Shown here: positions 1-64,000 of the stretch, piece after piece
Position numbering within the stretch: position 1 is the first letter of the stretch
How the letters are laid out: the number at the start of each line of letters is the position of its first letter
DNA from: Oligoflexia bacterium
Lineage (GTDB): Bacteria; Bdellovibrionota_C; UBA2361; JBGSMV01
Reading direction: 5' to 3'
Assembly: GCA_019694515.1 (NCBI GenBank)
Contig: JAIBBU010000012.1
Span: 1 to 64,000, forward strand
DNA: 64,000 bases
Made by a program: the position numbers and the translations under genes
The notes under the pieces: generated by a model
Database searches by the model: none
What the model saw: the letters and a program-made list of their open reading frames with translations, nothing else
Told to the model about the DNA's origin: nothing

Positions 1-643
1 CGATCTGCACAATGTCCATAGCCGCCGCCAGTTCGCGACTATGGCTGACCACAATCAGAACATTATTCAGCTCGCGATTCACCTCGAGAAGCAGATCTTG
101 CACACCTTGAGCATTTACCGGGTCCAGGTTCCCGGTCGGTTCGTCCGCCAGAACTACATCGGGCCCAGCCACCACAGCCCGGGCAATTGCCACCCTTTGC
201 TGTTCGCCGCCTGAGAGCTCTGCCGGTCGATGATGCATGCGCTCGGACAAACCTACCCTTTCCAATAGATCCTCAGCACGTTCCTCAGCAGCTTCCGAGT
301 CCTCGCCCATGATTACCAGCGGCATAGCGACATTCTCGAGCGCGCTGAATTCAGGCAGTAAATGATGCGACTGAAAAACAAAACCGATATGTTTTCCTCT
401 AAAGGCCGAGAGTTGGTCCAGACTCATGGCATCAAGTCGCTGTTGATCGAAAGAAATGGCCCCGGTAGAGGGCAGGTCCAGTCCGCCGATTAGATGCAGC
501 AATGTGGACTTGCCTATTCCCGAGCGCCCGATAATTGCCACTGACCCCTGCGCTGGGAACTGGTAGCTCAGTCCTTCAATCACGGTCAGCCGTTTGTTGG
601 CGTCGCGGTAGGCCTTGCCGATTTGCGTCAGGGTAATCTTCAC
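1..643 (-). CDS. lolD: LolD-type lipoprotein-export ABC transporter ATPase (3' end outside window)
   Basis: This is the ATPase that powers extraction of lipoproteins from the inner membrane by LolC/E. Translating the minus strand from a GTG at 643 gives all ABC signatures in order: Walker A GRSGIGKST, Q-loop FQSH, signature LSGGEQQRVAIARA, Walker B VVLADEPTGNLD and an H-loop His in VVSHSRE. About 214 residues are present, and the stop lies beyond position 1. It starts 6 bases after the lolC stop, so the two are probably co-translated. MacB-type ATPases share these motifs; the Lol assignment rests on the adjacent LolC/E permease and the lysS-lolC-lolD order. The start lacks a strong separate ribosome site. 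Confidence 0.93.
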   Translation of the reverse strand, partial: MKITLTQIGKAYRDANKRLTVIEGLSYQFPAQGSVAIIGRSGIGKSTLLHLIGGLDLPSTGAISFDQQRLDAMSLDQLSAFRGKHIGFVFQSHHLLPEFSALENVAMPLVIMGEDSEAAEERAEDLLERVGLSERMHHRPAELSGGEQQRVAIARAVVAGPDVVLADEPTGNLDPVNAQGVQDLLLEVNRELNNVLIVVSHSRELAAAMDIVQI

Positions 644-649
644 AGTCGC

Positions 650-1918
650 CTACTCGTGCCTTAATACATCGCTGGGCTGCAGCCGCGAAGCTCGCAACGC
701 GGGATAGATCGTCGCCACACAACAAATAGCGAATGCCGCGATCCCCACCGCAATAAAATTTACCGGCTCGATTCGAATCGGCAAAGTCGACATCTGAAAT
801 ATCCGTTCGTCGATCGGGAAGCCGTAACGCTTAAGCATTAGACAGCCGAGATATCCCCCCAACAAACCGGCAGTCGTTCCAATTCCGCCGATCACCGCCC
901 CTTGAAGACGGAAGATGTTGGAGACGTCGGCTGTCGAAGCTCCCATGGTCTTCAGCACGGCAATATCTTTGCGCTTCTCTAATACAATCATGATTAGAGT
1001 GGTAATGATTGAGAAGCTGGCCATCACAATGATCAAGAGCAGTACCAGGAAGTAAACCTTTTTCTCGAGCCGGATCGCGTCCCAAAGCGGCTTGTTCTGT
1101 TCGGTCCAGTCTTCGGCATAAAAGCCCGGCCCGATGCCAGTTAATAACTCCATTGCCGTGCGGGTTAGCTTAGCGCTTTGCTCAATGTCTTTGACCCGAA
1201 TTTCAAGCCCCGAAACCGCACTGCCCATGCCGAAAAACTTTTGAGCATCTTCAAGTTTGGCATAGGCCAGACCGTTTTCGTACTCCACCAATCCGGAGCT
1301 ATAGCTCCCCGCCACGACGAAGCGTCTGAAGCGCGGCATCAAACCGAAAGGCGTCGATCCGACCTGAGGTGAAAGTAACGAGACCGGCGTGCCCACTAAG
1401 ATTGCAGAAGAACGCGCCAGCTCTTTGCCGATAATCAGCCCCGGCAGTTCGGCCACCTGATCACTGTCTTCCAGCTTCACTTTCTGCGGCCGAAACAACT
1501 GGGCTACATCCTGCCCTTTCTCCATGTAGTGCGCGAGTTGATCGGCTCCGGCGGTATGTTCGGCGATGCCGCGAATCAGGATGCCGGAGGCGCCCGAGTC
1601 TGTCCGTAACAATCCCTGATGATAGGTATAGGGAGAAACCGAGCTGACGCCATCTATCTTCGCCAGCGCCTCCGAAACCTTTTCCCACCCCTCAATCTTG
1701 CCTCCCAATCGGCGCACCACGATATGCGAGTTGGTTCCGACGATCTTATCACGCAGCTCATACTCGAACCCCGTCATAACTGCCATGACGATGTTCAGAA
1801 CCATCACGCCGATGGCCACTCCCAAGATCGAGATAATCGTAATGATCGTGATAAAAGCCTCCGCGCGCCTCGACCAGAGATAACGCAGTGCGATTTTTCT
1901 AGAAAAGCGTAATGACAT
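650..1918 (-). CDS. lolC: LolC/LolE-family lipoprotein-releasing permease
   Basis: This is the membrane subunit of the lipoprotein-releasing ABC transporter. The 422-residue protein has the MacB/FtsX architecture: an N-terminal transmembrane helix (about residues 20-48), a large periplasmic domain (about 50-285), then three helices near 290-318, 335-360 and 385-410. It ends in the usual cytoplasmic tail (SRLQPSDVLRHE). Only one such permease is seen, so the transporter is probably a homodimeric LolC-type (LolF-like) complex rather than LolCE. It lies 8 bases downstream of lysS and just upstream of lolD, as in many deltaproteobacteria. Confidence 0.94.
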   Translation of the reverse strand: MSLRFSRKIALRYLWSRRAEAFITIITIISILGVAIGVMVLNIVMAVMTGFEYELRDKIVGTNSHIVVRRLGGKIEGWEKVSEALAKIDGVSSVSPYTYHQGLLRTDSGASGILIRGIAEHTAGADQLAHYMEKGQDVAQLFRPQKVKLEDSDQVAELPGLIIGKELARSSAILVGTPVSLLSPQVGSTPFGLMPRFRRFVVAGSYSSGLVEYENGLAYAKLEDAQKFFGMGSAVSGLEIRVKDIEQSAKLTRTAMELLTGIGPGFYAEDWTEQNKPLWDAIRLEKKVYFLVLLLIIVMASFSIITTLIMIVLEKRKDIAVLKTMGASTADVSNIFRLQGAVIGGIGTTAGLLGGYLGCLMLKRYGFPIDERIFQMSTLPIRIEPVNFIAVGIAAFAICCVATIYPALRASRLQPSDVLRHE

Positions 1919-1926
1919 TCCGGTAT

Positions 1927-3390
1927 CTATTCCGGTTTAAGTTGAGGGAAAAGCACTACCTCTCGAATCGTGGGAGAATTGGTCAAGAGCATCACCAGCC
2001 GATCTATCCCGATTCCCTCACCCGCCGTAGGCGGCAAACCATACTCCAAAGCCCGCACGAAATCTTCGTCCAAATCGGTCGCCTCCTGGTCTCCCGCGGC
2101 TTTTCTCTGAGCCTGCGCCTCGAAGCGCTCGCGCTGATCGATCGGGTCGTTTAGCTCCGAGAAAGCATTGGCCATCTCCATCCCCGCGACAATTAACTCA
2201 AACCGATCAGTGACCTTGGGATCACCTAAGTTCTTGCGCGCCAAAGGTGAGATTGAAAAGGGATGATGCGTAATGAAGACCGGATTAATCAGCTTAGGCT
2301 CCACCAGTGCGCCCCACAGCGCTTCAAGCGAACGCCCCCAATCATTAGGTTCGCTCAGATCGACTTTGAATTGTTTGGCCGCCTGCTGGACTCCGCTTAG
2401 ACTGTGCAGATCAAAGTCGGCCCCAACTCCGCCGATCTTGTGAATCGATTCGAGCATGCTGATGCGCGGCCACGGCGGCGTAAAATCTACCTCCAGATCA
2501 CCATACCGAATCTTATACCCGCCTTTAATCTCCCGACACAGCCCGCTAAGCAGCTCTTCTGTCAGCGTCATCAGATCCTCAAAGGTCGCATAGGCCTGAT
2601 AAAACTCAAGCATGGTGAATTCGGGGTTGTGCTTCTTCGAAATGCCCTCGTTTCTAAATACTCGCCCGATCTCATAGACCCGCTCTAGTCCCCCGACCAC
2701 CAGTTTTTTTAACGGCAGCTCCAGGGCGATGCGCTGAAACATTTCGCAGTCCAGCGCGTTATAATAGGTCTTAAAGGGCTTCGCCGTGGCTCCTCCCGCG
2801 ATGTAGTGCAATACCGGAGTCTCGACCTCTAAAAAGTCATGGCGATCAAGAAAAGTGCGAATCTTTGAAATAATGCTCGCCCGCACACGAAAGATCTCAC
2901 GCACCTCAGGATTAGCAATCAGATCGACATAACGTTGGCGATATCTAACTTCGGTATCAGAGAGACCGTGCCACTTCTCCGGAAGCGGAATAAGGCCCTT
3001 CACCAACAATCGGATGGCCTCGACAAACAGCGACTTCTCTCCGGTCTTGGTGACAAAGGGATAGCCTTTGACCTCGATGATGTCGCCAATATCAAAGTCC
3101 TTAAAAGCTGCGAAAGATCCCTCTCCGACGATATCCTGCTTAACGTAGAGCTGTACTTTTCCGTGCTGATCAAGAATATGGACAAAAGCGGCCTTGCCCA
3201 TATGACGCAGCTGCACGATACGCCCAGTCAGGCACAGGCGCGCAGATTTTTCGGGCTCGACGATCTCGGCCTCAAGCACCGCTTTAGAGCTGCCGGTAAC
3301 ACGCACATCGTTTGGATAAGGGTATGTATTCTCACGCAGTTTTGCGAGCTTCTGGAAGCGTACCAGCTCCTGTTCCGATCTCTGTACCAT
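1927..3390 (-). CDS. lysS: Lysyl-tRNA synthetase, class II
   Basis: It charges tRNA-Lys with lysine. The 487-residue length is normal. An N-terminal OB-fold anticodon-binding domain (about residues 50-150, with LTGRIVQLRHMGKAAF) precedes the class II catalytic core. Motif 1 is near RYRQRYVDLIANPEVREIF, motif 2 is YEIGRVFRNEGISKKHNPEF, and motif 3 is GEGIGIDRLVMLLTNSPTIR at the C-terminus. The ATG at 3390 is the natural start. It is the first gene of the minus-strand lysS-lolC-lolD set. Confidence 0.97.
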   Translation of the reverse strand: MVQRSEQELVRFQKLAKLRENTYPYPNDVRVTGSSKAVLEAEIVEPEKSARLCLTGRIVQLRHMGKAAFVHILDQHGKVQLYVKQDIVGEGSFAAFKDFDIGDIIEVKGYPFVTKTGEKSLFVEAIRLLVKGLIPLPEKWHGLSDTEVRYRQRYVDLIANPEVREIFRVRASIISKIRTFLDRHDFLEVETPVLHYIAGGATAKPFKTYYNALDCEMFQRIALELPLKKLVVGGLERVYEIGRVFRNEGISKKHNPEFTMLEFYQAYATFEDLMTLTEELLSGLCREIKGGYKIRYGDLEVDFTPPWPRISMLESIHKIGGVGADFDLHSLSGVQQAAKQFKVDLSEPNDWGRSLEALWGALVEPKLINPVFITHHPFSISPLARKNLGDPKVTDRFELIVAGMEMANAFSELNDPIDQRERFEAQAQRKAAGDQEATDLDEDFVRALEYGLPPTAGEGIGIDRLVMLLTNSPTIREVVLFPQLKPE

Positions 3391-3571
3391 GGTGATTCAG
3401 TCTGAGCGATTAAGGCCCCGGTTGCAAGAGGTCACGCGGTTCTAAATCTTTGAATAACCTTTACAAAACACCCCAAACTTGGCGTGAGTAGCGTCTGCTA
3501 CGATGGTATGATTGCGTCACACGGACCTGCGAAGCTTGGGGGAAGCTTGGTCTATTTTCGGAGAAAGAAAG

Positions 3572-4045
3572 ATGAATAAGACTCACCTGAAGTTCCTAGC
3601 GGTCATACTTGCATGTTTGGCGGCCTCAAGCGCCTGGGCTGAAAACACCTACACCCTAACCTGCCGAATCACCCCTAAAAACATCGCACTCTATAAGCGT
3701 GCTATGCGGAACCGGATCGAGATGGCGATTGACCCGGCTTCCTACAATCATATCAGTGTCGCAGTCCGCATGAAGCTGGTAGGACGAGATACCTCAACTA
3801 TCACCAAGACGACAACAGAGCTCACCCCGAACCTGAACCTCACTACGCAGAATTTTCCCGAGGGCTTTTCCTTTGGAGTGGAGGGCTCGCTACAGATTCC
3901 CGACACCTGCTCTTATCGGTTCCAGGTTTTTATTACGACCAAGGGTCGGGTGGTTTCCAGCGGAGAACGGGTAATCGCGAAGACCACCTCAGAGGTCACC
4001 CTTTACGACCAATTTAGCGGTTCGTACAAAGAACAGCGTCCATAG
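3572..4045 (+). CDS. Secreted protein of unknown function
   Basis: This is a 157-residue exported protein that I do not recognise. The first 23 residues (MNKTHLKFLAVILACLAASSAWA) form a clear Sec signal peptide with an AWA cleavage site. The rest is Thr/Ser-rich, predicted mostly beta, with only two cysteines after cleavage (in LTCRI and DTCSY). I chose the ATG at 3572 rather than the upstream in-frame start at 3512 because the signal peptide begins there and GGAGAAAG lies about 5 bases upstream. It stands alone between lysS and a binding-protein gene. Confidence 0.75.
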   Translation: MNKTHLKFLAVILACLAASSAWAENTYTLTCRITPKNIALYKRAMRNRIEMAIDPASYNHISVAVRMKLVGRDTSTITKTTTELTPNLNLTTQNFPEGFSFGVEGSLQIPDTCSYRFQVFITTKGRVVSSGERVIAKTTSEVTLYDQFSGSYKEQRP

Positions 4046-4075
4046 CAGCTTAACATCCGCCGGCCTTAAGTTTGA

Positions 4076-4107
4076 TCCGGGAATATCCGTGTATGGATAT
4101 TCCCGGA
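4076..4107. repeat. Perfect 13-bp inverted repeat (stem-loop)
   Basis: TCCGGGAATATCC at 4076-4088 is exactly complementary to 4095-4107, with the 6-base loop GTGTAT. It follows the stop at 4045 by 30 bases. No T-run follows on either strand, so it is not a textbook intrinsic terminator. It may still end or stabilise the upstream transcript, or act as a dyad operator for the gene at 4214. Confidence 0.75.
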
Positions 4108-4213
4108 GACGAGAACACCTACCCCGCCAACCTCCAGCGCAAATCGGCTGGCTAAGAGCATGCCGCTATATAAAGATAGAGCTAAGAGGCTCTCCATTTT
4201 TGAGCGCGGTGTT

Positions 4214-5299
4214 ATGAAAAAATATTTTTGTGTTCTGCTGCTTGTAATCGCGATCCTTAATCCTTGTTTTGCAGCAGCACCAGCAGCCGAACCGCCTCCG
4301 CTCAAGATCGGTCTGATTTACAGCCTTTCAGGTCCTGCTGAGATTTGGGGTTCATATGGCCGTCAAGGAGCCGAACTAGCGGCAAAAGAAATCAACGAGG
4401 CGGGCGGAGTGGCGGGTCGAAAGATTCAATTACTCCTCGAAGATTCAAAGACCTCGGCGAACGGCGCCTTATCCGCTTATCAGAAACTCGTAAAGGTGGA
4501 TAAGGTTGATGCCTTGGTCGGTGATGTGTGGGATTTTGTGACCAACCCGTTAGTACCGCTGAGCGCCAGAGATCACGTCGTATTGATTTCGCCGGCCGTA
4601 ATACCCGATGCCATCGAGAGCCGCAGTGAATATTTCTACACTATGGGTTCCCAGGCTGGACTAACCCGCGCCGCGGTGGATAAATTTTTCGAACTCAATC
4701 CGCAGATTAAATCTATCGCTATTATCTGTTGGGACAATCCTTGGGGACGCGCTTACGATAAGGTCTGGACCTCCGCGGCCGAAGCCAAGAACATTAAGGT
4801 GATCGACCACCGCAATGTTTACGGATTCGATTATGATTATCGGACCGAGGCGGCAGCGATCGCTCAAAAACGGCCTGACGCCGTTATCATGGGCTACCAA
4901 GAAGAGCGCATCATTAAGCGTTTAAACGAGCAGAACTTTCATCCTTTAATTCTAAGCACCAGCAATCTAGCTTCCGTCTTGGTACAGTCTTTACTGCCCA
5001 GCACAGCGCTAGAGGGTGCATATTTCACAGATTGGCAGCCCGCCTCCTCGTTCGTCGAAACCTTCACCAGAAACTTTAATCGCGCCCCAATGTTCGAAGC
5101 TCACAATCACTACCAAGCGATCAAGAGCCTGGCGCAAGCTTTTGCGCTAAATCCCGCTAACCTTAATGCCGCACTCCGGACACTGAAATTCGCAGGAGTC
5201 GCGGGGGAGATCGATTTCTCGCGCGGCTTTGCGGTGAATTATAGCAGCGCGGTCCTCAATAAAGTCGAGAATAACAAGATTCGACCGGTCGGTCCTTAA
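4214..5299 (+). CDS. Periplasmic binding protein, leucine/amide-type (Peripla_BP_6)
   Basis: This is a predicted periplasmic ligand-binding protein of the branched-chain amino-acid/amide ABC family (361 residues). After a signal peptide (MKKYFCVLLLVIAILNPCFA) comes the family's opening strand KIGLIYSLSGPAEIWGSYGRQGAELAAKEINEAGGVAGRKIQLLLEDS. Both lobes appear complete. I chose the ATG at 4214 because the signal peptide starts there; 18 codons upstream are in frame but not signal-like. No permease or ATPase gene is adjacent, so it may feed a distant transporter or act in sensing. The ligand cannot be told from sequence. Confidence 0.88.
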   Translation: MKKYFCVLLLVIAILNPCFAAAPAAEPPPLKIGLIYSLSGPAEIWGSYGRQGAELAAKEINEAGGVAGRKIQLLLEDSKTSANGALSAYQKLVKVDKVDALVGDVWDFVTNPLVPLSARDHVVLISPAVIPDAIESRSEYFYTMGSQAGLTRAAVDKFFELNPQIKSIAIICWDNPWGRAYDKVWTSAAEAKNIKVIDHRNVYGFDYDYRTEAAAIAQKRPDAVIMGYQEERIIKRLNEQNFHPLILSTSNLASVLVQSLLPSTALEGAYFTDWQPASSFVETFTRNFNRAPMFEAHNHYQAIKSLAQAFALNPANLNAALRTLKFAGVAGEIDFSRGFAVNYSSAVLNKVENNKIRPVGP

Positions 5300-5359
5300 A
5301 TTCCTAGCGACGCAGGCTTCATCTCTCCGCTAAATAAGACCACACCGGCGGATCTCAGG

Positions 5360-6469
5360 TTAAACAACCCCATCTACGAACCTCAGGATCTCAGCCAACG
5401 CCTCGCGCCGCTTTAGCTGAGCGGCATGCCCGCCCCCGAACCACACCATCCTGGGCCGCTTCCAGTGATCCCATAAGAGCTTGGTCTGCCGCGGGGGAAT
5501 TACCTGATCGCCAATCCCGGCGATAATCAAGACATGATCCTTCGCAACCTGAAGCTTGAGCCCCAAGGGACTATGGACCGCGTAGATCGAATCGAGCGTC
5601 TCATGCGTTAATCCAGCCGCCTGGTAGCGGCGAAACTCGGGGTGTTTTCTGATGATACCCCATGCCATTTCGCTCATCGAAACGAACGGCACGATTGGAA
5701 TACAGAAGTGCAAGGGATCCAGCGAGGCCCACAGCGCACTCACATAGGCGCCTAGACTCATCCCCATACATCCGACCGGGGCCGAGTTCAATGTCTGCAA
5801 ATAGAGGCGGAGCTCCCGCAGATCAGAGATCGACTGCGCCAGCGCTTCATTCGTACGGATTAGATCGGTGCTGGGGAACAGCGCGCCATCTTTCTGATCA
5901 GCCGGCTTTCTACGCCCATGGAACGGCAGCTCAAACAGCGCCACGTTCAATCCCATGCGGAAGAAGGTCCCCGGAAAGAAGGCCAATGAATTTAGACGCT
6001 GGTCTCCCATGCTCCAGCCATGCACAGCGATGATGGTGCCGCGAGGCGCTTGATTGTGCCGCCACAACCGGGCATGCACTGTTCTGTTTTCGGGAGGGTC
6101 GTGCGGCGAAGGTGCGTGCGAACTAAAATGGCTCTCAAAGGAAAGATCCTCGATTCGCCCCTCTTTCAAACCATGCACCGGGACAGCAGTAACAGCGGGC
6201 GGAGCCTGCGGCGGATCAAAAAAGGTGGCTGGATTTTTGCGCCACTCTGAACGGCTATAAAACTCCGCCGCTCGGGAGATATGGCTTAAATCGAACTGAA
6301 TGGAGCGAACCTGCGTGGCGATTGAAGCGAACTGCTGGCCGATCATATCAAGCGCCCGCTCTAATTCCTCCCCGCCAGTCAAAGTTAGCCGCTCGAATTT
6401 ACTTAGGCGGGCCTCCTTGGGGGTCTCAATCAGACAGAAGTCTTCTGTTTCGCTGCCCTTCTTATTCAA
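5360..6469 (-). CDS. Alpha/beta hydrolase with N-terminal extension
   Basis: This is a predicted serine hydrolase of 369 residues. The catalytic fold is in residues 135-369: oxyanion strand GTIIAVHGWSMGD, nucleophile elbow GMSLG (Ser238), a likely acid at Asp321 in GIGDQVIPP, and His348 in GGGHAAQL. The first 130 residues are an unassigned, partly helical extension without a signal peptide, so it is probably cytoplasmic. It resembles dienelactone-hydrolase or ABHD18-type esterases, but the substrate is unknown. It is divergent from the glycosylase gene at 6536, with 66 bases between them. Confidence 0.88.
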   Translation of the reverse strand: MNKKGSETEDFCLIETPKEARLSKFERLTLTGGEELERALDMIGQQFASIATQVRSIQFDLSHISRAAEFYSRSEWRKNPATFFDPPQAPPAVTAVPVHGLKEGRIEDLSFESHFSSHAPSPHDPPENRTVHARLWRHNQAPRGTIIAVHGWSMGDQRLNSLAFFPGTFFRMGLNVALFELPFHGRRKPADQKDGALFPSTDLIRTNEALAQSISDLRELRLYLQTLNSAPVGCMGMSLGAYVSALWASLDPLHFCIPIVPFVSMSEMAWGIIRKHPEFRRYQAAGLTHETLDSIYAVHSPLGLKLQVAKDHVLIIAGIGDQVIPPRQTKLLWDHWKRPRMVWFGGGHAAQLKRREALAEILRFVDGVV

Positions 6470-6535
6470 CCTTTACCCTGCGCTTCTTACCCTATATTAA
6501 GATGCATATACTCCACTAACGTTTTTAACGTCGTT

Positions 6536-7117
6536 ATGCCAGTAAAGCTTAAACGGAGCTTCTTCGAAAAGCCTACATTAGCGGTCGCCCGAAAGCTCTT
6601 GGGGATGCAATTGGTGACCATGGTAGGGGGCAAGATCACCAGCGGCACCATTGTCGAGGTAGAGGCCTACCATCAAAGGGGGGATCGCGCGTCGCACTCC
6701 TATCGGGGGCCCACCCCGCGGAGCGCCATAATGTTCGGCGTCGCGGGACACTGTTATGTTTATTTCATCTACGGGGCTCATTTCTGCGTCAACATCGTCA
6801 CTGAGAAAGCAGGGACCGGTGCCGCAATCCTGATTCGGGCCCTAGAGCCGCTCAGAGGCGTCGCGACTATGAAACGCCGTCGGCACACCTCCCAGCTTAA
6901 AAGCTTAACCAACGGTCCGGGAAAACTCTGTCAGGCTTTGGGCATCAACCGCAATATGCTGGGCGAAGATCTGCTCCATTCTAAGCGGATCTGGATCGAA
7001 TCGGGACTCGCCGAATCAAGAAAACAGATCGGAACCTCCATCCGAATCGGTATTTCTAAATCTAAGCGACTGCCGTGGCGATTTTTTCTTAAAAACAGCC
7101 CCTACCTCAGCCGCTAG
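6536..7117 (+). CDS. DNA-3-methyladenine glycosylase (AAG/MPG family)
   Basis: This base-excision repair enzyme removes alkylated purines. The 193-residue protein has the hallmarks of the AAG family: the start FFEKPTLAVARKLLGMQLV, the catalytic segment GTIVEVEAYHQRGDRASHSYRG (general-base Glu in VEAY), the MFGVAGHCYVYFIYGAHFCVNIVT core, and LTNGPGKLCQALGI near the end. Length is normal for the bacterial form. It is a single gene with its own upstream region, divergent from the hydrolase at 5360. Confidence 0.95.
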   Translation: MPVKLKRSFFEKPTLAVARKLLGMQLVTMVGGKITSGTIVEVEAYHQRGDRASHSYRGPTPRSAIMFGVAGHCYVYFIYGAHFCVNIVTEKAGTGAAILIRALEPLRGVATMKRRRHTSQLKSLTNGPGKLCQALGINRNMLGEDLLHSKRIWIESGLAESRKQIGTSIRIGISKSKRLPWRFFLKNSPYLSR

Positions 7118-7144
7118 CTCGGAGCCGGCCCGGGATGCGGAAAT

Positions 7145-8077
7145 TTAGTCATAGCGCTGCGACGGATCGGGTATCTCGTAGCTCCAGATCTTGCCGTTCG
7201 TCAAACGCACCTCGACCTTGAGATTTTTCGGATATTCTCCCCCGGCCTTGTTGAAGCTGAATTTTTCACGGGAACCGTCGTCGCCGAAAGAGATGGAACG
7301 GCCAGTTTCGATCTCTTCTCCGTTTTCATCCTTCAGCACAACACTATCCACGATCTTAAGGAGCGACTCTGGCGCCAGGATTGCGAGCTTCCCATCACTG
7401 GAGGCCTCAGGCTTAAACAAAAATCCATTTTGTCCATCGAATTTTGTGCCTTCCGGTTTGAAGGTGGCATCGGATACGTTCGAAGCAGCGACCCCTCCGG
7501 GCGAGGCTGACTTCGCCTTATTCGGGGTACCCTCATCTAACGAACGGCTGGGAGCCTTTTGAGATCCCCCTGTAAGCTGTTCAAGATACAGCTGCGCTGC
7601 AGCCAACGCCTTGTCAATCGCATCGGTAGCTACTGTCTTATCCGCGCCGCCGCCGCGCCCGTCATAGAGCGCTTCTTTATTGTCATCTAGCTGCGAGGCC
7701 GCGAACGACTCTGAATAAACCTGGTCAGCCTCTTCAGCACTCAACACGCCGGCGCTTCTAAGCTCTATCAAGGCAGCCTTTCCAGCCTCTTCAAAAGATA
7801 CAAATCCGTCCGGTTTTTTAAGTCTAGATTTGGCCGACTCCAGCGCATCGTCATACTTTGAAGCGGCCTCATCGCCTTTCAACGCCGCGATCCGATCTCG
7901 GGCGACTCCGGCAAATAACTCCTCCTCGCTCAAACTATCGGCGGCATCCGGGATGATTAAGGATTTGAATAGCGCCTCGAATCCGGAGCCTTTTGCTCCC
8001 GCCGATTTTAGGGCCGCAGACCCTTTAACCGCCTGAACTGACGTGCTTGATGAATTATTGGTGACGGCTTCGACCAC
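7145..8077 (-). CDS. Conserved-looking hypothetical protein, no signal peptide
   Basis: I do not recognise this 310-residue protein. It begins at GTG 8077, supported by AAGGAG five bases upstream. The first 45 residues are low-complexity Ser/Ala/Gly. Residues about 45-170 are acidic and helical, with two similar helix pairs (VSFEEAGKAALIEL, LSAEEADQVYSES) and a DGRGGGAD loop. A Ser/Pro-rich linker leads to a beta-rich C-terminal domain (about 215-310). There is no signal peptide or membrane helix. It could be a structural or secreted scaffold protein, but no function is supported. Confidence 0.7.
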   Translation of the reverse strand: MVEAVTNNSSSTSVQAVKGSAALKSAGAKGSGFEALFKSLIIPDAADSLSEEELFAGVARDRIAALKGDEAASKYDDALESAKSRLKKPDGFVSFEEAGKAALIELRSAGVLSAEEADQVYSESFAASQLDDNKEALYDGRGGGADKTVATDAIDKALAAAQLYLEQLTGGSQKAPSRSLDEGTPNKAKSASPGGVAASNVSDATFKPEGTKFDGQNGFLFKPEASSDGKLAILAPESLLKIVDSVVLKDENGEEIETGRSISFGDDGSREKFSFNKAGGEYPKNLKVEVRLTNGKIWSYEIPDPSQRYD

Positions 8078-8438
8078 AGGAACTCCTTATCTTAATAACG
8101 ATACACGACCGGCAATCCTTGCCGGGTAAAGCCCTAGTAACGAATGAATTGCAGATAGTGTGCCAAGCAATACTGGATCTCCACGACTCAGGTAACTCTC
8201 CTGCTAGCGAGCTGGCCGACAAGCTGGCAGCTCATCTCTTCCGTTTGATTCATGGGAGGGCGGGGTGACCGCCGGTGTCCGATTCAGAAATCTGTTTCCG
8301 ACTCAGAATTCTGATACTGAATCGGTAGCCCCAATCCAAGATCGGTTTCCGACCTCAGAAGCCGGCCGCGGTCAGCCGCATGCCGTTAGCTGAATTCAAG
8401 GGCGCAGCAACTCCGTCCTCAAAACACCACCCTCGCCC
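8078..8438. other. Gene-free 361-bp spacer
   Basis: This lies between the end of the FG-GAP gene (8439) and the start of the gene at 8077, both on the minus strand. It must hold the promoter of the latter. Apart from the repeat cluster at 8279-8360 I see no gene, RNA or clear terminator. Confidence 0.6.
8279..8360. repeat. Nested inverted and direct repeats
   Basis: CCGATTCAG (8279-8287) is the exact reverse complement of 8317-8325. Inside this pair lies the perfect 12-bp palindrome TCAGAATTCTGA (8303-8314). In addition, ATCTGTTTCCGACTCAGAA (8290-8308) recurs nearly unchanged at 8341-8360 as ATCGGTTTCCGACCTCAGAA. This dense arrangement in a non-coding spacer could be a multi-site operator or the remains of a small palindromic element. 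Confidence 0.6.
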
Positions 8439-9830
8439 CTAGCAGTGCGAACTTCCATAGCACTGCCTCAGATCCGAGACCTTGATGCAGGTGTTCGAGC
8501 TGACCTTGAAAAATCCGGCCGGAGATCCCGTGTGCTTAATTGCCTGAGCCGCTACTGCCAAGGGATCTTTACCGTCCGAACAGGACAATCCCCTACTATA
8601 CAACCGCGCGGCCCAGTCGGATCCGGGGCTGGGCCAGAAGCCGTAGCTCGCGATCTCCGCCCCCTTGCTGTCATAAACGTACACACAATCCACTGAGGGA
8701 CGGCTGCCGGAGCTGCCGACTAAAAAGCTTCCCCCGCCGGAACGTGAATCGGGTATATGATCAGAGGTTCCAGTCTTATAGATGTACGGCGATGAGATCG
8801 GAATTACCTTGGAACAAATTCCATTCAGATCGGCGGGAGCGCTTCCTCCCCCTCCGCTGTTACCACTGCCCCCAAAACTATTTAAATTAACTTCGTCCAC
8901 CGCAATTCCATCAGCTGTGGAGATCGCCGTGCGCAGCTTTGAGAACGGATTATACAAGGAGAACCCGTCACTCGTTTGAATCGCCAATTCCTGACCAGTA
9001 TCAGAGGCGTAATCACCGACGATCAGATCTCCCTGACTTTTCCAGCGCACCCCGCCGCGCCGCGCACCGTTGGACAGCGATCTAAAGCTGGCAGTGGTGG
9101 AGTGCGCACCCCGTTTGATAAACGCCACTAATACATCCTGGCTGCTGTTTTCCGCTACTGGCAGGGGTGTACCATCGACACTTCCAATTGCTACTCGCCG
9201 GACCGTCGTACTGGCTGGATCTCGCATAATGATGTACGCCCCCCCGCGCGCCGGCGTGCGCACGATTGCCAGCCAATCTCTAGCACCATCGGGATTGACG
9301 AAAAACGGCTGGTCGTTTCTCGTTCCAAAAACTATTTCGGCCGTACCTGGAGAGCCGGACCCGTTGGGGGCCAGTGGATCGTATTTAATCTTCCAAACTA
9401 GCCGGCCTGCTCGTTTTGAAATTGCTGCCGCATCAGCGAACCCATTTCCATTAAAGTCGCCTCCAGCCACGAGCAGATCCGAATCGGAGCCGAACGAAAA
9501 TTGTCCTCCCGTACTCTTCCAAACGATCTCGCCCCCATCTTGGGAGATCACCGCCGGTTGAACAGCAGATAGCGCGGACCATCGACCTAGGGCGATATGG
9601 TCTCCAGCTGCACCTAGATCCCCTATTACGGTTGGGGCTGGGACATTAGGTATTTGGAGAGGGGAAAGGATCGACTTCCAGCGCAAAGACTGATCGGGGC
9701 GAATTGCAATTAAAGTGATATCGGAGAGGCCGTCTCCATTAAAATCGACAGGCGAAGCGGAGAGCGATCGCCCTACCAGCATGAAGACGCAGAAGGATAG
9801 GAGCCGACCAAGAATGAGATACGTTCTCAT
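8439..9830 (-). CDS. Secreted FG-GAP/VCBS-repeat protein
   Basis: This is a 463-residue exported protein with calcium-binding beta-propeller repeats. After a signal peptide (MRTYLILGRLLSFCVFMLVGRSLSASP) it has FG-GAP/VCBS motifs such as DFNGDGLSDITLI and GDFNGNGFADAAAI, each followed by a Trp-Lys strand (RWKSI, VWKST, VWKIK, RWKSQ). After a Gly/Ser linker near residue 330 the C-terminal part has several Cys and is unassigned. I chose the ATG at 9830 over an upstream in-frame start (9896) because the signal peptide begins there and a GAGG element precedes it. A surface or matrix role is likely. Confidence 0.82.
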   Translation of the reverse strand: MRTYLILGRLLSFCVFMLVGRSLSASPVDFNGDGLSDITLIAIRPDQSLRWKSILSPLQIPNVPAPTVIGDLGAAGDHIALGRWSALSAVQPAVISQDGGEIVWKSTGGQFSFGSDSDLLVAGGDFNGNGFADAAAISKRAGRLVWKIKYDPLAPNGSGSPGTAEIVFGTRNDQPFFVNPDGARDWLAIVRTPARGGAYIIMRDPASTTVRRVAIGSVDGTPLPVAENSSQDVLVAFIKRGAHSTTASFRSLSNGARRGGVRWKSQGDLIVGDYASDTGQELAIQTSDGFSLYNPFSKLRTAISTADGIAVDEVNLNSFGGSGNSGGGGSAPADLNGICSKVIPISSPYIYKTGTSDHIPDSRSGGGSFLVGSSGSRPSVDCVYVYDSKGAEIASYGFWPSPGSDWAARLYSRGLSCSDGKDPLAVAAQAIKHTGSPAGFFKVSSNTCIKVSDLRQCYGSSHC

Positions 9831-10009
9831 AAAAACCTCACCACTGATGAAAAACCGAAGCCTGAAGCGACCTATATTCGTGCAATGGCAACCCACTCCT
9901 AAGCCAAAGCAACGTACAGACTCTTGGACGCGCGAAGTGCCGCCTTATTTAAATATTTTATCATTAAAAGTCGGGAGAGCACGACCCCGAAAGGGCATTT
10001 CTTCTATAT

Positions 10010-12247
10010 TTATCTGAGCTGGGTAACCCGCATCTCACCGGCTGCAAATGATGCGGAGCCGCTCCAAAATACCCTTGGAAATAAGGCAGTTCCCGCGCCG
10101 ATCTGGCAATCTACCCCAAGGGTCTGGCGGCCTGCGACGCGCAGTGCATCAAGCGCAAGACCAGCCGAACACACCTCCGGAACTTCAAGGCGCAAGAATT
10201 CATCCTTCCCGGCCAGCGGCGCACCATCCAACAACTCAAAATCCTGCTCAAACCGGTACAGCCCAGGGGCTAAATTTAGACCATCCAAAAAGTAAACATA
10301 TCCCGCAGTTTGAGAACCTTGCCGGACAATGATCTGGCGTCCGGCCTTTCCCGGGACCGACCCAATAACTGCATTAGGCAGATGAAAATCATCAGGCGCA
10401 AAATTGATTGGCTCCCCTCCCGCATAGGGCGCGGCACGATAGACGGAGAGCATCGTTACGCCGCGATGAACGTATTCAAAGACCGGAGGAATCGCCAACG
10501 TAGCACCCCAACGGGCCTGATCTACCGGATAGCCGGAGCCGTTAAAGATCATCAGATAGTCCGATTGCCAAACGGGGAAGTCTCCGAATCGGAGCGCCGT
10601 GGCGCGCTCCGGAAAGAAATTCTTCAGGGTATACTGCTGGGTTTCCGCATCGCCCAAAACCGTAATTCTCGGGCGCTCGTCCCCGCGACGTTTCTGCTCC
10701 AGAAGGAACGCCAGGGCCTCCCTATGCCCGGTAAGCGGCAGGATATGATTACGCGCTGCCGCGCCCGCGAGCCCCCCACTCAAGGGACTAAAGTACAGCT
10801 CCGGGTAGGGTCGCCAGCTCCAAAGCTCCGAAGCTTGGAGCGCGCCGCATAGGCACACGCCGCAGATCGGAAGACGCCTAAGGCCCCGCAGCTTCGAGAA
10901 GCTTTCCAATAACGAGACTACCAAACTAGCCGAAACTAATAGCGCAAGCGGTACCACTGGCAATGCATAACGCCAAGTTTGCTTGCTGGAGGTATTCAAA
11001 GCCACCAGCCAGAGCAATACGGTGATCATACAGAGCAGCGGCAGGTAGACCCGCTCAGAGCGGTCGCCACGACAAAACTTGATGGCCGAAATCAGCGCCC
11101 CTAGACCGAAGGCCAGAGATCCCAATAACGGCATCCGCTGCACCAAGAGGTTAAAATAGCCATGGCGCGTTTCCAGCGCGAGCTGACCGAAATGCTCGTG
11201 CGCCACCTTGGAGAGCCCGAGCACCCAGCTCCAATAAAGGGTCACGTTTTCAATCAGCACGGGGCGCCAGACAAGCAGCCCCATAAACACACCGACTGTG
11301 ACCGCGGCCAACGACAGATGATAGCGTACGCGGATTCCCGGTCCGCGCCGGGCTCGATATGCCGACAATGCGCCGAACAGCACAGTCACAAACGCTAACC
11401 CGATCAAAGTTCCGGCATGCATTGATAACCTTTCGCCCAGGTCATACAACTGCACCGCCAGCTTGGAATGCACCCCCATGCGTCTTGAGTACTCGCTCGG
11501 ATGCTTAAAAAACCGGGTGTAGATCAAGGCAAACACCGCATGGCCCATCGCAAGTACCCCCAGATCACTCCAGCCCACGATAGAGCTGCCTATCGGACGA
11601 CCTTTGAAATATACCCGCCAGACGAATCCACCGATTAGGAAGGCCGGAACTAACGCCACCGCAGTTGGCTTATCGGCCAGCGAAAGTCCCCAAAACAGCC
11701 CGGCCAGTAGTTTCAGACTTAAGCTCTCGCGCCGCAGGGCCTCAAAAAAAACAATCGTCGTGGCCAGCACCAAGGTGCTAAGCGCCGTATCAAGATGTGC
11801 CCACCGAGACACCCCCGCATGCATCGGATCAAAAGCCAGCAACAATGCCGCAAGCCAAGCGGTGGCGGAACCTAAATATCGCAGGGTCCACAAGAATAGC
11901 AGCGGCACAGCCAGGGCGGAGAATATGGCGCAGGCGAACCGAGACGCAGCAAGCCGGCTGACGAAGCCGGGGTCTGCGGGGGCCAGGTTATAGTGACCGT
12001 TAATTTTATCAGCAATCTTCTGACCAAGCGCCATAGCAATGACCGCGGGAAGTCCGGGATGCGGGAGCTGCGTCGTCGAATCGGAGCGATCTATCGAAAA
12101 TTTCTTGATTACTACTGCCGTTCGACTGGTCCAATGGCGCTCGTCCGGCTGCGGTCCACGCACCGCAAGATGGTCAAGCCGCACCGTTAAAGCCAACAGG
12201 AAAAGCAGCGCCATCTGGAGAAAGATTTTAAGACCGCCCTTAAGCAT
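10010..12247 (-). CDS. Integral membrane glycosyltransferase, GT39/ArnT-like
   Basis: This 745-residue protein has about a dozen hydrophobic helices in residues 1-480, then a soluble periplasmic-type domain. An acidic Asp-Glu pair in the first periplasmic loop (GPQPDERHW, residues 31-38) matches the catalytic position of the PMT/ArnT superfamily, which transfers sugars from polyprenyl-phosphate donors. The C-terminal 200 residues look like a beta-sandwich. Donor and acceptor are unknown; protein, lipid A and glycan acceptors all occur in this superfamily. It follows its minus-strand neighbour after a 113-base gap, so it may have its own terminator or share a transcript. Confidence 0.86.
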   Translation of the reverse strand: MLKGGLKIFLQMALLFLLALTVRLDHLAVRGPQPDERHWTSRTAVVIKKFSIDRSDSTTQLPHPGLPAVIAMALGQKIADKINGHYNLAPADPGFVSRLAASRFACAIFSALAVPLLFLWTLRYLGSATAWLAALLLAFDPMHAGVSRWAHLDTALSTLVLATTIVFFEALRRESLSLKLLAGLFWGLSLADKPTAVALVPAFLIGGFVWRVYFKGRPIGSSIVGWSDLGVLAMGHAVFALIYTRFFKHPSEYSRRMGVHSKLAVQLYDLGERLSMHAGTLIGLAFVTVLFGALSAYRARRGPGIRVRYHLSLAAVTVGVFMGLLVWRPVLIENVTLYWSWVLGLSKVAHEHFGQLALETRHGYFNLLVQRMPLLGSLAFGLGALISAIKFCRGDRSERVYLPLLCMITVLLWLVALNTSSKQTWRYALPVVPLALLVSASLVVSLLESFSKLRGLRRLPICGVCLCGALQASELWSWRPYPELYFSPLSGGLAGAAARNHILPLTGHREALAFLLEQKRRGDERPRITVLGDAETQQYTLKNFFPERATALRFGDFPVWQSDYLMIFNGSGYPVDQARWGATLAIPPVFEYVHRGVTMLSVYRAAPYAGGEPINFAPDDFHLPNAVIGSVPGKAGRQIIVRQGSQTAGYVYFLDGLNLAPGLYRFEQDFELLDGAPLAGKDEFLRLEVPEVCSAGLALDALRVAGRQTLGVDCQIGAGTALFPRVFWSGSASFAAGEMRVTQLR

Positions 12248-12284
12248 CCATCAGAGCTTAGAGGAAAGCCGACGGGCTTACAAT

Positions 12285-12334
12285 AAAGGGGACGGCTCCT
12301 TTTCCCTCACCCGAAATAGAAGCTGCCCCCTTTT
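12285..12334. repeat. REP-like imperfect palindrome
   Basis: AAAGGGGACGGCTCCTTTT at 12285-12303 faces an inverted, imperfect copy at 12313-12334, whose reverse complement begins AAAAGGGGGCAGCTTC. A related single copy sits at 13656-13682. The GGGGACGG-CTCCTTTT consensus resembles REP sequences linked to REP-associated tyrosine transposases (RAYTs). No transposase gene is in the window. Confidence 0.55.
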
Positions 12335-12448
12335 GCAAAATTGACTAGCAGATGGCGGGTGGGCAGAATCGGCTGTTACGAACTGCCAGCTGCCTAGCGT
12401 ATGGTTTGTGTGCTGCGGAGGATCAGGGGCAGTGAAATTGAGTGTAGT

Positions 12449-13657
12449 ATGCTCCTGTCAGCTCAACATAACCAAGCAATCCGCCCTACAGAGGCTGAGG
12501 TTCGTGCGGCCCCTGAATCATTAGCAGCCGACACTTTTTTCGCGCGGCGCGGCGGGACCTTGGTCTTAGCGGACAAATCCTTCCTTCTCCTGCGCAATGG
12601 ACAGCAAGCCTACCGTGTAGCTGAAGTTGAAGAGCGAAGTTCATCCGAAACAACCAATTTACCTCCGTTGCCTCTGCTGACATTTGAACAGATGACAAGT
12701 GTCAGTAGCTCAGAGGAGCTAAAAGCTCTTTACGAATCAGTCCACGTAAGATTCCAGTCGGATGAAGCATTTCTGGGGCAAGTAAGTCATGATTGGCAAC
12801 TTGCGCGTACGGCCGCAACGCTAGATGGTTCATTTCATAACGATCTACGCTTTGAACCTATTGATGTCCACACTCAGGGTATAGCCTTTCACGTTTATGG
12901 GATTGTTCATAGCAAGCTTGCCGGCAAAGCGTTCTTAAAGAGTGTCAGTGATACAATTAGAGCTAAGCATGGTTCCCACTGGATTCATGAGCAATTTTTG
13001 GGGGAGTATTGCGACCAGGTAGATAAGCGGCTACTTGTGTCAATGTGCGACCAACTAGCTCCGCGTGCCGCGGATCGACTTAAAATGCAGTCCTTATTTG
13101 CTGCTGGCTTGGTTTGGAACCTTTATGCACTGATTCGAGCTGAGTTCGATCAAGGTTTTGCTAGTAAGAAGAGTGACGAACTCTTGTACATTGCTGACAC
13201 AACTGCGGCTAATCGCAACACCGCTATCAAACCTAAGGTCTCACCAGCGAAATGGGTCCTCCCGCCTTATCTAGAACTCGAACGCACCAAGCCCGAAAAT
13301 ACTCTCTGGGATGCGATCACGCGGCAGAGATCGGCATATCAGGCCGCGTTCGCTCTGGCTGACGCTCGTGAGCGCGGACTGTCTGAATGCAATATCTTGG
13401 TCGGAGATGGGCATGCGCCGCAAGTTGCCTATTACTTGAAACACCCAACGAACGAGAGCCGCCTTACTCGCCTCGCGGAGGAGCATGCCGAGTTGGCCGT
13501 GCATCATCCAATCAGATACAAATACCTGAAGATTGGGCAAGCTGTGGTGGAGCAGCTCCTTCCCACACTTGCGTTAGTGGCCGGGGTGTACTTCGTTCTC
13601 AAAAAGGGACTGGGCTGGATGATGGCAAGACTTTTGAAAACTGCACGCACGAGATAA
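12449..13657 (+). CDS. Unrecognised protein with C-terminal membrane anchor
   Basis: I cannot assign this protein of about 402 residues. It is largely soluble and helical. A segment NILVGDGHAPQVAYYL (about residue 330) loosely recalls the VGxxH segment of TraB/GumN proteins, but other TraB motifs are missing. One hydrophobic helix near the end (LLPTLALVAGVYFVLKKGLGW) predicts a tail-anchored membrane protein. The ATG at 12449 is used; an in-frame ATG at 12401 gives 16 more residues, and neither has a good ribosome site. Codon use looks less GC-rich than the neighbours. The gene is bracketed by REP-like repeats, one overlapping its stop codon, which suggests acquired DNA. Confidence 0.7.
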   Translation: MLLSAQHNQAIRPTEAEVRAAPESLAADTFFARRGGTLVLADKSFLLLRNGQQAYRVAEVEERSSSETTNLPPLPLLTFEQMTSVSSSEELKALYESVHVRFQSDEAFLGQVSHDWQLARTAATLDGSFHNDLRFEPIDVHTQGIAFHVYGIVHSKLAGKAFLKSVSDTIRAKHGSHWIHEQFLGEYCDQVDKRLLVSMCDQLAPRAADRLKMQSLFAAGLVWNLYALIRAEFDQGFASKKSDELLYIADTTAANRNTAIKPKVSPAKWVLPPYLELERTKPENTLWDAITRQRSAYQAAFALADARERGLSECNILVGDGHAPQVAYYLKHPTNESRLTRLAEEHAELAVHHPIRYKYLKIGQAVVEQLLPTLALVAGVYFVLKKGLGWMMARLLKTARTR

Positions 13658-13695
13658 AAGGGCCGTTCCTATTTCCCCACCCTCGTAAATTTACG
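13656..13695. repeat. REP-like single repeat plus palindrome
   Basis: Positions 13656-13682 (AAAAGGGCCGTTCCTATTTC...) match the left arm of the repeat at 12285 in the same orientation. The last two bases of the TAA stop of the preceding gene fall inside it. Immediately after is the perfect 12-bp palindrome CGTAAATTTACG (13684-13695). Confidence 0.5.
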
Positions 13696-13760
13696 CGGTC
13701 GTCCGTCAGCGGGATGGCAGGTAGAACCGCTCAACATTTAACGATCAGCGCGCCCTCCTG

Positions 13761-13916
13761 ATGATGGATATTCTTATCTTCGTCCACGGCCCCAACAGCG
13801 GTAATAGTTTAGGAAATTTTCGGGAGCGAGTCAGATCCGACAGCTTTTCGGAGCAACGCATTTTGCCCCTTGAGGCATCTCAAACTTTACTTAAAAATAG
13901 TGGCGCATATTCTTAG
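13761..13916 (+). CDS. Possible 51-residue protein
   Basis: A short reading frame, too small for most gene callers, runs from ATG 13761 to TAG 13916 and begins MMDILIFVHGPNSGNSLG. The opening hydrophobic strand followed by a Gly/Ser loop looks protein-like. No Shine-Dalgarno is visible and I know no relative. It could be the remnant of a longer gene, since it lies between the REP-like repeat and the phosphoesterase gene, 15 bases upstream of the latter. Confidence 0.25.
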   Translation: MMDILIFVHGPNSGNSLGNFRERVRSDSFSEQRILPLEASQTLLKNSGAYS

Positions 13917-13931
13917 ATTACCCTCGCCATC

Positions 13932-14738
13932 ATGCCGCGCATTGTTCACATCAGCGACTCGCACCTCGGCCCAACTCCCGAATACCAGGTGATGGGACAG
14001 ACCCCCTATCAGACCGCCATTGAGTTGGTGAAGGAACTGGCCAGTTTGCCATTTGATTATGAGGCTGTAGTGCATACCGGAGACATTTCGGCAGACAAGA
14101 GCAAAAGCTCCTACGAACTTGCATCGAAGCTTTATTCCAAACTTCCGGTACCGTGCCTTTTCGTAGCAGGAAATCATGACGACTCCGAGATGATGCGAAG
14201 CATGCTGCCCGTACCCGGGGCTCAATTCCAGAACGCTGAACCTCACAGACTCTCCTATGCCGTTCAGATCGGAAAGATTCGTTATCTTATTTTGGACGCT
14301 CAACCGGAGCCAGCTCTGGATCCGCAGGGGCTCGTGCCCAATTCACAGATCTCGTTCCTAAGAGCCGAAGCCAAATTTTCCGGCTCGGACGTTGTGGTAC
14401 TAATGCACTACCCCCCTTTCCCTATTGGCAGCCCCTGGTTTGATAAGAACATGACGATGATCAACGGAGAGCTGCTACATGCCGTGCTCAAGGAATTTGG
14501 CCCAAAACTTAGAGCGGTCTTATTTGGTCATATGCATGGTGCGATGACTATCGTACGCGACGGGTTGCCCTACATTGGGGTACCGTCGGGCGCAGCTCGA
14601 TTTCGCTTCTGGCCCCAAGACATTCAGCCGTTCATCGCCCATCCGATCAAGGCTAGCTTCAATATAATTAGCTTCGATCATGATCGAGTCACAACAACGC
14701 AATATCTCGCGGGCCTAGATTGGAATTCTATTGGCTAG
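13932..14738 (+). CDS. Calcineurin-like metallophosphoesterase, CpdA-like
   Basis: This is a predicted binuclear-metal phosphoesterase of 268 residues. All five metal-ligand blocks are in order: Asp9/His11 in HISDSHLG, Asp51 in HTGDIS, the GNHD block (80-83), His159 in MHYPP, and GHMH (199-202). The spacing fits class III cyclic-nucleotide phosphodiesterases (CpdA/Icc), though the substrate is not proven. No signal peptide is seen, so it is cytoplasmic. It is convergent with the PD40 gene at 14768. Confidence 0.9.
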   Translation: MPRIVHISDSHLGPTPEYQVMGQTPYQTAIELVKELASLPFDYEAVVHTGDISADKSKSSYELASKLYSKLPVPCLFVAGNHDDSEMMRSMLPVPGAQFQNAEPHRLSYAVQIGKIRYLILDAQPEPALDPQGLVPNSQISFLRAEAKFSGSDVVVLMHYPPFPIGSPWFDKNMTMINGELLHAVLKEFGPKLRAVLFGHMHGAMTIVRDGLPYIGVPSGAARFRFWPQDIQPFIAHPIKASFNIISFDHDRVTTTQYLAGLDWNSIG

Positions 14739-14767
14739 CTCGACGGGCAGCGCTGTCCGATGCCTAT

Positions 14768-16447
14768 TCATTCGATCGTAGCCGAAGCCGAGGGACTTTC
14801 AGCAGTCTCAAACAGCTTCCGCTTCCCGCGGCGCGCCACCGCCTTGTAACTGACGTTATAGCTGCCGTTCTTCAGATTTCTAAAGGTCACGCGATTGCGC
14901 TTCGTTACCCGACGCCTCACATCGTTCGCGATGTCGCCCTGTCCGCGGGCAGTGGTAACGTAATTAACCGAGGTTGTGTGAGTGGATCCGCGTCGGGCAG
15001 GCTCCAGATTCAACCGTCCCACGGCACGCGCAGTATTAGAAACCAAGCTCACCTTTCCAAAGTTAATCATATCGACAGTTAGAGTATGGGTGCCCGGCTC
15101 TCCGGCGGTCAGATCGGGCGCCTCCTCGATCCCAGTGCTCGGGGTGAGAACCTGGCCCAACTTGACTCTAAACACATCCGACGCTCCATTTGTGTCACCA
15201 GACACCAAACTGCCATCCACTGTGCTAAAAACCGCATACTTCCCCTCCGAGGCAATCTGCGCATCGATCACCGAACGCCGGCCCTGCGCTCCGCTGGCCG
15301 ATAGATTAAGCCGCAAAGTCTTGCTGGTCTGCCGATCTCGAACAAAGAGATCGCTGACCCCATTGGTATCATCGGGGACCAAATTGGAGGCGGCGGAGAT
15401 GAAGGCCACGAATCGCCCATCGGAGCTAACCGAGGGCCTAGAGCTCGCGCCGTTAGCCTCTCCCCCATTCACTCCAATACTAACGATCTCGATATCGCCG
15501 GTGGTTAAATCTTTAAAAAAGATATCGGGAAAGTTCTTGGATTGCTTTCCCCCTAGGTTCGTCGCCAGACTTGCAAAAACCGCATAGTCCCCGCTCGCAC
15601 TGATGAAGGGCTCATTACTATGGCCGTTACCCGGGGTATGATCGGCCTTCTCGCTCAAGATCGAAATTGTGCCGCCCCCCTCGGACTCTAGAAAGACATC
15701 CGAAGCATTGTTGGTGTCGGAGCCCACCAGATTAGAAGCGGTAGATGAAAAAACCACATAGCGTGACTGGCTATCAGTGACCGGATTCAGACTCGGCCCA
15801 TTTCCGCTCTCATCGCTTGTCGATTTAGAAATTAAGCCCGCAAAACCGTCCATTACATAAATGTCGCTAGTTCCGTTGTTATCGCCCGAGGTCAGATCGT
15901 CCGCCAAAGAGGAAAAATAGGTATATCCCAGATCCCCAATAGTACATCCGGTCGACGCCCCATTCCCGGCGGGACTCGTCATGGATTGCGAGCTGCGGTA
16001 AAGCACGGTGGACTGAAACGAGGAAAGTACGTCGGTCGTGCCGTTCGTGTCGGACTGCCCCGTACCCCATCCGGTTGCGTCGGTGGAGAAGCAGATGTAA
16101 TTCCCGCTATCTGAGATCATCACACCCCGCAGCGCAGCGCCCGGCTTGCCGCTGTCCGCATTCACCTGCTGTCCGGGATTGGTCTTGCTGATGAGCGAAA
16201 GCGTGCCGCCATCGCCCGTCACCCACATAAACACATCACTCTTATTGTTTGCATCTCCAAAAACCAGATTGGTGGAATCCGACCTAAAAGCGATTACCGA
16301 ACCGTTCCCGCTGATTGAAGCATTATCGCTGGGACCGTCTCCTCCTGCCGAGGAAATTGCGGATATGCGCTCAATCGAGCTGATCTGCGCTTGGGCAGAG
16401 CCTGAGACTGCAGCGACAAGCAGCAGAGCAATGATGTATTTTTTCAT
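14768..16447 (-). CDS. Secreted PD40/TolB-like beta-propeller protein
   Basis: This is an exported protein of 559 residues. A signal peptide (MKKYIIALLLVAAVSGSAQA) is followed by about six repeats of the form SSDGRFVAFISAASNLVPDDTNGVSDLFVRD, typical of WD40-like PD40 propellers. Each pairs a (V/I)AF strand with a DTNG-SD-F/Y loop. The last 110 residues are a basic, probably beta-sandwich domain. It starts 9 bases after the stop of the FecR-TPR-barrel gene and is almost surely co-transcribed with it. A role as a surface or periplasmic partner of that protein is inferred. Confidence 0.85.
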   Translation of the reverse strand: MKKYIIALLLVAAVSGSAQAQISSIERISAISSAGGDGPSDNASISGNGSVIAFRSDSTNLVFGDANNKSDVFMWVTGDGGTLSLISKTNPGQQVNADSGKPGAALRGVMISDSGNYICFSTDATGWGTGQSDTNGTTDVLSSFQSTVLYRSSQSMTSPAGNGASTGCTIGDLGYTYFSSLADDLTSGDNNGTSDIYVMDGFAGLISKSTSDESGNGPSLNPVTDSQSRYVVFSSTASNLVGSDTNNASDVFLESEGGGTISILSEKADHTPGNGHSNEPFISASGDYAVFASLATNLGGKQSKNFPDIFFKDLTTGDIEIVSIGVNGGEANGASSRPSVSSDGRFVAFISAASNLVPDDTNGVSDLFVRDRQTSKTLRLNLSASGAQGRRSVIDAQIASEGKYAVFSTVDGSLVSGDTNGASDVFRVKLGQVLTPSTGIEEAPDLTAGEPGTHTLTVDMINFGKVSLVSNTARAVGRLNLEPARRGSTHTTSVNYVTTARGQGDIANDVRRRVTKRNRVTFRNLKNGSYNVSYKAVARRGKRKLFETAESPSASATIE

Positions 16448-16456
16448 ATGCGTTTC

Positions 16457-19400
16457 TTAAAAATTAACGGTGGCTGATAACGCTGCCCCAATATCAGGGC
16501 GCACAAACTCTTCGAATCCCAGCGACTGATCATACTCGAAATCCTGATCCAGCAGGTTCAGGAGCTTAAGTTGAACAATCCCGTGCCGGCGCGGCAGCCG
16601 ATATCCGATCCCCGCATCGAGCAGCCAAAAGCTATCGCTGCCATCCTCTAGGAAATCCCCGCCATTCCGTTCCTGATTGCGCCAAGTGGCGGTAGTAAAC
16701 GCAAATAGTCCGGAGCTATGGAAATACCGGAGCGACGCCCCCACTCTACCGGCCTCGATGTCCTGCGCCAACTCCGGATCCGTACGCTCGAAGTCGCTCC
16801 AGCCCCCCTCTACAGCCAGCACCACGCTGCGACACAACACCTGATACCAATAAGCATTTAAGAAGTCGGCCTCATAGTGCAGCGGCTGCGCATCCAGCAG
16901 ATCTACAGATTGCGATGCGTCCAAGGCATCGAAGTTAAAAGTGATCGAGGTATCTGCCGGTCTAATCTGATCTATGATGTGGCGATGCAGCGCCTCCATC
17001 CCCACATAGGTCGAGGACGTTAGTTTATAGTCGACACCGGCGCCATAGTTACGGGTGCGATTTCCGGGGAAATCAGTAAAGAGCTGGTTTATACCGCCCA
17101 CCAGCGATGGTTCCAAGGAGACATTGTCCTCGAGCGAAGTTTTTCGCAGTCCCTCAAAGTATGCGGCTCTGACCGTGAGATCGGCGATCGGATACAGGGT
17201 CACACCCACTTTCGGATTCAGCCTGGTGCGGGAGAACTCCTCGCTGATGAAGGGGGTAATTTCACGCCCTTCCAGATCGACCTGGGTAAGAGTCAACCCG
17301 GGATTAAGATCGAGCCATGGAGCGATCTTAACGATCGAATACCCGTACAGATCACTGGAACTCAAGTTGGTATAACCTCGCGAACGCAGCTGGTAATCCA
17401 GTCCAGGAAAGACCAGCGCCGAGTCGTCCAGAACGTTGCTGGTTTCATCGCGCTCTACATCAGCATAGTAAATCTGGGCGCCGATCACCGCAGCGAGCGA
17501 ATCGTTGTCATATATGACCTGCGCAGTGCTGCGCGAAGACTTAACACGCTCACGGGTAAATTCATTTACCAGCAGCTCATCATCAAAGCTTTGAGATTGA
17601 CCTTCGGCAATATCAATAATCTGCACCAGCCGTGAAGTTTCCGAGCTGCCTAGACTGTTTCGTCGATTGTCGAAGCCGCTCTGAAGAACGAAGGTCAGAT
17701 TCGGTGAAAACTTATGATTATACCCGCCGTCAAAGCCGTAACTATCCAGGTCGTCGTCATTAATGTCGGAGTTGTGATCCAGAGTGTGCGCAAAAATTGC
17801 ATCAGCATTGAGCAGCGCACGATCCCGGTACGAAAGCTGATATTGCGCCGATCCGCGCAACCGGTATTGGTAGCTAAGATCGTTATGTTTGGACCCATCC
17901 TGATACTGCGCATCGCCGCCAACGTAGTAGCCGAGATCATCAAACTTGCCGGCAGTCACGAAAGATGGCGCGGCGATATCATCGTAACTAACCCCCTCAA
18001 ATCCCAATCCAGTGCGGGTCTCGTTGCGCTCAAATAAAGCGCTGTATTCATTTAGACCGGCCGAGCTCGAGCCCTGACGAAACAGGTTGAAGCTTAGAGG
18101 CGCCAACAGATCTGAGATCTGCTGCTCCGAGACCTGCGCGTCATTAGTGATGATCGATTGATAGCTCTCGGAGAGCAGGCGGTGAGCCGAGTAATTAGAG
18201 TAATCTCGATTGATCGATTTTATCGCCTCGATTCGAGCCGCCTGACTAAAGCCTAAAGTATTGAACACCTCGGCCAAGCTAGCGCCTCGGACTCCCAGAT
18301 CCTGATCAAGCAGAAAGGACGAGCGGTACACTGCACGGTTGGAATTGAGATCAATCGAATGCTCAACATCCTCCAGAGCGGAGATCGGGTCATTGGCCGA
18401 AAGATTGCTGTACGCGCGGTACAGAAAAGGGGTCGGGTCCCGCGGGTCCAAAGCGATTGCCAACTCATATTCATTCAGTGCCTGTCCCTCGCGCTCCTCT
18501 TCAAAAAACGCCTTGCCTAAATAGCTGCGATAAATCGCAACGTTCGGATCCAGCGCTGCCGCCTTTTGAATTTCAAGTCTCCCCCCGGCCAAGTCTCCCT
18601 GGTTGACAATCGTCAAACCGAGCCCCAGATGAGGCGCGGCGAATCCGCTGTCACTCACGATCGCGTCCTTAAAGAGCGCCGCTGCAGTCTCACGATGGCC
18701 TTTGATTAGCTCTAGAAAGCCTCTAACAGAGGAGAGTTGAGCTCCGCGAAGGCCGCGAGCACTCGCCTGATCTAGCGCCTTCTCCGCCTGGGCTACCTGG
18801 CCTCGAGCTAAGGAGAGCTCCGCCACACGGGCCGCCACCACAGGGTCCTGCGGTGCCAGTTCCCATGCCGCGCCCGCTAGCTCAGAGGCTTGGTCCAGAT
18901 CGAATTTGGACTGCGCGAGGTATGACGCTGCAAGCTTGGCCTCAGGGGCTTGCTCTGATTTTGCCAGGGCCTGCTTCGCAAATGACTCCGCAAGAGAACT
19001 GTCATTTCGCGCCAGCGCTATCACCGATCTTTGCGCTAGCACACGGGCCTGCTCCTCCGCACCCAGACTCTCAAGCGAGATGCCGGAAAGCAGCGCTTCC
19101 GCTTGGGCCGATTCTCCCGAATGGAGCTGGCGCGAAGCTTCAGCCAGCCGTGAACTTTGACTTCCTCCGATTCCTCCACCAAGCAGGGGGTAGTACAAGG
19201 CCCACTGCACGGCATCGCGAGGATTAATTACCACAGCCTTCACCGGCGCCGCTCCCACTCGGGCGGTTCCAGCCTCCCCACGCGCCAGCAGTAATGAGCC
19301 GTGCGGGTTGTGCATGGCAACCTGTCCGTCCAATACCGTGGCAGTCGTCTCCTGCCCTTGCACCTCAAGTACAAACTCAGTCCCTCGAATCGCAGTTGTC

Positions 19401-19771
19401 ACCGCCGGCGTATAGATCTCGGGCAGCTCAGCCTTGTCCCGGTTAAAGAAGTATCCCTTGCCGGTCTCAAGCCGGATCGGACGGGTGCCATCACTACTCT
19501 CAAACTGTAAGACGGTGCCGGGAGCTAAGCGCAGCAGTACTCCACTCTTAAAGAGCACCGAAGCCTTGGAGTTCCTCCCCAGCTTGATCGTGTCCATGGC
19601 ATGGAAGATCTGCCCGACCTGGACCGCACTAAACTCTTTTTGTGGATAGAAGCTGGCCTCCACATTACCTTCGGCTGCATCTAGCACCGCAACTTCAGCT
19701 TCCTCAGCAAAAACCGTAAGCGCGAATATAGATGTAAGTAGCAGGACTAGGGCGCAATATCGTTTTGACAT
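16457..19771 (-). CDS. FecR-TPR-outer-membrane beta-barrel fusion protein
   Basis: This 1104-residue envelope protein joins three modules. After a signal peptide (residues 1-22) is a FecR-like domain (about 30-190), seen in TIKLGRNSKASVLFKSG, LRLAPGTVLQF and TTAIRGTEFVLEV. Next come tetratricopeptide-like helical pairs (about 210-560), for example AAPHLGLGLTIVNQGDLAGGRLEIQKAAAL. From about 590 to the end are alternating beta strands like the barrel of TonB-dependent receptors, ending LSATVNF with the terminal Phe expected for Bam assembly. No plug domain or TonB box is apparent. It probably anchors a periplasmic FecR/TPR scaffold to an outer-membrane pore. It heads an operon with the PD40 protein. 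Confidence 0.85.
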   Translation of the reverse strand: MSKRYCALVLLLTSIFALTVFAEEAEVAVLDAAEGNVEASFYPQKEFSAVQVGQIFHAMDTIKLGRNSKASVLFKSGVLLRLAPGTVLQFESSDGTRPIRLETGKGYFFNRDKAELPEIYTPAVTTAIRGTEFVLEVQGQETTATVLDGQVAMHNPHGSLLLARGEAGTARVGAAPVKAVVINPRDAVQWALYYPLLGGGIGGSQSSRLAEASRQLHSGESAQAEALLSGISLESLGAEEQARVLAQRSVIALARNDSSLAESFAKQALAKSEQAPEAKLAASYLAQSKFDLDQASELAGAAWELAPQDPVVAARVAELSLARGQVAQAEKALDQASARGLRGAQLSSVRGFLELIKGHRETAAALFKDAIVSDSGFAAPHLGLGLTIVNQGDLAGGRLEIQKAAALDPNVAIYRSYLGKAFFEEEREGQALNEYELAIALDPRDPTPFLYRAYSNLSANDPISALEDVEHSIDLNSNRAVYRSSFLLDQDLGVRGASLAEVFNTLGFSQAARIEAIKSINRDYSNYSAHRLLSESYQSIITNDAQVSEQQISDLLAPLSFNLFRQGSSSAGLNEYSALFERNETRTGLGFEGVSYDDIAAPSFVTAGKFDDLGYYVGGDAQYQDGSKHNDLSYQYRLRGSAQYQLSYRDRALLNADAIFAHTLDHNSDINDDDLDSYGFDGGYNHKFSPNLTFVLQSGFDNRRNSLGSSETSRLVQIIDIAEGQSQSFDDELLVNEFTRERVKSSRSTAQVIYDNDSLAAVIGAQIYYADVERDETSNVLDDSALVFPGLDYQLRSRGYTNLSSSDLYGYSIVKIAPWLDLNPGLTLTQVDLEGREITPFISEEFSRTRLNPKVGVTLYPIADLTVRAAYFEGLRKTSLEDNVSLEPSLVGGINQLFTDFPGNRTRNYGAGVDYKLTSSTYVGMEALHRHIIDQIRPADTSITFNFDALDASQSVDLLDAQPLHYEADFLNAYWYQVLCRSVVLAVEGGWSDFERTDPELAQDIEAGRVGASLRYFHSSGLFAFTTATWRNQERNGGDFLEDGSDSFWLLDAGIGYRLPRRHGIVQLKLLNLLDQDFEYDQSLGFEEFVRPDIGAALSATVNF

Positions 19772-19851
19772 GCAGTTATGGATTCATTTGGGAAACGGCT
19801 ATAGATGAACTCTGTTACCATAATAATATCCATGCTAGCTTGTCACTACCG

Positions 19852-20367
19852 ATGTTTTTGAGCGCACATTCAAAGTTAAAAGCTGGACGCCCGTTGGCAA
19901 GTTTCTGCTTGGCTGCAGTGTTGCTTTGCGCACTGCTGCTTTGCTTCACAGGCTGCGGTGGAGGCGGCAGTGACGAGACTGGAGATAATTCATTCAACGG
20001 CAGCTGGGACGCTCAACTCAATTTTATAATCGACGACTGTCAGATCGTGGAGCCCACCCTGGCGGGAATCGTTGATGTACACTCGATTTCACAAGACGGC
20101 GCAGGGATAACCCTGGAATCCCTAGGCGGGTTCGGCGAGTCACTGAGCGGCGAAGCCTCCGCTGACAACTCCCGTTTTGAAGTTAATCAGCTCTTAAAGG
20201 GAGACCTCTTCGGCGATGGTTTCTTCTGCGTGGTAAGGCAATCTTATTCCTACGAACGGCTTAGTCGAGAAAAGGCGACGGTCCTCTTCAAACGTACCCT
20301 GGAATGCAATGATGGGTATTTATGTGAAAGCCGCGCGCAGGGCGAGGCGGAACGTAATCCGGCTTAG
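19852..20367 (+). CDS. Small putative lipoprotein
   Basis: This is a predicted lipoprotein of 171 residues. A basic N-terminus and a hydrophobic stretch lead to a lipobox, LLLCFTGC, followed by a Gly/Ser spacer (GGGGSDETG). The mature part is acidic, beta-rich and unassigned, with several Cys. I chose the ATG at 19852. An upstream in-frame start at 19765 would overlap the divergent gene at 19771 and spoil the signal peptide. Confidence 0.7.
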   Translation: MFLSAHSKLKAGRPLASFCLAAVLLCALLLCFTGCGGGGSDETGDNSFNGSWDAQLNFIIDDCQIVEPTLAGIVDVHSISQDGAGITLESLGGFGESLSGEASADNSRFEVNQLLKGDLFGDGFFCVVRQSYSYERLSREKATVLFKRTLECNDGYLCESRAQGEAERNPA

Positions 20368-20504
20368 CAGGCGGCAGCTCTGTATTCACCTGCGCTAGAA
20401 CATCGCACTGAGCCCCTGGTTACTCCACAATCATATATATGCATATATTTGGACCGAAGAGTTACTGCGCTAAGAGACGAATAAGAGAACGGAGATTAAG
20501 CGCC

Positions 20505-20987
20505 ATGACAGACGCCAAGAACACAATCTGCCTTTGGTACAATGGAGACGCTGAGGAGGCGGCCCATTTTTACGCCAACACATTTCCCGACTCAGCAGTT
20601 GGCGCAGTACACCTTGCGCCGGGAGACTTCCCTTCCGGAAAGGAGGGAGATGTCTTGATGGTTGAATTTACCGTATTGGGGATTCCATGCCTGGGCTTGA
20701 ACGGCGGTCCCAGCTTTACTCATAACGAGTCTTTTTCCTTTCTAGTTGCTACCGCCAATCAGGGCGAGACGGACAGGTACTGGAACGCCATCATTAACAA
20801 CGGCGGCCAAGCGAGCGAGTGCGGCTGGTGCAAAGACAAATGGGGCATATCGTGGCAAATCTCGCCGCGGGTTTTGCTCCAGAGCGTAGGAGGTGCCGAC
20901 CGCGCCGCGGCCAAGCGGGTGTTTAATGCGATGATGGAAATGAAAAAAATCGATATCGCTGCGATCGAGGCGGCGCGACGAGGCTGA
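20505..20987 (+). CDS. VOC-family protein, PhnB/3-demethylubiquinone-methyltransferase-like
   Basis: This is a glyoxalase-fold (VOC) protein of about 160 residues. The sequence TICLWYNGDAEEAAHFYANTFPDSAVGAV, the GxPCLGLNGGPSFTHNESFSFLV strand and the CGWCKDKWGISWQISPRVL segment match the PhnB-like family, often mis-named 3-demethylubiquinone methyltransferase. The reaction is unknown. ATG 20505 has GGAG about 10 bases upstream and starts at the conserved N-terminus; the longer in-frame start at 20439 adds residues unlike the family. It is convergent with rlmN, with a 5-base gap. Confidence 0.9.
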   Translation: MTDAKNTICLWYNGDAEEAAHFYANTFPDSAVGAVHLAPGDFPSGKEGDVLMVEFTVLGIPCLGLNGGPSFTHNESFSFLVATANQGETDRYWNAIINNGGQASECGWCKDKWGISWQISPRVLLQSVGGADRAAAKRVFNAMMEMKKIDIAAIEAARRG

Positions 20988-20992
20988 GGGGA

Positions 20993-22102
20993 TTAGGCGA
21001 GCGCCACCGCCGCTGTCTCTTTTTCCACCGCTAGCTGCCCGCATGCCGCCTGAATGTCCTGGCCCTTGGACCAGCGAACGGTGGTATCCATGCCGTTATC
21101 GTTTAACCATTTATGCCAGCGCATTACTTCGGCACGCTCCGGAGCGTCGAACCCGAGATCCGCGTTGGTATTGTAGGGGATCAGATTGAGCTTCGAAGGA
21201 ATTTTCCTGAGGAGCTTCGGGAGCCTTCGCAGGTCATCATCGCTATCATTAACACCGGCCAGCATCACGTATTCGATCGTGATCTTGCGTCTCGAGCGGC
21301 GCGGCAGCTCCTCCAGAGTCTGCAGCAACACATCGATCGGGAAGCGCTTATTGATCGGCATGATCTTGGAGCGCACCTGATCGGTGGTCGCATTTAGCGA
21401 TACCGCCAGATTCGCATCGAGACCCATCGCGCCAAATTTCTGAATGGCCGGCACCAACCCAACCGTGGAGACGGTAATTTTACGTCCCGGAATCGAGAGC
21501 CCGAAGTGATCGGTAAGAATACGCACGGCACGCGCCACATTTTCAAGATTATGCAGCGGCTCGCCCATTCCCATGAAGACCATGTTGCTGAATTTATCGC
21601 CAAAATTCTGGGCGTCTTTAATCACGCCCAGCACCTGCGCGATAATCTCGGAGGTGCGCAGGTTGCCTTTGAGCCCCATCGTCCCGGTGCGGCAAAAAGC
21701 GCACTTCATAGCGCAGCCGATCTGTGAGGAGACACACAGCGTCATTCGCGCCGGCTGCTTGATCATCACCGACTCAACGACTCGTCCAGGTGAAACCTCA
21801 AAGAGATACTTGCGGGTGCCGTCTCGGCTGATCTGACGCGAGAGGATTTTAGCTTCGGGGAATTCGAAAAGGCCGCGGCACTGCTCGCGCATCGAGCGCG
21901 CTACGTTGCTCATCTGCGCAAAGTCGGTAACACCCTTGCCGTAAACCCATTCAAAGATCTGGGTAGAACGATAGGTGGTGCTGCCGGTGCGTTCCGCCAG
22001 AAACGTAGCCAACTCGTCGCGCGACAGATCATAGAACACCGCCCGGCCCTCCGCAGGGGAAAGCGTTCCGGCCGACTCTGAGAGAGCTGGGTCAACTAGC
22101 AT
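20993..22102 (-). CDS. rlmN: Dual-specificity rRNA/tRNA A2503/A37 methyltransferase RlmN
   Basis: This radical-SAM enzyme makes 2-methyladenosine in 23S rRNA A2503 and tRNA A37. The 369-residue protein has the CxxxCxxC cluster motif (CAMKCAFC) inside SQIGCAMKCAFCRTGTMGL, the GMGEPLHN loop, and the methyl-carrying Cys near the C-terminus (DIQAACGQL). An N-terminal helical domain precedes the barrel. It is the last gene of the minus-strand set coaD-ndk-rlmN. Confidence 0.97.
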   Translation of the reverse strand: MLVDPALSESAGTLSPAEGRAVFYDLSRDELATFLAERTGSTTYRSTQIFEWVYGKGVTDFAQMSNVARSMREQCRGLFEFPEAKILSRQISRDGTRKYLFEVSPGRVVESVMIKQPARMTLCVSSQIGCAMKCAFCRTGTMGLKGNLRTSEIIAQVLGVIKDAQNFGDKFSNMVFMGMGEPLHNLENVARAVRILTDHFGLSIPGRKITVSTVGLVPAIQKFGAMGLDANLAVSLNATTDQVRSKIMPINKRFPIDVLLQTLEELPRRSRRKITIEYVMLAGVNDSDDDLRRLPKLLRKIPSKLNLIPYNTNADLGFDAPERAEVMRWHKWLNDNGMDTTVRWSKGQDIQAACGQLAVEKETAAVALA

Positions 22103-22165
22103 TTATGCTCCGGAGCACTTCGAGATCCCTGCGGTCCGCTCTTGCGGTGCGCGCGTCGAATCCCG

Positions 22166-22579
22166 CTACTTCAAATTGGGGAAAAAGAACGCAACTTCGG
22201 TCTTTGCGGTCTCGGGCCCATCAGAACCGTGTACAGCATTAGCACTAATGCTATCAGCGAAGTCAGCGCGAATCGTGCCGGCCTCGGCCTTCTTAGGATC
22301 AGTAGCGCCCATCAGTTTGCGATTAAGATTAATCGCGTCTGCCCCTTCCAATACCGAAACTACCACCGGACCGGTTGTCATATAATCCACGAGCTCGCCG
22401 AAGAAGGGGCGGCTCTGGTGCACGGCGTAAAATTCACCGGCTTCCTGGCGGCTAAGGGTCATCATCTTGGTAGCCACAATCCTAAGTCCCGCGCCTTCAA
22501 AGCGCGAAAGGATCTGCCCAATAACGTTTTTCTTAACGGCATCCGGTTTAATAATCGAAAGGGTCCTCTGTAGTGTCAT
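22166..22579 (-). CDS. ndk: Nucleoside-diphosphate kinase
   Basis: It balances NTP and dNTP pools by phosphate transfer through a His intermediate. The 137-residue length is normal. Signatures are [20 protein letters not shown] at the N-terminus, the [18 protein letters not shown] core, and the active site NAVHGSDG with its catalytic His. It lies between coaD and rlmN on the same strand, with 63 bases before rlmN. Confidence 0.98.
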
Positions 22580-22708
22580 TTATACTAACCTCTGGTAAGC
22601 ACTTGAATTTGGGGGAGATTTTAGCCTGAAGAGGGTTGCAACGCAAATTTCGCCAGCCCCGGAAGCATAATGCCGACGAAGGGTTAGATCTGGAGGGCCC
22701 TCAAATCC

Positions 22709-23200
22709 CTAGGAGAACTTGCGCTTTAGCGCCGCCAGCACCCGCTCCGGCACAATCTTGGAAACATCTCCACCCAGCGAAGCCACCTGTTTTACCAGGG
22801 TCGAGCTCACGTAAGAATTGGACTCCTGGGCTACCAGGAACAGGGTCTCAAGATCATCGTAGAGATGTTTGTTCATCAAGGCCATCTGGGTTTCGTAGTC
22901 ATAGTCAGTGATTGCGCGCAGTCCCCGAATTACAACCCGCGAGCCTTCGTGGCGCGCAAAATCAACCAACAGACCGGAGAAACTCTTCACCTCGACCCGC
23001 TCGCCGTAGCTCTTAAACTCCTCGCGTAACAGATTGATCCGCTCCTCCAGGGTAAAGAGCGAGCTTTTTTGAGCGTTGGAGAGCAAGGCAATAATCACCC
23101 GATCGAAGATATTGAGGGTGCGCTGCACAACATCAACATGCCCATTGGTCAAGGGATCAAAGGAGCCGGGGAAAATAGCAGGTCCAACCTTCCGAGCCAA
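22709..23200 (-). CDS. coaD: Phosphopantetheine adenylyltransferase
   Basis: It adenylates 4'-phosphopantetheine, the penultimate step of coenzyme A synthesis. The 163-residue protein has the nucleotidyltransferase TxGH motif in FPGSFDPLTNGHVDVV, the RGLRAITDYDYE segment and the SSTLVKQVA C-terminal motif. First gene of coaD-ndk-rlmN; the upstream region is shared with the divergent gene at 23488. Confidence 0.97.
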   Translation of the reverse strand: MARKVGPAIFPGSFDPLTNGHVDVVQRTLNIFDRVIIALLSNAQKSSLFTLEERINLLREEFKSYGERVEVKSFSGLLVDFARHEGSRVVIRGLRAITDYDYETQMALMNKHLYDDLETLFLVAQESNSYVSSTLVKQVASLGGDVSKIVPERVLAALKRKFS

Positions 23201-23332
23201 ATGGGTGCCCTTTCTAAAGCAGAGTTTCGAAACAGCGGGACCGCTCCCGAAAAAGTATTATTCCAGGAGCCTCGCTACAGCCACAAAGTCCAATTAATAG
23301 CCCGATCCCACCCTCTATACCAAGCATAAATT

Positions 23333-23368
23333 GCAGTTCCACGGCAGTCCAGCCGTCCCTGGAACTGC
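23333..23368. repeat. Stem-loop with 9-bp outer arms
   Basis: GCAGTTCCA (23333-23341) pairs with TGGAACTGC (23360-23368). Inside, CGGC (23342-23345) pairs with GCCG (23352-23355), leaving a TCCC bulge. It sits in the 287-base spacer between coaD and the plus-strand operon, just upstream of the promoter at 23372. A regulatory dyad or the end of a small transcript is possible. Confidence 0.5.
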
Positions 23369-23371
23369 GGG

Positions 23372-23400
23372 TTGACTGTTCCGGGCGAACTCGCTCTAGT
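23372..23400 (+). promoter_or_regulatory. Predicted sigma-70-type promoter
   Basis: TTGACT (23372-23377) and TCTAGT (23395-23400) are separated by 17 bases, close to consensus. It would drive the plus-strand pair at 23488 and 23760. An AGGAGG follows at 23411 but has no usable start codon at the right distance. Confidence 0.5.
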
Positions 23401-23487
23401 TAGTAGCAATAGGAGGCTTCCTTAGAATCTCTGGAAGCGTTGGATCGCAGCGCCGCTGCGAGCGTAATCTTAAAGATTGGGCTAGTT

Positions 23488-23763
23488 ATGGATATTTCAG
23501 TATTGGCTGCCAAACAAAAGCGTTTGAAGGACTGGACCCTCTTTTTAGAATCGGAGGTCACCGATCCCAAGATGCGCGAGCGGATTGAGCAGGCGCTGCG
23601 CAGCTTCGCCAACACTCTCTTTCGCTGCTGGGACAAGGGAGCGATCGACCAAGCTGATGCAGAACAGCTTGGCGATCTTGAACGGATCTTAGAGCAGCTA
23701 AATGAAGAAGCGCGGCTGATTGGAGTTAGGCCGTTAGGCGCTGCCAAAACCTCGCAGCTATGA
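23488..23763 (+). CDS. Small helical protein coupled to DsbD-like gene
   Basis: This is a 91-residue, largely helical cytoplasmic protein with no recognised domain. It is rich in charged residues in a heptad-like pattern (DPKMRERIEQALRSFANTLF, ADAEQLGDLERILEQL). Its stop overlaps the start of the next gene in ATGA (23760-23763), so translation is probably coupled. The start could also be a TTG at 23440 in the same frame; neither start has a good ribosome site. It may be specific to the DsbD-like protein. Confidence 0.65.
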   Translation: MDISVLAAKQKRLKDWTLFLESEVTDPKMRERIEQALRSFANTLFRCWDKGAIDQADAEQLGDLERILEQLNEEARLIGVRPLGAAKTSQL

Positions 23764-24974
23764 ACGACCCGGCGGGCGCCTTTGCCGACTTACCTCTAAG
23801 CACACAACTTTTCGCTGCCGGCGCTGCCGGTTTAATTACGGGACTCACTCCCTGTGCCTATTTACTCCTGCCATTAACTATCACCCTGCTTGGGACCGCG
23901 ACGCCGCGCAGCTGGAGGCAGCATTGGGCCTCTGCCTTGAGTTACCTCGCGGGCCTGGCTATGAGTCTCTTCTTGGCGGGAGTATTAATGCTGCTTGCGG
24001 CGGCTTACACCGGAGCTCTGTTTTCGGACGAGTGGGCCGGCATCGGGGCTGCCTTGATTTATTTCGTGCTGGCAATCTTAACCTTGGATCTTTTCAAGCT
24101 TGCCGCACTTGAGCGGCTTAGGCGCCACGCAAGCAACCTTGCAGCAGGAAGCCACACCGGTACGTTTCTGGTCGGCGGATGCTGCGGTCTGATTACACTT
24201 CCCACGATCGGACCGATCATGCAGCTCGCTCTAAGATCGCTAACAGGCATCTCAGCTCTATCAGCCCAGCTCCAGCTACTGCTAACTTTTTGCTTGGCCC
24301 TCTTGGCTCCGCTGACACCTTTTGTGCTGTTGGCGGGGGTGATTAAGCGCCGCCCCAGCTCAAGGGGCTGGCTGAATGCGGTCAAGTTCACCACGGCTGT
24401 TTGCATGCTGGTGTTCGCGGTAGCCGCGGTGTGGCCCTACTTCGGCAGCTGGCACGATCCTACCCTGAATCTGCCGATCGATGCGGTGGCGCTCTGCGGT
24501 GTCGTAGCACTGCTTTTAGCTTGGGGCTCGTATCGATTCAACTTCACCCCCATCCGACTAATGGCGGCGGGAGTTCTGGCGTTCTCCCTTTCCCCCCTGC
24601 TCTCCAGCGCCCGTCCGCCGGTGGAGCTGAAGTGGAACAGCTCGCTAGAGGCGGCACAGGCAGATGCATTATCACGAAAGACAGTCGTAATGCTGGAGTT
24701 TGATGCGGACTGGTGTAAACCGTGCGAACAATTCGAGCAGCAGGTTTTTAAAGATCGAGCTGTTTCCCTCAAGCTCCGTGAATTCGCTCTGGCACGGGAA
24801 GATCTTTCCCTGACCTCTCAGAGCTCCGCCGAGCTTAGCCAGCGCTTTGAACTGGGGGATCTTCCCGCTATCCTTTTCCTCGGTACCGACGGTAAAGAGA
24901 TCGCGCAAAGCCGCGTGACAGCATTGATGTCCCCCGCGGCATTTCTGCTGCATCTAGCTAAAATCAAGCCTTAA
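23760..24974 (+). CDS. DsbD/CcdA-like thiol-disulfide transporter with C-terminal thioredoxin domain
   Basis: This protein probably moves reducing power across the inner membrane for periplasmic thiol reduction or cytochrome c maturation. The 404 residues hold about eight transmembrane helices (residues 15-290). Conserved Cys lie in GLTPCAYLLLP (helix 1) and in GGCCGLITLPTIGP (middle), the DsbD-beta/CcdA pair. The C-terminal thioredoxin-like domain carries a DADWCKPCEQF active site, as in DsbD gamma. The N-terminal periplasmic DsbD alpha domain is absent, so another partner must receive the electrons. Neighbour 23488 overlaps it by four bases. Confidence 0.9.
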   Translation: MNDPAGAFADLPLSTQLFAAGAAGLITGLTPCAYLLLPLTITLLGTATPRSWRQHWASALSYLAGLAMSLFLAGVLMLLAAAYTGALFSDEWAGIGAALIYFVLAILTLDLFKLAALERLRRHASNLAAGSHTGTFLVGGCCGLITLPTIGPIMQLALRSLTGISALSAQLQLLLTFCLALLAPLTPFVLLAGVIKRRPSSRGWLNAVKFTTAVCMLVFAVAAVWPYFGSWHDPTLNLPIDAVALCGVVALLLAWGSYRFNFTPIRLMAAGVLAFSLSPLLSSARPPVELKWNSSLEAAQADALSRKTVVMLEFDADWCKPCEQFEQQVFKDRAVSLKLREFALAREDLSLTSQSSAELSQRFELGDLPAILFLGTDGKEIAQSRVTALMSPAAFLLHLAKIKP

Positions 24975-24977
24975 CGG

Positions 24978-26768
24978 CTATTTGGAATTATCAACGCCAT
25001 TGATCTTATCAATCGCCTTCTTGATCGCCTGCTTGACCAAGGCGTTATCGTCCTTCAGCGCCCGTGCCGATAGGTAGCCTAACGAGGCGCGGCTGCCAAG
25101 CGCGCCCAGTGCTCGCGCGGCCTGCTCTCGCACCAAGGGATCGTAGTCGTCCAGTAAATTCAATAGCGCCGGGGCCAGCCGTTTATCGCCGTATTCCGCG
25201 ATTGCTTTGACCGCTTCGATTCGCACCAGATAGGAGTCACTCTGTAGCGGCGTTAGTACCGCACCATCAAATCCGGAGATTCGCCGCGTGACGGCCTGGC
25301 GCAGCGCACTAATGACAGAAGCTTCGGGCTGATCTTTCGCGAGCAGCACCCCTAGCAGCTCCTTGTCGTTCATCTCCTCTACAATCTTGCCACGCGGCAC
25401 CGGCGCAGCAACGGGCACGGAGACACTCTCCAAATTATCGCCGCTGCCGCGTAGGATCTCCGAAACGGTAATTCGCTCTCCCTCTCCCAGCGGAGCGCTA
25501 GGCTCCTTTCCTAATAGTGAAAGGCACAGATACCCAGCCAAGAATATGCAGAGCAGGCCGAAGAATACCGTCAGAACTCTGAGCGCTGAGCCGCGGCGCT
25601 TAAATCTGATTCCTGAGTCGCCGAGCGAGCTAGAGCTTCGCGCCAGGACTTCTTGGGTAGGCGCATAGAAATTCTTAGTGTCCTGCTCCGGGGCTTTACG
25701 GGTAGAGTCACGGGAACCGCCCGTCCCCCACTGCATCGCAAGCGCCGCATCTTCAGCCCGCTTTTGCTGGTCTACAGCATCGTCGTTTGCTTTTTCAGCT
25801 CCTGCTACTCCCGAGAGGTTCCGCCAGGTCGAATTGCGGCGGCGGCGCGGCACAATCCGCTTCTCGCCTGGAGCGCCCTCATCTGCAGCGTTTAGTCCTA
25901 AGGCGCGGCGCAAACCCGCTACTAATTCGGCACCAGTAGCGGGACGCTCATCGCGATTGCGCGAAAGCGCCCGCTCCAGCTCCGCCTCCAGGGCTAAAGG
26001 CAGCTCAGGCGCCAGCATGCTCAAGCTCTGCGGCTTGCCATTAAGAATATTGGCTACGACTGTGCTGAAATTGTTCCCCGGGAAAGGCCGCTGCCCGGCG
26101 AAGCATTCGAACGCCACTACTGCCAGACTAAAGAGATCGGAGCGCTGGTCAATCTTCTCATTCAAGATCTGCTCCGGTGACATGTAGCCCGGAGTGCCCA
26201 TAATCGGCTCACTGGGGCCGTTGAGACGCTCCGAGGTCCCGCCCAATGAGTCATTCAAACTGGCAATACCGAAGTCTAACAGATAGGCGCGCTGCTGTTG
26301 GTCCACAATAATATTGCTGGGTTTGATATCGCGATGGATCACCCCTTGAGAATGGGCATAGTCAATCCCCAGCGCGGCCTCACGGATATAGTGCAGCACC
26401 AGCGAAGGTTCGATGCGGCCGCTCTTCGCAATAATCTGATCAAGACTCTCGCCTTCGACGTAATCCATGACCATATACGGCATGTCGGCTTCAATGTTGA
26501 CGTCGAAGATCGTGATGATATTTGGATGGCGCAGATTTCCAGCTGAGCGCGCCTCCATCTTGAAACGTTCAAGCGACACTCCGTTGCCGCTCAGATTCGA
26601 CGCCGCCCCTTTACGCATGGTCTTAATCGCCACTACCCGACCGATCTGCGGATCCTGCCCCTTATACACGATGCCCATCGATCCTCGTCCGAGGATGCCG
26701 ATCACACGGTACTTGCCGATCGTTTGCAGGCCTTGTTCGTCCATGCCGGAGGGCGCAGTTAAACTCAT
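24978..26768 (-). CDS. Eukaryotic-type Ser/Thr protein kinase with HEAT repeats
   Basis: This is a membrane-anchored PknB-type kinase of 596 residues. The kinase domain (about 18-290) has the P-loop GRGSMGIVYKG, Lys49 in VAIKTM, the catalytic loop HRDIKPSN (145-152), DFG (165-167) and GTPGYMSPEQ. A linker (300-395) leads to one transmembrane helix (VLTVFFGLLCIFLAGYLCLSLL), then an outside domain. Its end (about 500-590) has HEAT-like repeats (YLVRIEAVKAIAEYGDKRLAPALLNLL, PLVREQAARALGALGSRASLGYL). All catalytic residues are present. PASTA repeats, the usual sensor of PknB, are missing; HEAT repeats outside the membrane suggest a protein ligand. Confidence 0.92.
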   Translation of the reverse strand: MSLTAPSGMDEQGLQTIGKYRVIGILGRGSMGIVYKGQDPQIGRVVAIKTMRKGAASNLSGNGVSLERFKMEARSAGNLRHPNIITIFDVNIEADMPYMVMDYVEGESLDQIIAKSGRIEPSLVLHYIREAALGIDYAHSQGVIHRDIKPSNIIVDQQQRAYLLDFGIASLNDSLGGTSERLNGPSEPIMGTPGYMSPEQILNEKIDQRSDLFSLAVVAFECFAGQRPFPGNNFSTVVANILNGKPQSLSMLAPELPLALEAELERALSRNRDERPATGAELVAGLRRALGLNAADEGAPGEKRIVPRRRRNSTWRNLSGVAGAEKANDDAVDQQKRAEDAALAMQWGTGGSRDSTRKAPEQDTKNFYAPTQEVLARSSSSLGDSGIRFKRRGSALRVLTVFFGLLCIFLAGYLCLSLLGKEPSAPLGEGERITVSEILRGSGDNLESVSVPVAAPVPRGKIVEEMNDKELLGVLLAKDQPEASVISALRQAVTRRISGFDGAVLTPLQSDSYLVRIEAVKAIAEYGDKRLAPALLNLLDDYDPLVREQAARALGALGSRASLGYLSARALKDDNALVKQAIKKAIDKINGVDNSK

Positions 26769-26926
26769 AACCTCTTGTCCGAGCAGAACTTCCTACTGCT
26801 CCATAGACTCAAGGATGCACTTTCCATACCTCAATCGCCGCATTCTCACAGCTGCTTGAATTCATTGGCGATGGCGTCTAGTCTTTCTTCTTAATGGTTA
26901 TCCGCCTTTCTGGGCCCCTTTAAAAT

Positions 26927-26939
26927 AGGAGTTTTTCTG
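26927..26939 (+). promoter_or_regulatory. Shine-Dalgarno deciding a CTG start
   Basis: AGGAG at 26927-26931 is followed by five T-rich bases and then CTG at 26937. In the reading frame of the downstream DUF971 gene, no ATG, GTG or TTG occurs between the upstream stop (26892) and TTG 26967. The TTG would cut off the conserved N-terminus, so CTG is the most likely initiator. Confidence 0.6.
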
Positions 26940-27296
26940 AGCCGTACCCCAAAAGAAATCCGACGTTTGGAAGGCGCTGGGCTGCGCATCGTCTGGAGCG
27001 ATGGCCAGACCGCCGAGCTTTCTAGCGAAGCGCTGCGTACCAACTGTCCGTGCGCTGGCTGCCGTGAAAAGCGCGGAGATCAGTCCCATGCTGCGCCGAT
27101 TCAGAAAGCTCCTTCCAAGAAGAACATGCTCAAGATCGTCGAGGCCTCACTAGAGGACGAACTCAAGCTACTTGAGGTCTGGGCGGTAGGAAACTACGCC
27201 GTGGGATTGAGCTGGGGAGATGGGCATAACACCGGGATCTACACCTTTGCCTATCTGGAAGAGCTGCAAAATCTTGGCACACCCACGCCTTCCTAA
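26937..27296 (+). CDS. DUF971 protein (gamma-butyrobetaine-hydroxylase N-terminal-like)
   Basis: This is a small DUF971-family protein of about 119 residues, a domain found alone in bacteria and at the N-terminus of GBBH dioxygenases. From CTG 26937 the protein begins [22 protein letters not shown], which covers the family's usual TPxEIR opening; starting at TTG 26967 would lose it. Cys residues in NCPCAGCREK could bind metal. The GDGHNTGIYTFAYLEEL segment is the family's C-terminal signature. Its exact role is unknown; relatives are linked to iron-sulfur metabolism. It is divergent from the kinase at 24978. Confidence 0.85.
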   Translation: MSRTPKEIRRLEGAGLRIVWSDGQTAELSSEALRTNCPCAGCREKRGDQSHAAPIQKAPSKKNMLKIVEASLEDELKLLEVWAVGNYAVGLSWGDGHNTGIYTFAYLEELQNLGTPTPS

Positions 27297-27330
27297 CGGC
27301 GGCTGTCGGGGACTCAACTAGGATCCTGGT

Positions 27331-28314
27331 TTAGTTCTCTGAGAACGGTCCGAGCGATCGGAATTTCTTGTAACGCCGCTTAACCAACTCTTCAACGCTG
27401 AGCTTGCCCAGCTCGGATAGATGCTTTAACAGATGCGATCCCAGGATCTCTGCCGCCTCTTTGTGGTTCGAATGCGCGCCTCCCATCGGCTCCGGCACGA
27501 TCTCATCAATCACCCCTAAACGTTTCAGATCCTGCGCAGTCAGCTGCAAAATCTCTGCAGCTCTGGCAGCCTGCTCAGCCGGGGCTTCATTGCGATCGTG
27601 ATGCCATAGAATTGAGGCACACCCCTCAGGGGTAATCACAGAGTAACAGGCATTTTCCAGCATCAAGATTCGATCCGAAACCCCTAGTGCCAGCGCGCCC
27701 CCGCTTCCGCCTTCCCCGATAACCACGCTGATCACCGGAACCGTCAGCTCCGACAGCTCCGCCAGATTCCGAGCAATCGCTTCGGCCTGGCCGCGCTCCT
27801 CCGCCTCCATACCAGGGAACGCTCCCTGAGTGTCGATCAAGGTGATTAAAGGCAGTCCAAATTTCTCAGCCAGGTGAAATAGCCGGAGCGCTTTCCGATA
27901 ACCTTCGGGATTGGGCATGCCGAAATTGCGCTTAAGCCGGTCGGCAGTGGTGCGACCGCGTTGATCCCCGATTAGCATTACCGGCAGCTGTCCCAATCTG
28001 GCAGTTCCGCCCACGATCGCGGGATCATCCATGAACAATCTGTCCCCGTGCAGCTCTACAAAATCGGTCACCATGAACTTGATATAGTCGAGACTGAAAG
28101 GTCGATCAAAATGTCGGGATAGCTGGACGCGCTGATAGGGAGTTAGACGGCCATAGATCTCCCGCCGCAATTTCGCGACGCGCGTTTCCAGGCGCGCATA
28201 TTCGTCCCGCTTCGAGAGATCGCCACCGGCTATTTCGTCTTTCAGACGCGAAAGTTCACTTTCGAGCTCCACAAGCGGGCGCTCGAATTCGAGCGGATGT
28301 AATATAGCTGTCAT
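27331..28314 (-). CDS. accA: Acetyl-CoA carboxylase carboxyltransferase subunit alpha
   Basis: This subunit, with AccD, transfers the carboxyl group from carboxybiotin to acetyl-CoA at the start of fatty acid synthesis. The 327-residue length is normal. Recognisable blocks are the N-terminal helices EFERPLVELESELSRL, LVELHGDRLFMDDPAIVGG, RNFGMPNPEGYRKALRLF, the GEGGSGGALALGVSDRI oxyanion loop and ITPEGCASILW. It lies 5 bases after miaA, the last gene of the rpoZ-to-accA run. Confidence 0.97.
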   Translation of the reverse strand: MTAILHPLEFERPLVELESELSRLKDEIAGGDLSKRDEYARLETRVAKLRREIYGRLTPYQRVQLSRHFDRPFSLDYIKFMVTDFVELHGDRLFMDDPAIVGGTARLGQLPVMLIGDQRGRTTADRLKRNFGMPNPEGYRKALRLFHLAEKFGLPLITLIDTQGAFPGMEAEERGQAEAIARNLAELSELTVPVISVVIGEGGSGGALALGVSDRILMLENACYSVITPEGCASILWHHDRNEAPAEQAARAAEILQLTAQDLKRLGVIDEIVPEPMGGAHSNHKEAAEILGSHLLKHLSELGKLSVEELVKRRYKKFRSLGPFSEN

Positions 28315-28319
28315 AGCCG

Positions 28320-29312
28320 CTAAGTATCTAAGAAAAGAGCATGAGGGTCAACCAGCCAGACCATCGTCTGCGTGACGCCCTGTGCTAAGGCAGCGTGGAT
28401 ACGCTGCAAAAGCTGCTCCGGCGATAATTTTTCAGGGGCGTTAACCGCCGAGATCTGCCAGCCGCGCTTCCCCGGCTCATTTCTCCAAAACGTAGTCTGC
28501 CGCTTGGCATAGCGACGGGTGAATAACGCGATCTCGGGAACTAACTGCGTCAGAGCAATTTGCCCCTGGAGGAATTTTAGCGCCTGATGATATCCGAGCG
28601 AGCGCAGCGCCGGAGCGCTTGGCCCAAACTGTGAAATTAGATCTTTGGTCTCCTCAATCAGCCCGGACTCAACCATCTTAGCGCTCCGCTGTTCGATGCG
28701 TTGATACAGCAGCGCGCGTTCCCAAAACGGAACGATGATCAGGGCGGCACGCTTGATTTCGCGATAGCCGTGCTGTTGATGCAGCTCCGAAAGTTTCAGA
28801 CCAGAGAGCAGCACCGTCTCAAGCGCTCTAATTACCCGCACTCGGTCATTTAAGTGCAGGCGCGCAGCGGCCTCCGGATCCTTCGCCCGCAAAAGCTGCT
28901 GCAGCTCCTCAGAACTCTGCCCCTCCAGCGATGCCCGCAGCTCCGGGTCCCGAGCCGGAAGCTCCGCAATGCCATGCAGCAGGCTGGTCAGATACATGGT
29001 CGACCCTCCGGCAAAAACGGGCTGCGCAGCTGTGGCTTGCAAGGCCGCTTCGGCGGCACGGCAATACTCGAACACGTTAAATTCCTGAGAGGGGTCGGCA
29101 ATATCCAACAAGTGATGCGCTATGCCGGCGCGCTCTCCAGGCGCCAGCTTCGCAGAACCGATGTCCAGTCCCCGATAAATCTGCACCGAGTCGAGATTGA
29201 AGATCTCTCCCTGCAGCTCCTGCGCCAGCCGCAAAGCTAAGGCGCTTTTTCCGCAGGCTGTTGGACCAGCTACGACAACTATCGGCCGCTCTAGCGATCG
29301 CGCCCGAACCAT
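28320..29312 (-). CDS. miaA: tRNA dimethylallyltransferase MiaA
   Basis: It adds an isopentenyl group to A37 of tRNAs reading UNN codons. The protein has the P-loop VVAGPTACGKSALALRLA, the DSVQIYRGLDIGSAKL switch segment, AGGSTMYLTSLLHGI and the Arg-rich C-terminal RRYAKRQTTFWRNE. ATG 29312 gives 330 residues. A longer start at 29366 would put 18 non-conserved residues inside mutL, so I prefer 29312, which overlaps the mutL end by 22 bases, a usual arrangement for this pair. Confidence 0.95.
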   Translation of the reverse strand: MVRARSLERPIVVVAGPTACGKSALALRLAQELQGEIFNLDSVQIYRGLDIGSAKLAPGERAGIAHHLLDIADPSQEFNVFEYCRAAEAALQATAAQPVFAGGSTMYLTSLLHGIAELPARDPELRASLEGQSSEELQQLLRAKDPEAAARLHLNDRVRVIRALETVLLSGLKLSELHQQHGYREIKRAALIIVPFWERALLYQRIEQRSAKMVESGLIEETKDLISQFGPSAPALRSLGYHQALKFLQGQIALTQLVPEIALFTRRYAKRQTTFWRNEPGKRGWQISAVNAPEKLSPEQLLQRIHAALAQGVTQTMVWLVDPHALFLDT

Positions 29313-31012
29313 CGCTCTACCTGCGCACGCGAATAACAGACCACCACCGGCCGACCGTGAGGACAAGCCGCGCTGAATTCAGATTTATCCAGATCGCTGA
29401 AGAGCTCGTAAACTTCGCTGCGGCTCAGCGCATCGCCCGAACGCACACTGGCATGACAGGCCAGTGAGGCGGCCAGCGCATCCACCCGCCGCTGCATCGC
29501 ACTCTCAGCATCAAGCAGCGTTTGATCTCTAAAAACCGTGGTCAAAAATTCGCTTAAATTCTGATTGGCGAAGATTGTCGGCACAGCTTTGATGCGAAGC
29601 CGCGCCCCCTGGCCCAGCTCCACGGCAAAGCCGAACGCTTCCAGTAAATCAAGATATTCTTTGACGCCCTCCAGAATCTCCTCTGGAAGGTCCATCTCTT
29701 GCGCCTCAAGCAAGGCCTGCGACGGCAGCCCGCGCGCGGCAAAGGCGTTTCGAATGCGGTTAAAATTCAACCGCTCATGCGCGGCGTGCATATCAACCAC
29801 ATAAAACTCCTCTGCCTTTTCACATAGTAGATAACAGCCCAGGAGCTGACCGAGATACTTGAGATCTGAGAAACGGAAAGCCGGGCTCGCTGCACCCCGC
29901 GAGATCTCCGCGCCGGAGCTAAATCCAAAAGCGGGCTGTTCCGCCAGCTGCAAATTTACCTGATTGCCCGGCACAATGCGAAGCAAAGGGGCGCCGGCTG
30001 CGCTTTGATACTGCGGTGATTGGAACGCCACCGGCCGCTTGAATTCTTGAACTGCAGCTTTAACCGCCGAGCGCACCGCACCGAAGACCGCCTGTCCGTT
30101 ACGAAAGCGCACCTCTGATTTCTGAGGATGCACATTGACATCGACAAACTCGCCCGGGATTTCCAAGCTTAAAGTCCCGGCCGGATATTCAAAATTTTTG
30201 AGGGTCGAATCAAAGCCGTCGCGCACGGCTCGCACTAAAGCGCGGTCATTAACCAGCCGCCCATTCACAAAGAGCAGTAGCGCTTTGGAGTCGGAGGAAG
30301 CCATGCCGGGGTGCCGCACCAAGCCACTGATCTTTAGTGGACCAACCTGATAGGACACCGGAACGGTATCAGCGCCGAACATGCCCTTAGCCCTTTCGAC
30401 ATATGAGTCGCGCGGGGGCAGACTCAAAATCTCCTTCTCCCCCGATTTAATGCGAAAGCGCACCTGCGGTCTGATTAACGCGGTCTGTTCGATCCACTGG
30501 CGAATTTTGAGCTCGTCGCCCCTGACACTCTTTAAAAACTTCCTGCGCGCCGGGGTATTAAAGAAAAGCTGCCGCACCTCGACCGTTGTTCCTACCCGGC
30601 CAGCACAGAGGCCCGCATGCAAGACCTCCCCGCCTTCGATCCGGATCTCAGCTGCCAGCTCCGCGCTTTGCGGCCGGGTGGTGATAGAAAGCTTCGAGAC
30701 TGAGGCAATCGAGGGCAGAGCTTCGCCTCGAAAACCAAGCGTCGTCAGATTATCAAGATCCGAAAGATCCCTCAGCTTTGAGGTGGCATGACGTCGCACC
30801 GCGAGTTTGAGCTCGTCCGGCGACATGCCCGAGCCGTTGTCCTCCACCAGCACCAAGCTCTGTCCGCCTTCCTCGATCCGAATCGAGATTTCGTTTGCTC
30901 CAGCATCAAGGGCATTATCGATTAGTTCGCGCACCACTGAGACCGGCCGCTCTACGACTTCACCTGCCGAGATTTGATTAACTACATGATCCGGCAGCAG
31001 CTGAATCGTCAT
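29291..31012 (-). CDS. mutL: DNA mismatch repair protein MutL
   Basis: This mismatch-repair ATPase and endonuclease couples MutS to strand removal. The N-terminal GHKL ATPase is intact: ISAGEVVERP, ELIDNALDAGA, DNGSGM, GFRGEAL. The C-terminal dimerisation domain (about 385-573) has ACHASVR (518-524) and CPHGRP (550-555), typical of MutL forms with endonuclease activity. The metal-binding motif DQHA(X)2E(X)4E reads DMHAAHERLNFN at 407-418: Gln is replaced by Met and the final Glu by Asn, so nicking activity is uncertain. Length (573) is normal. Confidence 0.97.
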   Translation of the reverse strand: MTIQLLPDHVVNQISAGEVVERPVSVVRELIDNALDAGANEISIRIEEGGQSLVLVEDNGSGMSPDELKLAVRRHATSKLRDLSDLDNLTTLGFRGEALPSIASVSKLSITTRPQSAELAAEIRIEGGEVLHAGLCAGRVGTTVEVRQLFFNTPARRKFLKSVRGDELKIRQWIEQTALIRPQVRFRIKSGEKEILSLPPRDSYVERAKGMFGADTVPVSYQVGPLKISGLVRHPGMASSDSKALLLFVNGRLVNDRALVRAVRDGFDSTLKNFEYPAGTLSLEIPGEFVDVNVHPQKSEVRFRNGQAVFGAVRSAVKAAVQEFKRPVAFQSPQYQSAAGAPLLRIVPGNQVNLQLAEQPAFGFSSGAEISRGAASPAFRFSDLKYLGQLLGCYLLCEKAEEFYVVDMHAAHERLNFNRIRNAFAARGLPSQALLEAQEMDLPEEILEGVKEYLDLLEAFGFAVELGQGARLRIKAVPTIFANQNLSEFLTTVFRDQTLLDAESAMQRRVDALAASLACHASVRSGDALSRSEVYELFSDLDKSEFSAACPHGRPVVVCYSRAQVERWFGRDR

Positions 31013-31023
31013 CGCTTCAACCT

Positions 31024-32142
31024 TTATCTCAATACCGGCTTTACTTTTACCGTGCGCTCTTTGGCCGGGTCTCCACCGCGCCGCAAGGTCAATGTCAAGC
31101 CATCCTGCATATCTGCGGCTGCGATCACCTCCTCGACCTCTTGACGCGAACTGACCTTCTGCCCGTTAACCTTGACAATCAGATCGGCGCGCTCCACGTC
31201 CGTCACGTAACCCTTCAAAAATACCGAATCGACTGGGCGCTCTATCGGCTGGATTCCGGCCTCAGCTGCCGGACCGCCTTCCATCACCCGCCGCACCATC
31301 GGTCCATGCGCCACCGTATCCACAAGCACCCACCCCATATCGGGACGCAGCACCTTGCCGGTGGCGATCAGTTCTGGCAGTACCCGCTTGATCTGATTGA
31401 TCGGAACAGCAAAACCAATCCCGGCCGAATCCCCGGATTGACTGAGGATCGCGGTATTGATCCCGATTAGCCGTCCATCCATATCCAGCAGCGGTCCGCC
31501 TGAATTACCCGGATTAATCGCCGCGTCGGTTTGCACCAACCCCTTAAGAAGCGAACCCGTCGAGCTCTTTACGGTACGATTCAAACTCGAAATAATTCCG
31601 GTAGTCAGCGTGTGATCAAGCCCGAACGGATTGCCGATCGCAAGCACGCGCTGCCCCACCTCAAGCTTTGACGAATCACCGAACTTCGCGGCGATCATTT
31701 TTTCCGGAGGTTGATGCAGCTGCAAAACCGCAATGTCATATTCCTGGTCATAGCCAACTAAACGCGCACTGTAATTCTGGCTGTTCGCGAGCATAATGCT
31801 GATCTGTTCATTGCGTGTGACATCCTGAATCACGTGCAGATTGGTCAAAACGATGCCCTTGGCCGCATCAATAATCACCCCGGAACCGGTACCCTCCCGA
31901 GGTTTAAGCTGAAATCCTACATCGAAGGGGTCGACCGTAAGGGTAATCGTGGTAATGAACACCACCGCTTCATTGGTGTTCTTATAAACCTGAATGGTAC
32001 GCTCCTCCTCTTCGGTGCGGGGTGCAGGAGAATCGCTTCCAGCATTGGCCGAGTTGCGTCCGATCGACGGCAACACAACCAGCACTGCGCCGAGCAGTAA
32101 CGCGATCGACAGCCAAAGATTAATCTTAGTTAATTTTCTCAT
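31024..32142 (-). CDS. HtrA/Deg-family periplasmic serine protease, one PDZ domain
   Basis: This is an envelope quality-control protease of 372 residues. An N-terminal hydrophobic segment (residues 8-28) acts as an uncleaved anchor or signal. The trypsin-like domain carries the triad His103 (TNLHV), Asp136 (YDIAVL) and Ser214 (NPGNSGGP). One PDZ domain follows (about 260-370), giving a DegS-like layout. Its start overlaps the relA/spoT stop by four bases, so translation is coupled. Unlike E. coli DegS there is no nearby anti-sigma factor gene. Confidence 0.93.
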   Translation of the reverse strand: MRKLTKINLWLSIALLLGAVLVVLPSIGRNSANAGSDSPAPRTEEEERTIQVYKNTNEAVVFITTITLTVDPFDVGFQLKPREGTGSGVIIDAAKGIVLTNLHVIQDVTRNEQISIMLANSQNYSARLVGYDQEYDIAVLQLHQPPEKMIAAKFGDSSKLEVGQRVLAIGNPFGLDHTLTTGIISSLNRTVKSSTGSLLKGLVQTDAAINPGNSGGPLLDMDGRLIGINTAILSQSGDSAGIGFAVPINQIKRVLPELIATGKVLRPDMGWVLVDTVAHGPMVRRVMEGGPAAEAGIQPIERPVDSVFLKGYVTDVERADLIVKVNGQKVSSRQEVEEVIAAADMQDGLTLTLRRGGDPAKERTVKVKPVLR

Positions 32143-34352
32143 ACCTGCGGCTCCTCATCCTCAAGCGCCTGTTTGTCCTGCTCCGACAGATCCAGCGAAG
32201 TCGAAAACTGCCGGATCCGTTCGACTTTAATCACTCCCGGCACCATCTCCAGCGCCCGGGTGATGGCCTCCAGCTGTCGTGCATCGGAGATCGTAAGCTC
32301 GAAAGCGTTGATGGCTTTGCTGCTGTCGGTTGTTTTGATCTGTGCGCTGTTTATATTCGCGCCGTTCTCGGTGATCGCGCGCGACATATTGGCGAGCAGC
32401 CCCATCTGATCCTGCGAATGCACGGTCAAGCGCACACGCCGCGGAGCCCGCACTTCGCTGTCCCAAACCACATCAACCCGCCGCAGCGGATCCATTTGCA
32501 AGGCTTGGGCACAGTCAGCATAGTGCACGGTCACACCGCGCCCCCTTGTTATAAAGCCGACGATCCGATCTCCCGGCAATGGCTCACAACACTTCGCAAA
32601 ACGGACTAGAATATCATCAAAGCCGCTGACCTTAACCCCAATCTTTTGTCGCGAGGCCTTCGCCGCGCGTTGAAAGAGCTGCTCGAGCGGCGTGACTTCA
32701 CGCTTAAGCTTCTCTTCTACGTTTACACCCTCGGGCAGCACCATCGCCAAAACTTTAGCGCAAGGGATCTTGCCGTAGCCAATTTCAGCGTACAGGTCAC
32801 CCTCCGTCTTCATGCCGAAATGCTGCGCGACTTCGCTGATGCGTCCGCTTTTTTCCAGCTTCTTAAGACTAAGTTTGACTTTGCGTAAATCCTTGGTCAG
32901 CAGATCCATGCCCACAGCTAACGAGCGCGCACGCTCCTCTGACTTCAAGAAGACGCGAATACGCTGGCGGGCCTTGCTCGACTGCACGAACTTGAGCCAG
33001 TCCTTGCTGGGCGTATGCCCTTTAGTGGTCATGATTTCGACCGTGTCGCCGTTCTGCAGCTTGTGCGTCAACGAAACGATCGAGCCGTTAACTCGAGCAC
33101 CGGTGGTGGTATGACCAACATCGGTGTGCACGGCGTAGGCAAAATCTATCGGAGTAGAGTTGAATGGCAACCTGATCAAATTGCCCTTGGGGGTAAAGAC
33201 GAAGACCTCCTCAGGGAAGAGCTCGCTCTTTACCGACTGAATGAATTCATCAGGATTCTTTAGGTATTGCTGGCTATCCACTAGGTCCTTGACCCACTGC
33301 AGATCGAACCCGGGGGTGGAATCGTCCTCCTTATAACGCCAATGCGCGGCGATACCCTCTTCGGCGATCTTATCCATCTCGGGGGTGCGGATCTGAATTT
33401 CGATGCGGTGTCCCTTGGGGCCGATCACCGTGGTATGCAGCGACTGGTACATGTTGGGCTTGGGCATGGCAATATAGTCTTTGAAGCGTTTTGGTACGGG
33501 CTTCCACTGCGAGTGAATGATGCCCAAGCTTTCGTAGCAGGCTCGCAGCGACGGCACCAACACGCGAAATCCGAGCAGATCGTAAACGTCTTCGAAGGCC
33601 AGGTTATCCTTCTCCATCTTGCGCCAAACCGAATAGAAGTGCTTAGAGCGCCCCTTGACCGACGCTGACACTCCGGCCTCCGAGAGCACACGCTGAATCT
33701 CCTTGGTGGTCTCGGCGATATAATCAGCGCGCTGCGACGAGGAGCTGTCAAAATTCTCCTGGATCAACTTGAAGAGCTCCGGACGCAAATAGCGCAAACA
33801 AAGATCTTCCAGCTCGGACTTTAGCCACTGAATACCAAGGCGGTTAGCAAGCGGCGCATATATCTCCCGGGTTTCGCGCGCGATACGCCGCTGCTTTTCT
33901 TCCGATAAATAGTAAAGCGTGCGCATGTTATGCAGGCGATCACAGAGCTTTACCAGAATCACCCGGATATCCTTGGCCATCGCCACTAGCATCTTACGGA
34001 AATTCTCGGCCTGCTTCTCCTCCACCGACTCAAACTCGATACGGGTCAGCTTAGTGACTCCTTGGACGATTTCCGCCACTTCCTCGCCAAACTTTTCCGC
34101 AAGCTCCTCCGCATTGACCACGCAATCCTCAATCGTGTCATGCAGCAAGGCGCTTACAACCGAGGGAATATCGAGTTTTAACTGGCAGACCAGCAGCGCC
34201 ACTTCAACGAGATGCGTTAGATACGGCTCACCGGAGGCGCGCACCTGTCCGCGATGCTTTTGCGCGGCAAATTCGTAGGCTTCGCGAACCGGGGTAAGGT
34301 CGGGATTAGGGTGATACTTTTCGATTGCTGAGCAGAGCGATTCAAGCTGCAT
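32139..34352 (-). CDS. Bifunctional (p)ppGpp synthetase/hydrolase (RSH)
   Basis: This is the stringent-response enzyme (737 residues) of the long RelA/SpoT family. The hydrolase domain has intact HD residues (SALLHDTIED, residues 68-76). The synthetase domain (about 230-350) has SVKGRSKHFYSVWRKM and DLLGFRVLV. TGS (about 390-450), a helical/zinc-finger region with AKCCEPLPGD, and a C-terminal ACT domain (about 660-735) follow. Both catalytic halves look functional, so it is a Rel/SpoT-type enzyme. Upstream of htrA, downstream of rpoZ. Confidence 0.96.
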   Translation of the reverse strand: MQLESLCSAIEKYHPNPDLTPVREAYEFAAQKHRGQVRASGEPYLTHLVEVALLVCQLKLDIPSVVSALLHDTIEDCVVNAEELAEKFGEEVAEIVQGVTKLTRIEFESVEEKQAENFRKMLVAMAKDIRVILVKLCDRLHNMRTLYYLSEEKQRRIARETREIYAPLANRLGIQWLKSELEDLCLRYLRPELFKLIQENFDSSSSQRADYIAETTKEIQRVLSEAGVSASVKGRSKHFYSVWRKMEKDNLAFEDVYDLLGFRVLVPSLRACYESLGIIHSQWKPVPKRFKDYIAMPKPNMYQSLHTTVIGPKGHRIEIQIRTPEMDKIAEEGIAAHWRYKEDDSTPGFDLQWVKDLVDSQQYLKNPDEFIQSVKSELFPEEVFVFTPKGNLIRLPFNSTPIDFAYAVHTDVGHTTTGARVNGSIVSLTHKLQNGDTVEIMTTKGHTPSKDWLKFVQSSKARQRIRVFLKSEERARSLAVGMDLLTKDLRKVKLSLKKLEKSGRISEVAQHFGMKTEGDLYAEIGYGKIPCAKVLAMVLPEGVNVEEKLKREVTPLEQLFQRAAKASRQKIGVKVSGFDDILVRFAKCCEPLPGDRIVGFITRGRGVTVHYADCAQALQMDPLRRVDVVWDSEVRAPRRVRLTVHSQDQMGLLANMSRAITENGANINSAQIKTTDSSKAINAFELTISDARQLEAITRALEMVPGVIKVERIRQFSTSLDLSEQDKQALEDEEPQV

Positions 34353-34528
34353 GGTCTAAGGGAAATCTTTCAACAGAACATGGCTCACAACAAGAACGCC
34401 CGCAAAAACGAAAGAGCTTAGATGGTCCGTCCCGGCGGATATTGGAGAACGACGCGCTTAGGAAAATGGCTTCCGCAACAGGAACCACCCGGCTCAAAAT
34501 CGATCCGGGCTATCTTGCGAACAGGAAA

Positions 34529-34924
34529 CTAGACCGTACTATCGCCGTTCAAATCAGCCCGTCCAGACTCTTCTTCATCATCATCGCCGTCTCCCGAGCT
34601 AGCCGCCGGGGGAGCCGGAGTGATAAAAATCGAATCCGCTGTGACCGGAGCTTCCCGCACCGGAACCGGGCGCTCTGCCAAAGCCTTAGCCTGAGCCTCG
34701 CGCTCCCGTTCCTTAGCCTCAGCTAATTCTTCCGCGGTCATGTAACGGACCTTGCCGTCTGCGATCTCGCGGAGCGCCATGACGACCGCCTTGTTATCGT
34801 AGTCTTCACTGAGCTGACTCTTCGAGCCCCGCAAAAGCTGCTTGGTTCTCTTGGCTGCAAGCAGCACCAAAGAAAAGCGGTTAGTCTCTTTAGTTAAACA
34901 ATCTTCAACTGTAATACGCGCCAT
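34529..34924 (-). CDS. rpoZ: RNA polymerase omega subunit
   Basis: It assists RNA polymerase assembly and ppGpp binding. The N-terminus MARITVEDCLTKETNRFSLVLLAAKRTKQLL and the KAVVMALREIADGKVRYMTAEEL block match RpoZ. At 131 residues it is longer than the usual 70-90: an acidic, Pro/Ala/Asp-rich tail extends from residue 80, probably disordered. It precedes relA/spoT by 176 bases, a common pairing. Confidence 0.95.
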   Translation of the reverse strand: MARITVEDCLTKETNRFSLVLLAAKRTKQLLRGSKSQLSEDYDNKAVVMALREIADGKVRYMTAEELAEAKEREREAQAKALAERPVPVREAPVTADSIFITPAPPAASSGDGDDDEEESGRADLNGDSTV

Positions 34925-34989
34925 AGTTTTTCCCTGCGTCGGTCTATTCGGGGAGCCGAATTAACACGCCAAACTTAAACCTTTAATGA

Positions 34990-35015
34990 TCCTGAAAGGT
35001 TATAGATATTCAGGA
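34990..35015. repeat. 7-bp inverted repeat upstream of rpoZ
   Basis: TCCTGAA (34990-34996) and TTCAGGA (35009-35015) are exact inverted copies separated by 12 AT-rich bases, about 65 bases upstream of the rpoZ start. The dyad could be an operator. Confidence 0.35.
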
Positions 35016-35100
35016 AAATATTCAAGCCCTTACGAAAAAAGAGCCGGCTCTCCCTCAGATCAAGCTTGCGGAAGCAACGCTTAGCAGCTGATATCAGCAC

Positions 35101-35122
35101 GAAAAAGGCGCTTTTGCGCCTC
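35101..35122 (-). terminator. Intrinsic terminator after the SH3-domain gene
   Basis: Read on the minus strand, GGCGC-AAAA-GCGCC (35120 down to 35107) forms a short GC-rich hairpin followed by TTTTT (35106 to 35102). It lies about 35 bases after the stop of the gene ending at 35156 and separates it from rpoZ. Confidence 0.7.
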
Positions 35123-35155
35123 AAATAAGATCAGCGGCTAGAGCCACCGCAGCCG

Positions 35156-36589
35156 TTATCGCCGCTCCCTATCCGGGCTCAAATCATGGGAAGAGACGTA
35201 TCCGATCCGCCCCTGCATCGACCGGAGCTTAATCCACTCTCCCACCCTAGCTTCTGCCCGCACTCGATCTCCCGGTACTAAATCATACAGCGGTACCGCA
35301 AAGCTCGAGGGCTTAGACATGACGGTGGTAGATGCCTCCACCCGAAAATAACGCGCCCCCTCAAATTCCTCGATCGCTACCGGGGCGGGCTCGTCCCGAC
35401 TCGAAGCTAGCCGTCTGCGCCGCTCCGGCTCACGCCGCTCGAACTCCCGTCTCGGCGGCGGAGGATCTGAAATGGCCCTGGACTCTGTTCTTGCAGCACC
35501 GACAGCTTTGGTACGAGCCTGCTCCGATTCGACAGGCCCGGAGGTATTAACGATCTCCTTCGCCTTCGCAACCTTTTCCTGCGACTCCGAGCCAGAGTCA
35601 GCTGTTGGCTTCTTATTTTCAACGCGCTGCTTTTGGCCAAGCTGATAATACACAGCGTCCAGGTCCCCCAGCCCCTGGAGCGGGTCCAGCTTTGGAAGCG
35701 CGGCGCTATTCAAGCCATCCAGATCTTTTGGCAGCTGCACCACTGCCGCCATCTTAAGCTCGCCTGTCCCTCCCGCTGCGAAGTAGAGATAGCCGAGCCA
35801 TCCCAAAAGGATCAGACATAGCGCCGCCACAGCTATAATCGCGCGCCTCATCCATCGGGGACCACCCGCATCCTGAGACACAGGTTCGCTTGTGAGGGAG
35901 GCAGCTCCTGCTACTTCCGTCGCTCCGCCCTTGGCTTTAAAGACCCAGCCTACCTCCGATTTTAGACTACGGAGTCTGGCCACCCGCTGCTTCAAAGTTT
36001 CATCAGAATTGCGGCGAACCTGATTCTCTAGATTCTTGATCTCTAAATCGAGCGTCTCCGATAACAGCTCCTTAGCAGAACCATCGATTTTCCAGGCGCG
36101 TTCCAGCAGTACGACGGCCATCACCAGATCTCCGCCCTCTTTTAGGTTCCTGCCAACCTCGGAAAGAAGCTGAGCAGCGAGTTTTAGTACCTGCGGGGAG
36201 CTCTCAAGCCGCTTCGACGAAGCGCGCTTTTCACCAAGATCGCGGGTGGCAGAGTCTAGCGGGGCCGCCAGAATACTGCTTGGCACCGCCTTCATTCGCA
36301 GCTGCCCCAGCACCCACCATAAGCGCAACGCTACGGAATTATCTCCCGCCGCGATCTGTGTCTCCGCAACCCGGCTGAGCTCAGACCACTGCGACTTCTG
36401 CGCTAGAGCTTCGAGCTCTGAAGGTGGCGGTTCTTGGGCAGCGCTCGCTGGAGGAGCAGCAGGCAACGGCTCGCCTGCCGCAGCAGCCGCTCCCTTAGAA
36501 GCACCGTCTGCTTCAGCCAGTATCGAGGAGAAGCCGAGATCGAGATTGGGCTTGCCGGAGCTACGAGCGTCTTGTTCTGAATCAGACAT
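35156..36589 (-). CDS. Membrane protein with C-terminal SH3-like domain
   Basis: This is a single-pass membrane protein of 477 residues. The N-terminal cytoplasmic half has a low-complexity Ala/Pro region (30-60) and a helical, TPR-like region (about 60-205). One transmembrane helix (about 240-260, IIAVAALCLILLGWLGYLYFA) leads to a linker rich in Arg, Glu and Pro. The last 70 residues (FRVEASTTVMSKPSSFAVPLYDLVPGDRVRAEARVGEWIKLRSMQGRIGYVSSHDLSP) form a bacterial SH3 domain that may bind peptidoglycan or protein. I do not recognise the whole protein; a cell-envelope sensing or scaffold role is inferred. Confidence 0.8.
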   Translation of the reverse strand: MSDSEQDARSSGKPNLDLGFSSILAEADGASKGAAAAAGEPLPAAPPASAAQEPPPSELEALAQKSQWSELSRVAETQIAAGDNSVALRLWWVLGQLRMKAVPSSILAAPLDSATRDLGEKRASSKRLESSPQVLKLAAQLLSEVGRNLKEGGDLVMAVVLLERAWKIDGSAKELLSETLDLEIKNLENQVRRNSDETLKQRVARLRSLKSEVGWVFKAKGGATEVAGAASLTSEPVSQDAGGPRWMRRAIIAVAALCLILLGWLGYLYFAAGGTGELKMAAVVQLPKDLDGLNSAALPKLDPLQGLGDLDAVYYQLGQKQRVENKKPTADSGSESQEKVAKAKEIVNTSGPVESEQARTKAVGAARTESRAISDPPPPRREFERREPERRRRLASSRDEPAPVAIEEFEGARYFRVEASTTVMSKPSSFAVPLYDLVPGDRVRAEARVGEWIKLRSMQGRIGYVSSHDLSPDRERR

Positions 36590-36731
36590 AATGCGGTCAA
36601 TGCAATTGCTTGGTCTCGTCCCAAAGTCCGGCGCATGGCACCTGAGCAGTGCTAAGCAACACTGCTTTCGGGCATTGCTTTAATAATAGTATATATCAAT
36701 TCCGAGCGACACATTAACTATTAAGGCTGAC

Positions 36732-37331
36732 TTGCGGATCGGGTATCGGGCGGGCTGCGCCCTTTCAATCGTTATTTCTTTGAGCGGCTGCTTAAGGACC
36801 GAGCTTAGTCCCGCGCCACTGGACAAAGCCGTAATACAACTGGCGCACACAGCCGCAAAACCGATCGCACTTCAAGTTGTAAGCCCCCCTGAAATATCCG
36901 AGCATGCTTTGGTCGGCAATCAATATCTTTTTGTACTCCTGCCCTTTGGAAGTATTCGATTGGCGCGCCCCTTAGACGAGGTGTTTGAGAAAAGTTACCG
37001 TGCTTTAAGTCTAGCCGGCTTCCGACCGTTACCCGGCACCCCGGTTAATTCCGGCCATCTGAAGATTACCCTGCGCGCCATTTCGCTAAGCGGCTTTGAC
37101 CTACTATTCATTCGCCGTGTACACTGCAGTATCACGTTAGATGGCGAGTACATCGACCAACGGGGCACAACTTGGACCACAACCGTCACTCAAGATCAGG
37201 GGGAACTAAGGCGCCAGGCATTCGAACCACAGCTACGCCACCTACTGAACAGCTCAATGGACAGGGCGGTAGAACGGCTGTTACGACAGCTGCGACTCAC
37301 CAGCACGGCTCAGAACGGCTCTGGCGGATGA
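36732..37331 (+). CDS. Putative lipoprotein coupled to plsB
   Basis: This is a lipoprotein of 199 residues that I cannot assign. It starts at TTG 36732, with AAGG about 6 bases upstream; no other start codon keeps the signal peptide. A lipobox SLSGC places the lipid-carrying Cys at residue 20. The mature part is beta-rich with a C-terminal helix (RHLLNSSMDRAVERLLRQL), somewhat like YajG or other envelope auxiliary lipoproteins. Its stop overlaps the plsB start in ATGA (37328-37331), so the two are translated together, suggesting a role in envelope lipid biogenesis. Confidence 0.78.
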   Translation: MRIGYRAGCALSIVISLSGCLRTELSPAPLDKAVIQLAHTAAKPIALQVVSPPEISEHALVGNQYLFVLLPFGSIRLARPLDEVFEKSYRALSLAGFRPLPGTPVNSGHLKITLRAISLSGFDLLFIRRVHCSITLDGEYIDQRGTTWTTTVTQDQGELRRQAFEPQLRHLLNSSMDRAVERLLRQLRLTSTAQNGSGG

Positions 37332-39688
37332 GCGCCGCCCGCAGAATCTTGCTGCAGCTGCTTTCGCGCTACTTTCGCATTGCGCGCCTCCCTCCCAGCA
37401 TCCAGGTCGTGAGCTCTTCGCCTACCGAGATCACCTTAGTGACCCAAGGCGACTCTTTGGTGCTGGCGTCAATGATCGATTCTTTCGCAAGACGCTCCGG
37501 ACTTAAGGGCGCTGCCTACTGCTCTACTGCCTCCGGATTAATCAGACCAGCAGATCGCTCCGCCGATACGCTTTATTGGGTGGCGATTGACGACGAAGCC
37601 TCACTCAGCGCAATCCTGCATGAGAGTCCGCAGCATCGTTTCAGCACCCTGAATATTTTTCGCGTGCGCGGACCGGTCAAGAGCACCCCCAAATACCGCA
37701 TGAGCATGATTAAGCAGCTGGGATTACTGATCGGCTGCCGTTTTTTGTTGATTATCTGCGGAGAGCCGATCGCCCTGAGCCGTCCCGAAGCCCAGACTGG
37801 AACCACCCTTATTCGCCAGCTCAAATTAGATTTCTACCGCAATCTAAAGATTGTCCGGGGCAACCCCTTCCAAAACATTGAAGCGCAGGCGCAGGCGGTC
37901 CTGGGAGGCAGCGAGTTCGACCGCGAGATCAGAATTGTAGCGGCGCGGCTTGGCAAAACAGAGCGCACCGTGCGAGCCATGGCGCGGCGCGAGTTCTACC
38001 GCATGGCCGCCAATCCCCGGCTGCCACTCTACTGGATCGCCGCTCCGCTTTGTAATTTCTTAATCAAGCGTCTGTTCGCTCAAATCAATACCTTTGGGCT
38101 GGACAAACTGACCGCCGCGGTTAAAGACGCTACCGTGGTGCTGGTACCCATGCATCGCAGCCACCTTGATTATATTGTTTTGGGGGCCACACTCTACAAC
38201 TCCAATCTCAACACTCCGGTCGTGGCTGCCGGCGTAAACCTCAACTTCTGGCCATTCGGCTTTCTAATTCGAAGTCTGGGGGGCTACTTCGTAAAGCGCA
38301 ACGCACGACACGATCGCATCCATGCGTTGTTGCTGAAACGTTACGTAACCTATCTCGTCAAACGCGGGCATCTGCAGGAATTTTTCATCGAAGGCGGACG
38401 AAGCCGGAGCGGGAAGATGGCGCAACCTAGAGTCGGATTGTTAGGCACGATCGTATCCGCTTATATACGCGGATTGCGTAAAGACATAATTTTCGTGCCC
38501 GTATCAATTACCTATGAAAATGTGATTGAAGACGAAGTATACGGCACAGAGAACACCGGCCGTTCCAAGACCAAGGAGAATCTCGCCTCGCTCTTTCGCG
38601 CGCGTGAATTCTTTCGCAAGAAATACGGTGACGTACTGGTGCGCTTTGGACAACCGGTCTCCGTAGCGCGGGTTTACGGGTCGATGATTAGCCCGCAGGC
38701 GCCGGAGCGCGACCGGGACAGCCGCGCGGTGGTGCATGCGATCGCTAATCAGCTTACCCGCACGATTCGTGACCAATCTGATATTAGCCTCACCAATCTG
38801 GCCTACACTGCATTAATGGCGCAACCGGCATACGGTTTGCCACGGGCGCAGTTGGTGCAGACGGTGCGGGATCTAGCAGCGCTGGCGACGCTAGTCGCCG
38901 GCGAGCTTCAGGCCCATCCCCGTTTCACGCCTTCGCTCGAGTTGTTTCTTCAGGGACGCAATACTATTTTGGACGACTTAGTTCGGGGCGGCGTAGTGCA
39001 GCTTAAGAGCTCTCTCGGGTCTGATGTTTTTTATATACCCGGCACAAAGCGTTACACCGCAGATTTCTACAAGAACTCCAGTATTCATATTTTCTTTATC
39101 CCGGCCCTGCTCTCGGTTCTAGAGTTGACCGGCGCCACGCTGGAAGTGGAGCAGCTCAGACCTTGGTACGAAATATTTTGCCATGACTTTCAACTTTCAA
39201 CCTGGGAGGAGTTCAGCGTTCTAGCAGCTAAAGTGATCAGGGCCCTGCGAAGTGCAGAGATTGTGATTGAAGGCTCAGGCAAACTAATCTTCAAGGATCG
39301 CAACTCCGGCTTTTTTCAACCCGGACTGCTCCAAGGGAACATCCAAGCCCTGCTTTGGACCGAGCAGAATTTGCGCAGCGCGGTGGAAACAAAGGAGGAG
39401 GGTCGGGGCATCGGCTCGTGTTCTTACGCCGAGCTAATGCAGCGGCTTCAGAGCGGTTTTCGAGTGGCGATGTACCTGGGTGCCGTCACTCGCACGGAAG
39501 CCTCCTCTCAGACTTCCCTTAGCGCCGCACTGGAAACCCTGCGTTCCCGTCAGGTGGTATCCTTTGACGAGGGCGAACTGGCCAATCGGCGCATAACTCT
39601 GCTTAAGGCCGATCCAGAGTATGGACATCTGAGCCGGGCAAATGTAGCTATAAGGCAGTGGCAATTGAGCTGCTGCCTGGCCGAATAG
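37328..39688 (+). CDS. plsB: Glycerol-3-phosphate 1-O-acyltransferase PlsB
   Basis: It makes lysophosphatidic acid, the first step of membrane phospholipid synthesis, using acyl-CoA or acyl-ACP. The 786-residue length matches the PlsB family. The acyltransferase blocks are the H(X)4D motif HRSHLD (about residues 276-281), GGYFVKRN, FIEGGRSRSGK and VPVSITYENVIED. The ATG at 37328 is supported by the four-base overlap with the lipoprotein gene and by the N-terminal start of homology; an in-frame ATG-like start at 37172 lies inside the upstream gene. Confidence 0.95.
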   Translation: MSAARRILLQLLSRYFRIARLPPSIQVVSSSPTEITLVTQGDSLVLASMIDSFARRSGLKGAAYCSTASGLIRPADRSADTLYWVAIDDEASLSAILHESPQHRFSTLNIFRVRGPVKSTPKYRMSMIKQLGLLIGCRFLLIICGEPIALSRPEAQTGTTLIRQLKLDFYRNLKIVRGNPFQNIEAQAQAVLGGSEFDREIRIVAARLGKTERTVRAMARREFYRMAANPRLPLYWIAAPLCNFLIKRLFAQINTFGLDKLTAAVKDATVVLVPMHRSHLDYIVLGATLYNSNLNTPVVAAGVNLNFWPFGFLIRSLGGYFVKRNARHDRIHALLLKRYVTYLVKRGHLQEFFIEGGRSRSGKMAQPRVGLLGTIVSAYIRGLRKDIIFVPVSITYENVIEDEVYGTENTGRSKTKENLASLFRAREFFRKKYGDVLVRFGQPVSVARVYGSMISPQAPERDRDSRAVVHAIANQLTRTIRDQSDISLTNLAYTALMAQPAYGLPRAQLVQTVRDLAALATLVAGELQAHPRFTPSLELFLQGRNTILDDLVRGGVVQLKSSLGSDVFYIPGTKRYTADFYKNSSIHIFFIPALLSVLELTGATLEVEQLRPWYEIFCHDFQLSTWEEFSVLAAKVIRALRSAEIVIEGSGKLIFKDRNSGFFQPGLLQGNIQALLWTEQNLRSAVETKEEGRGIGSCSYAELMQRLQSGFRVAMYLGAVTRTEASSQTSLSAALETLRSRQVVSFDEGELANRRITLLKADPEYGHLSRANVAIRQWQLSCCLAE

Positions 39689-39785
39689 GCCTGTATCCGC
39701 CACCCTGAACTGGTGGGCCTCCACTCGGGGACCAGGTCAGCTTAGCACCACTCGATCGATTTTTATTGCTTTACCGAGATCCCTT

Positions 39786-41489
39786 ATGAAAACCCATTGG
39801 TCCGCCGCTAAAATTGTCACCCTAGCACTAATAGTTGGAGTGCTGGCATTGGCTGGATTGGGTTGCTCAAAAAGCAATACCGGGAGCAGCGCGGGCGGCG
39901 CGGCCGGACTAATCGACGCCGACATCGTCAAGCTGGTTCCCGCAGACACCGTCGGCTTTTTGGTTTGGGATACTGCCAGCGACGCTTACGATCGCTATCG
40001 CAAGAGCGCCTGGGCCGGAAGCGGCGACAACACTTTCGTTGGCATGCTCGAAAAGAAGATGGGCAGCAACGACACCAGCGCTTTGAATGCGCTGCTTAAG
40101 GCCATGCGTACGGCCGGACTAATCCCGAGCACTAAAGATGAAAAGCCGCAGGTCGAGCGGGGTGTTCTTTTTGCCTCGATGTCCGCCGAGAAGAAGAAGG
40201 CTGGCCTCGGGTGTTATGCCTTTACCAACGCCAAGGATTTGGGCGCCAAAATATCTGCGCTTGAAAGCGTTCTTAAGTCCGAGAACATTGACGTTAAACG
40301 CGGCAAAGTGGCCGGACGTGATGGCCTAATCGCCACCCTACCCGTCCCGGTTGATGATTCCTTCAAACTCAATACCCTTTACATTGTAGGCGCCGACGGC
40401 AAATTGGGCGCTGCGACCGATGAAGCTGCGATCGAAGGTCTCTTTGCCGCCCCGGCAGCGGGTGCTCCAGCCAGCGGGCTGCTGGTTTCCCCGCGGCTTC
40501 AGCGCATTCGAGCCGCAGCCCAAGCCGACAACTCGCAGTTCGGCGTAGGGTTCCTGGATTTAACGGCGCTTTTCAAAATAGCTCCTCAACTCGCACCCAG
40601 CGGTCCCGATACCCCGAAGGTCGATCAGATTCCGGTTGAATCGGTGTACTTTTCACAGAGCATGGACGAATCGCCGCACAGCGTGCTGCTGGTAGCGACA
40701 GCTCCAAAGAGCGAAGAACAGCAGCGCTGGTTCGGAGGACTTGAGGGCAAGGGCCTAGGAGATTCAGCTGCCGGCGCCCCCGGCGGAACGGCTGCCTTAA
40801 TCGGGCTGGATGGCCGATTGCTCGCCAGTATTAAGAGCGCCGCACTGAGCGAGATCTCGCCGCAGGAGCAAGCAGCCTTTAAGGATCAGCTGGCACTTTT
40901 GGATCAAATTCAGAGCTTCTCATTGGCGCTGGTGAATGCATCACCTTCTTCCCCTTTCCCAGGATTAGCACTCTCATTCGAAGCTTCTAACCCAACAGCA
41001 CTCTTCGACACGGTTAAACAGCAGCTTGGTGGAGCCTTAGCCTCCTCCGGCCTGCCGTTAGGAACCTGGTCGGATAAGGAGATCGACGGAGTTAAGATCA
41101 GCTTTATCCAGAGTCCAATGGTGGGCTTGGGGGTTTTCATGGGGGTAGCCAAAAATCGGCTGCTGATTACTTCCTCTGAGGAGGGAGCTACCGATCTGAT
41201 TGGCGCCGTGAAGGACAACAAGAAGTCTCTAGCCGCTCAAGTTCCTGCCAAGTCAAAAGAGCTGCTTTCCGAGAACAAACCAATTCTCGCGGCTTACGGC
41301 AATTTTGACAAAATCGCCGCCACGATTGAATCGGTTCAAGGGAACTTGGCCGCCTTCACAGGGGGCGCTAGCGGACTCGACCAAGAGGCCATCAATAACA
41401 TGCGCAAGATGGGCTCCTTCGCACTCGGAATGAACTTTCAGCAGGGAATCTTCAAAATTCAGAGCAGCTACGACAAGTTAAAGGAATAA
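39786..41489 (+). CDS. DUF3352-like lipoprotein
   Basis: This is an exported lipoprotein of 567 residues. A signal with lipobox LAGLGC puts the lipidated Cys at about residue 27. The mature protein resembles DUF3352 proteins: KLVPADTVGFLVWDTASDAYDRYRKSAWAG near the N-terminus, repeated alpha/beta units, and a closing segment with NNMRKMGSFALGMNFQQGIFKIQSSYD. No enzymatic motif is seen and the role is unknown. It is separated by about 100 bases from plsB and may have its own promoter. Confidence 0.82.
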   Translation: MKTHWSAAKIVTLALIVGVLALAGLGCSKSNTGSSAGGAAGLIDADIVKLVPADTVGFLVWDTASDAYDRYRKSAWAGSGDNTFVGMLEKKMGSNDTSALNALLKAMRTAGLIPSTKDEKPQVERGVLFASMSAEKKKAGLGCYAFTNAKDLGAKISALESVLKSENIDVKRGKVAGRDGLIATLPVPVDDSFKLNTLYIVGADGKLGAATDEAAIEGLFAAPAAGAPASGLLVSPRLQRIRAAAQADNSQFGVGFLDLTALFKIAPQLAPSGPDTPKVDQIPVESVYFSQSMDESPHSVLLVATAPKSEEQQRWFGGLEGKGLGDSAAGAPGGTAALIGLDGRLLASIKSAALSEISPQEQAAFKDQLALLDQIQSFSLALVNASPSSPFPGLALSFEASNPTALFDTVKQQLGGALASSGLPLGTWSDKEIDGVKISFIQSPMVGLGVFMGVAKNRLLITSSEEGATDLIGAVKDNKKSLAAQVPAKSKELLSENKPILAAYGNFDKIAATIESVQGNLAAFTGGASGLDQEAINNMRKMGSFALGMNFQQGIFKIQSSYDKLKE

Positions 41490-41555
41490 ATAGCGTTCTA
41501 GCCTATTCCCCTTTTTTCCCGCGCCGCTTTGCAGTAGGCCCGCATCTATTGTTAG

Positions 41556-41768
41556 GTGAATACAGTAGATCGTCTTTTAGAAATCACCAGCAGAATTGAG
41601 CATCTTGAGAATGCCGCGGAGTGGATTGCTCGCGAAACGGTAAATACCGACAGCGCGATGTCCCAGACGGGCACCTTAATCTGCGTCATAGCTGAAGACC
41701 TGCGCGAAAAGGTTTGCGGGTTAGTGCGGCAGATGGAGGAGATTTTGGACCTAGGCGGCGTCAATTAA
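41556..41768 (+). CDS. Small helical protein
   Basis: This 70-residue protein starts at GTG 41556. The sequence is strongly helical and amphipathic (VDRLLEITSRIEHLENAAEWIARETVN, LREKVCGLVRQMEEILDLGG), consistent with a coiled coil. No family is recognised. The ribosome site is weak, but codon pattern and protein-like composition support it. It lies 66 bases after the DUF3352-like gene. Confidence 0.5.
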   Translation: MNTVDRLLEITSRIEHLENAAEWIARETVNTDSAMSQTGTLICVIAEDLREKVCGLVRQMEEILDLGGVN

Positions 41769-41917
41769 GACGCTCGCGGCCCTGCTCTTCCCCCTCCCCC
41801 CCAGCGTTAAATCGCTTCTAATTCCTATTCAATAATTTCAAGCAGTTACAATTCCTCTGAAGCATTAGTTCGTTCCACGCGGATATTTGGGGTAGAACTC
41901 GCGTTGCGAATGAAATT

Positions 41918-42340
41918 ATGGCTCAAGCAGCTCTTAAAATCTCAAAACTGCCCCCGACTCGGCTCTACGCCATCGAAGGCGGCAAGGCGCCAGTTGTTCA
42001 GAACGCCACCGGCATCAAAGCCGAGATCATTCATGTTGGTTTTCTAATCGCCCTACTTCAAGTTATGGACGGTTTCTTGACCTATGTGGGAGTCAAAACC
42101 TTCGGTTTGCAGGCCGAAGGCAATGCTCTCATCCGCCTTCTGATGGAGGCCATGGGGCCGGACGCAGCGCTGGTAGTCGTAAAATCGATTGCGCTGATGG
42201 TCGTCGCGGCCCTATGCGTCCTAGCACACCGCGTACATTGGCTTACACGCGCCATGAAGTTGGTGGCGGCGGTTTATCTGTGCGCAGCCGTTCTCCCCTG
42301 GAGTTATATTCTGATCATGCGTTACAGCCACGGCGGATAA
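41918..42340 (+). CDS. DUF5658-like small membrane protein
   Basis: This is a 140-residue membrane protein with three hydrophobic helices (about 38-60, 80-100 and 110-132). The segment LLQVMDGFLTYVGVKTFGLQAEGNALIRLLM matches the opening of the DUF5658 domain, including the D-x-x-x-T-Y and E-x-N-x-L motif in helix 1 and its loop. Function is unknown. It starts at ATG 41918. Confidence 0.75.
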   Translation: MAQAALKISKLPPTRLYAIEGGKAPVVQNATGIKAEIIHVGFLIALLQVMDGFLTYVGVKTFGLQAEGNALIRLLMEAMGPDAALVVVKSIALMVVAALCVLAHRVHWLTRAMKLVAAVYLCAAVLPWSYILIMRYSHGG

Positions 42341-42459
42341 TTAGCTCGAGCAGGCTTAACGAGGATTCGGCATTACCCCATTTTTCTCCGATAAAAAGCT
42401 GCTTTTCCTACATTTTTGAGATTTGAATTAGATCATAGCACAGACTGGAATCGGTCGGC

Positions 42460-42476
42460 TGAATAGACTATATTCA
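42460..42476. promoter_or_regulatory. Candidate Rrf2 operator
   Basis: TGAATA (42460-42465) and TATTCA (42471-42476) are perfect inverted arms separated by 5 bases, ending 4 bases before the ATG of the Rrf2-type regulator. Rrf2 proteins bind AT-rich dyads and often repress their own gene, so an autoregulatory site is plausible. Confidence 0.45.
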
Positions 42477-42480
42477 ACTC

Positions 42481-42948
42481 ATGCATATTACACGATGGGG
42501 CGAATACGGAATTCTTTGTTGCTTGTTTATCGCACGCAAGGGAGAAGGCGCCGGTGCCATTGGCGCCTCCGAAATAGCCCAAACCCAGGACATTCCACTT
42601 CAGTACGCTCAGCAAATTCTTCACCGGCTTCGTAAGGGCGGGGTAATTCGCAGCGTACGCGGACCGCGCGGCGGATTTTTACTCTCCATGGCCCCGGAAG
42701 AGACCACTTTACGGGAGATTTTGAGAGCCGCCGAAGGCGATACCTTTGAGGTGATCTGCGAATCTGATCCGGTCAACCCCGATCGCTGCAGTAGTGACAA
42801 CTTCTGCGAAATGAAATCGGTGTGGCAGGAACTAAAGCAGTCGATCGACCGGACTCTGGATTCTTACACCCTGGCCTCAGTGCTGGAGCGTCAAAAGAAT
42901 CCGGATCAAAATGAATTGGTAGATATCCGGCCGCGGCTTGTCCAGTAA
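42481..42948 (+). CDS. Rrf2-family transcriptional regulator, probably with an Fe-S cluster
   Basis: This is a DNA-binding regulator of 155 residues of the IscR/NsrR/RirA family. The winged-helix domain (1-85) has IGASEIAQTQDIPLQYAQQILHRLRKGGVIRSVRGPRGGFLL, with the family's RGxxGGF wing. Three Cys at 93, 103 and 109 (C-X9-C-X5-C) are positioned to hold an iron-sulfur cluster, so it probably senses Fe-S, iron, nitric oxide or oxidative state. No isc or suf genes are adjacent, so its targets are elsewhere. It is convergent with the kinase at 42974. Confidence 0.92.
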   Translation: MHITRWGEYGILCCLFIARKGEGAGAIGASEIAQTQDIPLQYAQQILHRLRKGGVIRSVRGPRGGFLLSMAPEETTLREILRAAEGDTFEVICESDPVNPDRCSSDNFCEMKSVWQELKQSIDRTLDSYTLASVLERQKNPDQNELVDIRPRLVQ

Positions 42949-42973
42949 GGCTGCGGTTCTACCGTCGACGATG

Positions 42974-43978
42974 CTACAGATACAGGTATAGTCCTAACAG
43001 AGAGATCGAGAGCAAGGTCAGGCCGATGCCGACCTTTTTCATAGTTTTTTGCCTTGCGAGCCGATCCTGCTCGGCGAAATCAACGATTTTTAGAGTTGGC
43101 TTAAGCGCCGCCCCAGCATCCACTAAAGGCTCGTGCGCTTCGGGCTTCGGCGCAAAATCCTCCAACATTTCCAGCGCAGTTTGATAGCGGCGCTTTGGAT
43201 CTAACCGTGTCGCCTTCTCCACGATGCGAATGTATTTCTCCGGAGTACCGAACAATGGATTTTTTGGAAGTTCGAAATTGGTCTTGATCAGGTGTTCGAT
43301 CGCAGCCATGCCATTCATCTCATAGAGGCGGCGTTTTTCGGCCAATATTTCGTAGAGCATCACCCCTACCGCGTAAATATCGCCGCGATTATCAAAGTGC
43401 GAGCTGCGGATATATTCCGGCGGCATATACTGTGCGGTGCCGAGCAGGATGCCGGGACGCGTCAAGTGTGCATATTCGGCCCGCTTCATTAGCCCCAGAT
43501 CGCTAATCTTAACCGTCCCATCATCGCAACGCAGGACGTTCTCCAATTTAATATCGCGATGCACGATTCCTCGGGAGTGCAGCTCATGCAGGCCGGACAG
43601 GAGCTGCACGAAGATCTCGTCTAGCTCCGGGTAGGGAATCTTGCCCGCGCTTACAATCTTCGCCAGATCTTTACCCTGGACGAACTCCATCGTGAAACCG
43701 ATCGTGCCTTCAAGTTCGACCAGATCGAAAGCTTGGATCAGATTCTTATGATGCAACCCTTGACACACCTCGATTTCTTTTCGAAACCGGAGCATGGTGT
43801 GCTCATCGAAGGCTGATTGGTTGATGAGTACTTTGAGCGCGACTTCGACATTGCCGCGCTCGCGATCTCGAACTAGATACACAGAACCCGCGCTCCCGTC
43901 TCCGAGATGCCGCACAATTTCAAAGCGGCTGGATAACAGGCTTTGCCTGTCTATTACTGTCGTTCCTGAGTCGCTCAT
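42974..43978 (-). CDS. Eukaryotic-type Ser/Thr protein kinase, short tail-anchored form
   Basis: This is a kinase of 334 residues. It has P-loop GDGSAGSVYLVRD, Lys49 in VALKVL, catalytic loop HRDIKLEN (140-147), a DLG (160-162) in place of DFG, and GTAQYMPPEY. A short linker leads to a single C-terminal helix (VGIGLTLLSISLLGLYLYL), with no extracellular domain. DLG variants can be active. It is divergent from the GT2-epimerase cassette at 44198; a regulatory link to surface sugars is only suggested by position. Confidence 0.92.
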   Translation of the reverse strand: MSDSGTTVIDRQSLLSSRFEIVRHLGDGSAGSVYLVRDRERGNVEVALKVLINQSAFDEHTMLRFRKEIEVCQGLHHKNLIQAFDLVELEGTIGFTMEFVQGKDLAKIVSAGKIPYPELDEIFVQLLSGLHELHSRGIVHRDIKLENVLRCDDGTVKISDLGLMKRAEYAHLTRPGILLGTAQYMPPEYIRSSHFDNRGDIYAVGVMLYEILAEKRRLYEMNGMAAIEHLIKTNFELPKNPLFGTPEKYIRIVEKATRLDPKRRYQTALEMLEDFAPKPEAHEPLVDAGAALKPTLKIVDFAEQDRLARQKTMKKVGIGLTLLSISLLGLYLYL

Positions 43979-44100
43979 TGCGCTTCCAAATCTGAACCAA
44001 TGCCGGGCGCCAAAATCCGGTTTTCGGCGCTCCCCTGCCTTAACTATATCGGCATGTTCACCTACTCTCCTAAAGCAATGAAGGCTGCCCGGCGGTAATG

Positions 44101-44125
44101 AATCCGGCCACTTAAGTGCCGGATT
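44101..44125. repeat. Long near-perfect palindrome between divergent genes
   Basis: The 25 bases fold on themselves as AATCCGG / CCGGATT outer arms and CACTT / AAGTG inner arms, with one unpaired C at 44108. It lies about 73 bases upstream of the GT2 gene and 120 bases upstream of the kinase gene. No T-run follows, so an operator or divergent-promoter dyad is more likely than a terminator. Confidence 0.5.
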
Positions 44126-44197
44126 ACTTTACTAAGATTGGGATCCGTGTATCCTAGAGGCTCTTATTTATGAACCGCTAGTAACGTAGAAAGCCCC

Positions 44198-45088
44198 ATG
44201 CCCCCCTCCTCCGACAGCAAACTCGTACCATTAAAGGCGGCCCCCCTGATCTCGGTCTGCATTCCGGCCTACAACGAACAGGAGAACATCGGCAGGACTA
44301 TCGATGTAGTAGCAGCTCGGTTGGAGCGCGATCACATTCCATACGAATTCGTGATCGCTAACGACAACAGCAAGGATGGCACCGAGGCCGTCGTACGGGA
44401 ACGCATGGCGAAGGGCATCCCAATCCGGCTGGTAAACCGCGTGCCGCCGGGGGGCTTTGGCCGCGCCTTGAGATCCTGCTTTGAGCACTTCAGAGGCGAT
44501 ATCGTTGCCGTCGTGATGGCCGATCTATCTGACGATCCTGACGATATTGTGAAGTGTTATCGCAAAATCAACGAGGGCTACGATGCGGTATTCGGGTCAC
44601 GTTTTATCAAAGGCGCCGTCGTCAAGGACTATCCGTTTGTTAAGCTTTTGGCCAATCGCTTCGGCAATAAATTGATTCAGTTAATGTTTCGCACGCGGCA
44701 CAATGACCTAACCAACGCCTTTAAGGTTTACCGCGCTGAAGCGCTGCGCTCGATTATGCCGCTTTACTCCTCGCACTTTAATCTGACCATTGAAATTTCC
44801 CTGGGCATGCTAATTCGGGGCTTCAATATTGCGGCAGTACCGGTTAATTGGTACGGCCGCACCTGGGGAGTGGCGAATTTCAAGATTAAGACCCTGGGGC
44901 GACGATATTTTGCTACGATGTTCAAACTATACGCCGAGCGCATTTTTATTCATGACGATGTAATGGCCGAACATGAAGTAAAATTGCGCGCACTCGGAAG
45001 CACGGCTGTCGTGCATGAAACTTTAGCAACTAACATCTCAGATGAAGAAAATTCTAGTAACCGGCGGAGCTGGGTTCGCGGGATCTAA
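44198..45088 (+). CDS. GT2-family glycosyltransferase
   Basis: This is a predicted inverting glycosyltransferase of 296 residues. The GT-A fold opens with ISVCIPAYNEQENIGRTIDVV and has DNSKDGT and DLSDDPDDI segments, which hold nucleotide-sugar and metal. It lacks the C-terminal membrane helices seen in some dolichol-phosphate mannosyltransferases. With the two epimerases behind it (45042 and 46141) it forms a sugar cassette, probably for lipopolysaccharide or another surface glycan. Its 3' end overlaps the next gene by 47 bases in another frame. Confidence 0.92.
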   Translation: MPPSSDSKLVPLKAAPLISVCIPAYNEQENIGRTIDVVAARLERDHIPYEFVIANDNSKDGTEAVVRERMAKGIPIRLVNRVPPGGFGRALRSCFEHFRGDIVAVVMADLSDDPDDIVKCYRKINEGYDAVFGSRFIKGAVVKDYPFVKLLANRFGNKLIQLMFRTRHNDLTNAFKVYRAEALRSIMPLYSSHFNLTIEISLGMLIRGFNIAAVPVNWYGRTWGVANFKIKTLGRRYFATMFKLYAERIFIHDDVMAEHEVKLRALGSTAVVHETLATNISDEENSSNRRSWVRGI

Positions 45089-46106
45089 CCTAGCGATCCT
45101 ATTTAAATCTCGTTTTCCCGAAACCCACGTCGTCGCGTTCGACAACCTCAAACGCCGCGGCTCCGAGTTGATTTTGCCGCGCCTGCGGGCAGCCGGAGTA
45201 GAATTCGCACACGGAGACGTGCGCGTTAAGGAAGACTTACTCGAGCATGGCGAAGCCGAACTGCTGCTGGACTGTGCTGCAGAACCCTCGGTCATGGCGG
45301 GAATTAACGGCGCTCCCAGCTATGTCATAGATACAAACCTTAAGGGCACCTTGAACTGCCTCGAGTATGCGCGGCTTTTTCGTTCCAAAATCATATTCCT
45401 GTCCACCAGCCGTGTTTACCCCGTCGCGCAGCTAAATGCTCTGGAGTACGTCGAAGAGGAGACGCGCTTCAATCTGAAATCGAAGCAAAGTGTAGCAGGC
45501 GCTTCCTTGAAGGGTATCTCGGAGGACTTCCCGCTGGCCGGGGCCCGCACACTGTATGGCGCCAGCAAGCTCTGCTCTGAGCTGATGCTTCAGGAATATC
45601 TCGATAGTTACAAACTGCAGGCCATTATTAATCGCTGCGGTGTGCTCACCGGACCGTGGCAAATGGGCAAAGTCGACCAGGGTGTCGTCGTGTTGTGGGC
45701 CGCCAAACACATTTACAACAAGCCGCTTTCCTACATCGGCTTCGGCGGGGCGGGAAAGCAGGTGCGCGACATTCTGCACATCTCCGATTTATTCTCGCTG
45801 CTGTTGCTGCAACTTGAGAAGATCGATCAGATAAGCGGCAGAATCTTCAATATTGGCGGCGGAGTGGAGCGCAGCGTCTCACTGGCAGAGCTTACGACGC
45901 TTTGCCATGAGATTACTGGGAATGTCGTGCCATTACAGCGCCAGGCAGAGACCCGCGCTGGCGATATTCGCTACTTCGTAACGGACAGCTCACGGGCTCA
46001 CCTTGAGCTCGGCTGGAAGCCAGCCCACAGCGTTCCCGCCACGATCGAGGAGATTTGCCGCTGGATTAGAGATAACCAAGTTGCTCTTGAGCCGATTTTG
46101 GCTTAG
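45042..46106 (+). CDS. NAD-dependent nucleotide-sugar epimerase/dehydratase (extended SDR)
   Basis: This is a 354-residue extended short-chain dehydrogenase. The Rossmann motif is VTGGAGFAGSNLA, with the catalytic YxxxK in LYGASKLCSE and NIGGGVERSVSLAEL near the C-terminus. It is most like CDP-paratose 2-epimerase (RfbE/tyvelose) relatives. The exact sugar is unknown. It is the second gene of the surface-sugar cassette, starting inside the GT2 gene at ATG 45042. Confidence 0.9.
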   Translation: MKKILVTGGAGFAGSNLAILFKSRFPETHVVAFDNLKRRGSELILPRLRAAGVEFAHGDVRVKEDLLEHGEAELLLDCAAEPSVMAGINGAPSYVIDTNLKGTLNCLEYARLFRSKIIFLSTSRVYPVAQLNALEYVEEETRFNLKSKQSVAGASLKGISEDFPLAGARTLYGASKLCSELMLQEYLDSYKLQAIINRCGVLTGPWQMGKVDQGVVVLWAAKHIYNKPLSYIGFGGAGKQVRDILHISDLFSLLLLQLEKIDQISGRIFNIGGGVERSVSLAELTTLCHEITGNVVPLQRQAETRAGDIRYFVTDSSRAHLELGWKPAHSVPATIEEICRWIRDNQVALEPILA

Positions 46107-46140
46107 CGTTTTTTAGACTCTAGTTTATAGGAGAATGGTT

Positions 46141-47220
46141 GTGGAAATCGCGTTAGTAACCGGCTCGGCCGGCTTAGTCGGAGCTGCCTCGGCTCGTTTT
46201 TTTGCAAGCCAGGGGCTGCAGATCGTGGGTATCGACAACGACATGCGCCAATATTTTTTTGGCCGCGATGCCTCCACTAATTGGGCCCGTGAAAAACTGC
46301 AATCGGATTTGAAGGGCTATCGCCATCATGCCGTGGATATCCGGGATCTGCAGGGCTTGGAGCAGGTCTTCTCCGAGTACGGGAAAGACATCAAGGTAAT
46401 TCTGCATACCGCCGCGCAACCCTCGCACGACTGGGCAGCCAAGGAGCCGATTACCGACTTCACGGTCAACGCCAACGGCACGCTCAATCTTTTGGAGCTC
46501 ACCCGCAAGCATTGCCCCGAGGCAGTCTTTATTTACACCTCGACCAACAAGGTTTACGGCGACACCCCGAATTCATTGCCGTTAATCGAACTTGAGAAGC
46601 GCTGGGAAATTGCTCAGGACCATAAATTTTTTAAATTTGGGATCGATGAGTCTATGAGCATCGATCAAACCAAGCACTCCTTATTCGGGGCCTCCAAAGC
46701 CGCCGCCGATATTTTAGTGCAGGAGTACGGCCGGTATTTTGGCATGAAGACCGGCATATTTCGCGGAGGCTGTCTGACCGGTCCGGGACACTCAGGCGCC
46801 ATGCTGCACGGATTCCTGGCCTATCTGATGAAATGCGCGATCTCGGGCCAGCACTACACAATCTTTGGATATAAGGGCAAGCAGGTACGGGACAACATCC
46901 ATTGTTACGACCTCGCCAACTGCTTCTATCATTTCTACCGCGCTCCGCGGGTTGCAGAAGTTTACAACATCGGGGGCAGCCGCTTTTCGAACTGCTCGAT
47001 GATCGAGGCGATCGAGCTTTGCCAGGTCATAACTGGACGCAAGATGAGCTATTCCTACACCGACGACAATCGCATCGGCGATCACATCTGGTGGATTTCA
47101 GATGTGAATAAGTTCAACCAGCACTATCCGAATTGGAGCTATAAATACGATCTGAAGGCGATCCTGCAGGAGATTCATGATGAGCTATTGGCGCGCGGGC
47201 AGACCCAAGCAGCCGCATAG
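46141..47220 (+). CDS. NAD-dependent nucleotide-sugar epimerase, paralogue with Phe at catalytic Tyr position
   Basis: This is a second extended SDR of the same type (359 residues). The Rossmann motif is [24 protein letters not shown] and [13 protein letters not shown] follow. The motif that should be YxxxK reads [10 protein letters not shown], with Phe replacing Tyr; I recall the same in close relatives, so it may be a subfamily trait. GTG 46141 is used because AGGAG at 46129-46133 is 7 bases upstream; the ATG at 46135 is only 1 base from it. Confidence 0.88.
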
Positions 47221-47266
47221 CTCCGACGCTCTATCGCACTTAACTATGGCACTTAACAATGGCACT

Positions 47267-48169
47267 TCAACTAACCCGCTGATAGAGGCGCTCCAACCAG
47301 CTCCGATCGGCACAAGCATGCCCGCACTCTGCGGAGATCAGAAAATTGGCGGGTTGATAGGCGAGACCTTCACCAAGTTCCGTCAAGCGCGCACGCCCCT
47401 GCTGCAGCGCCTCTTCCATATCCGGGGGCGAGAGCGCCGAAAAGGCGCCAGGCACTAGCACCATGCCGTTTTGGAGCGCTGTGCTCCAGCGCTGCCGGTT
47501 GTCATCTGCCAATATTGCTTGAAGCGCGGAAGCATTGAGCTTAAATGAGAGCAGATCGATCGAGAGCTCCGGCAAAGCAGACACAAGCTCTGCGCAACAG
47601 TGCAGCCCCAGGTAATGCCCTAAACTTCGAAGCTTCGTATGCAAAGCAGACACAGTCTCGAGATAAGCCTCTTTAGACCTGGTCTCCAGTGCGTTCCAGT
47701 GGACAAAGCCCGGCTCATCTAACACACATATCACTCCCTTGGCGTAGGGTGAGAGCTGTTCCAGCTGCCAGTCCAGCTCCCGTCCACTCGCCTCAGCGGC
47801 GCTTCTAAAGCGCTGCTCGAAGGGCCCTTTTAATTGCTCCGAAAAGAGCGCCAGAGTTAGCGGACCGCAACACTGGGATTTAAGCAGCGGCAGACGACCT
47901 GCCACTTTTCGTTTCATTGCAAAAAGCCCCCCTGTCTCGCCGGGCTCATACCCCTGCCACCCGTTCTGCAGAACGCGCTCGGCGCGCGCCAGCATCAATT
48001 CGCGGTCGGAGATTGCGGGTAACTCGGGCCAGAAAGGCACTATCCAAGAACGTGCGAAGATGAAATCAACGGCCTCCACTGGATCGAGGAAGGGCAGGCT
48101 GCCAACTGCAAAGTGAGAGTAACTTACCCGGAGAATGGAGCTCAGCGATTCACGAACAGCGTCAGCCAC
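47267..48169 (-). CDS. Short MetE-C-terminal/UROD-like protein
   Basis: This protein of about 300 residues resembles the C-terminal barrel of cobalamin-independent methionine synthase. It has YSHFAVGSLPFLDPVEAVDF at the start of homology, LGLHCCAE (His/Cys like the MetE zinc site), DLLSFKLNAS where MetE has a zinc-binding Glu (here Lys), and ISAECGHACADRS near the end. One zinc ligand appears lost, so methyl transfer to homocysteine is uncertain; it may act in another methyl- or thiol-transfer step. The start is doubtful: GTG 48169 is 2 bases from the end of RNase P RNA and has no ribosome site. Confidence 0.8.
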   Translation of the reverse strand: MADAVRESLSSILRVSYSHFAVGSLPFLDPVEAVDFIFARSWIVPFWPELPAISDRELMLARAERVLQNGWQGYEPGETGGLFAMKRKVAGRLPLLKSQCCGPLTLALFSEQLKGPFEQRFRSAAEASGRELDWQLEQLSPYAKGVICVLDEPGFVHWNALETRSKEAYLETVSALHTKLRSLGHYLGLHCCAELVSALPELSIDLLSFKLNASALQAILADDNRQRWSTALQNGMVLVPGAFSALSPPDMEEALQQGRARLTELGEGLAYQPANFLISAECGHACADRSWLERLYQRVS

Positions 48170-48171
48170 AA

Positions 48172-48622
48172 GGGAGTCAAGTCATAAGCGGGATTCTGTT
48201 GAGGATTTCTCCCCGACGACCATTCATCTGGGCCTAATGTCGCCATTAAGCTCAAGCGGCTCACCCGGATGCCGAACGCGGGCAGCGTTCTCCGGTTCAA
48301 CCTCAAAGAGGTCAACCCGGTATGCTCCTTACTCGGCCTTGCATTGACTGGGGTTTGCCAGGCCGGTGTGTTACCACACCGCCGGTAGGCTCTTACCCTG
48401 CCGTTTCACCCTTACTCTACCCTTTTTAAGTTCTCCGAGCCTGCAGCCCTCAAGCACTTAAAAAGGCCCTCAAGAACTTAAAAAGGGTAGAGCGGTTTAT
48501 TTTCTGTGGCACTTTCCCCCGGTTACCCGGAGCTGCCGTTAGCAGCCAGCCTGCCCTATAAAGTCCCGACTTTCCTCCACCGCGGCTCGAAAGCTGCGGC
48601 AGCGGTCGTCAACTTGACTCCC
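48172..48622 (-). ncRNA. rnpB: RNase P RNA, bacterial type A
   Basis: This is the catalytic RNA that trims tRNA 5' ends. On the minus strand, GGGAGTCAAG (48622 down to 48613) pairs with CTTGACTCCC (48181 down to 48172) as helix P1. Hallmark blocks are GAGGAAAGTC (CR I) after P1, GGGTGAAACGG (CR II), GTAAGAGC (CR III), and a near-canonical AGAATCCCGCTTA block (CR V) near the 3' end. About 451 nt is on the long side, because of an extended, duplicated P12 arm. It sits 11 bases after the zinc-ribbon gene and 2 bases before the MetE-like start. Confidence 0.95.
48415..48492. repeat. Extended P12 arm of RNase P RNA with tandem duplication
   Basis: A perfect 20-bp inverted repeat joins 48415-48434 with 48473-48492. 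Within the 58 bases at the loop side, a 20-base unit is present twice in tandem (48446-48465 and 48466-48485), differing at one position. The right-hand unit also forms most of the right arm. The arm falls where helix P12 of type A RNase P RNA lies, a place known to vary in length. Confidence 0.8.
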
Positions 48623-48633
48623 TTCTGGGACGC

Positions 48634-49344
48634 TTACACTACCACTATTCTACCACAGCCGGGGCATTTTACTACCTTATCGCCACGTAGAATTTGAACC
48701 ACGGTTTGCGGTCCAACCTGCATATAGCAGCTTCCACACCGCTCCTTTTCGATCTTGGCCACCGGCGAGCCTGGATACTTTTCCCGGACCCGCTCATAGA
48801 TCTGGATGGCGGCGCTGTCCACGAGCTTCACGATCTCAGTTTTGGCCGCCAACTTTTCGCCTTCGCGGATCTCTAGGGTTTTTAATGTTTCAAGCGCTTC
48901 AGCGGCGAATTCCGAGGCCCGCTCTGTCAGACTTTTTAGATGTGCAGAAATCTGGGCCAGATCTTGGTCCAGCTTCTCTAGATCTTCAAGCTGCTTAATC
49001 AAGAGATCCTCATGTGAATCCAGCTGTTGTGCCGAGTGCTCTATTTCCCGCTCCGCAGCCTGCTGCAGCTTGTAGTTGTTCAGGGTCGTCAGAGCTTTAC
49101 GGCGCTGGGTGAGCTTTTCTCGCTCTTCCTTCAAACTTTTTTCATCGCGCGCGTAACGAGTCCGCCGCTCCTCGATAATCTTGTGGCGGCTCAGCCGCTC
49201 CGCCTCACTCTTTTTAATGGCTGCGGCGAACTCCTTTTCCTGCGCTTCGATTTTTTTTCGTTCAACCTGGATGGAAGCCAGTACGGCGTCAATTTGGCTT
49301 AGGTTTTGGAGTTTAGTGGCTAGTTCCGGTTTTTCATCAGACAT
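48634..49344 (-). CDS. Coiled-coil C4-type zinc-ribbon protein
   Basis: This 236-residue protein has a long coiled coil (about 20-175; heptads such as EKSLKEEREKLTQRRKALTTL) and a C-terminal zinc ribbon with two CxxC pairs (CGSCYMQVGPQTVVQILRGDKVVKCPGCGR). It matches the C4-type zinc-ribbon (DUF164/CdsZ) family often found next to rnpB. The function is not settled; tethering to nucleic acid or RNA is suggested by the ribbon. RNase P RNA begins 11 bases after its stop. Confidence 0.93.
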   Translation of the reverse strand: MSDEKPELATKLQNLSQIDAVLASIQVERKKIEAQEKEFAAAIKKSEAERLSRHKIIEERRTRYARDEKSLKEEREKLTQRRKALTTLNNYKLQQAAEREIEHSAQQLDSHEDLLIKQLEDLEKLDQDLAQISAHLKSLTERASEFAAEALETLKTLEIREGEKLAAKTEIVKLVDSAAIQIYERVREKYPGSPVAKIEKERCGSCYMQVGPQTVVQILRGDKVVKCPGCGRIVVV

Positions 49345-49500
49345 GCTCCCCTATTATTGAGGATCTGCAGCAAAATACAACGTGTAGCATCAAATTAGCG
49401 CATTATTGACAGGGAAAGCCCCCGCCAATAATCTGCCAAGCAGCATCTGCGCACTTCTCCAGCCGCACCACTCGAGGGCGGTAGGCCTAGTGCGCCTTGC

Positions 49501-49574
49501 GGCCCTGTAGCTCAGTTGGTTAGAGCAGCCGGCTCATAACCGGTTGGTCGCTGGTTCAAGTCCAGCCGGGGCCA
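49501..49574 (+). tRNA. tRNA with CAU anticodon, probably tRNA-Ile2 (lysidine)
   Basis: The cloverleaf is complete: acceptor GGCCCTG/CGGGGCC (one G-U), D-arm, anticodon stem GCCGG/CCGGT with loop CTCATAA (anticodon CAT at 49535-49537), and T-arm GCTGG-TTCAAGT-CCAGC, ending in discriminator A. The TTGGTCGCTGGTTCAAGTCC part and the acceptor match E. coli tRNA-Ile2 better than elongator tRNA-Met, so I read it as the Ile tRNA whose C34 becomes lysidine (TilS). The 3' CCA is not encoded. It is followed at once by a structured tandem repeat. Confidence 0.9.
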
Positions 49575-49575
49575 T

Positions 49576-49660
49576 ATATCTGGCATTTTTGCTGACGCAA
49601 AAATCGCCCGGCCTGATATCTGGCATTTTTGCTGACGCAAAAATCGCCCGGCCTGATATC
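49576..49660. repeat. Two exact 40-bp tandem repeats with hairpins, after the tRNA
   Basis: Positions 49581-49620 and 49621-49660 are identical; a partial ATATC copy lies at 49576-49580. Each unit has ATTTTTGC-TGAC-GCAAAAAT, an 8-bp hairpin with a 4-base loop (49585-49604 and 49625-49644). GGC/GCC and the palindrome GATATC surround it, giving a longer interrupted fold. The repeats begin two bases after the tRNA. They may be terminators or a small mobile or att-like structure. Confidence 0.85.
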
Positions 49661-49843
49661 TAGGAGCTCGGATCCTCGCTGGCCCAGGCTCCAGGAAAGG
49701 CATTCCGCCGGCAAAACGTCTCTCCTGACGATTTGATCTGTCATCGCTGTGCGAGCTGCGCAACCTAGCAGACTCCCTTCAGGGCGCTCTAGCCCCACCC
49801 CCAGCCGAAAGTCCAGGCTACGTTCACCCGCTTCCACCAAAAA

Positions 49844-49871
49844 TTGCAGTACACCGCTCTTTTGTTATACC
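49844..49871 (+). promoter_or_regulatory. Predicted sigma-70-type promoter for ychF
   Basis: TTGCAG (49844-49849), a 16-base spacer and TATACC (49866-49871) lie just 10 bases before the ychF ATG at 49882. If used, the transcript would have a very short or absent leader. Confidence 0.4.
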
Positions 49872-49881
49872 ATCGCGCCCC

Positions 49882-50997
49882 ATGGGTTTTAGTTGCGGCA
49901 TCATCGGTCTTCCTAACGTCGGTAAATCGACGATCTTTAACGCTCTCACGTCGGCCAAGGCCGCGTCAGCGAACTTCCCCTTTTGCACCATCGAACCCAA
50001 CACCGGTGCAGTACCGGTCCCCGATCCGCGCCTGGAGGTGCTTTCAGAGATCTGCAAATCAGAGAAGATTATCCCGACTCAAATTCTTTTCGTGGATATC
50101 GCCGGGCTGATTCGAGGCGCATCAAAAGGCGAAGGACTCGGCAACCAATTTCTCGGTCATATTCGAGGGGTCGATGCCGTAGCACACATTGTACGCTGCT
50201 TTGATGATCCCAATATCATTCACGTCGAGGGCAGCGTCGATCCGCTCCGCGACATCGAAACCATCGACACTGAGCTAATCTTGGCTGACCTAGACTCAGT
50301 ACAGAAACAGTTCACTAAGTTCGAAAAGGTCGCAAAAAGCGGTGATAAGACAGCCAAAGCTATAATGGAGGTCTTAACTCCACTGGAAAAACATCTCTCC
50401 TCGGGTAAACCCGCCCGTTCCTACAGCGGCCCAGGCTCCGACGAGGCTAAAAGTGAAGTGTTCTCCACCCTCCTCACCTCCAAGCCAACTTTGTTCGTCG
50501 GCAACATTGCAGAAGATCAGCTCCACACGGAACCGAATATTAACGCACCGGTGACTGCGCTAGACCGCCTGGCTAAGTATGCCCATGAAAATGGCGCGGG
50601 GCTGGTGACGATTTGCGGCAAGATCGAGTCCGAGATCGCGGAGCTTCCGCGCGAGGAGCGCCGCGCTTATCTGGATGAGCTTGGATTTAAGCAATCGGGA
50701 CTAGATCAATTAACCTTGGCTGGATACAAATTATTAGAATTGATCACGTTTTTTACGGCCGGCCCAAAAGAAACACATGCCTGGACCGCAAAACGTGGAA
50801 CCCTGGCTCCCCAATGCGCAGGCAAGATTCATTCCGATTTCGAAAAGGGCTTTATCCGGGCCGAAGTAATTAGTTACGAAGACTACGTCCCGGCCGGAGG
50901 CGAGGTAAAAGCGCGAGAGCTAGGAAAACTGCGCGTTGAGGGTAAAGAGTACCAGATGCAGGATGGGGATATAGTTCATTTTCGCTTCAACGTCTGA
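49882..50997 (+). CDS. ychF: Obg-like ATPase YchF
   Basis: This is a universally conserved ribosome-associated ATPase of the Obg family (371 residues, normal). It has P-loop GLPNVGKST, then NFPFCTIEPN, the switch DIAGLIRGASKGEGLGNQFL and a coiled-coil segment. A C-terminal TGS domain ends with EGKEYQMQDGDIVHFRFNV. The family prefers ATP because the G4 motif is altered; here the usual NKxD is not seen. It is a single gene with a promoter at 49844. Confidence 0.97.
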   Translation: MGFSCGIIGLPNVGKSTIFNALTSAKAASANFPFCTIEPNTGAVPVPDPRLEVLSEICKSEKIIPTQILFVDIAGLIRGASKGEGLGNQFLGHIRGVDAVAHIVRCFDDPNIIHVEGSVDPLRDIETIDTELILADLDSVQKQFTKFEKVAKSGDKTAKAIMEVLTPLEKHLSSGKPARSYSGPGSDEAKSEVFSTLLTSKPTLFVGNIAEDQLHTEPNINAPVTALDRLAKYAHENGAGLVTICGKIESEIAELPREERRAYLDELGFKQSGLDQLTLAGYKLLELITFFTAGPKETHAWTAKRGTLAPQCAGKIHSDFEKGFIRAEVISYEDYVPAGGEVKARELGKLRVEGKEYQMQDGDIVHFRFNV

Positions 50998-51078
50998 ACT
51001 CGGCCGCTCTGACCTCGCAGCGATCTGAGCCCTGCACCGTACTTATCTTAGTTTCTTATCTTAATCCGATGGAAATTC

Positions 51079-53013
51079 TTAAGTTAGCAGGCCGGCCGGC
51101 CGTTCGAGCATTGCATCGACCTTCTTAGCCAGTTCATCCCGCGAAATCGGCTTGGCAAGGAATCCGTCCATTCCTGCCTCGTAGCAGCGCTTCGCATCCT
51201 CTTCCGTTACGCTGGCAGAGAGCGCAATCACCGGCACATGGTTCTTGGTTTGACGCTCCAGCGCCCTTAACTGGCGCGTCGCTTCCAGCCCATCCATTAA
51301 AGGCATATTAATATCCATCAGCACTAGATCAACCTTAAGACTTCGCAACGTGTCCAGGCATTCGATCCCATTATTCGCCACCAAGACTTTGTAGCCTCTC
51401 TTTTCCAGGATGCGTTTGGCCAACGCCTGGTTAACGGCCTGATCTTCGACCACCAAAACTGTCCGAAGATTGTCAGCCGCACGGGGTGGCGCCGGCTTGG
51501 TGTAGGTCTGCGCAAAATCGATCGCATTGGAGCGGGCCGGCACGATACTCAGGTCGCGCTCTACGGAGATAGAAACTTTGAAGATACTCCCCACCCCGAC
51601 CTGGCTGCTTACTGAAACGTCTCCGTGCATAGCCTCCACTAATCGCGAAACAATCGCTAATCCCAAGCCGCTACCGCCAAAATTCAGCCGCGGATCCTTG
51701 ATCTGCTTGAATGGCTTAAAAATGAGCTCCAGCTGTTCCGCGGGAATTCCAATGCCGTTGTCTTCCACGGCGAGCATCAATTGCACCTGCGTATTCGTTT
51801 CGGCTTCGGCTTCAACGCTCTCGATGCTCAAGCGCACCGTGCCGCCTTGCGCTGTAGCTTTGTGCGCATTTCCAATTAGATTCACCAAGATCTGCGAAAT
51901 TCGCCCCACATCGCCAATCAAATGATCAGGGACACTCGGACTAATGCGATGCTCCAACGCCACCCCTTTAGATTTAAAGGAATGCTCGAAGATCTTCATT
52001 GTCCGGCTGATAAAATCCCGCAGCGTAAATTTCGTCGGATGTAATGTAATGCGTGACACCTCGAATTTGGAGAAATCCAAAATGTCATTGATAATGGAGA
52101 GGAGCGAATCCCCCGCGTTCTTGACCGTATTCAACAGGTCACGCTGTTCCGCGTCGAGCGAGGTATCTAAGATTTCATCCGTCATGCCCAAAATTGCATG
52201 CAGCGGCGTTCGCAGCTCATGGCTCATATTAGCAACAAAGAGCGACTTCGCCTTATCAGCAGCTTCGGCGCGATCCTTGGCTTGCCTTAACGATTTGTCG
52301 CGCTCATTCAGCTGCTCGAGCATCACGTTGAAAGCCTGAATCAACTCATTAACTTCATTATCATCAGTGGAGTCGAGGCGCAGGGAAAAATCATTGGTTT
52401 CGGAGACGGTGTGAGCGGCTAAGCGCAATTTCCTGATCGGGTTAATCACCCAAAGCTCTAACTTGTGTCGAAAGAATACTGCGACCAGAATTGAAAGCAC
52501 CAACACGCCAAATGTCAGGGCGAGGATCCAAGCAAGCTGCTGGTACAAGGAATTGGGACTGACCTGAATCAACACCGAGCCCACGATCTCGCCATCTAAG
52601 GTAACCGGCTCGCGATAATTGAACGAATCCCAGGTCCAGATTGCATGCGACAACTGCGGTAATGCACGTTGTACAGGCTGGGTGATCGGAACTCCGAACT
52701 CGGCCAGGGACTTCCCCTGAGGATCCAACAGTGCGGCATAGCGGATTGAATCCCGTTCGTGCAGCGCGGCCAAGACGCGCTCCGCCGCCTCACGGTCGTT
52801 AAATGCCAGCGCCGCGCGCGATGTGCTCGCCACAATCGCGGTGATCGACCGAATCTCTTGCTTAAAGTAACGCAGCGAAGAAGATAAAGTCACCAGCAAG
52901 AACCCGAATAAGCAGGTTAGCACGGTGATGGTAATCGCCAACAAAAATACCCGACTCAAATGTTCGGTAAGAGAATTACTGCCAGGGCGATTGGCGGGTG
53001 TGATTTTCTGCAC
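51079..53013 (-). CDS. CHASE8-type hybrid sensor histidine kinase
   Basis: This is a membrane hybrid kinase of 644 residues. Two transmembrane helices (about 22-45 and 160-182) frame a periplasmic domain whose [32 protein letters not shown] matches the CHASE8 domain of YfiN-like proteins. HAMP (185-245), HisKA (phospho-His265 in SHELRTP), HATPase (N-box [26 protein letters not shown]) and a C-terminal receiver (Asp567 in LMDINMP, Lys621) follow. All key residues are present. It starts at GTG 53013. A YfiR-like protein at 60323 is a plausible partner. Confidence 0.95.
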
Positions 53014-53158
53014 GCTTGAACACCAAGATCGGATTACGAACTTTCGAATGCACGATCAATCAAACAATAAAAACTTACCCGTAATCGTACGCTTAGCCAA
53101 GCTCAAAGCCCAAATAGTTCTACGAAATGTTAACGACGTAAACCGAGCGCTGCTGCAA

Positions 53159-54937
53159 TCAGGCCGACTTCTTTTCGACCTCGAGAATCAGCGCCGACTG
53201 CCCTGCAATAAGGGCGCTAGATCGAAGCCGTTTCCGCTCTGTCAGCTGCACCAGCAGGGCCTCTAATTGCCGAGGCTCAACCGGCTTTGACAGATAGCCA
53301 TCCATGCCGCTAGCCATACAGCGCTTTTGATCGTCTTTCATCACAAGCGCGCTGAGCGCATAGATACAGACCTGTCGATTGTCCCCCAGTTCGATCGAGC
53401 GAATTTGCCTGGTGACTTCCAGCCCGTTCATTCCGGGAAGTTGAATGTCCATTAGGATTAGGTCGAATCGGCCTTTTTCCAATCTTTTTAGACATTCCTC
53501 AGCTGAATGGGAGACGGCGACCCGGTGTCCGAGGTTGGTGAGGAGTCGTTTGGTGAGAGAGGCGCTCACATAACTATCTTCGACGACCAGAACATCAAGA
53601 CCTCCAGCGCACAGCTGCGAATTTTTGGCGGGAATGCGCGCACCCGCCGGCAGGGTAAGATGCAGGGCCTCTGAAAAAGGCTGGACTGGGATGAACATCC
53701 TTAAACTAGAAGATTGGCTGGAGGATCTATGAATGACCAACTCGGCTTCGGTCGACACAGCAGCAGCCGCCGATCTCAAAGCTCCAGGGATCTCGCTCAC
53801 AGCTCCGTCCGCGAACACCCGCAACACGATCCTAAAGCCGTCTATAACTCGGTGCTTAATTTTAATACGCACTTTCTTTCGCGGAGCGGCGTCTAATATG
53901 GTCTCGAAAAAGGCACTAAACAGGCGCAGGAGGGCCTGCCGGTCAGCAACAATCCCGTCTGGGACAGAGTCGTCAACGCGACAGCTGAGCTTAACTCCAC
54001 GCACGCCGGCACGTAGTTCAAAAACCTCAAAAACTCGCGACAACATTCCGCGCAGCGCAAACGGGGCCGTTGCGGCTTCACCATCTACTGGCCCGGATGG
54101 CTGCTGCGGCACACCATACACCTCCTGCATCGCGTCCAGGATGGGAAGATTTTCATCCTGCGCAGGCTTCCGCTCCAATAGCGGAGCCAGTCCTGGAAAG
54201 TGTTCCAGAAGTGCCGCAACTTCCGCTGTCGATGCAGATGTTTGGATTGAGCTGTCCGCCAGCAATATCGTTGCGATCTCGTCAATTTGGGGGAGATATG
54301 TACGACCGACTCCATCTGGCCGCGCCTCCACTGTCAGCAAAGGTCGCACTGGCTCTGGAAGTTGGAGCGACCCATCCCTGATTCCATCAATGCGCAGACG
54401 TAGCAGCACGCCTGGATTTCCCTGTACATGCGAGCACTCGCAAACCTCTCCGAGCAGCTCAAACCCCAAACTTTCCTGGTAAAACGACTTTACGCGGGGG
54501 TGCACTACAATGATCCAATCCTGTACGCTAAGCCGAAGGCACCAATGAAATAGCGCTCTCAGGAGTCCCGCACCAACAATGCTGGTATTACCCAATCCGC
54601 TCTTTGGCGCAGGCGTCGCGTGACAACAAGCAAACTTCGTGCTCTCCAAAACCCGGCGTCCTAACCGCCGCAACTCTCGAAGTTTCTCCGGATAAATTGG
54701 ATCACAAGGCAGACCCGCCGCTCCGTCCAGCTGGGCAGTGGCTGTGCCCACCACGCGCTTATCTTGCAATGTCACGAAGGTCGTGGACACCGGCAAGAAA
54801 TCCCTTAGAAAGACCCTTAAGCCCGAGCGACGGGGCGACATTAACCCACTGCGACAATACTCATCGTGCACTAAATGAAGCGCCTGATAAAAATCGGAGA
54901 AATTTCGTACGGGGACAATTTTCAAGGAACTGGGCAT
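53159..54937 (-). CDS. FeeM-like acyltransferase fused to degenerate ATPase and receiver domain
   Basis: This 592-residue protein has an unusual layout. Residues 1-195 look like the GNAT-type core of N-acyl amino acid synthase FeeM: HLVHDEYCRSG, TTFVTLQDKRVVGTATAQLDGAAGLP, LRELRRLGRRVLESTKFA. A middle part (about 295-420) recalls a histidine-kinase ATPase domain (SVPDGIVADRQALLRLF) but lacks the N-box Asn and glycine boxes. The C-terminal receiver (about 447-570) has VVEDS, Asp497 in LMDIQLP and Lys551. I use ATG 54937; TTG 54967 is possible. The FeeM part may make a lipid-amino-acid signal; phosphorylation of the receiver could control it. Confidence 0.85.
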   Translation of the reverse strand: MPSSLKIVPVRNFSDFYQALHLVHDEYCRSGLMSPRRSGLRVFLRDFLPVSTTFVTLQDKRVVGTATAQLDGAAGLPCDPIYPEKLRELRRLGRRVLESTKFACCHATPAPKSGLGNTSIVGAGLLRALFHWCLRLSVQDWIIVVHPRVKSFYQESLGFELLGEVCECSHVQGNPGVLLRLRIDGIRDGSLQLPEPVRPLLTVEARPDGVGRTYLPQIDEIATILLADSSIQTSASTAEVAALLEHFPGLAPLLERKPAQDENLPILDAMQEVYGVPQQPSGPVDGEAATAPFALRGMLSRVFEVFELRAGVRGVKLSCRVDDSVPDGIVADRQALLRLFSAFFETILDAAPRKKVRIKIKHRVIDGFRIVLRVFADGAVSEIPGALRSAAAAVSTEAELVIHRSSSQSSSLRMFIPVQPFSEALHLTLPAGARIPAKNSQLCAGGLDVLVVEDSYVSASLTKRLLTNLGHRVAVSHSAEECLKRLEKGRFDLILMDIQLPGMNGLEVTRQIRSIELGDNRQVCIYALSALVMKDDQKRCMASGMDGYLSKPVEPRQLEALLVQLTERKRLRSSALIAGQSALILEVEKKSA

Positions 54938-55533
54938 AGCGCTTACCACACCACAGGCAATTAACAATTATCAAAAAAATTTGGTCAGAGATCCGTTTTC
55001 GTCCGGATGGGTAAGGTTGGACTAAGATACTATTTAGTGCCGACGATGACTCCGTGATCCCGCGGAAGACTTTTTCTCTCTAAAATTTCAAAACCTGCCT
55101 CACAAAAAGCTGTACATGCTGCCGCCACTTATTGCGCATGCCGCGCCGATTATTCTTTACTGGAAAATACGGAGAATCTAAAGCGGCAGCGGCTATTTTA
55201 AAGATAGCGTGGTTCTGCGTAATAAAAAAACGATTCCGTAACGCAGGCTCAGCGGGAGAATTTGCGAATTGGACACATCTCGAAGTCTGCAGTTGCGTAG
55301 GCATGGGAAAAAGCTTTTACCCTATTTTCATATTGCAACAAAAGTTCGCGCCGGGATTTTACTAGATACATTCCAACAAAAATGTGGTTTCAGTGTCGAC
55401 CCAGCAGCACCGCTGCCTTTATTCGGAAGCCGGCGTAAACGTCGTTTGGAGCGCACAGGTGAATGGCGTTAACAATTCGCAGCCGAGTAAAAAGAAGTTA
55501 GTATCATCCGAACGAAGGGAGCTGCTTGTCCGG
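54938..55533. other. Gene-poor 596-bp spacer
   Basis: No gene I would support lies here. The stretch is AT-richer than its surroundings and contains short open frames on both strands (up to 77 codons) without ribosome sites or protein-like sequence. It must hold the promoter for the FeeM-type gene on the minus strand. Confidence 0.5.
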
Positions 55534-56250
55534 CTAGACTCTAGTTATCAGCCGATAACCCTGACGCCTCACGGCCTCAATCAGAACCGTCGTCGCTAAA
55601 AGTTTTTTTCGAAGCCGCACGATAAAGACATCGATTACACGTGAGGACTTGGCGCTGCCTCGACTGGGGAGTGTCGCAATGAGCTCCGCCCGCGAAACGC
55701 ATTTACCTGAGCGCAGTGCTAACAGCATCAGAATCTCCAGCTCCGATGGACTCAATGCGATTTGGCCGGAAGAAGAATAGACTATCGATTGAAACACATC
55801 GATTTGCAGGTCTCCAATTTTAAGGTAGTTAGGTCCATTATGAGGCCGGACGCGGCGGAAACGCCTGCAAAGTAGAATAATCTTCGTGCCCAGCAGACTC
55901 GGAGAATAACTCTTCAGGACATAATCGTCGGCCCCCTGCTCTAGACACTTCTGAATATCATTCTCTTCAGCGGTGCTACTGTAGACGATAATTGGAAGGG
56001 AAGCGGTGTGGGGATTTGCGCGCAGCTCGCGGCAAGACTCCGTGCACGATTGCCCAGGCACGTTATCAACTACAACCATCGCCGGTTTGTAATGCTCGGC
56101 CGTGCTAAGCAGCTCTGTCCCGTGTTGGATCCAACGAACTTCAAAACCTTGAGCAGCAAGTACGTTCCGAACAACGGTGCCACAGGTGATTTCGTCTTCA
56201 AGCAGAAGCACCTTAATGGGAGCACTAATCAAACGTGGTAAATCTGCCAC
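55534..56250 (-). CDS. OmpR/PhoB-family response regulator
   Basis: This is a two-component regulator of 238 residues. The receiver domain (about 12-125) has the acidic pair in LLLEDE, phospho-acceptor Asp in VVVDNVPG, a Ser/Thr in VYSST and Lys in YVLKSYS. The C-terminal winged helix (about 145-238) has ALSPSELEILMLLALRSGKCVSRAELI, and VIDVFIVRLRKKLLATTVLIEAVRRQGYRL with its transactivation loop and recognition helix. It starts at GTG 56250. No kinase is adjacent on the same transcript; the hybrid kinase at 51079 is a candidate partner. Confidence 0.94.
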   Translation of the reverse strand: MADLPRLISAPIKVLLLEDEITCGTVVRNVLAAQGFEVRWIQHGTELLSTAEHYKPAMVVVDNVPGQSCTESCRELRANPHTASLPIIVYSSTAEENDIQKCLEQGADDYVLKSYSPSLLGTKIILLCRRFRRVRPHNGPNYLKIGDLQIDVFQSIVYSSSGQIALSPSELEILMLLALRSGKCVSRAELIATLPSRGSAKSSRVIDVFIVRLRKKLLATTVLIEAVRRQGYRLITRV

Positions 56251-56398
56251 TGAACCGGCCTACCCCAAAAACTTAGACACGACGTGACGTAACTCGCTAT
56301 TCACAAAAATCTAGCAGAAAGTAAGCCAATCTGCGAGAAGGTATCACTAATTGCGGTGACCTGCAGCAATTTTTTAGGCTACAGATCTAGTCACTCGA

Positions 56399-58075
56399 CT
56401 ATCCAAGTCCGTATCTTCCGGGCGCTATAATGCCTCCAGGATCGACTGCTGCCTTAAGCCGGCCGAGAAAGTCAGCAGCAGCGGGGTTCCGGTTTTGCAA
56501 GAATGCTGCCTTGGCAGGATCGCTGCTCGCCCGATAGGGCGTAAAACCAGCGGCAAAATAACCGTTTACCAAGGTCTCGTAACAGCGATCAGCAGCCTCT
56601 GTTTGCCGGGTGTTTTGGGGGTCAAAGAATAATCCCACCGTGCAAACAGCCGTGCGTTCTGTGGGAACGGAAACAGTCGTGTTAAAATCAAAGCCAAACT
56701 TGGCGTGCATTTCTCGCGATAATCGCAGGAACTCCGCCATGCAATCCGCGGTCAAAGGCACCACAGGGGAGCACCAAGCAACCCCGCATTTGTCACGCAC
56801 CGGATTGCGATTAGTTTCAGGCGCGGGCTCTCTCTTCATCCAGTAAGTTCCGAGCATTGGTCCCTCGTTAGGACGCCCCAGGAGCAGATCGAACAGTGCA
56901 AGTCGCGGCTCGATTCGATGCCCCATCACATACTGATACAGACGGGGAAAGCGTCCGGCGGAGCGTGCCAAGCCCGCAGAAATAAACCTTACTGAGGCAT
57001 GTTTACCAAGACGCTTCTTAATATATCTTAGCTCGGGTTTGATAATCTCCTTGCGCCCCCACATCCCGCCAATGCCGTTCCACGCATGAATTTTCCATTT
57101 ACGCATCAAGCTCGCACGGGACGCAGCCGACAGTGCAGGACCAGAGTCTCCCGCACTGAAAGGAAATTGCTGGAAGGAACACAACACTCGCATTTCGTTA
57201 GCGATATGAAGCGATCCCTCCAGATAGCCCTCCATCTTAATCTCCCTAATCGCATCGATTGATCGAATCAGAGATCGATCGTCGGAAAAATTTAGATTCA
57301 ATGCCCCAAGATGCTGCGGCTTGGGCAGCAGCCAAACCCCCATCTTTGTTACGATTCCTAAGTTGGATTGACTAAAAAGCCCGTCGAGAAAAGGCCCCAC
57401 GCCCCATTTATGAAGATAGGTCGAGCGCGAGTTTTCAAATTGTCCGAATCCTGTCGCCAGCAGCTCTCCGTTAGGCAAAACGACCTCTAATCCGGCAAAG
57501 CTTTGAAAATGATCAGCATAGTGTGTAAATCCGTACCCACGTTCTAATGTGTTCGCAATCACACTGGCTGTCGGAGCGGAGCCGGTTACGTCGGAGAAAA
57601 GATGCGGAGCGTGCTGCTCCAGGTAAACACTTAAATCCAGCTGCGTTACTCCGGGTTCGACAACTGCAACGCCCAGCACCGGATCGATTCCCAGAATCTT
57701 GTTCATCCGGCTTAAGTCCACCACCACGTTATGCGCGGAAGAGGGACAGGCCGACCCGTACCCCCAGTTCCGTCCACCACTTACAGGATAAAGCGGGATG
57801 CCGTGCGTGGCCGCGATTGAGACAATGCCTTGAACCTCCACCGCGTTATGCGGGAAGACCGCCGCGCTAACAATTTGGGTACGGCTTCCGGTATCCGCAG
57901 TGTATGGGGCGAGCGCCGCCGACTCCCGCAGCACCCTCTCCTGCCCCAATAGCGCGCCAAGTTTTGTTAACGCTATTAACAAATTTGCAGGACTGCTCTG
58001 TGTTGCCTCCGCTGTGTTAATCATAGTAGTGCTCATATGGTTTGAGACGGTTGAACTGCAAGGGACGTATGCCAC
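56399..58075 (-). CDS. VAO/4-cresol-dehydrogenase-like FAD-linked oxidase
   Basis: This is a flavoenzyme of 558 residues of the vanillyl-alcohol oxidase family, which oxidises para-substituted phenols. The FAD domain has PVSGGRNWGYGSACPSS and ANTLERGYGFTHYADHFQSFAGLEVVLPNGE, close to the PchF/VAO sequences; the substrate domain ends DFLGRLKAAVDPGGIIAPGRYGLG. There is no cytochrome gene beside it, so oxygen or another acceptor may be used. GTG 58075 is shown; ATG 58036 is also possible and neither has a well-placed ribosome site. It is divergent from the TonB receptor gene at 58188. Confidence 0.9.
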   Translation of the reverse strand: MAYVPCSSTVSNHMSTTMINTAEATQSSPANLLIALTKLGALLGQERVLRESAALAPYTADTGSRTQIVSAAVFPHNAVEVQGIVSIAATHGIPLYPVSGGRNWGYGSACPSSAHNVVVDLSRMNKILGIDPVLGVAVVEPGVTQLDLSVYLEQHAPHLFSDVTGSAPTASVIANTLERGYGFTHYADHFQSFAGLEVVLPNGELLATGFGQFENSRSTYLHKWGVGPFLDGLFSQSNLGIVTKMGVWLLPKPQHLGALNLNFSDDRSLIRSIDAIREIKMEGYLEGSLHIANEMRVLCSFQQFPFSAGDSGPALSAASRASLMRKWKIHAWNGIGGMWGRKEIIKPELRYIKKRLGKHASVRFISAGLARSAGRFPRLYQYVMGHRIEPRLALFDLLLGRPNEGPMLGTYWMKREPAPETNRNPVRDKCGVAWCSPVVPLTADCMAEFLRLSREMHAKFGFDFNTTVSVPTERTAVCTVGLFFDPQNTRQTEAADRCYETLVNGYFAAGFTPYRASSDPAKAAFLQNRNPAAADFLGRLKAAVDPGGIIAPGRYGLG

Positions 58076-58187
58076 TACTCCTAAGCAGAATCAAATCGGC
58101 CTACATCTAGCCGTCTAGCGACCCCCTGCAAGCGGAAGCTTGGAAGCGAGCCGCGGTAGATGCGCCTTTTGGACATTTGGTAGAAGC

Positions 58188-60098
58188 ATGAAGAAGATCC
58201 TGTTTGCTCCACTGCTCACCGTTCTCTTAATCACTCACCTCGCCCAAGCTGAGGAGCTTTTCGGCGCAGCCGGAACACCCGCCCCGCTGCCTCCTGATCT
58301 ACGTGAAGTCGGACTGGAAAAACTGCTCAATTTGGACCTGATCGTTACCTCCCCGGGGAGGAAGGAGCAGGCGCTCTCCGATGTGGCATCAGCGACTTTT
58401 GTTATTTCGCAGGAAGACATTGCACGCTCGGGCGCCACTCATGTCGCCGAGCTGCTGCGGTTTGTGCCGGGGGTGAATGTGGCGCGTCTCTCTTCAGGAC
58501 ATTGGGCCGTGAGCGCGCGTGGCTTTAATCAATTATTTGCAAATAAGCTCCTGGTCTTGATCGATGGAGTCAGCGTTTTCTCTCCCACCACCAACGGAGT
58601 CTATTGGGAAACCATCGATCTGCCCCTGCCCGACATTGAGCGAATCGAGGTGGTTAGAGGGCCGGGAGGCTCGCTCTGGGGTTCAAATGCAGTCAACGGC
58701 GTAATTAATATCATTACCAAACACGCGTCACAAACCCATGGCACCCTTCTATCGGGGGGTGGCGGCACACACGAAGAAGGTTTTGGCTTGGTCCGGCAAG
58801 GTGGAAGACTCGGAGAGGACAGCGATTATCGCATTTTTGGGAAATACTCCTCGCGCGCATCGAATCGCACTCCCGAGGACAAAAGCGCATTAGATGACTG
58901 GTCCAGTGGGGCCATGGGATTTCGCCTTGATTCGGCGCTTGAGTCCGGCAGAAACATCTCGGTACAGGCCAATGCCTCGCAGCAAGATGAGAATTATCAA
59001 CCTCTCACGCCAACCTTAGACCCTCCCTATATGGATGCCGAAAAATTTCGGGATGATGGCACCTGGAAAAGCGCCACGGCCTTGACCCAGTGGCAGGAGC
59101 AGCTAAGCCCGGACTCGGACCTCAGCGCGAACTTGAGTTTTCTTTACAAAGAGCGTGCTAGCCGTTTTGTAACATTCGACTACCAAGTCTATACCCTAGA
59201 GATTCAACATCATTATCGTGCCGGCGGCATTCACGATCTTGTCTACGGTGCCGGCTATCGCGCTTTTGCGAATTCGGCCGAGGGATCAGTAGGGCACGAG
59301 GTGGACCCCTCAGGCCGCACCACGGATCTCTACACGGGCTTTCTGCAAGATGAGATTACCGTCGTACCGGAACGCTTCAAGCTTATCGTGGGATCCAAAT
59401 TTGAGCATAATGACCACACCGGGATGGAGATAATGCCTACTATTCGCGGGCTATACACTCCTAATCGGAGCACCACCTTTTGGACAGCAGCTTCGCGCGC
59501 GATCGCATCACCAGCCATTTTCTTTGAGGACACGAGGATCCCTGTGGCGGGATTCCCTGCTCCGGGCGCCCCGCTTACTGCAGTCGCAGAAATAGTAGGC
59601 AATCCCGATCTTGCTTCGGAGCGGCTTCTCGAGTACGAGATCGGGGCTCGGCAGGATATCGACGCCTCTCTCTACCTAGATTTGTCTGCTTTTTATGCTA
59701 GCCACGACAACATTTTTGGACAGGAAGCGGGCGATCCGTTTGTGGCCAATTATGCGGATTCAGGACGACCCGCTCTAATCATACCGCTGATCTTCGGAAA
59801 TACTCTGGAAGGACAATCTTATGGGGTAGAAGCAGCCCTCAATTGGAAAGCGCGATCCAATTGGACCTTAGCTGCCAGCTACACATTCTTCGATGTCGAC
59901 ATATCACTCGCAGGTGGTCAGGACACCGCCAACCGTGATCTGATTGAGGGCGGCTCCCCGCAACATCAAGCTACTTTTTCTTCTTCAGTTGATCTAAGCA
60001 ATCGATGGAGCTTGTACTCGGCGGTTCGCTATGTGGACGAGCTGGGCTACGGGAACATCAATGGATATTTGGACGCGGACGTTAAGCTGGCCTGGTAG
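58188..60098 (+). CDS. TonB-dependent receptor, truncated by an in-frame amber codon
   Basis: This is an outer-membrane receptor for active uptake. A signal peptide (MKKILFAPLLTVLLITHLAQA) precedes a plug domain (about 40-165; ARSGATHVAELLRFVPGVNVARL, NKLLVLIDGVSVF, IERIEVVRGPGGSLWGSNAVNGVINIITK) and barrel strands to residue 636. The TAG at 60096-60098 falls before the last strands; the missing 46 codons are in frame after it (see 60099-60239). ATG 58188 is chosen for the signal peptide; an in-frame ATG at 58140 lies upstream. The ligand is unknown. The YfiR-like gene follows. Confidence 0.92.
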   Translation: MKKILFAPLLTVLLITHLAQAEELFGAAGTPAPLPPDLREVGLEKLLNLDLIVTSPGRKEQALSDVASATFVISQEDIARSGATHVAELLRFVPGVNVARLSSGHWAVSARGFNQLFANKLLVLIDGVSVFSPTTNGVYWETIDLPLPDIERIEVVRGPGGSLWGSNAVNGVINIITKHASQTHGTLLSGGGGTHEEGFGLVRQGGRLGEDSDYRIFGKYSSRASNRTPEDKSALDDWSSGAMGFRLDSALESGRNISVQANASQQDENYQPLTPTLDPPYMDAEKFRDDGTWKSATALTQWQEQLSPDSDLSANLSFLYKERASRFVTFDYQVYTLEIQHHYRAGGIHDLVYGAGYRAFANSAEGSVGHEVDPSGRTTDLYTGFLQDEITVVPERFKLIVGSKFEHNDHTGMEIMPTIRGLYTPNRSTTFWTAASRAIASPAIFFEDTRIPVAGFPAPGAPLTAVAEIVGNPDLASERLLEYEIGARQDIDASLYLDLSAFYASHDNIFGQEAGDPFVANYADSGRPALIIPLIFGNTLEGQSYGVEAALNWKARSNWTLAASYTFFDVDISLAGGQDTANRDLIEGGSPQHQATFSSSVDLSNRWSLYSAVRYVDELGYGNINGYLDADVKLAW

Positions 60099-60239
60099 CC
60101 GCGCCCGCATCTTGAGTTGAGTATAGTTGGACAAAACCTGCTGCATGATGCCCATACAGAATTCCAAGCCAATCTGTTCGGTCCTCCCCGGACAGGACTG
60201 GAACGAGCGGTGTATGCTGCAGCGAGTCTGTCCTTTTAG
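60099..60239 (+). pseudogene. In-frame C-terminal end of the TonB receptor, beyond the amber codon
   Basis: Forty-six codons follow TAG 60096 in the same frame, then TAG 60237. They encode the segment typical of the end of TonB receptors (LELSIVGQNLLHDAH, then ERAVYAAASLSF), finishing with the C-terminal Phe needed for barrel insertion. This shows that the gene ran through this point and that the amber is a nonsense mutation, a readthrough site or a base-calling error. Confidence 0.85.
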
Positions 60240-60322
60240 ACCGAGGAAGTTGTGCTATTGCACGGCGACTAGGCACCGCCCGAGCAATCTGCAGCTGTTT
60301 GAGCAGGAGTTCTAAGGGAAAG

Positions 60323-60955
60323 ATGTTAGATACTGGAATTAAAGGGGGGCTGTCTTGGTTAATCTGGTCGCGGAGCGTCTCTGGTTTGCTGGCCCTGCTG
60401 CTCTATTGCTTCCCCGCGCCTAGCTCCGCCAACCCTTTGCCTGAGCGCAAAGAGATCGACGATCGTCCTCATCGCATCAAAGCTGCGATCGTTTTTAATG
60501 TGATGAAGTTCATCCGCTGGCCCCAGGAATCCAAAAATGCAGGCCAACCCTTTAATCTCTGCGTGGTGGGCACCCAAGATCGAGTCTCGCGATACTTTGC
60601 CGAAACATTTCGCGGTCAAACGGTCCGCGGCCGCCCGATTTCGTTGATCGAAATCTCCGATGGCGAGCTCGAAAATTCCAAGTATGGCCCGTGCCAAACC
60701 ATTTACATCTCACGCCACCTCCCTAGTGAACTAAGGCAAAAAGTTACTCAACTGCTGAGTCAAAACATGGGGATACTGACAATTTGCGAGGTCGAGGCCC
60801 CCGGACCGTCTGACTGCATGCTCCAAATATACGAATCAGGGAACAAGGCCAAGCTGGCCCTGGATAGCTCCCGCATAAATCAAATGCAGCTTGCACTTAG
60901 CTCCGAGCTTCTTTCCCTAGCCGTCGATGTCTCACACCCAGAAAGGAGCGAATAG
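60323..60955 (+). CDS. YfiR-like (DUF4154) periplasmic protein
   Basis: This is an exported protein of about 210 residues. A hydrophobic signal (SGLLALLLYCFPAPSSA) is followed by the YfiR-family domain: HRIKAAIVFNVMKFIRWP, FNLCVVGTQDRVSRYF, GPCQTIYISRHLP, GILTICEV and LALDSSRINQMQLALSSELLSLA. YfiR binds the periplasmic domain of YfiN in the YfiBNR system. Here it follows a TonB receptor, a frequent pairing, and could act on the CHASE8 kinase at 51079. ATG 60323 has AAGGGA five bases upstream and replaces an upstream in-frame TTG (60299). Confidence 0.9.
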   Translation: MLDTGIKGGLSWLIWSRSVSGLLALLLYCFPAPSSANPLPERKEIDDRPHRIKAAIVFNVMKFIRWPQESKNAGQPFNLCVVGTQDRVSRYFAETFRGQTVRGRPISLIEISDGELENSKYGPCQTIYISRHLPSELRQKVTQLLSQNMGILTICEVEAPGPSDCMLQIYESGNKAKLALDSSRINQMQLALSSELLSLAVDVSHPERSE

Positions 60956-60960
60956 TCGCC

Positions 60961-62241
60961 ATGGCACGTATTTTATTCATCAGCGAAGCGATGACATTAA
61001 CCCATGTGGTACGCTCGCATGTGTTAGGCTCTCACCTTGCCCAACAGGGACATGCGGTGACGCTGGCCGCTGGAAAATACTTTGACCGTCTATTCAAAAC
61101 ATTTCCCGGCGAGCGGCGAGATTTGCGATCCTCCCGTCATCCCGCGGATTTTCGCACGATTCTCGGCAAGGGTGGAGTCATCTTTGACTACGAAGTGCTC
61201 TCAGGTTTTTTGAGCGAAGAGCTCCAGCTATTCAAAGAGCTCAAGCCCGACTTGGTGGTCGGAGATTTGCGTCCGTCGCTGGCCGTCAGCACTCGACTTG
61301 CGGCGCTCCCGTTAATTACCATTACGAACGCTTATTGGAGCAGACATCTCCGTGGTCAATATTTTCCCCCACCCTGCCTTGACGCTGTGGCTGGACTCAA
61401 TTTAGGGAGATTGGGGGGCCCCGCCGTTCTCATGGCCCTCAAGCTGCTCAACGCAGCGATCCTCCCGGGAGTCCTGAAGGCGCAGGGGGCGGGACTTAAC
61501 CGTCTCCGGCTGGAGCATCGACTTGATCCGTTTGAGCATTATCTGGACGGCTTCACCTTTGGTGATGAGATTTGCTTTACTGACGCACAGGAACTTTTTC
61601 CGCTGCAAAATGCTCCCGCAAATCACAACTTTATTGGTCCGATTTCATGGTCACCGAGCGTAAACCTGCCTCCCTGGTGGGAGGAGGTGCGCACGCGAAG
61701 GCCTCTGATCTATGTGAACCTCGGTTCCTCGGGCGATGCCCGCGCCCTGGCGCTGGTCCTCGATACTCTGGCCGGGTTTGACTGCACAGTGGCCGCTGCC
61801 AGCTCTGGCACACCATTAAAGCTGGGCCGCAGCAGCAACATTCACCTGGCTGACTACCTTCCGGGCGACGAAATTTTGAAGTCCGCAACCTTGGCGATCT
61901 GTAATGGCGGCAGCCCGGCCTGCTACCAGGCGCTGTCGAAGGGAGTACCTATCATCGCTATCCCGACCAATATGGATCAGCTGCTCTTTTCGCACTGCCT
62001 GCAGAAGCATGGGTTCGGGATAAGCTTGCGGTCCGATACGCTCCGACCGTCACAAATACGGAGTGCAATTTCGAGGCTGCTACGAAACGGGGCACGCGAC
62101 CGCTATCGCACCCTAGCGGCGCACCTCAGCGCCTGTGAACCAGAACGCCAATTTCAACGAATTGCGCAGCGACTCCTGTCAAGTTCCACCTTAACTGCAC
62201 CAGAGAACTCGGAAGAATGGAGGAAACAGCATGCCGGTTAG
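60961..62241 (+). CDS. GT1-family (UGT/MGT-like) glycosyltransferase
   Basis: This is a GT-B-fold glycosyltransferase of 426 residues. The N-terminus RILFISEAMTLTHVVRSHVLGSHLAQQGHAVTLAAG and the C-terminal donor site (NIHLADYLPGDEIL, CNGGSPACYQALSKGVPIIAIPTNMDQLLFSH) match the UDP-glucuronosyl/glycosyltransferase family, which glycosylates lipids, sterols, antibiotics or other small molecules. The His in the usual acceptor site near the start is replaced by the LTHV segment. AAGGAG lies about 12 bases before ATG 60961. Its end overlaps the methyltransferase by 11 bases. Confidence 0.9.
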   Translation: MARILFISEAMTLTHVVRSHVLGSHLAQQGHAVTLAAGKYFDRLFKTFPGERRDLRSSRHPADFRTILGKGGVIFDYEVLSGFLSEELQLFKELKPDLVVGDLRPSLAVSTRLAALPLITITNAYWSRHLRGQYFPPPCLDAVAGLNLGRLGGPAVLMALKLLNAAILPGVLKAQGAGLNRLRLEHRLDPFEHYLDGFTFGDEICFTDAQELFPLQNAPANHNFIGPISWSPSVNLPPWWEEVRTRRPLIYVNLGSSGDARALALVLDTLAGFDCTVAAASSGTPLKLGRSSNIHLADYLPGDEILKSATLAICNGGSPACYQALSKGVPIIAIPTNMDQLLFSHCLQKHGFGISLRSDTLRPSQIRSAISRLLRNGARDRYRTLAAHLSACEPERQFQRIAQRLLSSSTLTAPENSEEWRKQHAG

Positions 62242-63142
62242 TGACTATGAGCGCTGCGATCTTTGTCAGGAACAATGCGGTTTTGATCGCGCCCAGGAGG
62301 TACGCCGCGTCAATTGCCATGTGCGTAGCCACCGCCAAGACATTTTCACAGTTTGGCGCTGTCCCAGCTGCAGCAGCCTGCATTCCAAGGAAGCGGTCGA
62401 TTTAGCCAAGTACTACGCCGACTACCCGTTAAAGAAACACAAGCCTACTATTCACACCCATATTGCCTATCGTAATCGCCATCGCTTGCTGAAGCGCTGG
62501 GGCCTCGGCGCTAATAACTCGATTTTAGATTTCGGCTGCGGCACCGGACTTTTCGTGAAATACATGCGACAGCGCGGATACCAGGTTAGCGGATTTGATG
62601 CTTTCGTCCCGGAATTTTCCGACTCTCAAGCTCTGGCTCGTAACTATGACGCGGTTCTTTCCTTCGACGTAATCGAGCACCTTGATCGTCCCGCCGAGCT
62701 TTTCCAACAGCTCTTTGATCTAACTGCCCCGGGAGGACTGCTAGTAGTCGGAACCCCCGATGCCTCCGGCTTGGACCTGGGGGCCAAAATCCCTCCCGTG
62801 GAGCTCTCTCAACCCTTCCACCGGCACATTCTCTCGGAGCAAGCACTAATTCAGATCGCAAAACGCTTCGATCTTATCCCTGAATTTGCGTTCAGACGTT
62901 CCTATTTCGACTCCTTGATTCCAACCGTAAATATGCGCTTTATGTGGGCGTATCTGAATGCTTCCGGGGGCATGCTGGACTCCATGGTCGAACCAATTAA
63001 TTGGGGACGCGTTTTACGCTCTCCGCGGTTAATTTTCTATGCCTTGGCGGGATACTTTTTGTACGAACCTGGGAACATGATCATTGCGTTTCGAAAGCCG
63101 CACGCTGAAGCTCTCGAGGTTCGACGCGCTGGCAATCAATAG
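62231..63142 (+). CDS. SAM-dependent methyltransferase with N-terminal zinc-finger-like segment
   Basis: This is a class I methyltransferase of 303 residues. An N-terminal Cys-rich segment (CDLCQEQC, CPSCSS) may bind zinc. The SAM site follows (SILDFGCGTGLFVKYMRQRGYQVSGFDAF; FDVIEHLDRPAELFQQLFDLTAPGGLLVVGTPD), and a hydrophobic stretch lies near the C-terminus. ATG 62231 has GGAGG at 62219-62223 with a 7-base spacer and overlaps the glycosyltransferase by 11 bases, so the pair is coupled. They may together decorate the same glycan or small molecule. Confidence 0.92.
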   Translation: MPVSDYERCDLCQEQCGFDRAQEVRRVNCHVRSHRQDIFTVWRCPSCSSLHSKEAVDLAKYYADYPLKKHKPTIHTHIAYRNRHRLLKRWGLGANNSILDFGCGTGLFVKYMRQRGYQVSGFDAFVPEFSDSQALARNYDAVLSFDVIEHLDRPAELFQQLFDLTAPGGLLVVGTPDASGLDLGAKIPPVELSQPFHRHILSEQALIQIAKRFDLIPEFAFRRSYFDSLIPTVNMRFMWAYLNASGGMLDSMVEPINWGRVLRSPRLIFYALAGYFLYEPGNMIIAFRKPHAEALEVRRAGNQ

Positions 63143-63151
63143 GGCGGCTTT

Positions 63152-64000
63152 TCAATCAAGCAAAGCCCGAATTCTCTGAATCCGCTTATTAATCGGCGGA
63201 TGGGTAGACCAAATCGAATCTCGATTGGCATCAGTCAGCTTCCTGGTCGGACTCACGATATAGAGATGCTCCGTGGCCCGATTGGCAGCCTCCAACGGAT
63301 CAGGATCGGAAGAGAGTTTGAGCAGTGCCGTCACCAGGCCGTTGGGATTACGCGTCAAACGAACCGAGGTGGCGTCAGCAAGAAACTCGCGCTGTCGGGA
63401 GACCGCCAGCTGCACGAGCTTGGCGACCACCGGAGCGAGCAATGCGAGCGCCAGGGCCAGCACCAGAAATACTACTTGAGCAGCTCCGCCCGACTTTCGA
63501 TCCGAACGACCGCGCGGTCCTCCGAAGCGCAGAGCCCGCCAGAAAAAATCACACAGCAAGACAATCGCACCGGCGAGCACAGCCGTGATCATCATTAAAC
63601 GGATGTCATAATTTACAATGTGCCCAAATTCATGAGCAATCACTGCCTGGAGCTCTTCCCGATTGAGCTTGCTGCGGAGCCCCGTGGTAACAGCTATAGC
63701 TGCATGGCGCGGGTCCCGCCCGGTGGCAAAGGCATTCGGCGCGCTGTCATCGATTAGATATATTTTGGGCGGTGCAACCCCTGCCGCGATCGCGATCTCC
63801 TCAACCACATTTTGCAGTTCTCGGTCGTCCGCCGGGTTTAAGGGGGTTGCGCCCGACACGGCCATGACGATCGAAGCCCCCTTGTAGTACCCGATCAACG
63901 CACCAAAACCGCCCAAGGCTACAGCCAGCAGCGCCCCCCCAATCATCGCCGCAGGACTCACCTGGCCCAGCAGGGCTGTCGGAATGACTGCACCGGCCAG
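63152..64000 (-). CDS. htpX: HtpX-like M48 membrane zinc metalloprotease (5' end outside window)
   Basis: This is an inner-membrane quality-control protease. The active site HEFGH (in VIAHEFGHIVNYD) and the substrate-side DDSAPNAFATGRDPRHAAIAVTTGL match HtpX/M48B; two hydrophobic helices follow. The reading frame continues upstream without a stop to position 64000 (LAGAVIPTALLGQ precedes the GTG at 63961), so the true start and first helix lie beyond the window. It is convergent with the methyltransferase gene. Confidence 0.93.
   Translation of the reverse strand: MAGAVIPTALLGQVSPAAMIGGALLAVALGGFGALIGYYKGASIVMAVSGATPLNPADDRELQNVVEEIAIAAGVAPPKIYLIDDSAPNAFATGRDPRHAAIAVTTGLRSKLNREELQAVIAHEFGHIVNYDIRLMMITAVLAGAIVLLCDFFWRALRFGGPRGRSDRKSGGAAQVVFLVLALALALLAPVVAKLVQLAVSRQREFLADATSVRLTRNPNGLVTALLKLSSDPDPLEAANRATEHLYIVSPTRKLTDANRDSIWSTHPPINKRIQRIRALLD

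Follow-up and report, generated by a model that had tools for sequence, protein, structure and literature searches.

A conserved gene cluster pairing a FeeM-family fusion protein with a TonB-YfiR-CHASE8 kinase module, possibly coupling N-acyl amino acid synthesis to sensing

Introduction

The products of N-acyl amino acid synthases, which acylate an amino acid with acyl-ACP or acyl-CoA as the donor, have been discussed as signals, and the synthases themselves resemble LuxI-type autoinducer synthases in fold. The YfiBNR system comprises YfiR, a GGDEF cyclase as the output and the lipoprotein YfiB. The product class of the FeeM, NasY and TyzA clusters is N-acyl (dehydro)tyrosine, as set out in passages of three papers (PMC10404671, PMC12479983, PMC7293339). 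In the RpfC-RpfF (DSF) system of Xanthomonas, contact between receiver and synthase controls synthesis (a section of PMC4504480), and in the RetS-GacS system of Pseudomonas, the active kinase is modulated by a second protein that is itself of kinase type (a section of PMC5992135). Within the portions of the open-licence literature covered, no paper was found that joins YfiR, a TonB-dependent receptor and CHASE8, or DUF4154 and TonB, and no receptor was found tied to N-acyl amino acid synthases. Here, a locus that carries both a FeeM-family synthase and a TonB-YfiR-CHASE8 kinase module is described from a 64,000-nucleotide stretch of an Oligoflexia bacterium contig (the window).

Results

The first-pass annotation had placed six genes at this locus (kinase, FeeM fusion, OmpR regulator, VAO oxidase, TonB receptor and YfiR), and all six were confirmed at those positions, each with a significant family match (Table 1). 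The unit reaches 63142, beyond position 60955 where that annotation ended, and includes a glycosyltransferase (GT) that starts 5 bp past YfiR and a methyltransferase that overlaps the GT by 11 bp. The TonB open reading frame (ORF) of the window is closed by an in-frame stop 47 codons ahead of the conserved C terminus. An 11-mer found in two intergenic stretches was considered as a shared regulatory motif and dropped because one copy lies within the read-on TonB tail.

Table 1 Features of the cluster, in window positions
Feature	Position	Strand	Remarks
CHASE8-HAMP-HisKA-HATPase-REC hybrid histidine kinase	51079..53013	-	Pfam domains; box motifs H, N, G1 and G2 all kept; CHASE8 at about 52567-52872
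FeeM fusion protein, 602 aa	53159..54967	-	putative N-acyl amino acid synthase, helical linker, predicted degenerate kinase ATPase fold, receiver
FeeM (putative N-acyl amino acid synthase) domain of fusion	54395..54886	-	family match; fold match 2g0b, Z 21.9
Predicted degenerate histidine-kinase ATP-binding (GHKL/CA) fold of fusion	53675..54082	-	without N, G1 or G2 box
Receiver (REC) domain of fusion	53255..53593	-	phospho-acceptor Asp and Lys in place
OmpR/PhoB-type response regulator	55534..56250	-	REC and Trans_reg_C; counterpart adjoins same genes in G003
VAO/p-cresol methylhydroxylase family flavoenzyme	56399..58075	-	phenol-binding Tyr and Tyr-Arg kept
TonB-dependent receptor, related to NCBIfam NF053590	58140..60098	+	ORF closed by in-frame stop; conserved tail runs to 60239
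YfiR/HmsC-like periplasmic protein	60299..60955	+	DUF4154/YfiR match
GT1-type glycosyltransferase (EryCIII/CalG1-like)	60961..62241	+	family confined, within phylum, to five FeeM-fusion genomes
SAM-dependent methyltransferase	62231..63142	+	counterpart adjoins GT in G040

The neighborhood is a real conserved unit. Of the 45 genomes of the phylum that were compared, 5 have the FeeM fusion (G000, G003, G014, G040 and G041), and the GT family is present in exactly those five (Fisher 8e-7, uncorrected for relatedness). They belong to uncultured bacteria that are only distantly related to one another. All five look like fragmented metagenome-assembled genomes, and the last four are labeled as such. 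Kinase, VAO, GT, TonB and YfiR accompany the fusion in every case, with the set split between contigs in two assemblies. Our own HMMs used for these counts were trained on cluster proteins, which inflates the scores of cluster members. The kinase always adjoins the fusion, with OmpR between the two in G003. TonB and YfiR lie on the same contig as the fusion in G000, G014 and G003, are tied to the cluster via a split VAO gene in G040, and in G041 adjoin VAO and GT on a contig separate from that of the fusion. In G014, 4-bp overlaps join FeeM to the kinase and GT to VAO; a betaproteobacterium has the same overlap between VAO and GT. Scattering of these neighbors among related genomes, which the first-pass annotation had named as evidence against a common role, was sought and not seen; the set stays together, with the GT added. 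That the genes are neighbors by chance is extremely improbable: the flanks vary between genomes, as they would at any locus, but co-occurrence and linkage in five genomes from three families, with differing flanks, rule this out. Sister genomes lack the set.

FeeM and the GT are also joined beyond the phylum. Among the GT relatives, 80 of 99 were kept, representing 79 distinct loci; once four loci of the phylum itself had been dropped, 21 of 75 named loci had FeeM at a distance of no more than about 10 kb from the GT. Massilia and other Proteobacteria carry FeeM with the same GT family, and at the Massilia locus that was scanned the pair is accompanied by a ThiF gene and a GMC oxidoreductase. 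This association would fit a plain member of the PEP-CTERM/exosortase-linked N-acyl amino acid synthase loci, a link between synthase and exosortase that is stated in a passage of PMC7293339, after a 2011 paper. However, exosortase is absent from G003 and G014 and lies on contigs other than that of the cluster in G000, G040 and G041, and the Pfam scan found no ThiF or nitroreductase gene in the window cluster. This very improbable reading is thus ruled out by an exosortase that is missing in two of the five cluster genomes and unlinked in the others.

By family and fold, the enzyme part of the fusion is a putative N-acyl amino acid synthase (FeeM; E 4.5e-31; PF21926, 108.2 bits against a gathering score of 27). 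The model of the window protein matches both FeeM structure 2g0b (Z 21.9, rmsd 2.2 over 182 aligned residues) and LasI. FeeM motifs are present in all rows aligned, so the fusion proteins as such are not in decay. FeeM was also looked for outside the phylum, in 337 of 382 genomes, which yielded seven long FeeM-containing ORFs (482 aa or more); two fell below the family cut-off and were left out, and none of the five scanned with Pfam has kinase or receiver domains.

The middle of the fusion is predicted to be a degenerate histidine-kinase ATPase domain in which every kinase motif has been lost. Pfam recognizes no family in this part alone at E 10. In a fold search with it, all of the best 50 rows listed are ATPase folds of histidine kinases or of related GHKL proteins (Z 9.9 to 12.3, from a low-confidence model with a mean pLDDT of 57.6), and the kinase region of RetS is one of the closest among the matches listed. 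The H, N, G1 and G2 motifs are gone from the middle of all five fusion proteins and kept in all five neighbor kinases.

The evidence for descent of this tail from the neighbor kinase is divided. A BLAST search with the window middle domain against 21 kinase ORFs (some places taken twice) gave seven hits, the best four of them cluster kinases, and the best hit of the G003 domain is likewise a cluster kinase. The G040 domain hit one non-cluster kinase only, and those of G014 and G041 hit nothing at E 0.01. A profile of tail plus receiver ranks non-cluster kinases above cluster kinases (best 137 bits versus 120 and 115), which weakens descent from the neighbor. Thus, the BLAST search with the window domain speaks for such an origin, and the profile speaks against it.

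The C-terminal receiver (REC E 1.3e-24) suggests a conventional arrangement in which the neighbor kinase would phosphorylate it and so gate the enzyme, degenerate members being uncontrolled and their tails decaying. In the window, the receiver has its Asp and Lys and, among 21 kinase ORFs compared, most resembles that of the window cluster kinase (45%). Yet the window fusion is the only one to keep the phospho-acceptor Asp: it is Glu in G014 and G040 and Ala in G041, and the whole receiver is absent from G003, so phospho-control is no shared trait. Given also that the ATPase-like part is retained in five of five fusions and that the FeeM motifs argue against decay of the whole protein, this arrangement is unlikely.

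The VAO enzyme (FAD_binding_4, E 2.3e-23) matches p-cresol methylhydroxylase (PCMH; 1dii) at E 2.5e-72, and with the cluster profile at E 1.9e-106. Tyr95, Tyr473 and Arg474, the phenol-binding residues of PCMH, align and are conserved in all five cluster VAOs; the region of the covalent flavin attachment residue falls outside the alignment. A VAO is present in 7 of 8 FeeM genomes versus 2 of 37 other genomes of the phylum. The earlier suggestion that the VAO acts on the tyrosyl part of an N-acyl-tyrosine gains support from both observations. Some cluster members add a methyltransferase or a halogenase-like enzyme.

The first-pass annotation had read the periplasmic segment of the kinase as CHASE8-like and the gene after the TonB receptor as YfiR-like, and both readings hold. 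CHASE8 (E 3.2e-18) is followed by HAMP, HisKA, HATPase and REC; because the output is a histidine kinase with no GGDEF diguanylate cyclase, the protein falls outside YfiBNR proper. The YfiR gene matches DUF4154/YfiR at E 8.3e-28 (PF13689, 97.7 bits against a gathering score of 24.9), with no match at E 0.1 in a PDB sequence search, and the TonB receptor has a Plug domain (E 2e-23). The module as such is already known by NCBIfam names. The window TonB, YfiR and kinase match NF053590, NF053591 and NF053592 at E 4.6e-143, 3.2e-17 and 3.7e-41, below the curated cut-offs (478 versus 645, 62.9 versus 125 and 141.1 versus 194 bits).

The same module is also found without FeeM, for example at a second locus of the window genome (L034) and in G015, G041, G029 and others. 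YfiR occurs at 24 places in the phylum, with a TonB-like gene in the same retrieved stretch at 23 (two of these being weak matches of 34 and 56 bits) and a FeeM fusion at five. The ligand therefore need not be the cluster product. One possible, if somewhat doubtful, account is that the product of FeeM, VAO and GT is a membrane lipid or a surfactant and that the module turns the pathway on in response to some unrelated nutrient or cue from the envelope, with no self-sensing; the occurrence of the module without FeeM agrees with this, as do the Proteobacterial FeeM-GT loci without the sensor. Against it, the cluster YfiRs and most of the cluster TonBs are of one lineage rather than random copies: the YfiRs form a tree group (support 98/96) that takes in a single outsider, and all but one of the five TonBs form a group (100/99) within a clade (97/98) that also holds two outsiders. 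The kinase tree gave no resolution and was left unused. Moreover, YfiR and GT share order and strand in G000, G014 and G041, and the synthase itself bears an apparently kinase-derived tail.

Discussion

We put at about even the probability that this locus is a sensor-coupled cluster for an oxidized, glycosylated N-acyl (probably tyrosyl) amino acid, with the synthase tethered to the sensor by its kinase-derived tail. The amino acid that FeeM would acylate is probably tyrosine; its phenolic side chain would then be oxidized by the VAO-type flavoenzyme and a sugar added by the GT, with further additions by the methyltransferase or halogenase-like enzyme in some members. The TonB receptor, periplasmic YfiR and CHASE8 kinase may together carry information on an extracellular ligand from the outer membrane into the cytoplasm, and the simplest candidate for that ligand is the finished product. 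The kinase could control genes via the OmpR regulator, where present, and could also act directly on synthesis if the FeeM tail (a dead kinase ATPase with a receiver or its remnant) docks on the active kinase; the case for such docking is weakened in that no DHp dimerization domain was recognized in the fusion. Occupancy of the sensor would then set the activity of the synthase, as happens in Xanthomonas, where the DSF synthase RpfF is held by the receiver of RpfC. Points against this reading include the premature stop in the TonB gene of the window, the degenerate or missing receiver of the four other fusions and the low confidence of the model of the middle domain.

The earlier proposal that these genes make, oxidize, import and sense one acylated compound is thus borne out in part: the set is conserved, but the TonB-YfiR-kinase chain also exists without FeeM. 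A full cell-to-cell or self-sensing system, in which the synthase bears a dead copy of the very kinase that serves as its receptor, so that making and perceiving the signal happen within one complex, is a tentative and rather unlikely extension. There, TonB would read the glycosylated N-acyl amino acid, YfiR would pass the signal on to the CHASE8 kinase, and this kinase would control the docked FeeM. The cluster is a direct test case for whether the product binds the receptor and whether the kinase holds the synthase. It also gives a candidate role to TonB-YfiR-CHASE8 kinase modules, which have so far had locus-derived names only, and suggests a VAO/GT route distinct from the ThiF/nitroreductase route of the known N-acyl dehydrotyrosines.

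Among known systems, the NCBIfam trio (TOL_0244 TonB receptor, TOL_0243 YfiR-like protein and YfiR-associated sensor kinase) has the same three protein types adjoining, whereas the window proteins score below its cut-offs and FeeM, VAO and GT are extra. YfiBNR (TpbB) of Pseudomonas shares the YfiR-like periplasmic protein and the CHASE8-type periplasmic sensor domain; here, however, the output is a histidine kinase rather than a GGDEF cyclase, and a TonB receptor replaces lipoprotein YfiB. Unlike the RetS-GacS partners, the FeeM fusion has no recognized DHp domain and is joined to an enzyme. RpfC-RpfF is alike in outline, with a hybrid kinase, a signal synthase and contact between receiver and synthase (at the window locus, a contact that we infer), but the window synthase has the FeeM fold instead of the RpfF crotonase fold, its receiver is fused to the synthase, and sensing would proceed via TonB and YfiR. 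The FeeM/NasY/TyzA clusters (fee, tyz, stieleriacine, thalassotalic acid and kyonggic acid) likewise have a synthase of the FeeM family and flavoenzymes that tailor its product, and some of them also have a methyltransferase. They use ThiF and a nitroreductase where the window cluster has VAO and GT, and, in contrast to theirs, the window synthase is fused to a probably kinase-derived tail and accompanied by dedicated TonB-YfiR-kinase genes.

Conservation of the gene cluster

The six genes that the first-pass annotation read as a possible signal production, uptake and sensing locus (51079-60955) are all present at those coordinates, with strong family matches. Two further genes lie past YfiR in the same direction: an EryCIII/CalG1-like glycosyltransferase (GT) gene, starting 5 bp downstream, and a methyltransferase gene that overlaps the GT gene by 11 bp. 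The cluster is flanked by ychF and, further out, a tRNA-Met gene on the left, and by an M48 peptidase gene on the right.

Genes of the window cluster identified by family matches
Product	Coordinates	Strand	Evidence
CHASE8-HAMP-HisKA-HATPase-REC hybrid kinase	51079-53013	-	family matches
FeeM fusion, 602 residues	53159-54967	-	family matches
OmpR/PhoB-type regulator	55534-56250	-	family matches
Vanillyl-alcohol oxidase/p-cresol methylhydroxylase family flavoenzyme (VAO)	56399-58075	-	p-cresol methylhydroxylase, E 2.5e-72
TonB receptor	58140-60098	+	family matches
YfiR-like protein	60299-60955	+	family matches

The TonB frame is interrupted by a stop at 60096-60098, followed by 47 further open codons in frame (to 60239) that match the C-termini of the relatives' receptors. 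Given this conserved read-on, the receptor is either truncated in the window genome by a nonsense change or affected by an assembly error; the copies in relatives are intact. The 11-mer AAGCCAATCTG is common to the intergenic regions 56251-56398 and 60099-60298, probably by chance, because the second copy falls in the read-on TonB tail.

FeeM was detected above the cut-off in 8 of 45 genomes of the phylum, and the fusion with the same tail in 5, from three families: the window's genome (G000), G003, G014, G040, and G041. The tail profile scores 277 to 541 bits in these fusions, and the next best match scores 137. The cluster GT family (E <= 1e-20) occurs in exactly these five genomes (Fisher 8e-7, relatedness ignored). 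The VAO family is found in nine genomes, namely, 7/8 with FeeM and 2/37 others (Fisher 6e-6), and YfiR in 15, including all five with the fusion (Fisher 0.0025). The set is absent from sister genomes belonging to the same families as the five.

When relatives were examined for scattering of the neighboring genes, the set was found to be kept in G014 and G003 and to be split between contigs in G040 and G041. G014 carries kinase, FeeM fusion, TonB, YfiR, GT, and VAO within 9.5 kb, with 4-bp overlaps between FeeM fusion and kinase and between GT and VAO; the VAO/GT overlap in a betaproteobacterium is also 4 bp. The 14-kb G003 cluster comprises YfiR, TonB, FG-GAP protein, tryptophan-halogenase-like flavoenzyme, VAO, GT, kinase, OmpR, and FeeM fusion. 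Its FG-GAP repeat protein and flavoenzyme genes (L098:4416-8347) overlap by 4 bp, and ring halogenation by the latter is possible. One G040 contig carries GT, methyltransferase, kinase, FeeM fusion, and, at its end, the first part of VAO; another opens with the remaining part, followed by YfiR and TonB, and we infer that the two adjoin at the split gene. In G041, FeeM fusion and kinase share a 3.7-kb contig, and VAO, TonB, YfiR, and GT are together on a separate one. Among the five, only G000 and G003 have OmpR next to cluster genes, and only G000 and G040 have the methyltransferase there. Nothing was common among the flanks scanned, which contain polysaccharide genes (G014), a sigma factor (G040), and clpX (G003).

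The FeeM fusion protein

Residues 1 to 190 form the FeeM domain (Pfam 4.5e-31; nearest solved structure FeeM 2g0b, Z 21.9), the motifs of which are retained in all five fusions. A Pfam scan of the middle of the fusion gave no match; in a profile comparison, it paired with the cluster kinases at their ATPase core (97.6% probability, E 2.6e-12). The middle was also modeled by itself, with low confidence (mean pLDDT 57.6); this model matched histidine-kinase or related GHKL ATPase folds in 50/50 of the matches listed (Z 9.9 to 12.3), mostly over residues 96 to 231 of the piece, and the kinase region of RetS stood near the top of the list. The H box, N box, G1, and G2 motifs are present in 5/5 neighboring kinases but in 0/5 fusions. 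The receiver phospho-acceptor is kept only in the window, being Glu in G014 and G040 and Ala in G041, and the G003 fusion lacks the receiver. From sequence and model, we conclude that the protein is a predicted synthase carrying a pseudo-kinase tail, and that the constant feature of this tail is its ATPase-like part, not phosphorylation. The tail may have originated from the neighboring kinase: in a BLAST comparison of the window middle domain with 21 kinase ORFs, four cluster kinases rank first, but with the tail-plus-receiver profile other kinases outscore the cluster kinases.

No other FeeM kinase/receiver fusion was seen among 382 genomes searched, a search in which seven further long ORFs with FeeM turned up and five of them were scanned. 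Those five are one PilZ-FeeM and four FeeM-aminotransferase proteins. The former (genome G275, L163:1300-2745, minus strand), in which a PilZ domain is joined with a FeeM-like acyltransferase, suggests a c-di-GMP-controlled synthase; the latter, from four genomes belonging to other phyla (L011, L164, L166, and L167), combine a FeeM-like domain with a class V aminotransferase.

Predicted chemistry

The phenol-binding residues Tyr95 and Tyr473-Arg474 of p-cresol methylhydroxylase align to Tyr and Tyr-Arg in all five cluster VAOs. The first-pass annotation had connected the VAO with the tyrosyl part of N-acyl-tyrosine; the aligned residues support a phenolic substrate, and N-acyl-tyrosine itself is, with FeeM adjoining, the simplest candidate. 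Outside the fused clusters, too, VAO and FeeM are found together. A second FeeM cluster in G003 (L025:3629-14049) encodes a short FeeM, O-methyltransferase, VAO, ThiF-nitroreductase, DUF1302, LolA-like, and MMPL proteins. Among 75 named GT-carrying loci outside the phylum, FeeM lies within about 10 kb in 21 and VAO in 3.

The sensing module and comparison with known systems

A TonB-like match was found in the same fetched stretch at 23 of 24 YfiR places of the phylum (two weak). At several YfiR places a CHASE8 kinase is present but no FeeM; one of these is in the window's own genome, where a second TonB-YfiR-CHASE8 kinase module lies at L034:11848-16635. In the trees, one group (98/96) contains all five cluster YfiRs and a single truncated protein from G029. 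The cluster TonBs share a clade (97/98) with two proteins of G029, and four of the five form a group at 100/99. Thus, one sensor lineage mostly travels with the cluster. The kinase tree did not resolve the cluster kinases. In the betaproteobacterium Duganella lactea, a CHASE8 hybrid kinase at a contig end (L077:1-1986, minus strand) adjoins a GT of the cluster family.

The TonB-YfiR-kinase trio already has family names in NCBIfam (NF053590, NF053591, and NF053592), although the window members score below the cut-offs. Known N-acyl dehydrotyrosine and oxazolone clusters contain ThiF and nitroreductase proteins (PMC10404671, PMC12479983), whereas neither is found among the genes of the window cluster. 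The open-access literature yielded no account of such a FeeM fusion or of this cluster, which appears to combine the genes for an N-acyl amino acid with a dedicated sensing chain and a synthase tethered through a pseudo-kinase.

The DSF synthase RpfF is held through contact by the receiver of the hybrid kinase RpfC, without phosphorelay (PMC4504480), and the active kinase GacS is modulated by the kinase-type partner RetS (PMC5992135). Building on these precedents, we propose that the FeeM tail would dock on the CHASE8 kinase and that synthesis would be set by sensing through TonB and YfiR, with the ligand identity and the feedback likewise putative. For the pairing of a synthase with a kinase, RpfC-RpfF is the nearest parallel, the difference being that, in this cluster, a receiver, or the remnant of one, is built into the synthase.

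Follow-up and report, generated by a model that had tools for sequence, protein, structure and literature searches.

Enzymes that synthesise acyl-type metabolites and signals are as a rule controlled through transcription, or by a receiver domain that acts in trans, as in the RpfF/RpfC pair. A reading frame in an Oligoflexia bacterium raises the question of whether such an enzyme can carry a kinase-derived part within its own chain and, if so, what this part does. The frame lies in a stretch of 64,000 nucleotides (contig JAIBBU010000012.1, positions 1 to 64,000; hereafter the window), and an earlier reading of the letters alone had described it as a FeeM-like synthase joined to a degenerate kinase ATPase and a receiver, that is, as a signal-making enzyme switched by phosphorelay. 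The gene, its parts and its neighbours are as follows.

51079-53013, minus strand: hybrid histidine kinase (CHASE8-HAMP-HisKA-HATPase-REC) with complete catalytic motifs (Pfam and motif check)
53159-54937, minus strand: fusion of FeeM, pseudo-HATPase and receiver, 592 aa (frame, Pfam, profile and model)
54353-54937, minus strand: residues 1-195, FeeM-type N-acyl amino acid synthase domain with the GNAT/AHL-synthase fold (PF21926 and 2g0b matches)
54068-54352, minus strand: residues 196-290, helical linker (profile match and predicted helices)
53618-54067, minus strand: residues 291-440, degenerate histidine-kinase CA (HATPase) domain and linker, without H-, N-, G1- or G2-box (hhalign, PDB profile, Foldseek)
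53162-53617, minus strand: residues 441-592, receiver and C-terminal tail (PF00072, residue table)
55534-56250, minus strand: OmpR/PhoB-type response regulator, also in the G003 locus
56399-58075, minus strand: VAO/p-cresol-methylhydroxylase-like flavin oxidase (PF01565, FAD_binding_4; 1dii match)
58140-60098, plus strand: TonB-dependent receptor, also in G014
60299-60955, plus strand: YfiR/HmsC-like periplasmic protein (PF13689, 8.3e-28), also in G014
60961-62241, plus strand: UGT/EryCIII-like glycosyltransferase, in all four of the loci that extend far enough
62231-63142, plus strand: SAM methyltransferase, also in G041

Reading frame and domain order

The gene is a single frame at the coordinates first given, but on the minus strand, running from an ATG at 54937 to a stop that ends at 53159 and coding for 592 residues with no internal stop; the plus strand across 53159-54937 is stop-rich. 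Its codon-position composition is even along the frame and resembles that of the adjoining genes. Beyond the window four orthologues were found, in genomes of the same uncultured bacterial class, three of which continue into a receiver or a receiver remnant and one of which stops past the ATPase-like part. An assembly or frameshift artefact uniting two unrelated genes, a danger that the original prediction had itself named and that metagenome-assembled genomes do carry, has next to no probability and was ruled out, because four further genomes have the same order: the five genomes were separately binned, belong to different genera and share low identity, and coding composition is similar along the whole frame. 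Pfam, profile comparison, the structure model and the orthologues together uphold the order of a FeeM-like part, a degenerate kinase-ATPase-like part and a receiver, and the expectation that no described protein has this order was borne out in the literature searched. The order of the domains is real and conserved and has apparently not been described before; the fusion is a variant of the FeeM family and not a new kind of system. In the 596-base gap at 54938-55533 we found no recognisable acyl carrier protein gene and no RNA element (Rfam), promoter and terminator scans scored no higher than shuffles, and no exosortase or PEP-CTERM genes were recognised by eye within the window.

FeeM homology of the N-terminus, on whose presence within residues 1-195 the prediction had been staked, is supported by both the sequence and the predicted fold. 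Pfam PF21926 matches residues 18-181 well above its curated cut-off (108 bits against 27; 4.4e-31), profile A3 matches 2g0b at 1.1e-11, and Foldseek aligns the AlphaFold model, of moderate confidence (pLDDT 62 for the whole protein; a modest 60 for the middle alone), with the FeeM crystal structure 2G0B (E 1e-11, TMt 0.82). The likeness to FeeM extends to family score, fold, Glu98 and the [HN]P.. loop; FeeM itself is a single domain of ~200 aa, to which the fusion adds a 400-residue kinase-derived tail. Among the near-invariant FeeM positions, Thr65, Gly75, Pro77, Glu98, Pro147 and most others are retained in the window copy, and the near-invariant His149 is replaced by Val, a position held by His in 13 of 14 single-domain FeeM sequences and in the other fusions. 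Because of Val149, and of the variation that other fusion members have at other conserved FeeM positions, synthase activity could be altered or lost in this clade. The LuxI-type AHL synthase family PF00765 gave no match to the window protein at E<=1 (and only 0.027 with the G014 orthologue), so that identity as an AHL synthase is ruled out. The linker that follows, with helices predicted at residues 218-274, is partly common with the C-terminal extension of the single-domain FeeM proteins of the class; profile A2 reaches column 242-257 in those of G039 and G004.

The middle of the protein is a decayed kinase core, descended from a histidine kinase CA domain, and here the proposed loss of the N- and G-boxes was confirmed. 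Pfam finds nothing at about residues 290-418, HisKA and HATPase_c being absent from the protein. In columns 283-376, a profile built from the five orthologues finds histidine kinases of the same genomes, down to 8e-14, and hhalign of this profile against the cores of the five adjoining hybrid kinases gave a probability of 97.5 and an E-value of 7.2e-12 over 140 columns. Helices and strands are predicted in the sequence known from an HATPase (pLDDT about 60), a Foldseek search with the isolated middle gave histidine kinases for all of its 50 best matches, and a PDB profile search returned, with weak to moderate E-values, hybrid kinases together with the atypical kinases RetS and DivL. Asn378 and Asn382 in the N-box of the neighbouring kinase are replaced by Ala and Thr in the fusion (window segment ADRQALLRLFSAFFETILDAA), and the DxGxG and GxGLG motifs are absent from the middle. 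The phospho-acceptor helix is missing, its place being taken by the FeeM part and the helical extension. As the H-, N- and G-boxes are all absent, an active kinase is ruled out. The full model aligns over 483 columns with the hybrid kinase ShkA (6QRJ), in which a CA domain likewise precedes a receiver; unlike ShkA, RetS and DivL, the fusion has no phospho-acceptor helix with H-box and no N- or G-boxes, and its input half is an acyltransferase.

The C-terminal receiver is truly fused and complete, as had been described (PF00072 on residues 449-561, 87 bits, 1.3e-24), and in the window copy it is canonical, with Glu453-Asp454, Asp497, Ser529 and Lys551 all present. The receivers of the orthologues lack the canonical set of phosphorylation residues: the phospho-acceptor, Asp in the window copy (G000), is Glu in G014 and in G041 and Ala in G042, and G003 has no receiver. 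Since the Asp occurs in the window copy only, phosphorylation is not a conserved function of the family, and the G003 orthologue implies that the receiver is dispensable somewhere. The best match of the fused receiver in its whole genome is the receiver of the neighbouring kinase (44% identity, 1.5e-26), and its identity to the other fused receivers is only 14-21%, the pattern that descent of the tail from a hybrid kinase, followed by faster decay in the relatives, would produce. A recent receiver swap from the neighbouring kinase was considered and rejected: against this 44%, the kinase receivers at the other loci still reach 38-39%, and as kinase receivers differ similarly among themselves (37-52%), a slowly changing window copy and decaying relatives account for the identities equally well. 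PADLOC matches were confined to the receiver and kinase regions.

Distribution and neighbouring genes

A search for the same domain order across genomes, which the original prediction had proposed, found it in five of the 46 genomes of the class that were searched: G000, G003 and G014 belong to the window's own order, and G041 and G042 share a family that lies outside it. The five fusions group as a single clade in the FeeM-domain tree (support 84/82; recovered in 85% of bootstrap trees), and none of 500 label shuffles was as clustered. The search with PF21926 covered about 1,400 whole genomes in total; in the roughly 1,360 of other groups, no FeeM-receiver fusion occurred among the long frames inspected, and none was found in plasmids. 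When a single degenerate peptide pattern, too limited in sensitivity to catch divergent members, was run against the contigs of 84,980 GTDB species genomes, it returned three loci, all of them already known.

The long FeeM-like frames inspected outside the class were of the types GNAT-aminotransferase, PilZ-PilZ-GNAT and GNAT-cNMP. A PilZ-PilZ-FeeM-like GNAT fusion (L071; G260, contig C24, 1297-2736) may be a c-di-GMP-responsive acyltransferase, and four loci (L085, L086, L087 and L088, in G494, G472 and G480) have a FeeM-like GNAT followed by what by eye appears to be a cyclic-nucleotide-binding domain. These resemble the present fusion in that an acyltransferase has a built-in signal-responsive domain, and differ from it in the nature of that domain and in their weaker FeeM scores. 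Several genomes outside the class encode a weakly FeeM-like GNAT joined to a domain that by eye is class-V aminotransferase-like (L010, L072, L074, L075, L093 and L094).

The fusion gene has a constant partner. A CHASE8 hybrid kinase with its catalytic residues kept adjoins it at each of the five loci, its start overlapping the fusion stop by 4 bases in G014 and following after a gap of 27 bases in G041; in G003 one OmpR gene stands between the two, and in G042 the kinase receiver runs off the contig. The OmpR-type regulator is present in two loci, those of G000 and G003, and was not found in the flanks of G014 or G041.

Each of the four loci with a sufficiently long contig has the VAO/PCMH-like oxidase and the glycosyltransferase, which together look like a biosynthetic route to a decorated N-acyl amino acid. 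A match at 2.5e-72 links the oxidase to p-cresol methylhydroxylase (PDB 1dii), and a residue alignment shows that the phenolate-binding residues of that enzyme, Tyr95, Tyr473 and Arg474, are kept in every copy that covers these positions. No other FeeM gene is present in the window's genome.

The acyl-oxazolone route of the oxz/tyz clusters combines ThiF and a nitroreductase with a FeeM-fold acyltransferase (PMC10404671), and a related gene set has been proposed for the stieleriacines (PMC7293339). The fusion loci resemble both in that an aromatic amino acid would be N-acylated by a FeeM-like enzyme encoded beside a flavin oxidase. They differ from oxz/tyz in the absence of ThiF (neither the window nor L023-L026 has a homologue), in a VAO/PCMH-like oxidase, and in the added glycosyltransferase and two-component genes. 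Five single-domain FeeM loci of the class do have ThiF homologues, two of them apparently as ThiF-nitroreductase fusions, and no CHASE8 hybrid kinase was found in the stretches covered around these five, two of which lie on short contigs. The fusion loci therefore constitute a distinct type of cluster, and their oxidase is a candidate tailoring enzyme for N-acyl tyrosines unlike the ThiF/nitroreductase route of oxz/tyz.

G003 holds a second FeeM locus (L034; contig C28, 3629-9074) with a single-domain FeeM, an O-methyltransferase, a VAO-like oxidase and a ThiF-nitroreductase fusion, which by its gene content is an oxazolone-type cluster with an additional phenol oxidase. In the fusion locus of the same genome (L026; contig C22), a tryptophan-halogenase-like flavoprotein (PF04820; 16166-17851) directly adjoins the VAO-like oxidase, so that the G003 product may be halogenated.

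Possible roles of the tail

The reading that we prefer, and to which we give an even chance, is that the protein is a synthase of N-acyl amino acids, probably of N-acyl tyrosine, whose inherited hybrid-kinase tail docks to the adjacent kinase within a biosynthetic cluster. The protein would consist of a FeeM-type synthase and a second-hand hybrid-kinase tail, CA-like part plus receiver, with the phospho-acceptor helix missing. Its FeeM part would take the acyl chain of an acyl carrier and join it to an amino acid; tyrosine is the most likely one, because the neighbouring enzyme is phenol-oxidising. The tail would serve as a docking and regulatory module with which the CHASE8 hybrid kinase next door would retain the synthase, position it or adjust it allosterically, for the most part through contact between the proteins. 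Such contact is a better candidate than phosphorylation for the function that the family has in common, because the receiver Asp varies among orthologues. In the window copy the canonical receiver may additionally be phosphorylated by the adjacent kinase. The N-acyl product would then be oxidised at its phenol side chain by the VAO/PCMH-like flavoenzyme and glycosylated, and here perhaps also methylated. The contact itself we infer from gene adjacency. Val149, the lack of a recognisable acyl carrier protein gene in the upstream gap, the G003 orthologue without a receiver and the modest models (pLDDT 60-62) count against this reading. It suggests that lipid production is wired directly to environmental sensing, and with the tail in the same chain and the kinase conserved beside it, control of lipid biosynthesis by contact can be put to a direct test on only two proteins.

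The nearest parallel that is known comes from RpfC: its receiver binds the DSF synthase RpfF and represses it through protein contact in which phosphorelay is not involved (PMC4504480). As in the fusion, a fatty-acyl signal synthase is tied to a hybrid-kinase receiver, and the structures that Foldseek matches to the model include the RpfF:RpfC receiver complex 3M6M, as one receiver among hundreds. The likeness is one of analogy only: RpfF is of the crotonase family and binds RpfC in trans, whereas the fusion has the FeeM fold, a covalently attached receiver and a second, complete hybrid kinase alongside.

The strongest competitor, possible if rather doubtful, keeps the phosphorelay: in the window copy the adjacent hybrid kinase would phosphorylate Asp497 and so turn the FeeM domain on or off. 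Every residue that this needs is canonical in the window receiver, a complete hybrid kinase adjoins, and of all receivers in the genome it is that kinase's to which the fused one is closest. Across the family, however, the Asp has become Glu, Glu or Ala, or the receiver has gone, and as the Asp is not conserved, a phosphorelay would be ancestral and since lost, or specific to this lineage. The proposal of a signal-making enzyme switched by phosphorelay therefore stands only in part: FeeM homology, the fused receiver and the hybrid kinase in five of five loci agree with it, and phosphorelay is ruled out as a mechanism common to the family. A signalling role for the product would likewise be a matter of interpretation, as the neighbouring genes look biosynthetic.

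Two further arrangements appear unlikely, and to a similar degree. The FeeM domain might be a former enzyme that now senses acyl chains or N-acyl amino acids, the protein acting as a regulator of the hybrid kinase. The change of His149 to Val in the window copy, the relaxed conservation across the fusion clade and the location of the FeeM domain at a kinase input position would all fit, but Glu98 and most conserved FeeM positions are retained, an oxidase and a glycosyltransferase persist with the fusion in four loci, and the window's genome has no other FeeM gene to feed them. Alternatively, the synthase might be, physically and allosterically, a subunit of the kinase, which would sense the decorated product through its CHASE8 domain, the TonB receptor and the YfiR parts, contact by the pseudo-kinase/receiver tail replacing phosphorylation. 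If true, one complex would govern both the making and the perceiving of an N-acyl amino acid derivative from one locus.

Most improbable seems a role of the receiver as phosphate sink or decoy, in which it would tune the branch from the kinase to the OmpR regulator and leave synthesis itself unregulated. The clustered OmpR regulator in G000 and G003 and the canonical window receiver would suit such a role; the degenerate receivers of three relatives cannot be sinks, and the flanks of G014 and G041 offer no OmpR gene for it.

Elsewhere in the window, a bacterial RNase P RNA (class A) lies at 48169-48621 on the minus strand and a tRNA-Met at 49501-49574 on the plus strand. Just past the latter, at about 49560-49760, a repeated short segment gives a repeated peptide in spurious frames.
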